20,620 nt of DNA from IMG/VR virus record IMGVR_UViG_3300028844_003364, positions 1-20,620 of that record; one strand, written 5' to 3'. Position 1 is the first letter of the stretch; each line of letters opens with the position of its first letter. The notes under the pieces were generated by a model. It saw only the letters and a list, made by a program, of their open reading frames with translations. It made no database searches and had not been told where the DNA came from. Position numbers and translations under genes: made by a program. The DNA comes from a virus. Shown here one piece after another: positions 1 through 20,620 of the stretch.

Positions 1-172
1 TACTTCAGAAGCCTACTTCAGAAGTAACTTATAATCTTTATTCAGAATACATAAACATTTGTGTTTATAACTTATAAGTAACTCAGAAGCCTACTTCAGA
101 AGCCTACTTCAGAAGTAACTTATAATCTTTATTCAGAATACATATATATTGTGTGTTTATAACTTATAAGTA
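1..172. repeat. Two ~91-bp direct repeats containing short palindromes
   Basis: Bases 11-80 recur at 102-172, differing mainly in a short internal stretch (about 54-60 versus 145-152) with one added base. Each copy contains the perfect palindrome ACTTATAAGT (70-79 and 162-171). Each copy is flanked by the odd palindrome CTTCAGAAG in direct repeats (1-24 and 80-115). The first copy also carries the inverted repeat ATAAACA (51-57)/TGTTTAT (62-68), which is degraded in the second. Repeated palindromes in an AT-rich gap are typical of protein binding sites or an origin. Confidence 0.85.
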
Positions 173-221
173 GGTTACGTAAGCATCTATTATGCTGATA
201 AGTAACTTCTAAAGTAAGACT

Positions 222-249
222 ATTATACAGCATACTGAAAGTATGTCAA
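222..249 (-). promoter_or_regulatory. Leftward sigma70 promoter PL1 (perfect hexamers)
   Basis: On the minus strand the sequence reads TTGACA (249-244), a 16-bp spacer, then TATAAT (227-222). Both hexamers match the bacterial sigma70 consensus perfectly. Transcription would start near 215 and leave the window through its left edge, so the genes it serves cannot be seen. It points away from the methyltransferase gene at 647, which implies a divergent operon to the left. Confidence 0.7.
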
Positions 250-281
250 GACTCTATAATAGCTTTTCTTATACTTTCTTA

Positions 282-309
282 GTTATACTAATGCATCAAA
301 TCCTGTCAA
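282..309 (-). promoter_or_regulatory. Leftward sigma70 promoter PL2
   Basis: On the minus strand the sequence reads TTGACA (309-304), a 16-bp spacer, then TATAAC (287-282). This is 11 of 12 consensus bases, with the same spacer length as PL1. It lies exactly 60 bp upstream of PL1, so the two form a tandem pair. Transcription would run left. Confidence 0.62.
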
Positions 310-351
310 GGATTATTGTTGTAATATAGTTGCTAATTTAGCCCGGTTCTT

Positions 352-544
352 GTAACATTATTACCCTAGTCCCTACCCTTGTAATATTATTACCTTTAGG
401 AGCCCATTTGAGTAATATTATTACCCTAGTCCCTACCCTTGTAATATTATTACCTTTAGGAGCCCATTTGAGTAATATTATTACCCTAGTCCCTATCCTT
501 GTAATATTATTACCTTTAGGAGCCCATTTGAGTAATATTATTAC
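352..544. repeat. 60-bp tandem repeat with seven 13-bp palindromes
   Basis: Three near-identical 60-bp units each carry two copies of GTAATATTATTAC, which is two 6-bp half-sites around one central base. Sites begin at 352 (one mismatch), 381, 412, 441, 472, 501 and 532, so centre spacing alternates 29 and 31 bp. The linkers between sites alternate between two sequences (16 and 18 nt). About three helical turns between dyads would place bound dimers on one face of the DNA. This suggests an operator array or an iteron-type origin; the binding protein is unknown. Confidence 0.85.
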
Positions 545-646
545 CCTAATAGGCATGCAATAGGGGAATACCTGATATGCAATTAATGCAATAGACAATG
601 GCAATCAATTCAGGCATTGTACATTCATCAAACAATAGGAGCGAAC

Positions 647-1378
647 ATGAAAGGCACCATCATTAGTCTTTTCGACATAACAGGGATAGCCTCGCAGCCG
701 TGGGCGAAGGCAGGATATGCATGCTATTGTTATGATATACAGCATGCGTACATACCTAGGGTAGAATATCCTGGTGGCGGCTCTATTAACTTCATCCAGT
801 TGGACCTTATGGGCCCTGCTGCTGATAAGATCATAAAAGCACATAGTAACGTAAAGATGTTATTCTCTTGGCCTGTATGCACTGACCTTGCAAGCTCTGG
901 GGCTAAACATTGGGAGGATAAGCGGAAGGCAAACCCTAATTTTCAGGCAGAAGCAATGGCGCTTGTATACTTAGGCAGGAAATATGGAGAATACTTTGGG
1001 TGTCCCTATGTCATAGAAAATCCAGTAGGTGCTGCCAGTACTCTCTGGAGGACTCCTGACCACATATTTGACCCTTGTGACTATGGCGGTTATTTGCCCG
1101 TGAATGACAAGCACCCTACGCACCCTGATTATATTGCACCTCGGGATGCATACACAAAGCGCACTTGTTGGTGGACCGGTGGCGGGTTTGTTATGCCAGA
1201 AACTAAAAGAGTGGAGCCCGAAATACTAGAGCGATTGACTAAAAGCGGAAACATCGTAAGAGGGAGTAGGCAGTTCATGTTTTTGGGTGGTAAGAGCCTA
1301 AAGACGAAGAATATCAGGAGTGCAACGCCTAGAGGTATCACACAAGCAGTCTTTGAAGCACAACAGGAGCGAACATGA
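647..1378 (+). CDS. C5-cytosine DNA methyltransferase-like protein
   Basis: A 243-residue protein resembling short phage cytosine-5 methyltransferases, which transfer methyl from S-adenosylmethionine to DNA cytosine. Visible are a motif I-like SLFDITG near residues 7-13, D30 at the end of the next strand, the catalytic-loop equivalent WPVCTDLASSG with Cys78, and IENPVG with Glu124-Asn125 (the ENV motif). Near the C-terminus, SATPRGITQAVFEA matches the final helix of such phage enzymes. The canonical PPC tripeptide is PVC here. The start is ATG 647, 5 nt after AGGAG; a frame extension to 617 lacks a ribosome site. The gene is translationally coupled to the next by ATGA. It probably protects phage DNA from host restriction. 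Function is inferred from motifs; a base-modification enzyme other than a methyltransferase remains possible. Confidence 0.75.
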   Translation: MKGTIISLFDITGIASQPWAKAGYACYCYDIQHAYIPRVEYPGGGSINFIQLDLMGPAADKIIKAHSNVKMLFSWPVCTDLASSGAKHWEDKRKANPNFQAEAMALVYLGRKYGEYFGCPYVIENPVGAASTLWRTPDHIFDPCDYGGYLPVNDKHPTHPDYIAPRDAYTKRTCWWTGGGFVMPETKRVEPEILERLTKSGNIVRGSRQFMFLGGKSLKTKNIRSATPRGITQAVFEAQQERT

Positions 1379-1689
1379 GCGAATATTATGACATTGAAAA
1401 TCTGGAGACACTCCTGCAGAACGCAGTAGATGCCGACTACAGGAACGAACGCAGTGATAACCAATATTATTCCAGTGGCCGTAAATCCAGAGCTAAAACC
1501 CATATTATGCTGGCGGAGCATCGCCTGGAAGCTGCTAATCTGATGTACAACCATTTAATTGCAAAGTCAGATATGCGAGAACCTATCAACAAGTATGATT
1601 GCATTATGGCTGTGGGAGAGGGTTGCCATCGTCGGCTATGGGATGAACTTCCTGATATGTTCGACTATTTCAATAGAATAGTTGACTAG
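1375..1689 (+). CDS. Hypothetical protein, 104 aa
   Basis: I do not recognise a family. The protein is 104 residues, mixed charge and probably helical, with no signal peptide or membrane segment. Its ATG overlaps the stop of the methyltransferase gene (ATGA at 1375-1378). It uses an identical ribosome-site context, AGGAGCGAACATGA, to that gene, which suggests coupled translation of the pair. Its small size and position in a block of accessory early genes suggest a host-takeover or anti-restriction role, but nothing in the sequence shows this. Confidence 0.7.
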   Translation: MSEYYDIENLETLLQNAVDADYRNERSDNQYYSSGRKSRAKTHIMLAEHRLEAANLMYNHLIAKSDMREPINKYDCIMAVGEGCHRRLWDELPDMFDYFNRIVD

Positions 1690-1700
1690 GAGAGACTTTT

Positions 1701-2846
1701 ATGGATAAGTATGAATTGACGGACGAGGTAAACGCTGCGGGGCTTCACAGGATTAGGGCATTGAAAGACTTTGGAGGTGTATCGGCAGGAGACTTGGGGG
1801 GTTTCGTGAGAGGATTGCGTAATTTGAGCCAAGGGGGTCTCTCTTGGGTGTCTGACAATGCTTGGGTGTCTGGCAATGCTCTGGTGTCTGGCGATGCTCA
1901 GGTGAATGGCAATGCTTGGGTGTTTGGCAATGCTCAGGTGTCTGGCAGTGCTAAGGTGGTTGGCAGTGCTAAGGTGTCTGGCAATGCTCAGGTGAATGGC
2001 AGTGCTAAGGTGTCTGGCAATGCTCTGGTGTCTGGCAGTGCTCAGGTGTCTGACAATGCTTGGGTGTCTGACAATGCTTGGGTGTCTGGCAATGCTCTGG
2101 TGTCTGACAATGCTCAGGTGTTTGGCGATGCTCAGGTGTCTGACGATGCTCAGGTGAATGGCAGTGCTCAGGTGTCTGGCAGTGCTAAGGTGGTTGGCAG
2201 TGCTAAGGTGAATGGCAGTGCTCTGGTGTTTGGCAATGCTCTGGTGTCTGGCAATGCTCAGGTGTTTGGCGATGCTCAGGTGTCTGGCAATGCTCAGGTG
2301 AATGGCAGTGCTCAGGTGTCTGGCAGTGCTAAGGTGGTTGGCAGTGCTAAGGTGAATGGCAGTGCTCAGGTGTTTGGCGATGCTCAGGTGTCTGGCAATG
2401 CTTGGGTGTTTGGCAATGCTCAGGTGTCTGGCAGTGCTAGGGTGTCTGGCAATGCTCAGGTGAATGGCAGTGCTCAGGTGAATGGCAGTGCTAAGGTGAA
2501 TGGCAGTGCTCTGGTGTCTGGCAATGGTGGGGTGTTTGGCAGTGCTTGGGTGTCTGACAATGCTTGGGTGTCTGGCGATGCTCAGGTGAATGGCAGTGCT
2601 CAGGTGAATGGCAGTGCTAGGGTGTCTGGCATCATGCGGTCAGACGGGTATGCCTTTCTCGCTCTCCCTTGTAGAGAACTCAAGGGGGGTATTGTTAGGG
2701 TTCTGGCAGGCTGCCGTTATTTCACCTTTGAAGAAGCCTATGAGCATTGGGAGAGAACGAGAGGAGGAACTCCTCTGGGCGATGAAACTAAAATTATCTT
2801 AGAAACTATGCAGAAAATGGTTGACTTAAGAGGGTACGCAGGGTAA
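1701..2846 (+). CDS. YdcK-like hexapeptide-repeat (beta-helix) protein
   Basis: A 381-residue protein in three parts. Residues 1-48 contain KYELTDEV, LHRIRALKDFG and AGDLGGFV, the opening typical of YdcK-type proteins of E. coli and phages. Residues 49-312 are 44 consecutive hexapeptides of the form xV(S/N/F/V)(G/D)(N/S/D)A. Residues 313-381 are a short C-terminal domain with RYFTFEEAYEHW. Such hexads are expected to fold as a parallel beta-helix with valine and alanine pointing inward. E. coli YdcK is only a putative acyltransferase, so no reaction is claimed. The start is ATG 1701, 7 nt after AGGAGA. The repeat block is also repetitive at DNA level, so its copy number is probably unstable. 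Confidence 0.8.
   Translation: MDKYELTDEVNAAGLHRIRALKDFGGVSAGDLGGFVRGLRNLSQGGLSWVSDNAWVSGNALVSGDAQVNGNAWVFGNAQVSGSAKVVGSAKVSGNAQVNGSAKVSGNALVSGSAQVSDNAWVSDNAWVSGNALVSDNAQVFGDAQVSDDAQVNGSAQVSGSAKVVGSAKVNGSALVFGNALVSGNAQVFGDAQVSGNAQVNGSAQVSGSAKVVGSAKVNGSAQVFGDAQVSGNAWVFGNAQVSGSARVSGNAQVNGSAQVNGSAKVNGSALVSGNGGVFGSAWVSDNAWVSGDAQVNGSAQVNGSARVSGIMRSDGYAFLALPCRELKGGIVRVLAGCRYFTFEEAYEHWERTRGGTPLGDETKIILETMQKMVDLRGYAG
1845..2636 (+). repeat. 44 tandem 18-bp repeats inside the hexapeptide gene
   Basis: The block is an uninterrupted run of 18-bp units resembling CAGGTGTCTGGCAATGCT. Variation is confined to codons 1, 3, 4 and 5 of each unit. A higher-order duplication is visible: the six units at 2115-2222 recur at 2259-2366 with two base differences, a 144-bp period. 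Near-identity at DNA level indicates recent expansion by slippage or unequal recombination. Confidence 0.92.
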
Positions 2847-2907
2847 GCTGAAGATATACTGAAACAAATGAAGTTACTCGTTTGCAGAATTTAAGGAAGA
2901 TACTGAG

Positions 2908-3099
2908 ATGGCAACCAACCAGCTAATCACAAGCACACTACAAGAGGCTCTATTACTCCTGAAAACATCAGGCTACGAAGAAGATGTGAGTTATAGGTTC
3001 ATCAAGTTAGAGGAGGACTTCACCGAAAAGGAAGTGGTAGTCCACAAGACTGCCTCTGGGGGTTGCTCTCTCAGGTTCAGGGAAGCGAGGCCACTATGA
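2908..3099 (+). CDS. Hypothetical protein, 63 aa
   Basis: A small protein of unknown function, with a helical N-terminal half and a charged C-terminal half. The ATG at 2908 follows AAGGAAG by 8 nt. Its stop overlaps the next start (ATGA at 3096-3099), which supports it as part of a coupled string of small genes. No domain is recognised. Confidence 0.55.
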   Translation: MATNQLITSTLQEALLLLKTSGYEEDVSYRFIKLEEDFTEKEVVVHKTASGGCSLRFREARPL

Positions 3100-3269
3100 A
3101 ACTCTTTACGTCTAAGACAGAGCTCCCCAAGCGCATCAGGAGCAAGCGTAATTGGGCTCTTAAAGAGCTACGGACTAATCCGTACTATCGTAATCATAAT
3201 GAGCGAGGGAACGTTAAGAAGAACCACCCTCGTATCTCGCAGAAGCACAAAGGGGAGATTGAAGAATGA
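3096..3269 (+). CDS. Hypothetical basic protein, 57 aa
   Basis: A lysine- and arginine-rich small protein starting MKLFTSKTELPKRI. The ATG at 3096 overlaps the previous stop. An earlier in-frame ATG at 3063 would bury the start deep in the preceding gene and lacks a ribosome site, so 3096 is preferred. The stop again overlaps the next start at 3266. The high positive charge could mean nucleic acid binding, but no family is recognised. Confidence 0.5.
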   Translation: MKLFTSKTELPKRIRSKRNWALKELRTNPYYRNHNERGNVKKNHPRISQKHKGEIEE

Positions 3270-3433
3270 TCTATATCACATTGTGTATGTATATCCTGGT
3301 ATCTAGCGGGTCGTTCATGGCACACACTGTAGACGATGATATTAGTATATTGGAGAGTATCTTTTTAGCATTGACATGGCCTATCACCCTTGGTATTGTA
3401 ATAGCTGAGCTTGAGAAGCAAGGAGAGGAGTGA
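3266..3433 (+). CDS. Small membrane protein, 55 aa
   Basis: A 55-residue reading frame with two hydrophobic segments: one near residues 1-19 and a stronger one near residues 31-47 (FLALTWPITLGIVIAEL). The ATG at 3266 overlaps the previous stop and follows AGGGGAG by 8 nt. The gene ends immediately before thyX, and its last codons contain the thyX ribosome site. It may be a membrane-acting small phage protein; holin function cannot be claimed. Confidence 0.55.
   Translation: MIYITLCMYILVSSGSFMAHTVDDDISILESIFLALTWPITLGIVIAELEKQGEE
3371..3399 (+). promoter_or_regulatory. Possible sigma70 promoter upstream of thyX
   Basis: TTGACA (3371-3376), a 17-bp spacer, then TATTGT (3394-3399), lying within the small membrane protein gene. 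The -35 is perfect and the -10 matches 4 of 6. It would start transcription about 30 nt before thyX. Its spacing equals that of the stronger promoters in this window. Confidence 0.4.
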
Positions 3434-3434
3434 T

Positions 3435-4055
3435 ATGGAAGTAACTTACATAGATCATATGGGGAGCGACCTCAGTGTGGTAAATGCTGCACGAGTCAGC
3501 TTCGACAAAGAGCATCAGGAGTTTCAAGAAAATGACTATGGACTAATTGCCTACCTCTCCCAGAATAATCACTGGTCCCCCTTCGCCCATACATTCCTGT
3601 CGTTCCGTATCAAGGCTCCTATCTTTGTAGCTCGGCAGCTTGTGAAGCATCAGGTAGGGTTAGCTTGGAATGAAGTCAGTCGTCGTTACGTTAATAGTCC
3701 TCCTGAGTTCTACACGCCAGATGGTTGGCGTAAGGCAGCTAAGAACATAAAACAGGGGTCGTCTGATGAATTAGTGAACCTCGAATCTGAGCACCTGTAT
3801 GAGAAGCCTCTGGCAGTTTACAACCGTATGTTAGAAGCTGGCGTATGCCCTGAGCAAGCTAGGATGGTACTACCACAGTCGATGATGACAGAATGGATTT
3901 GGTCAGGGTCTCTGTATGCCTTCTCTCGTGTCTGCAACCTACGACTTGATGCTCATGCTCAGCGAGAGACTCAGGAAGTAGCTCAAGGGATTAGTTCTAT
4001 TGCTGCTGAGCACTTCCCTGCATCTTGGCCGATCCTTGTGCCAAACCGGCAGTGA
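3435..4055 (+). CDS. thyX: Flavin-dependent thymidylate synthase ThyX
   Basis: A 206-residue ThyX, which methylates dUMP to dTMP using FAD, NADPH and methylene-tetrahydrofolate. The body carries the family landmarks: VNAARVSFDK near the N-terminus, HWSPFAHT, the signature region KHQVGLAWNEVSRRY, and PEQARMVLPQ followed by a tryptophan-rich segment. The usual signature is RHR-X7-S. Here both arginines are replaced (KHQ) and the spacing to serine is eight residues, a variant I associate with phage enzymes. The start is ATG 3435 behind AGGAGAGGAG; an upstream TTG at 3411 is less likely. It fits with the dCMP deaminase and ribonucleotide reductase in a dTTP supply pathway. Confidence 0.92.
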   Translation: MEVTYIDHMGSDLSVVNAARVSFDKEHQEFQENDYGLIAYLSQNNHWSPFAHTFLSFRIKAPIFVARQLVKHQVGLAWNEVSRRYVNSPPEFYTPDGWRKAAKNIKQGSSDELVNLESEHLYEKPLAVYNRMLEAGVCPEQARMVLPQSMMTEWIWSGSLYAFSRVCNLRLDAHAQRETQEVAQGISSIAAEHFPASWPILVPNRQ

Positions 4056-4113
4056 TTTCTCGAGTGACTGGGAGAGTTGTGACGTTGATTTCTACCTGAA
4101 TGGAGCCATTAAA

Positions 4114-4959
4114 ATGAAATACAAAGAGGCTGTCGAAGCCTACACATCATCAACCTGGTTTTTAGAGCTTGCAAGTAAAACTCAGAACGATTACTTGTAC
4201 TATCTGAATTATGCAGGGAAATTACTTCCCAAGACTATAAAAGACGTTACTCCTTTACTTACTGATAAGATTTATCTTAAAGTAAAGAATGCTAAGGGTG
4301 AACGCACAGCTCTCTATGTCTGCTCTGTTATGCGTAGGTTATGGAATTACTTGTATAGAATGGGCCATGTACCTTCTGTGCCGTGGGCTCAAATGGGTAT
4401 CAAGAATAACCTCAAGGCGAGAACTACCATATGGGATCAGGCAGATGTTGAGGCAGTAATTGACAAGGCACACTCAAAGGGTCTCTTAGGGCTTGCACTA
4501 TTTGTTTCACTGGCGTATGATACAGCACAGAGACCCTCAGACATCTTATCATTAACTTGGGATAACATCAAAGAAGATACGGCCCTATCTATTGACCAGC
4601 AGAAAACAGGAGCATCTGTATGTGTGCCTTTCACAGATCGTTCCAAAGGGCTCCTGCAAGAACGTCGAGATAAACTGCCTGATACAAAGATGGTAGTTTC
4701 TACGAAAACAGGCTTGAAGTTTCACTTGACAAACTTGCATAAAGAATTTATAATGGTACGCAATGAGTTAGGGCTCTCCCAGTCACTTCAGCTAAGGGAT
4801 TTACGCAGGACAGCCCTCACTGAATTAGGTAATGCAGGAGCTACGGAAGATGAGATTATGGCAGTGTCAGGGCATAAATCTAGACAAGTAGTTTCTGTAT
4901 ACGTTAAGAAAACAGATCAGCAAGCGATGAATGCTATGAACAAAAGGAACATGAAATGA
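4114..4959 (+). CDS. int: Tyrosine recombinase / phage integrase
   Basis: A 281-residue site-specific recombinase that would integrate or excise the phage genome. An N-terminal core-binding region (about 1-100) precedes a catalytic domain. In the latter, Arg140 (AQRPSDIL), Lys164 (QQKTGA), Arg231 (RDLRRTA), His254 (SGHKS) and the nucleophile Tyr263 (SVYVKK) can be assigned. The first histidine of the usual HxxR box is Arg228 here. The start at ATG 4114 follows GGAG by 8 nt; the frame extends back into thyX but without a ribosome site. It overlaps the amidase gene by ATGA. Its presence in a T7-like replication block suggests temperate ability. No attachment site could be identified nearby. Confidence 0.9.
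   Translation: MKYKEAVEAYTSSTWFLELASKTQNDYLYYLNYAGKLLPKTIKDVTPLLTDKIYLKVKNAKGERTALYVCSVMRRLWNYLYRMGHVPSVPWAQMGIKNNLKARTTIWDQADVEAVIDKAHSKGLLGLALFVSLAYDTAQRPSDILSLTWDNIKEDTALSIDQQKTGASVCVPFTDRSKGLLQERRDKLPDTKMVVSTKTGLKFHLTNLHKEFIMVRNELGLSQSLQLRDLRRTALTELGNAGATEDEIMAVSGHKSRQVVSVYVKKTDQQAMNAMNKRNMK
4726..4754 (+). promoter_or_regulatory. Perfect-consensus sigma70 promoter within int
   Basis: TTGACA (4726-4731), a 17-bp spacer, then TATAAT (4749-4754): a 12 of 12 match at ideal spacing. It lies inside the 3' part of the integrase gene. It would transcribe the amidase, HNH and primase-helicase genes from about 4761, making them independent of integrase expression. Confidence 0.65.
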
Positions 4960-5402
4960 AAACCAGAAAGCAGACTGATCTATTAGTCGTCCATTGCTCC
5001 TACACACCGCCTTCTATGGATGTAGGTGCAGATGTAATCAGGCAGTGGCACATGAGCCGAGGTTGGAGTGACATCGGGTATCATTATGTTATTACTCGGG
5101 CAGGGGACTTAGAAGCAGGGCGCAGAGAGGAAGCTCAAGGCGCTCACGTTAAGGGTCAGAATTGGCGCTCCATAGGAGTGTGCCTGATAGGCGGCAAATC
5201 CGAGGATGAAGACACTGACGAGTTCAACTACACGCAACCTCAGATGTTGGCCCTCAATGATCTCGTGAAGGGGCTGTGCGAGAGGTTCCCTGATATTCGT
5301 GTGGCAGGCCACAATGAGTTCTCTGAGAAGGAATGCCCGTGCTTCAATGTCCCTGCCTGGTGGAGCTTTGGAGACCTCTTAGGGAGGAAGGTATGCGGGT
5401 GA
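4956..5402 (+). CDS. T7-lysozyme-type N-acetylmuramoyl-L-alanine amidase
   Basis: A 148-residue zinc amidase close in length to T7 lysozyme (151 aa). It cuts the bond between muramic acid and the stem peptide of peptidoglycan. Zinc ligands appear as His13 (VVHCSYTP), His119 (AGHNEF) and Cys127. Tyr42 (GYHYVI) and Lys125 match the catalytic Tyr46 and Lys128 of T7. Spacing from His119 to Lys125 to Cys127 is the same as in T7. In T7 this protein also inhibits phage RNA polymerase; no such polymerase is seen here, so lysis is the likely role. The start overlaps the int stop (ATGA), with AAGGA upstream, and the end overlaps the HNH gene by 10 nt. Confidence 0.93.
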   Translation: MKTRKQTDLLVVHCSYTPPSMDVGADVIRQWHMSRGWSDIGYHYVITRAGDLEAGRREEAQGAHVKGQNWRSIGVCLIGGKSEDEDTDEFNYTQPQMLALNDLVKGLCERFPDIRVAGHNEFSEKECPCFNVPAWWSFGDLLGRKVCG

Positions 5403-5854
5403 AGAATGCGTTAACGTCTGCCTTAATAGAGGAGCGCGTGGATAAATGCCCTTTCACAGGTTGTTGGAATTGGCAGAAATATACGAGCACTAAGGGGTAT
5501 GGCATGGTTCGGGTAGGGGGAGAGCTCTGGCATGCCCACAGGGCAAGCTATAGTATATTTAAGGGGCCTATACCTCCCGGAAAGGTAGTGCTCCATAGTT
5601 GTGACAACCCAGCGTGTGCAAACCCCTACCATTTGAGGGTAGGCACCCAGAAGGACAATATTCTGGACATGCACCGTAAAGGGCGGCAGGCTAACAGGCA
5701 GGGAAGTAGCAATGGGAAGTCTAAGTTAACGGAAGGAGCTGTAGTGAGGATTAGAGAGGATGCCCGTCTTCTAAAGGAGATAGCGCATGATTATGGCGTA
5801 AGTATTAGCTGCATAGATAGAGTGAAGAACTTCAAGACATGGAGACACATTTGA
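5393..5854 (+). CDS. HNH homing-type endonuclease (first copy)
   Basis: A 153-residue free-standing HNH endonuclease. N-terminal CPFTGCWNW is followed by HAHRASYSIFKG and HSCDNPACANPYHL, which supply the histidine, asparagine and histidine of the beta-beta-alpha metal fold, then VGTQKDN. The C-terminal region (EIAHDYGVSISCIDRV) looks like a helix-turn-helix, and the protein ends in TWRHI. The start is ATG 5393, 5 nt after AGGGAGG. It is squeezed between amidase and primase-helicase with a 10-nt overlap upstream and no gap downstream, typical of an inserted mobile gene. It resembles the HNH at 15067 in layout. Confidence 0.88.
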   Translation: MRVKNALTSALIEERVDKCPFTGCWNWQKYTSTKGYGMVRVGGELWHAHRASYSIFKGPIPPGKVVLHSCDNPACANPYHLRVGTQKDNILDMHRKGRQANRQGSSNGKSKLTEGAVVRIREDARLLKEIAHDYGVSISCIDRVKNFKTWRHI

Positions 5855-7549
5855 ATGACTGACACTAACCTAATCCTGAAGACCTCCTGCCCTAGCTGTG
5901 GCTCCAAGGATAATCTAGCAGTGTGGGAGAGAGAAGAAGGCGGGTATCACGGCCACTGTTTCTCAGGGAGAGACTGCAAGGAAGTCTTTTGGGATACTCT
6001 AGAAGATATTGGCACAGAGACTTACACAAAGAAAACCTCTAGTAATGAGGGAAGGAAGCCCATGAAGAGCACTAAGTGGAAATACGCAGCACTGCCTGAG
6101 AGAAGTATCTCATTAGAAGCCGCAAAGAAATACCAGATCAAAACCAATGGAGAGGGCGAATATGCCTTCCCTTATTATGACAAAGATGATAACATTGATT
6201 GGATCAAGTACCGGGATGCCGATAAGAACTTCCCTATTACTAAGAAGTCTGGTGCAGATTGGCAACAAGCACTGCTCTTCGGGCAAAACTTCTTCCCGTC
6301 TGGTTCAGGTACTGGAAAGTTCAAGAAGAATATCACTATCGTTGAAGGAGAGTTTGATGCACCAGCAGCATGGGAGTTAATGGGGCAGAAAGGTGGCGTA
6401 GTATCTCTTAAGAATGGCGCACAGTCTGTCAAGTCTGCACTGAAGAGCCCTGAGATATACGAATACCTTAACTCCTTCGACCACATCGTAGTATGCTTCG
6501 ATAATGACGAGAGTGGTAAAGAGGCTACTAAGGTATTCTGCAGTGCTTTCCACCCTAAGAAGATCAAGCTGTTCCCTCATCAGCCTGGATTGAAGGATGC
6601 CAATGAGTATCTAGAGAAGGGATTGTACAAGAAATTCACGGACTTATGGTGGAAAGCTGAACCTTATCGTGAAGATGGTATTGTGAGCGCGTCAGGAATT
6701 ATTGAAAACATCCTGACAAGGCCTCCCTCCGTATGCTACAGTTACCCTTGGGAGGGCTTGAATGAAGTGACTAACGGGTGCCGTAAGACTGAAATGGTGA
6801 CTATCACCGCTCAAACGGGAGTAGGTAAGACGCAAGTAATGAGGGAGTTTACTTATGGCATGCTTTTTAATGACGAGCCAATCCTCTACCGCAATAATCT
6901 ACCTGACGGATATGAAGAGGAGCCTGTAGTTATAGGCGTACTGTCCATTGAAGAAGACCCTGAAGTGTCACTAGAGGGGCTGGGCAGTCTCCATTTGAAT
7001 AAGAACTTACATCTTCCTGATACACCGAGGACTACAGAAGAAGTTCGTGAAGCCCTCACAGAGATATCTCTTGACAAAGAGGGGCAGGACCGTCTATACT
7101 TCTACGACCAGTTCGGCTCTAATGATATTGAGAACATTGTCTCAAAGATTTGGTTCATGGCTAAGGGGCTGGATTGCACCCATATTATCTTGGACCATAT
7201 CAACTTAATTGTTTCAGATCAACGACAGGACGATGAACGCAGGGCGTTGGACGAGATAGCTACTAAGCTCAAGCAGATGACTAAAGACTTAAAGATCAGC
7301 TTACATGTTGTCGCCCATCAGAACCGGGAAGGTAAAATCCGAGGGACAGCCGCCATCGAGCAGCTTAGTAATATTATCGTGTATGCGGAAAGGGACTTAG
7401 ACGCAGAGGACGAGTACAGACGTAACCTCACTAGGATATCTGTCAAGAAGAACAGGTTCAGTGGTAAGACCGGCCCAGCGACTTGGCTGCATTACGACGA
7501 ATTTACAGGGCGAATGGAGGAAGTAGAGGAACCAGATGATATCAAATAA
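5855..7549 (+). CDS. T7 gp4-like bifunctional primase-helicase
   Basis: A 564-residue homolog of T7 gp4 (566 aa), which makes RNA primers and unwinds DNA at the fork. A zinc-binding domain has Cys12, Cys15, Cys35 and Cys41. The Toprim primase core has VEGEFDA (Glu164) and CFDNDES (Asp216, Asp218). The RecA-like helicase has Walker A AQTGVGKT (319-326), an acidic IEED after the next strand (about 365-368), and LDHINLIV as Walker B. The start at ATG 5855 directly follows the HNH stop, with GGAGA upstream. A second start with a strong ribosome site lies at codon 70, comparable to the short helicase-only form of T7. It should work with the polymerase at 8410 and the SSB at 10586. Confidence 0.95.
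   Translation: MTDTNLILKTSCPSCGSKDNLAVWEREEGGYHGHCFSGRDCKEVFWDTLEDIGTETYTKKTSSNEGRKPMKSTKWKYAALPERSISLEAAKKYQIKTNGEGEYAFPYYDKDDNIDWIKYRDADKNFPITKKSGADWQQALLFGQNFFPSGSGTGKFKKNITIVEGEFDAPAAWELMGQKGGVVSLKNGAQSVKSALKSPEIYEYLNSFDHIVVCFDNDESGKEATKVFCSAFHPKKIKLFPHQPGLKDANEYLEKGLYKKFTDLWWKAEPYREDGIVSASGIIENILTRPPSVCYSYPWEGLNEVTNGCRKTEMVTITAQTGVGKTQVMREFTYGMLFNDEPILYRNNLPDGYEEEPVVIGVLSIEEDPEVSLEGLGSLHLNKNLHLPDTPRTTEEVREALTEISLDKEGQDRLYFYDQFGSNDIENIVSKIWFMAKGLDCTHIILDHINLIVSDQRQDDERRALDEIATKLKQMTKDLKISLHVVAHQNREGKIRGTAAIEQLSNIIVYAERDLDAEDEYRRNLTRISVKKNRFSGKTGPATWLHYDEFTGRMEEVEEPDDIK
6047..6064 (+). promoter_or_regulatory. Internal ribosome site and start for a short helicase form
   Basis: GAGGGAAGGA (6047-6056) lies 5 nt before an in-frame ATG at 6062, codon 70 of the primase-helicase. 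Initiation here would yield a 495-residue protein lacking the zinc-binding domain. T7 gene 4 makes such a form (gp4B) from Met64. The ribosome site is stronger than that of the full-length start. Confidence 0.6.
7071..7100 (+). promoter_or_regulatory. Possible sigma70 promoter within the helicase gene
   Basis: TTGACA (7071-7076), an 18-bp spacer, then TATACT (7095-7100): 11 of 12 consensus bases. It would start near 7107 and could serve the dCMP deaminase and polymerase genes. Because it lies in coding sequence it may be fortuitous. Confidence 0.38.
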
Positions 7550-7579
7550 GTTAAGCCCCGATTTGATAGAGGAGGTACT

Positions 7580-8023
7580 ATGAGACATCACGACATCCAC
7601 TTCATGAAAGTGGCTAAGCTAATCGCAGAGGAGTCCAAAGACCCTTCTACCCAAGTAGGGTGTGTTATTGTAGACGAGAATAGAGACATCGTTTCTACAG
7701 GATACAATGGGTTTCCACAGGGCATAAAAGATGATGCTCGACTAGATGATAGAGGAGTTAAGTATGAGTTAATCATCCATGCAGAATTGAATGCCATCTT
7801 GAGGGCCGATAAGCGCAGACTGGTAGGAGCTACAATATACACATGGCCGTTCCTTCCGTGCATAAGGTGTTCTCCGTATATCCTTCAGGCAGGCATCACC
7901 AGAGTTATCTCTATACCTCATAACAAACCCCATTGGCATGATAACCTGGTTAAGTCCGTTAATCTATTTGGTGAAGCAAACGTCGAAGTAACTCTACTAG
8001 AAGGAAACCCAACAAATGACTAA
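7580..8023 (+). CDS. Deoxycytidylate (dCMP) deaminase
   Basis: A 147-residue zinc enzyme converting dCMP to dUMP, the substrate of ThyX. The signature HAE (His67-Glu69, IIHAELNAIL) and PCxxC (Cys94, Cys97) provide the zinc ligands and the proton shuttle. DPSTQVGCVIVD and GYNGFPQG are typical of the dCMP deaminase branch rather than tRNA or cytidine deaminases. The start at ATG 7580 sits behind AGAGGAGG, one of the best ribosome sites in the window. It lies between helicase and polymerase genes and links nucleotide supply to replication. Confidence 0.93.
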   Translation: MRHHDIHFMKVAKLIAEESKDPSTQVGCVIVDENRDIVSTGYNGFPQGIKDDARLDDRGVKYELIIHAELNAILRADKRRLVGATIYTWPFLPCIRCSPYILQAGITRVISIPHNKPHWHDNLVKSVNLFGEANVEVTLLEGNPTND

Positions 8024-8093
8024 GATCGCAATGAAAATCGGAATGATGCTCCTCTTCGCAGTAGCTGGTGCAGTAGCTAGTAAGAGCAAATAA
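8016..8093 (+). CDS. Putative 25-aa single-span membrane peptide
   Basis: A short frame starting at ATG 8016, inside the last codons of the deaminase gene (8-nt overlap, a spacing also used elsewhere in this operon). It encodes a hydrophobic stretch IGMMLLFAVAGAVA flanked by lysines. AAGG lies 11 nt upstream. Size and topology fit a tiny membrane peptide, but at this length a chance frame is quite possible. Confidence 0.4.
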   Translation: MTKIAMKIGMMLLFAVAGAVASKSK

Positions 8094-8095
8094 GG

Positions 8096-8299
8096 GTGGG
8101 AGATGATGAAAAAGAAGAGTCTCCTTTAGCAATCCTCTACGATGCAATATTGGAGAATAAATCATTAGATAGTGTAGGGCTCTACCATAGTGACGTTCAT
8201 TATGCTAGGGCAGCCATACAATACAATACGGGGATACGCCTCACTCTCGCTGAGACACACCAGTATCTAGTAGAGGAGGGCATGATAAAAAGCTTATAA
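8096..8299 (+). CDS. Hypothetical protein, 67 aa
   Basis: A 67-residue acidic protein of unknown function. The frame opens at GTG 8096; nearby ATGs at 8103 and 8106 are in another frame that stops at once. The C-terminal half (TGIRLTLAETHQYLVEEGMI) looks like a small winged-helix or helical bundle end. The ribosome site is weak. The stop at 8297-8299 lies within a 24-bp tandem repeat. Confidence 0.5.
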   Translation: MGDDEKEESPLAILYDAILENKSLDSVGLYHSDVHYARAAIQYNTGIRLTLAETHQYLVEEGMIKSL

Positions 8300-8342
8300 G
8301 TCACTTCCATAGTAGGCGTATAAGTCACTTCCATAGTGGGCG
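8295..8342. repeat. Two 24-bp tandem repeats before the polymerase gene
   Basis: Bases 8295-8318 and 8319-8342 are the same 24-bp sequence, beginning TATAAGTCACTTCCATAGT, with a single A/G difference at unit position 20. The pair starts at the stop codon of the preceding gene and lies about 70 bp before the polymerase start. It may be a regulatory binding site or a slippage product. Confidence 0.85.
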
Positions 8343-8350
8343 AGAGCTCT

Positions 8351-8413
8351 AGGAGGTAAATCGGGTAACTCTGACAAGATAGCTAACGCAGTACATCAAT
8401 GGTGATAAAATGA
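8351..8413 (+). promoter_or_regulatory. Polymerase leader with unpaired ribosome site and 4-codon ORF
   Basis: A strong AGGAGG (8351-8356) has no ATG, GTG or TTG within normal reach. Forty bases later a four-codon frame (ATG 8399, M-V-I-K) ends in TGA overlapping the polymerase ATG at 8410. The polymerase itself has only a weak site (GGTG at 8401). The layout could mean translational coupling or a decayed small gene. Confidence 0.35.
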
Positions 8414-10317
8414 AAGTAGTATTAGACATAGAGGCAGACGGATACCTTCTGGAAGCAAAGAACATTTGGTGTATCGTGGCTAAGGAACTAGGGAAGGATT
8501 CTTGGCGGGTCTTCGACAGTGAGAACTTAGAAAGTGAACTGTATCTTAAATGCCCTAGATTTCCTTTGAGCGACTTCAAAGCCTTCGCCAAGAAGATTAC
8601 CTTGATGATCGGCCATAACCTACTGGGGTATGATCTAATGGTCATTGAGAGGCTCTTAGGAGTCTCCTTCCCCGTACCTAAGGTAGCTGACACCCTAGTA
8701 ATGTCCTTGATGTTCAACCCTGATAGACGAGACAAGCATGGCATGCATAGCCTGGATGCTTGGGGTTCTCGCTTAGGGAATAAGAAGTTGCACTTCACAG
8801 CATTCCATGAGTATACTGAGGAGATGCTAGGGTATTGCATACAGGATGTGAAGGTTACAGAGCGCGTCTACACAGCCCTGTTAAGGGAAGGTAAGAGTCA
8901 GCCTGAGGAAGCTCTCAGGGTAGAACACTCTGTCTATTACCTCATGCAGAAAGCCAAGGAGAGAGGGGTAGAGTTTGATGAAGAGAGAGCTCATAAGCTC
9001 CAAGCCAAGCTAAGGCAGAAGGCTTCTGTACTTGAAAGAGAACTCTACAAGATATGGCCTACAGCCGCTAAACCCTATAAGAAATCTTCTGCTGATCGCA
9101 CATTCACTCCCCGATATACTAAAGATGGGGAACTCAGCAAGGTCGGTTTGAGGTTCCTAGGGGAAGGCACTACCTTAGAAGAGGCGGCAGAACTCCTAGA
9201 GCCTGACTGCCCTTGTACGCCTATTGAGTGGGAGGATTTTAACTTAGGGAGCTCCAAACAGATCATCAATAAGTTGAATGCTGTAGGTTGGTCCCCCGTT
9301 AATATGACAGATGCTCATGAGGCTCTCCAGACAGACCGCTTAAGGGGTAATGAAGTAGACCCTGACAGAGAAGCTTACTTTAAGATTTACGGATGGAAGA
9401 TCGACGAAACTAACCTAGCTACTGTCTCTAAGACTGCCCCTAAGCCTGTTAAGGCCCTTGCGAGGTGGCGTATGCTGACCTCTCGGGTGAATACTTTGAA
9501 CCAATGGCTGGAGGCTATCGGAGAGGACGGTAAGATACACGGCAACATCTTCCCCATAGGGACTAATACGCATCGTATGAGACATCAAAACCCTAACCTT
9601 GGCAATATTCCAGGCGTAGGTGCTCCTTATGGGTCAGAATGCCGTAAATGCTTTTATGTTCCAGACGAAGATTATGTACAAGTAGGTACAGATGCCTTCA
9701 AATTAGAACTTGGATGTATCGCTAACGAGACTAAGGATGAAGGGCTTCTAGGAGCTCTCCGCCGCAGAGAAGACATGTGGGAAGTCCTGAAAGACCTTAT
9801 GGAGCTTCCTGATAAGCGAGTAACCAAGACAGTCACATACGCATACTGCTATGGGGCTCAGAATAATAGACTAGGGCAGGCAGCTTTTGGAGGGGGCGAG
9901 AAAGAAGGCGCTGCAGTTCGTGCCAAGATTAGGACTAACATCCCTAACTTGCAGCTATCCGTAGATAAGGCAGGAGACCAGTCACGGAAGTATGGCAAGG
10001 TACAGGCCATTGATGGCAGATGGTTACACTCCAGAGCACACCATTCGTCCTTCAATTTACAACAACAAGGTAATGGGGCGATTATCTGCAAGAGATGGCT
10101 CTTGAAGATCATGAGAGAGGTCTATCGTATGAAATTAGATGTTACTCTCTTATTGGCTGTACATGATGAATACCAGTTCAAGGTCCATAAGAAGGATGTA
10201 GAAAGGTTCAAAGAAATATGTGAGACATCTATCAGGGAAGTAGGAGAGGAACTTAACATGCTCTTCCCTTTGACTTGCGACACTATGGTAGGTAAAAACT
10301 GGGCAGAGTGTCATTAA
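8410..10317 (+). CDS. Family A DNA polymerase with 3'-5' exonuclease
   Basis: A 635-residue T7-type replicative polymerase. Exonuclease residues are Asp6 and Glu8 (LDIEADG), Asp75 (GHNLLGYDL) and Tyr142/Asp146 (YCIQDVK). Polymerase motif A is TDAFKLELGCIA (Asp428, Glu433), motif B is KRVTKTVTYAYCYGA (Lys473, Tyr477), and motif C is AVHDEYQF (Asp586). Motifs A and B depart from T7: Ser-Gly becomes Phe-Lys and Arg becomes Gly in motif A, and the first motif B arginine is Lys469. Tyr477 occupies the position of T7 Tyr526 and E. coli Phe762. The gene is shorter than T7 gene 5 (704 aa). Its start at ATG 8410 overlaps a four-codon leader frame. Confidence 0.94.
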   Translation: MKVVLDIEADGYLLEAKNIWCIVAKELGKDSWRVFDSENLESELYLKCPRFPLSDFKAFAKKITLMIGHNLLGYDLMVIERLLGVSFPVPKVADTLVMSLMFNPDRRDKHGMHSLDAWGSRLGNKKLHFTAFHEYTEEMLGYCIQDVKVTERVYTALLREGKSQPEEALRVEHSVYYLMQKAKERGVEFDEERAHKLQAKLRQKASVLERELYKIWPTAAKPYKKSSADRTFTPRYTKDGELSKVGLRFLGEGTTLEEAAELLEPDCPCTPIEWEDFNLGSSKQIINKLNAVGWSPVNMTDAHEALQTDRLRGNEVDPDREAYFKIYGWKIDETNLATVSKTAPKPVKALARWRMLTSRVNTLNQWLEAIGEDGKIHGNIFPIGTNTHRMRHQNPNLGNIPGVGAPYGSECRKCFYVPDEDYVQVGTDAFKLELGCIANETKDEGLLGALRRREDMWEVLKDLMELPDKRVTKTVTYAYCYGAQNNRLGQAAFGGGEKEGAAVRAKIRTNIPNLQLSVDKAGDQSRKYGKVQAIDGRWLHSRAHHSSFNLQQQGNGAIICKRWLLKIMREVYRMKLDVTLLLAVHDEYQFKVHKKDVERFKEICETSIREVGEELNMLFPLTCDTMVGKNWAECH

Positions 10318-10320
10318 TAC

Positions 10321-10349
10321 TTGACAAGACTAGCAACATGGAGTATAAT
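10321..10349 (+). promoter_or_regulatory. Perfect-consensus sigma70 promoter after the polymerase gene
   Basis: TTGACA (10321-10326), a 17-bp spacer, then TATAAT (10344-10349): a 12 of 12 match. It lies in the short gap between the polymerase stop and the next start at 10381. Transcription from about 10356 would give a short leader and drive the SSB and nuclease genes down to the terminator at 12900. Confidence 0.85.
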
Positions 10350-10380
10350 ATGCTCCTTTGATTACATGAAAGGAAACTCA

Positions 10381-10593
10381 ATGGCGACTAAAAAGGAAGA
10401 CGTGCCTCCTAAGACGAAGTACCCCTCTGAGGAGAAACTATCGAAGATAGACGATATGTACTTCCGACAACATGCTATAACAAGCGCAGTGCAACTGATA
10501 AGCAAGAGCCCTACTTACAGGATCGACGTTGTATTGGTTACAGCAGATGCAATTTACAACTACATGAAAAATGGAGAATTGGCTGATGGCTAA
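10381..10593 (+). CDS. Hypothetical protein, 70 aa
   Basis: A 70-residue protein of unknown function, first gene behind the perfect promoter at 10321. The ATG at 10381 follows AAGGAAA closely; the frame extends back to the promoter region but without a ribosome site. It has a lysine- and proline-rich start followed by a helical body (AITSAVQLISK, VVLVTADAIYNYM). Its end overlaps the SSB start by 8 nt, so its product is probably made together with SSB. Confidence 0.65.
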   Translation: MATKKEDVPPKTKYPSEEKLSKIDDMYFRQHAITSAVQLISKSPTYRIDVVLVTADAIYNYMKNGELADG

Positions 10594-11128
10594 CAAAGAT
10601 AAAGTATACGCAGTATTCCGGGGCAAGGCATACTGGTTCAATAACCTATTCGTTAAGAATAAGTACAGCGAGAAGTATGAGCTAATCCTAGGTAACCTGG
10701 ATGAAGAGAATACCAAGAAAGCTGAAGATCTTGGATTGTATGTCCGGAAGGATACTCCCGGTAAGGAAGCTCAAGGGAATTGGATCAAGATGAAGTCTGG
10801 GTTCCCGCCTTGGACTGTTATGGATCGTAACCGTAATGTCCTTACGGAGGCTCAGGTCGAGGAGCTCAGCGTAGGTAATGGCTCAGAGGTGGTCGCTAAG
10901 GCTAACATCTGGAAGTATAAGCCTAATCCTTCTATGGTAGGGGCTACAGGTGTTGCTGCCAGTGCGGAGAAAGTACAGCTCATTAAGGTCGAAGAGTACA
11001 TTGATGATGATGCTGACTTCCAAGACTATGACACTGGCGGGGATGAAGACCTCGTAGAGGCCGCAGAAGATACTCCCCCCGCTGCCGCCCAAGGTAAAGA
11101 CGACCTAGACGACGACCTTCCTTTTTAA
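10586..11128 (+). CDS. Single-stranded DNA-binding protein (T7 gp2.5-like)
   Basis: A 180-residue protein with an acidic, low-complexity tail (from about residue 137) ending in DDLDDDLPF. An acidic C-terminus ending in an aromatic residue is the hallmark of phage and bacterial SSBs, which use it to recruit polymerase and helicase. The N-terminal 130 residues (VYAVFRGKAYWFNNLF, GNWIKMKSGFPPW) are consistent with an OB fold, though I cannot align them by eye. The start at ATG 10586 sits 8 nt after GGAGA and overlaps the previous gene. Its place between polymerase and exonuclease supports the call. Confidence 0.78.
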   Translation: MANKDKVYAVFRGKAYWFNNLFVKNKYSEKYELILGNLDEENTKKAEDLGLYVRKDTPGKEAQGNWIKMKSGFPPWTVMDRNRNVLTEAQVEELSVGNGSEVVAKANIWKYKPNPSMVGATGVAASAEKVQLIKVEEYIDDDADFQDYDTGGDEDLVEAAEDTPPAAAQGKDDLDDDLPF

Positions 11129-11146
11129 GGTTAGTGGGTGAAACTC

Positions 11147-11171
11147 GGGAGGGACTCAAAAGGTTCCTCCC
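11147..11171 (+). other. Ten-pair RNA hairpin between SSB and exonuclease
   Basis: Bases 11147-11156 (GGGAGGGACT) pair with 11162-11171 (AGTCCCTCCC-like, read as GGTTCCTCCC with wobble pairs) around a five-base loop. The six outermost pairs are GC-rich Watson-Crick pairs. There is no following T-run, so it is not a standard terminator. It may set mRNA stability or processing and lower expression of the exonuclease relative to SSB. Confidence 0.5.
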
Positions 11172-11189
11172 AAATACTAAGGAAATTAA

Positions 11190-12056
11190 ATGTCAGAAGT
11201 TAAAACAATAGATACTCTCTCAGCAGATATCGAAACTATTCTGCAAGAAGGCTTCTTTCCTTCCGAAGAGAATATTGAGTTAATGGGGGAGAATATTAAA
11301 GAGCTCCTTCGGACTCGGTTCTCTGACTATAAGACTAAGGGAGAGCCTAAGACCCTCCGCATGTCTAACTTGGGCAAGGGCTCTCGTTCCCTCTACTATG
11401 ATCTTAAGGAAACAGACCCTTATAAAGACCCTTACTCTGCTCAAACACGAGTGAAGTTCTTCATCGGGGATTTGTTAGAGCAACTGTTCATCTTCTTCAT
11501 CAAGGAAGCAGGACATACCATCAATAGTGAACAGCTAGAGTTAGAGATCGATGGCGTACTAGGGCATCCTGACGGAGTAGTGGATGGCATTCCCTTGGAC
11601 ATTAAGACTGCCAGTACTTATTCGTTTAATGATAAGTTTGCCAAAGGTAATCTTCTCAATAAGAAAGAGAGCGATAGCTTCGGGTATGTCGGGCAGATTT
11701 CCGCCTATGCTCAGGCTCTAGGTGCTACTGAGGCAGCCTTCTTGGCTATTGACAAGCAGCATGGCGATTGGTGTGTTCTTAAAGTAGAAGACATTGATAT
11801 GATTGATGTGCCTGCCAAGATCGCTGAGGTAAGGCACTCCTTGGATAATGATGAAGTACCTGAACGATGTTACGACCCTATCGTACACAAGAATGGTAAT
11901 GTAGAGATATCCAAGAATTGCTTCTGGTGTCGTCACAAGCATACTTGCTTTGAAGACGCTAATGATGGACGGGGATTAAGAACTTTCAAGTATTCTAATA
12001 AGAAGGTTGACCTAATTCATGTCGAAAAACTACCTAAAGTAGAGGAGCTACTATGA
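11190..12056 (+). CDS. PD-(D/E)XK exonuclease, Cas4/RecB-like, with cysteine cluster
   Basis: A 288-residue nuclease of the RecB/Cas4 superfamily, in the position where T7-like phages encode their 5'-3' exonuclease. Motifs are Glu97 (GDLLEQLF), GHPDG (His126, Asp128), LDIKTAS (Asp137, Lys139) and GQISAYAQALG (Gln169, Tyr173). The C-terminal end carries Cys244-x2-Cys247-x5-Cys253 with Cys227 upstream, matching the iron-sulfur cysteine spacing of Cas4 and AddB proteins. The role would be degradation of host DNA and recombination, providing nucleotides to the dNTP pathway. The start at ATG 11190 follows AAGGAAA. The gene is coupled to the next by ATGA. Confidence 0.85.
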   Translation: MSEVKTIDTLSADIETILQEGFFPSEENIELMGENIKELLRTRFSDYKTKGEPKTLRMSNLGKGSRSLYYDLKETDPYKDPYSAQTRVKFFIGDLLEQLFIFFIKEAGHTINSEQLELEIDGVLGHPDGVVDGIPLDIKTASTYSFNDKFAKGNLLNKKESDSFGYVGQISAYAQALGATEAAFLAIDKQHGDWCVLKVEDIDMIDVPAKIAEVRHSLDNDEVPERCYDPIVHKNGNVEISKNCFWCRHKHTCFEDANDGRGLRTFKYSNKKVDLIHVEKLPKVEELL

Positions 12057-12334
12057 CAACTATCCATGTACTACAAGTAAACTTTAAGAGTAATCTAGCA
12101 GAGGCCCCTTTAATTATTCCTATCGAAGACCCTACCAAAGATCTGAGTACTGGAGATATTATTACAGTACGGAATACCCAAGGTGTCGTACAATTATTCC
12201 CCCGAGAGAATATCATATCTCTCTCCCTTAGAACTCAAGAGGTAAATGATGAAGACAGCAGCGAGGAAAGCCAAGGGGAGAGCACTACAGAAGTGGATGG
12301 CGGATCAACTACTGAAGAGGCTGTGGAGGTTTAG
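12053..12334 (+). CDS. Hypothetical acidic-tailed protein, 93 aa
   Basis: A 93-residue protein of unknown function. The first 60 residues (IHVLQVNF, IIPIEDPTKDLSTGDIITVRN) look like a small beta-rich domain. The last 30 are almost entirely Ser, Glu, Asp, Thr and Gly. It starts in an ATGA overlap with the exonuclease. The acidic tail is encoded over the first 89 bases of the next gene in another frame, an unusually long overlap for this genome. Confidence 0.6.
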   Translation: MTTIHVLQVNFKSNLAEAPLIIPIEDPTKDLSTGDIITVRNTQGVVQLFPRENIISLSLRTQEVNDEDSSEESQGESTTEVDGGSTTEEAVEV

Positions 12335-12611
12335 GTCCATAACCCCTGAGGACATACGTTCTACACCTATGGGCTCTCAAGGAGCTGACCTGATTATGTC
12401 CAGTGCAGCTTACAAGAAATTCCCGTATAGTGTAGAGTGTAAGAACCAAGAGCAGTTTAAGACCCTCTACAAGTTCTATCAGCAGGCTGTAGACCAAGAT
12501 GACGGTTATACTCCCCTGCTAGTAGTTAAGATGAACCACAAGAAGCCTCTGGTAGTTATGGATGCAGAGGAATTCCTGGATCTAACAGTAGGAGTACCTA
12601 AAGGTGCCTAA
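12246..12611 (+). CDS. PD-(D/E)XK nuclease, Holliday-junction-resolvase-like
   Basis: A 121-residue small nuclease. The catalytic pattern is GSQGADLI (Asp48) followed by YSVECK (Glu64, Lys66), with a later QQAV and PLLVVKMNHKKPLVVM strand pair. This matches short phage resolvase-type PD-(D/E)XK enzymes, whose role would correspond to T7 endonuclease I in resolving branched DNA. ATG codons at 12246 and 12249 are both usable; AAGAGG fits 12249 better. The front of the gene overlaps the acidic tail of the preceding gene by 89 nt. The substrate is inferred, not shown. Confidence 0.72.
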   Translation: MMKTAARKAKGRALQKWMADQLLKRLWRFRSITPEDIRSTPMGSQGADLIMSSAAYKKFPYSVECKNQEQFKTLYKFYQQAVDQDDGYTPLLVVKMNHKKPLVVMDAEEFLDLTVGVPKGA

Positions 12612-12864
12612 GTACAAAGGTCTCAAGAAAGTGTACGTCCTCTGGTCTACTTTCTATAAGAGGATCATGCTCGACAGTAAAGACGAGATGTACACCTACC
12701 AGAATATAGGGAAGGCTCGTAAGGCCGTAGCCTCTCTACAAGCTACTGTATATGGAGGAAGGAACTTGGGTATTATTATTCTAGAATGTAAGCTCCATGT
12801 TACTGGAGAGATGGACTACGCAACCTTCGAAAAAAGGCGTAAGCCACGACCCTATAGGACTTGA
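12604..12864 (+). CDS. Hypothetical basic protein, 86 aa
   Basis: An 86-residue basic protein with a GTG start at 12604, 9 nt after GGAG and overlapping the nuclease stop by 8 nt. No family is recognised. The sequence has alternating hydrophobic and basic residues (KKVYVLWSTFYKRIML, NLGIIILECKLHV), suggestive of a small alpha/beta fold. It is the last gene of the replication operon, and its final bases form the -35 of the promoter at 12861. Confidence 0.6.
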   Translation: MPKYKGLKKVYVLWSTFYKRIMLDSKDEMYTYQNIGKARKAVASLQATVYGGRNLGIIILECKLHVTGEMDYATFEKRRKPRPYRT

Positions 12865-12889
12865 CTTTAACCTCTAAATGAACTATAAC
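12861..12889 (+). promoter_or_regulatory. Sigma70 promoter for nrdJ, upstream of a terminator hairpin
   Basis: TTGACT (12861-12866), a 17-bp spacer, then TATAAC (12884-12889): 10 of 12 consensus bases at ideal spacing. The expected start, near 12896, falls just before the hairpin at 12900. The nrdJ transcript would therefore begin with that stem-loop. Confidence 0.6.
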
Positions 12890-12899
12890 TACCAACCCC

Positions 12900-12933
12900 A
12901 AAGCCGACTTTATTAACTTAGAGTCGGCTTTTT
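12900..12933 (+). terminator. Rho-independent terminator of the replication operon
   Basis: AAAGCCGACT (12900-12909) pairs perfectly with AGTCGGCTTT (12922-12931) around a 12-base loop. The stem runs into a T-run (12929-12933). It lies 36 nt after the last replication gene and before nrdJ. Confidence 0.85.
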
Positions 12934-12959
12934 AGCCCCTTACACAGGAAATAATAAAG

Positions 12960-15074
12960 ATGAACGAACAACACTACGGGCCTAAGAACCCCTTTTCACA
13001 AGAACTCCACGCCACCAAGTATCGGACTAAAGGAGAGTCCTTTCATGAAGCCATGTGTAGGATTGCGGCGGAGCTGTCAAGAAATGACGAAGAGCGCCAG
13101 ACCTACAAAGACATCCTCCTCACACAGCGGTTCCTCCCTGCGGGACGTATCCAAGCTGCAGTAGGAGCTGCCCGACAAGTTACTGCCATGAACTGCTATG
13201 CGTCCTCCGTTATTGAGGATAATTCTGACTCTATCTTTGAGGTGGTAAAGGAGGCTTTCATGACGATGCGGGTAGGAGGAGGCATAGGTTTTGACTTCAG
13301 CCGCCTCCGCCCTGAGGGATACAGGATTTCTACTCTAGAGTCTTCCAGCTCTGGTCCTCTCAGTTTTATGGATATCTTTGATGCTGTTTGCGCGACAGTG
13401 ATGGGGGCGGGTCACCGAAGAGGGGCCATGCTAGCTACTCTGAGCATATCCCATCCTGACATTGAGGAGTTTATCCGTGCCAAGCAGAATGAAACGAGGT
13501 TCCGCAATTTTAATGTATCCGTAGGGGTGACTGATAAGTTTATGCAGGCTCTTGAAGCGGGGGAGGACTTCCCTCTAGAGTTTGATGGGAAAGTAGACAG
13601 ATGGGTTTCTGCTCGGGGGCTCTGGGATGAGATAATGCGATCCACCTATGATTGGGCTGAACCAGGTGTTCTATTTATTGACCGTATTAATAAGATGAAT
13701 AACCTACACTGGCTAGAGGACATCCGGGTTACAAATCCTTGTTTCACTGGAGACATGGAGGTCTGGACTTCTGAAGGCCCTAAGACGTTTAAGGAGCTAG
13801 AGGGAACTACTGTTAAGGTGTTGACCGAGACAGATGACCATAAGCTTGTGCTAAGGAGCATGGATGTCTTTAAGACAGGTGTTGATAAATCTCTCATTGA
13901 AGTAACTTTGGATGATGGGACTATTATTGAATGCACACCTGAGCATGAGTTCTTTGATATTAATCGTAATAAAGTAGAGGCTAAAGACCTTACAGAGGGT
14001 GCTAGACTAGCTTCTGTATATCGTCATAAGGTCATTTCTGTAAAGTTAATAGACAAGGTGGCAGATGTTTACTGCGGAACTGTTGAAGAAACTCATAGGT
14101 TCTTTCTTTCATGTGACAGAGGCGCTATCCTGGTCTCTAACTGTGGCGAGGTCCCTCTACAGCCAAACGGGGCTTGCCTCCTCGGGAGCTTTAACCTCAC
14201 TAAGTATTTGGCAGGGGGGGAGCAGGGAGTCCCCTATCAGTTTGACTATGAAGGCCTTAAAAAGGATATCCCCTCTGTAGTTAAGATGATCGACTCCGTT
14301 ATTGACACCACTACATACCCTCTAGAGAGCCAAAAAGTAGAGGCTACCACTAAAAGGAGAATGGGGCTAGGGATTACAGGACTCGCCAATACTGCTGAAA
14401 TACTAGGAACTCCTTATGGGTCCCCCGAGATGATCGACTTCACGAAGTCTGTTTTAGAGGTTATCCGGGATGAGGCCTATAGGGCATCTATCTCTTTAGC
14501 GAAGGAGCGAGGTCCCTTTGAAGCCTTCGACAGAGATCAGTATTTGGCAGGGAATTTTGTCCAGACTCTTCCCGAGGATATTAAAAAGGGCATCTGGGAG
14601 CATGGTATTCGGAACTCTCACTTGACTTCTATCGCCCCCACGGGGACTATTAGTTTGACTGCAGACAATATCTCTTCAGGACTTGAGCCAGTGTTCTCTC
14701 TCCAGACTCAACGGATAGTGAACATGCCTTCAGGACCTCAGAATGTCCTCCTGAAAGACTATGCCTACAACTACTACGGTGTAAAGGGCAAGACTTCAGA
14801 GGAAGTGACTACCCAAGAGCATGTTGAAGTCCTTAAAGCAACTGTCCCTTTTATCGACAGTGCTGTAAGTAAGACTTGCAACATTGGGTCGGAGGTTTCT
14901 TGGGAAGAATTTAAGGGAGTGTACCTTCAGGCTTATGAGGCAGGAGCTAAAGGGATAACAACTTTCCGTCCTGCAGGTAAGCGTTTCGGCATCCTAACGG
15001 CCTCCCCTGAGGAGTCGTCTGAAGGAGCTGCATGTTTCATCGACCCTGAAACAGGGAGTAAAACTTGTGAGTAA
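12960..15074 (+). CDS. nrdJ: Class II (B12-dependent) ribonucleotide reductase with intein
   Basis: A 704-residue precursor of adenosylcobalamin-dependent ribonucleotide reductase, which makes dNTPs from ribonucleotides. Class II landmarks are TAMNCYASS (Cys79), GAGHRRGAMLATLSISHPD, the NPCGEVPL radical-site motif, RRMGLGITGLAN, APTGTISLTADNISSGLEP and GAKGITTFRP. Cys692 and Cys703 near the C-terminus may be the redox shuttle. NPCGE is split by a 134-residue intein (residues 261-394), so the mature enzyme would be 570 residues. No small-subunit gene (nrdB) follows, consistent with class II. The start at ATG 12960 follows AGGA by 10 nt. The 3' end is duplicated around the downstream HNH gene. 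Confidence 0.93.
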   Translation: MNEQHYGPKNPFSQELHATKYRTKGESFHEAMCRIAAELSRNDEERQTYKDILLTQRFLPAGRIQAAVGAARQVTAMNCYASSVIEDNSDSIFEVVKEAFMTMRVGGGIGFDFSRLRPEGYRISTLESSSSGPLSFMDIFDAVCATVMGAGHRRGAMLATLSISHPDIEEFIRAKQNETRFRNFNVSVGVTDKFMQALEAGEDFPLEFDGKVDRWVSARGLWDEIMRSTYDWAEPGVLFIDRINKMNNLHWLEDIRVTNPCFTGDMEVWTSEGPKTFKELEGTTVKVLTETDDHKLVLRSMDVFKTGVDKSLIEVTLDDGTIIECTPEHEFFDINRNKVEAKDLTEGARLASVYRHKVISVKLIDKVADVYCGTVEETHRFFLSCDRGAILVSNCGEVPLQPNGACLLGSFNLTKYLAGGEQGVPYQFDYEGLKKDIPSVVKMIDSVIDTTTYPLESQKVEATTKRRMGLGITGLANTAEILGTPYGSPEMIDFTKSVLEVIRDEAYRASISLAKERGPFEAFDRDQYLAGNFVQTLPEDIKKGIWEHGIRNSHLTSIAPTGTISLTADNISSGLEPVFSLQTQRIVNMPSGPQNVLLKDYAYNYYGVKGKTSEEVTTQEHVEVLKATVPFIDSAVSKTCNIGSEVSWEEFKGVYLQAYEAGAKGITTFRPAGKRFGILTASPEESSEGAACFIDPETGSKTCE
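13740..14141 (+). other. Mini-intein (134 aa) at the radical cysteine of NrdJ
   Basis: The encoded segment begins at Cys261 with CFTGDMEVWTSEGP (block A). It has CTPEHEFF (block B), VYCGTVEETHRFFL (block F) and ends ILVSN before Cys395 (block G). Splicing would join NP to CGEVPL and restore the class II active site. No homing-endonuclease domain lies between blocks B and F. At 134 residues it is close to the smallest natural inteins. The penultimate residue is serine rather than the usual histidine. The downstream nucleophile, Cys395, is expected to be the thiyl-radical cysteine of the enzyme. Confidence 0.93.
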
Positions 15075-15559
15075 TACTAGTAATATTTGTAACAAAGAGC
15101 TAATTGAAAGCAGGGTCTATAAAGACCCATTCTCAGGGTGCTGGAACTGGACCAGAGGAAAGGATAAAGATGGGTACGGGAAAATAAAAGTAGAGGGCAG
15201 GAGCTTAAGGGCCCATAGGGTCTCTTATCAGGTGTTTAAGGGGGAGTTTCCAGAGAACCTCCAAACCCTGCACTCGTGTGATAACCCCTCTTGCTGTAAC
15301 CCAGACCACCTGTGGGTAGGCTCGAACGCAGATAACATGGCAGATCGGGACAACAAGGGCAGGACCGCTAGAGGGGAGAGGAACGGGGGAGGAGGGAAGC
15401 TTAAGGAAGAAGAGGTCAGACTAATCCTTTCAGATACCAGACGTACTGGCCTAGTCGCAGAAGACTTTGGGGTTAGTATAGCCCTAGTCTACAAGATAAG
15501 AACTGGAGAAGTCTGGAAGCACATCGACCCTGAAACAGGGAGTAAAACTTGTGAGTAAT
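15038..15559 (+). repeat. Perfect 38-bp direct repeats flanking the HNH gene
   Basis: Bases 15038-15075 recur without mismatch at 15522-15559, 484 bp apart. The repeat holds the last 11 codons and stop of nrdJ, a GGGAG ribosome site and the start GTGAGTAAT of the following frame. The first copy ends nrdJ and starts the HNH gene. The second ends the HNH gene in the nrdJ reading frame and starts the small frame at 15551. Removing one repeat plus the interval would leave nrdJ intact. Confidence 0.95.
15067..15558 (+). CDS. HNH homing-type endonuclease inserted behind nrdJ
   Basis: A 163-residue HNH endonuclease of the same type as that at 5393: DPFSGCWNW, RAHRVSYQVFKG, HSCDNPSCCNPDHLWVGSNADN and a C-terminal helix-turn-helix-like part (VAEDFGVSIALVYKI). 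It uses GTG 15067 inside the nrdJ end, 8 nt after GGGAG. Its C-terminus, WKHIDPETGSKTCE, fuses the family ending (compare WRHI at the end of the other copy) to the last 11 residues of NrdJ. It probably acts as a free-standing homing endonuclease that cuts nrdJ or a neighbouring site in genomes lacking the insert. The target is inferred. Confidence 0.9.
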   Translation: MSNTSNICNKELIESRVYKDPFSGCWNWTRGKDKDGYGKIKVEGRSLRAHRVSYQVFKGEFPENLQTLHSCDNPSCCNPDHLWVGSNADNMADRDNKGRTARGERNGGGGKLKEEEVRLILSDTRRTGLVAEDFGVSIALVYKIRTGEVWKHIDPETGSKTCE

Positions 15560-15628
15560 GTTGTGTTGACAGTCATTGCAGTATGTTATATACTGTATCT
15601 TCATTCAAACAGAGAGAGGTACAAATGA
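15551..15628 (+). CDS. Putative 25-aa membrane peptide after nrdJ
   Basis: A short frame from GTG 15551 in the second copy of the 38-bp repeat, with GGGAG 8 nt upstream. It reads MSN followed by the hydrophobic run VVLTVIAVCYILYL and a basic tail (RERYK). Its stop overlaps the DUF3310 start at 15625 (ATGA). Ribosome site, hydrophobic span and coupling on both sides argue for a real gene, which in the ancestor would have started inside the nrdJ end. The promoter at 15566 lies within it, and its shortness limits confidence. Confidence 0.45.
   Translation: MSNVVLTVIAVCYILYLHSNRERYK
15566..15594 (+). promoter_or_regulatory. Sigma70 promoter for the DUF3310 operon
   Basis: TTGACA (15566-15571), a 17-bp spacer, then TATACT (15589-15594): 11 of 12 consensus bases. 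Transcription would start near 15601, just before the ribosome site AGAGAGAGG of the DUF3310 gene. It begins 7 bp after the right-hand 38-bp repeat. Confidence 0.75.
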
Positions 15629-15978
15629 AAGAACCTTCAGAGAACCCTGATAGAGTTTCTGCATGGGATAAGTATGTGGAAGAAACTACAGATGATGTTA
15701 TGGCAGCACCTGTGTTAAAGAAGAAGGGCTTTGAAAATCAAATAGGAGGTACACACTATCAGGACTTAAGAGTACAGCCTATGTATTATTCAGAGATGAA
15801 TGACCTTAATGCTAACGCCCACAGCATTATCAAATATGCTTCAAGAGCTGGCAAGAAGCTAGGAGAGAGTTTCTTCAAGGATATTGATAAGATCAGGCAT
15901 TGCTGTGATCTGTGGGAAGATATTTACGAAGCTAAAACAGGGCAAACCCGGAAGGATTATGATGATGCGAATACATAA
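15625..15978 (+). CDS. DUF3310-domain protein (T7 gp1.7-like nucleotide kinase family)
   Basis: A 117-residue protein with the DUF3310 pattern: IGGTHYQDLRVQPMYY, then ANAHSIIKYASRAGKK, then a helix with DIDKIRHCCDLWEDI. The domain is shared with T7 gp1.7, a nucleotide kinase acting on dTMP and dGMP, so a role in the dTTP pathway downstream of ThyX is plausible. It is shorter than gp1.7 (196 aa), so kinase activity is not assured. The start is ATG 15625, 5 nt after AGAGG; the frame extends upstream without a ribosome site. It overlaps the next gene by 17 nt. Confidence 0.82.
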   Translation: MKEPSENPDRVSAWDKYVEETTDDVMAAPVLKKKGFENQIGGTHYQDLRVQPMYYSEMNDLNANAHSIIKYASRAGKKLGESFFKDIDKIRHCCDLWEDIYEAKTGQTRKDYDDANT

Positions 15979-16153
15979 GGGCACTCCCATTGTAGAAGCT
16001 ATTAAGCTAGGCGCACAAGCTTTCAAAGACGGGGTCTCAGATGTGGCCCCTAGAGCTCTTAACATTTACGCCCGTAAGGAATGGGTGCGAGGATGGAACA
16101 AGTCCTACTTCGAACAACAAGAGAAAGCTAAGAAAGGCATCTATCATGGCTAA
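15962..16153 (+). CDS. Small RMF/CrpP-like protein, 63 aa
   Basis: A 63-residue basic protein. Three consecutive ATGs (15959, 15962, 15965) are possible starts; GAAGGA spacing favours 15962 or 15965. The pattern GAQAFKDGVSDVAP then ARKEWVRGWNKSYFEQQ resembles small ribosome modulation factor/CrpP-type proteins (GxxAxxxG, then RxxWxxGW). In bacteria RMF dimerises ribosomes. The resemblance is by eye and short, so the function is tentative. It is part of the coupled string of small genes downstream of the promoter at 15566. Confidence 0.55.
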   Translation: MMRIHKGTPIVEAIKLGAQAFKDGVSDVAPRALNIYARKEWVRGWNKSYFEQQEKAKKGIYHG

Positions 16154-16295
16154 CAGTAATAGACTCCTCGCTAAGGAGACTAACCGATTACTCTACATTG
16201 CTAAGGTAATCCCTAATAAGATTGCTAGGAACAATGCCCTGAAAACCGTAACCAAGAGAGCAATTATAAATGCAAACCATAAAAGTATTCGATAA
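16146..16295 (+). CDS. Hypothetical basic protein, 49 aa
   Basis: A 49-residue, strongly basic and probably helical protein starting MANSNRLLAKETNRLLYIAK. The ATG at 16146 follows AAAGG by 8 nt and overlaps the previous stop by 8 nt. Its end overlaps the oxygenase-like gene by 26 nt. No family is recognised. Confidence 0.5.
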   Translation: MANSNRLLAKETNRLLYIAKVIPNKIARNNALKTVTKRAIINANHKSIR

Positions 16296-16878
16296 CTTCC
16301 TCTCGAAGAAAGACTTCCAGAGTATCCGAGACTATGCTACTGGTAGGGCTCTCTTTACGGAGTATCCTTTAGGAGGCGATACAGGACATATGAGAGTAGC
16401 GGAAGTATCTCCCGGACAACTCCATACGATCTATAGAGCCATTGAGAAAGAGAACCATACGAGAACTACTCATATAGCTGGCTACTTCCGTTTGAACACT
16501 GAGCTTAATGATAAGTTTGAACGTGTGCATTGCGATTATGATATACTCGGCCAGAAACCTAACAGGGCCTCTGTCCTTTATCTCGTAGATGAAGTGCCGT
16601 GGGAGGCTAGGCAGCAAGAAGCCGGTACAGCCTTTTGGTCTCATGAGAGATGGGGGAAGGAATTTAGGGGGACTGCGGAAGAAAACCAAGAGCTACTTTG
16701 GCAGCACCGTGTTGACGATTATGACTTAGAGTTCTCGGTGAATGTCGAACCTAATAGACTTGTATCGTATCCTACTAGTTACTTCCATAGTAGATATCCT
16801 GGTATTGGATGGGGGACTACAGCAGAGGATGGCCGATTGGTTATTGTATTGTTTTATAACGAGGAGAAAGTAACATGA
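16270..16878 (+). CDS. 2OG-Fe(II) oxygenase-like protein (DUF6445-type)
   Basis: A 202-residue protein with the facial triad of iron/2-oxoglutarate oxygenases: His87 and Asp89 (ERVHCDYD), His173 (YFHSRYP), and Arg189 (EDGRLVIVLFYN) placed to bind 2-oxoglutarate. NRASVLYLVDEVPW and GTAFWSHERWG match the family found in many phages and known as DUF6445. The substrate is unknown; protein, lipid or nucleic acid hydroxylation are all possible. The start at ATG 16270 is the only usable one, with AGAGAG about 10 nt upstream. It is coupled to the next gene by ATGA. Confidence 0.78.
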   Translation: MQTIKVFDNFLSKKDFQSIRDYATGRALFTEYPLGGDTGHMRVAEVSPGQLHTIYRAIEKENHTRTTHIAGYFRLNTELNDKFERVHCDYDILGQKPNRASVLYLVDEVPWEARQQEAGTAFWSHERWGKEFRGTAEENQELLWQHRVDDYDLEFSVNVEPNRLVSYPTSYFHSRYPGIGWGTTAEDGRLVIVLFYNEEKVT

Positions 16879-17207
16879 GTAGACTATCGCATATCAATAT
16901 TATTATGGAGTCATTGTTTGAATTGGAAGATGGAGGGCAAGTTGTCGTCCGAGGTGTTATAGCAGATCTTCCAGCAGCTATTGATGATCCTCTCACAAAC
17001 ACTATCTCGATTGCAGAAGAAGATGCTCCTGATGTATTCACCGAGCAATTTGCATTCCGAGCACCTGTCAGTGACATGTTCCCGATCTTAAACTCGAAGG
17101 AACTGTACTCGAAGGTCCTAATTCCTCTCCAAACTGCTTTCAAGCAGATTTTCGATGATCGTACAGGATTTTTGATAGAATTAGAAAAAAAGGGTCCTGA
17201 GGGTTAG
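16875..17207 (+). CDS. Hypothetical protein, 110 aa
   Basis: A 110-residue acidic protein of unknown function, and the last rightward gene before the arms converge. It starts in an ATGA overlap with the oxygenase-like gene. The sequence has a beta-rich first half (GGQVVVRGVIADLP, NTISIAEED) and a helical second half (LIPLQTAFKQIF). A run of seven A bases near 17184-17190 falls in its last codons. Confidence 0.62.
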   Translation: MSRLSHINIIMESLFELEDGGQVVVRGVIADLPAAIDDPLTNTISIAEEDAPDVFTEQFAFRAPVSDMFPILNSKELYSKVLIPLQTAFKQIFDDRTGFLIELEKKGPEG

Positions 17208-17218
17208 GCACAGCAGCC

Positions 17219-17249
17219 CCTTAGGGTTACGTCCGTAAAGACACTAAGG
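17219..17249. other. Nested inverted repeat between converging operons
   Basis: CCTTAG (17219-17224) and CTAAGG (17244-17249) form an outer stem. TTACG (17227-17231) and CGTAA (17234-17238) form an inner stem. It sits exactly where rightward and leftward genes meet. There is no clear T-run on either side, so it is a candidate bidirectional stop or RNA structure rather than a proven terminator. Confidence 0.4.
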
Positions 17250-17637
17250 TTAAGTATCTTAGCCTCTCCTGTACTATTCTTTTACTGTCTATGGATGTTT
17301 CTATGTTTGTCCTCAGGGCGTAACCCAAATCCTCTAGCTCGTCTTCTGTCCAATCAGGCATCTCAAGGAGCTTCGAGTAACGCCTCTCAGTTGCCCCTAT
17401 TAAGTAGGCTGCCCTAGTAGCAACTGTAGTTAGGAGCCTATTACCCAGCATCTGATTACATTCCATGCAGCAAGGCACAGTGTCCTCTTCTTTATTACTT
17501 CTATGGTCCCTTTTATTAGCAGGATGCACACTTGTGTATGAAAAGGGAATGACATGATCCCTAGTGTCACATGGCTCCCCGCAGTAAGTGCAAATGTCTT
17601 CTAACTCAGGATCACCTATGCCTATATCCTCTTCCAT
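17227..17637 (-). CDS. HNH nuclease, zinc-finger type
   Basis: A 136-residue HNH protein: CTYCGEPC and CCMEC form a four-cysteine zinc site around RDHVIPFSY, which carries the histidine pair of the fold, and ECNQMLGNR supplies the asparagine. It differs in type from the two homing-like HNH proteins on the other strand. HNH proteins of this kind often sit in phage structural operons, where they can assist DNA packaging. It is the last gene of the leftward operon. The start at 17637 has AGGAGG a few bases upstream and lies one base beyond the PAS gene stop. Confidence 0.85.
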   Translation of the reverse strand: MEEDIGIGDPELEDICTYCGEPCDTRDHVIPFSYTSVHPANKRDHRSNKEEDTVPCCMECNQMLGNRLLTTVATRAAYLIGATERRYSKLLEMPDWTEDELEDLGYALRTNIETSIDSKRIVQERLRYLTLVSLRT

Positions 17638-17638
17638 A

Positions 17639-18184
17639 TTACCTCCTGCTCCTCTCCAGATTATCGACTTTAGTGATCTCCCCTATCCACCCTCCTATTT
17701 TACCACATCCCAGTAATATCGGTTGAGTTTTGGCATGGATCTTCCCTGCATTCATATGAGTGAAGGTACATTCAAAAGTAGTGCCGGTCTCAACTGCCCT
17801 CTCCCATCCCTCGTCAACTCTCCTTTTATCTTCTTCAACAACGTAGGAAGTTCCTTGGCCGTCTATGAGGTCTTTCTCTGTCAATCCCATGAGCTTGGCG
17901 AAGGCACTGTTGACTCGGGAGATATCTTTGCCATCAGCCTCAACCCAATACACAGGCGTATCATCTGAGCGATCACGCATCCAGACTATCTCCTCGGTTA
18001 TGCGAGTCCTTAGATCAATAGCTGCAAGTTGCTCTGAGTTTCTTCTGGAGATTGCTGGCATAGCTGTGAAGTCAGAAGACCACACTCTTAATCTCTTAAA
18101 GAATACTGCTATAGTAGTGAGGGCAGCCCCTATAGCAACTACTTTCGTAGAATGCTCGGCTGCCCAATCTATTAGGTTATCCAT
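17639..18184 (-). CDS. Membrane-anchored PAS-domain protein
   Basis: A 181-residue protein. Residues 13-29 (TKVVAIGAALTTIAVFF) form one membrane span followed by basic residues, so the rest is probably cytoplasmic. Residues about 64-175 look like a single PAS fold: VYWVEADGKDISRVNSAFAKLMGLTEKDL, WERAVETGTTFECTFTHM and GWIGEITKV. There is no kinase, cyclase or DNA-binding output domain. PAS domains sense ligands, redox state or partners. This one is followed by HNH and preceded by a lipoprotein gene, near where a podovirus often encodes lysis functions. The start abuts the previous stop, with AGGAA upstream. Confidence 0.75.
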   Translation of the reverse strand: MDNLIDWAAEHSTKVVAIGAALTTIAVFFKRLRVWSSDFTAMPAISRRNSEQLAAIDLRTRITEEIVWMRDRSDDTPVYWVEADGKDISRVNSAFAKLMGLTEKDLIDGQGTSYVVEEDKRRVDEGWERAVETGTTFECTFTHMNAGKIHAKTQPILLGCGKIGGWIGEITKVDNLERSRR

Positions 18185-18574
18185 TTAATAATTCCTGTGA
18201 TTCGCCCAGCGCCATTCCCCGTCAACGAGGTCTGCCACTGCTTCATTCGCTCCACAGTGATGGGCGTATTCATGTGTGATGAGTGTCATGCAAACAGGCC
18301 ACGCTATGTTCTTAGAGCATCCCCGAGGCAACTTCACATGTCCTGGTGTATAGAAGGCTACATCAGCACCATTGGGGGTTCTCTTACTAACTGCATCGTA
18401 AGTAACTTTAGGTGCATCCTTAGGGCAATCTAAGCCCATCCCCCGTGCTGTAATAGCTGGGGCCAATACCTCGTAACGGGCTTCATCATTAACCATCCAA
18501 GGATACTTGTCAGACCAATCTGATGCACAGGATGCCAGTACGACTAGGGGGATTACTGCCAGTAGTTTAATCAT
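18185..18574 (-). CDS. Lipoprotein with HExxH metallopeptidase-like motif
   Basis: A 129-residue protein with a lipoprotein signal: KLLAVIPLVVLASC, lipobox ending at Cys16. This predicts export and lipid anchoring in a Gram-negative envelope. THEYAHHCGANEAVADL contains HEYAH (101-105), the zinc-binding motif of zincin peptidases, with Glu111 and Asp115 as possible further ligands. Cys50, Cys86, Cys95 and Cys107 may form disulfides outside the cytoplasm. It could remodel the envelope during entry or lysis, or alter the surface of a lysogen. Catalysis is inferred from the motif only. It overlaps the preceding gene by 8 nt. Confidence 0.72.
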   Translation of the reverse strand: MIKLLAVIPLVVLASCASDWSDKYPWMVNDEARYEVLAPAITARGMGLDCPKDAPKVTYDAVSKRTPNGADVAFYTPGHVKLPRGCSKNIAWPVCMTLITHEYAHHCGANEAVADLVDGEWRWANHRNY

Positions 18575-18980
18575 ATCGCATACCTCCAGCCCATACTCGG
18601 ACAGGCGTTCCTACAGTTTCTGGATCAATCAACTCTACAGCCCCTAAGCGATAGGACTTGGTAGGTCGCTTGCCAAATGACTTTTCATTACCAGCATAGA
18701 AGCGTTTGGCGAAGTCACTGCGCTCGTAACTCTTCTCGCCATCGTGTTGTGTGTCGGCATCGAACTTGGCACTGTGAAGTCTGACGTTGACATAATAAGA
18801 AGGATCGAGAACAGCAGGCGTTGTTACGTTGCCGTCTTCATCAATAACAGCAGGCGTAGCAACAATGGAGTCAATCCGATCAATGTTTACTCCGCCATCC
18901 TCGTCATCTAGCCAGCCTTCTTGGATAGCCAGAGTGTCGAAGTCAGCTTGTGTGTCGGCTTTAAGCATAAAGTCTATCAT
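18567..18980 (-). CDS. Hypothetical structural-operon protein, 137 aa
   Basis: A 137-residue acidic protein of unknown function, starting MIDFMLKADTQADFDTLA. It contains a duplicated ATPAVIDEDGNV / TTPAVLDPSYYV segment and YVNVRLHSAKFD. Its start overlaps the stop of the tail-protein gene (ATGA), so it is probably made with it and may be a tail-associated or chaperone-like protein. No family is recognised with confidence. Confidence 0.65.
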   Translation of the reverse strand: MIDFMLKADTQADFDTLAIQEGWLDDEDGGVNIDRIDSIVATPAVIDEDGNVTTPAVLDPSYYVNVRLHSAKFDADTQHDGEKSYERSDFAKRFYAGNEKSFGKRPTKSYRLGAVELIDPETVGTPVRVWAGGMRYD

Positions 18981-20620
18981 GTTGTGAGCGCCTGTAGTTC
19001 AGCGTCAGTCTTTCTGACGTTCCAGTATTTGATGGAGTGCATGTGTCTATTGATTTGGTTTTGGGTCGCGGAGTTCAACTCGAAGGTAAGCATACCCGTG
19101 GGGAGTGTCACAGACGTGTCAGCGGTAGCTGTCGTACCGTCTATTGCTATATTCGTATCGTTTGGTGCGATCCTAATAGCCATCTTGTGGGTCGCCATAT
19201 CCGTGTTGTCTGTTGCTACGGATAACCCAGCTTGGCTTACCCCCCCAGCCCTTACGACAAGACCATAAGAAGACCCGCCTTCAGCGCGGATATAGTCGTC
19301 ATTCGTATTAGCATCCAGTCTAAAGAAATACTTACCACTTGCACTTGCGCCATCACCATCATGATAAAAAGTCCCCCCGACACTCTCGTCATACCAAGAA
19401 ACATCAGTGGTGTTGTAATAATCAGCGTTAACCGTCACGGCACTCGCGGCAGTCTCTACCGGATAGTACCAGTTTGAGGACTTCCACAGGCTTGGCATGT
19501 CTACAACTATGGAGCCTGTGGTGGCAGTTGTGCCGCCGAAGACGCTGGATACCGCAGGGTACAGATTAAATGATAGAGTGGTATTGCCTAGCGAGTTATT
19601 GGTGGATGACACAACAACCCCCCACCAAAGGCCAAGGTCTAGGACTTCAGCAGATGTTACCGCTGTTTCCGTGCGAACAGTATGCACACCAGTTTTCGTG
19701 TTAAGCTGAACATAGGAATCTATGGCTGTCCCGCCAGCGTACTTCAGCTGGATTTCAGGAAAGCGGGTTTCGTCGGTGTCCTTGAGTATAGGTATCAAGC
19801 AGGTGTGTGTAAGGCTGTCGTCAGATACGGTAAAATTCTGCCCGAAGTATTCGTCCCCACCCCCATCATCGTCGCCTAGCGTCCATGCCTTATTGTCTAC
19901 ACCATCAATACCCGTTTGGTCCTGCACCTCCGTGGGAGTGCCCGATTGCGTCCAAGTCGTCGTAAAGTCCCTATTCTGCAACAACAGATTAGTATGCGCC
20001 TCATTAATCAACAGACCCAATGGCTCGTTGGAGTTCGCGGGGTCGTGGTCAAAGGCGGGGGTGTCGTAGACCGCTGCAGAGGTTGTGGGGACGTAGGTGG
20101 GGTCTGCGGGGCTTAAGTAGGTGTGTACGTTCTGGAGGTAAAAGGCAACCTCGTCATTGGTGCTGTTATATGTGTCGTCTATCTGATCTACTTCCGATGC
20201 TTGGAAAGCGAGGAATGAGCCGTCCGAAGCCAGATCGACAAAACATTCATACCACCCATCACCCAGTGATGTGATTGACCGATCATTCACGTTTGTCGCT
20301 GTGGAACCAAGGGTGCCATTCTGTATATCAAACACCGTGCCACTAGAATTTGCTTTAATGATCACATATTGCTTATTTGCGTACTTCAGCCTAACGCGGA
20401 TGCCGTTATCACTTCCGTTGACTATGGCGTTATTCTGCTTGATACGCACTCTTGTAGACGCAGTGCCATCCTCAATAAGCGACCACGCATCAGTCCCGCC
20501 GTCTGCATCGCTAATGCCTGTAGCAACCGATGAGCTATCTAGTACCCAGCCACTAGAGAAAGTGTTGGAGTACTTAGACAGATTATGCGCCGTCAGCACC
20601 AGATTACCCGATGCGTCGAA
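18977..20620 (-). CDS. Tail fibre / lectin-like surface protein (5' end missing)
   Basis: At least 547 residues, open to the right edge of the window. A GTG at 20599 is in frame but the reading frame continues upstream (FDASGNLVLTAHN), so the true start lies outside. The protein is rich in Thr, Ser, Asp and Gly with few charged helices. It has repeated jelly-roll-like segments with LLINEAHTNLLLQNRDFTTTW, a phrase typical of phage receptor-binding proteins. The C-terminus, IKYWNVRKTDAELQAL, is typical of concanavalin A/LamG-like domains. The role would be host-surface glycan recognition. It leads the visible part of the leftward structural operon. Confidence 0.78.
   Translation of the reverse strand, partial: FDASGNLVLTAHNLSKYSNTFSSGWVLDSSSVATGISDADGGTDAWSLIEDGTASTRVRIKQNNAIVNGSDNGIRVRLKYANKQYVIIKANSSGTVFDIQNGTLGSTATNVNDRSITSLGDGWYECFVDLASDGSFLAFQASEVDQIDDTYNSTNDEVAFYLQNVHTYLSPADPTYVPTTSAAVYDTPAFDHDPANSNEPLGLLINEAHTNLLLQNRDFTTTWTQSGTPTEVQDQTGIDGVDNKAWTLGDDDGGGDEYFGQNFTVSDDSLTHTCLIPILKDTDETRFPEIQLKYAGGTAIDSYVQLNTKTGVHTVRTETAVTSAEVLDLGLWWGVVVSSTNNSLGNTTLSFNLYPAVSSVFGGTTATTGSIVVDMPSLWKSSNWYYPVETAASAVTVNADYYNTTDVSWYDESVGGTFYHDGDGASASGKYFFRLDANTNDDYIRAEGGSSYGLVVRAGGVSQAGLSVATDNTDMATHKMAIRIAPNDTNIAIDGTTATADTSVTLPTGMLTFELNSATQNQINRHMHSIKYWNVRKTDAELQALTT

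Follow-up and report, generated by a model that had tools for sequence, protein, structure and literature searches.

The precedent that we found for an endonuclease gene flanked by duplicated ends of its host gene comes from fungal mitochondria. Mobile ORFs at atp6 of Allomyces macrogynus and at atp6, atp9, cox2 and nad3 of Glomus sp. place an endonuclease gene where an essential gene ends, with two copies of the C-terminus flanking it and the host gene still functional; the inserted end is foreign and diverged, and the Glomus atp6 element is of the LAGLIDADG type (PMC3630166). Phage endonuclease genes cluster close to ribonucleotide reductase genes (PMC10448857). MobE of T4 and Aeh1, between nrdA and nrdB, is a free-standing HNH gene of this kind, and several free-standing HNH genes of these phages overlap the upstream stop codon, for which translational coupling has been suggested; the passages of that account that a term search retrieves do not mention flanking duplications of host ends (PMC2988022). 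In mycobacteriophage LRRHood, a 1.35 kb insertion found in this one phage lies at the 3' end of a gene between 29-bp direct repeats that are single in relatives; it has four genes including a repressor, and no endonuclease reading into the repeat is described (PMC3029335).

Here we analyse IMG/VR record IMGVR_UViG_3300028844_003364, positions 1 to 20,620 (the whole stretch of 20,620 nt is called the window below), in which a free-standing HNH gene lies between nrdJ, encoding a ribonucleotide reductase, and a putative small frame. As in the fungal elements, two copies of the host gene end flank the endonuclease gene. Unlike them, this is a phage HNH gene whose repeat is 38 bp long with identical copies, and the start of the next gene is restored as well. 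The locus shares with MobE its position beside a ribonucleotide reductase gene, and with the LRRHood insertion a short direct repeat that lies where a gene ends and of which relatives have one copy. The HNH protein resembles I-HmuI, the HNH homing endonuclease of phage SPO1, in its fold and in its HNH_3 and zinc-loop profiles, but I-HmuI is intron-encoded whereas the window gene is free-standing and carries a captured host tail. In the literature searched, whose coverage leaves out most subscription journals, we found no description of host-end duplication or capture at phage HNH genes.

An HNH gene is bracketed by two copies of the nrdJ end

The direct repeat (family D4 in our scan) has two copies that are 100% identical over 38 nt and spaced 484 nt from start to start (Table 1); the number of exact 38-nt repeats expected by chance in 20.6 kb is about 3e-15. 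Each copy encodes the conserved tail of NrdJ with its stop codon and also carries a ribosome site and GTGAGTAAT, where the next frame starts in overlap. In the left copy nrdJ reaches its end (...CFIDPETGSKTCE*), and the GTG at 15067 opens the HNH frame. The HNH frame in turn runs into the right copy in the codon phase of the NrdJ tail and ends there (...WKHIDPETGSKTCE*), and the GTG of this copy at 15551 opens a 25-codon frame (MSNVVLTVIAVCYILYLHSNRERYK), the stop of which overlaps the ATG at 15625. The same arrangement with both repeat copies is present in a separately assembled twin contig, IMGVR_UViG_3300028829_004000 (31.7 kb), which over 12 kb shows 3 differences to the window, with the repeat/HNH region free of them, and which was the only match in an exact-repeat scan of viral contigs. 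An earlier note, made from the letters and reading frames of the window, had claimed a perfect repeat bracketing the HNH gene, this content and these roles for the left and right copies, and all of this is confirmed.

Table 1. Features around the nrdJ/HNH junction, in window coordinates
Feature	Position	Strand	Basis
nrdJ, class II (B12-dependent) ribonucleotide reductase, 704 codons including intein	12960..15074	+	PF02867, TIGR02504, identity to AAT-1
Intein, 134 aa, without endonuclease domain, NrdJ site TNP|CGE	13740..14141	+	TIGR01445, TIGR01443, PF14890
Left repeat copy: NrdJ's native tail with stop codon, GGGAG ribosome site, and the GTGAGTAAT start that HNH uses	15038..15075	+	Exact repeat; tail conserved in relatives; -8 GTG overlap recurring at nrdJ ends
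HNH endonuclease gene (HNH_3), free-standing, 163 codons, C-terminus from NrdJ tail	15067..15558	+	PF13392, phrog_1872, AlphaFold model
Inserted HNH segment, unique, 446 bp between repeat copies	15076..15521	+	Missing from syntenic L033 and 79 nrdJ loci
Right repeat copy: in-frame HNH end, ribosome site, GTG of next frame	15522..15559	+	Exact repeat
Putative 25-codon frame, one hydrophobic stretch	15551..15628	+	Open reading frame; 8-nt overlap with HNH stop, 4-nt overlap with DUF3310 start
DUF3310-like gene, synteny marker with L033	15625..15978	+	phrog_5839, E 1.4e-9; 55% to L033 protein

A transposon with a target-site duplication was considered and rejected: there is no transposase and there are no terminal inverted repeats (none of at least 18 nt at the element ends in a repeat scan of the window), and the sole gene inside is the HNH gene. 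The window has two further repeat regions elsewhere, a 381-codon frame at 1701-2846 with about 40 tandem 18-bp units (a six-residue repeat, e.g. GNAWVS) and three tandem 60-bp units at 352-548, at the left end of the contig.

The upstream gene matches PF02867 (E 6.6e-105) and, above the cut-off, TIGR02504 (NrdJ_Z), and the C-terminal 310 aa of its product are 58% identical to Pamexvirus AAT-1. The tail C-x-IDPETGxx[S/T]CE is conserved in Pamexvirus, YuA and Zobellviridae phages (CxIDPETGRRSCE or a near variant in Pamexvirus, YuA and one Zobellviridae phage), and tails of this type recur in a set of 71 distinct viral nrdJ ends. The tail within the repeat is therefore NrdJ's own, and the left copy, which had been claimed to finish nrdJ, matches it.

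The HNH protein scores 39.7 bits against PF13392 (gathering cut-off 24.8) and matches phrog_1872 (E 9e-33); its best relative is about 50% identical in amino acids. A sequence-profile search found no relative of solved structure. The top Foldseek match of the AlphaFold model is I-HmuI (1u3e; probability 1.00, E 2.8e-3), with a global TM of only 0.38. C25, W28, R51, H69, C71, D72, C76, H81, N90 and D93 are invariant across 37 aligned members, so that the predicted catalytic and zinc residues are intact as judged from the alignment. The model is confident except at the captured ends. The protein ends in WKH+IDPETGSKTCE, whereas the usual stop in the family falls at W-x-H-[I/V]: in 79 of 118 motif-bearing family members the stop lies 0-1 residue past the motif, and the window protein continues for 10 further residues, all derived from the repeat. 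Since most motif-bearing members stop at or just past the motif, the C-terminal extension is derived.

The translations also bear out the comparison made earlier with a relative encoded in the window itself, which ends ...KTWRHI*. This second HNH_3 gene (5393-5854) sits between endolysin and primase-helicase genes, its start overlapping the endolysin stop and the primase ATG following directly after its own stop. No flank duplication was detected around it.

Relatives without the HNH gene have a single nrdJ end

The closest syntenic relative is the viral contig L033, with an NrdJ that is 65% identical. Its order is nrdJ with a single tail copy, then a small frame with a GTG start that overlaps the stop of nrdJ, then DUF3310 and the next gene, and there is no HNH gene. 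The HNH gene of the window thus has the layout of a free-standing homing endonuclease gene, lying between conserved genes and missing from the syntenic relative. A profile search found no HNH gene near nrdJ in 79 relative nrdJ loci. A GTG at -8 that overlaps the nrdJ stop recurs among nrdJ ends, and in two of them (L049 and L101) the overlap is exactly GTGAGTAAT. Since this overlap recurs at nrdJ ends that have no HNH gene, the HNH gene borrowed a host start; together with the single-copy relatives, it indicates that the insertion is the derived state and that start and tail were both borrowed from the host junction.

The earlier note had proposed an insertion behind nrdJ that left both neighbours working, to be supported by related genomes with a single copy running straight from nrdJ into the small frame and contradicted by relatives with two copies and no HNH gene. 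L033 shows the single-copy layout, although the frame in the coupled position is a different one (46 codons, not homologous to the 25-codon frame of the window). A second tail copy was present at none of the 71 distinct nrdJ 3' ends (within 1.5 kb, as far as contigs reach; best 20/36 positions). Both results support the insertion, with the proviso that the 25-codon frame is putative. A nucleotide search of the region against 50,697 phage records returned only a weak nrdJ match, so that named phages provide no near relative, and a scan for DUF3310 limited synteny to the twin contig and L033. We found no empty-site relative closer than 65% NrdJ identity. As the small frame of L033 is also not homologous, the exact pre-insertion sequence is a reconstruction.

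Host gene ends are duplicated at other HNH loci

We screened 154 HNH loci with neighbour genes, comparing the ends of the neighbour genes with the opposite side of the HNH gene. The protein screen was restricted to real neighbour ORFs; GC-rich antisense frames over-score. Host gene ends are duplicated around the HNH gene at about eight loci, in several forms. Tail capture recurs in L021, where the upstream gene ends in WIETARRDV and the HNH gene in RIETARREV, each at its own stop; the copies (3910-3938 and 4323-4351) cover the last nine codons of the upstream gene and have diverged, mostly by synonymous changes, and the ATG of the next gene overlaps the HNH stop. A search found no homologues of the L021 upstream protein. 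In L136 (1890-2500) and L219 (1189-2006) it is the start that is captured: the downstream gene's first 15-20 codons are copied at the beginning of the HNH frame. In L142 (1831-2500), the HNH gene is flanked by two copies, one truncated and one full, of the start of a gene (MTTWIELCAGSAALSCVLTGG) that we take to be methyltransferase-like (Pfam gave no match); the two copies are nearly identical in protein and 46/75 nt identical in DNA. Further truncated start remnants occur in L184 (DNA polymerase) and L162 (WbqC-like), and in L129 the tail of the upstream gene is repeated behind the HNH gene. The foreign or diverged copy that characterises the fungal elements, absent from the window, is thus found in L142 and L021.

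A score of at least 50 was reached by 6 of the 154 genuine HNH loci and by 2 of 1500 mismatched pairs (p 1.4e-5). The genuine-locus count excludes L015, which is a pair of HNH paralogues, and L129 (score 49) and L021 (38) lie below the threshold and were accepted by inspection. Ordinary ORFs reached the same score in 3 of 205 cases (p 0.18 against the HNH loci), so that an excess over ordinary genes is not statistically established and the argument is carried by positional logic. On inspection, the match in L126 is a tandem repeat, that in L174 reflects low complexity, and that in L122 (3425-4474) consists of two neighbouring similar genes, AQCSSTFEGRHVNIVES and EECSSTYEGRHITLEES. None of 12 HNH loci of named phages has a flank duplication, which indicates that end duplication is uncommon. 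It is real where seen, and it looks like a recurring route into crowded genomes; its occurrence at HNH genes of unrelated viruses speaks for the insertion reading of the window locus.

As a separate observation, the annotated HNH gene overlaps the beginning of the following gene by 17-41 nt in the T7-like phages NK20, HC12, Pf1 ERZ-2017 and P1723 (L283, L284, L288 and L289).

Origin of the duplication

Because nrdJ and the next frame share 8 bases, the junction has no neutral insertion point: any cut damages either the tail of the one or the start of the other, and both neighbours survive only if the insertion duplicates the overlap. Very probably, a free-standing HNH gene was inserted into this 8-nt overlap, which was duplicated by copying or repair so that both neighbours stayed intact. 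In the copy-choice origin that we infer, the copying or repair would have departed from the phage sequence behind GTGAGTAAT and rejoined it, on another phage genome copy, at CATC, the last HNH codon; as the re-entry point lies 38 bp upstream of the exit point, the overlap would be duplicated. The CATC at the junction, pointed out in the earlier note, is indeed present and may represent microhomology. In T4 introns, illegitimate break repair is reported to give short-homology junctions of this type (PMC2988022). The left copy would finish NrdJ and lend the HNH gene a ribosome site and start codon, presumably coupling its translation to that of nrdJ. The right copy would end the HNH gene in frame, at the family's normal stop codon position, and return the original ribosome site and start to the downstream frame. 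As the two copies are identical, either may, by its sequence, be the original. The HNH protein presumably nicks HNH-less alleles of the region and spreads by homing, and recombination between the repeat copies would restore the empty site.

The element could instead have arrived with an nrdJ tail from another phage and inserted upstream of the resident tail, its own copy replacing the native one. Diverged ends of that kind occur in the Glomus and Allomyces elements (PMC3630166), and the duplicated host ends of L142, L162, L184 and L021 likewise differ in DNA with the protein conserved. However, the copies in the window are identical over all 38 bp, synonymous positions included, which favours duplication in place or a very recent transfer from a near-identical phage, and we regard a foreign tail as unlikely. 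Nor does it seem at all probable that the tail was kept because it is useful to the HNH protein, for stability or autoregulation, rather than to spare the neighbours. The HNH frame does read through the whole tail to terminate precisely at the tail's stop, but most family relatives lack such a tail, it is a low-confidence part of the AlphaFold model, and in L142, L184 and L162 what is duplicated stands apart from the HNH gene as a remnant of its own.

A tandem duplication of the 38 bp, with the HNH gene landing between the copies later, would give the same final layout; it requires two events and an exact in-frame landing, and with no second tail copy at any of the 71 nrdJ ends we consider it highly improbable. 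Typical short reads are longer than 38 bp. A misjoining of reads at the short repeat, conceivable in that both sequences are virus contigs from sequence collections, is therefore hard to credit, and the agreement of two contigs of 20.6 and 31.7 kb, together with open and coherent frames across both junctions, makes such an artefact extremely unlikely. Insertion with duplication of the overlap thus remains our preferred reading.

Implications for phage endonuclease genes

On a broader and tentative reading, which we think possible but on balance doubtful, host-end capture would be a general strategy of free-standing HNH genes at overlapping phage genes, with the overlap duplicated and host start, stop or both borrowed, and the window HNH may be the missing homing enzyme of the endonuclease-free intein 0.9 kb upstream. 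This intein is missing from the nrdJ of L033, and among about 70 nrdJ loci only one other, L093, has a long insert at the intein site; that locus is without an HNH gene. According to Wilson and Edgell (2009), as cited in PMC2988022, T4 mobE mobilises an adjoining defunct element in trans, and by analogy the window HNH could act on the nrdJ intein in the same way. If so, cutting of intein-less, HNH-less alleles would spread intein and HNH gene jointly.

Phage genes often overlap, and a selfish gene entering such a junction is expected to break one of its neighbours. The locus described here suggests an escape route, in which the overlap is duplicated and the intruder reads into one of the copies. 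Seven other HNH genes have related layouts, which suggests a searchable sequence signature. Such a signature would expose endonuclease genes that were inserted recently, show where they entered and probably where their products cut, and would account for odd C- or N-terminal extensions on phage nucleases.
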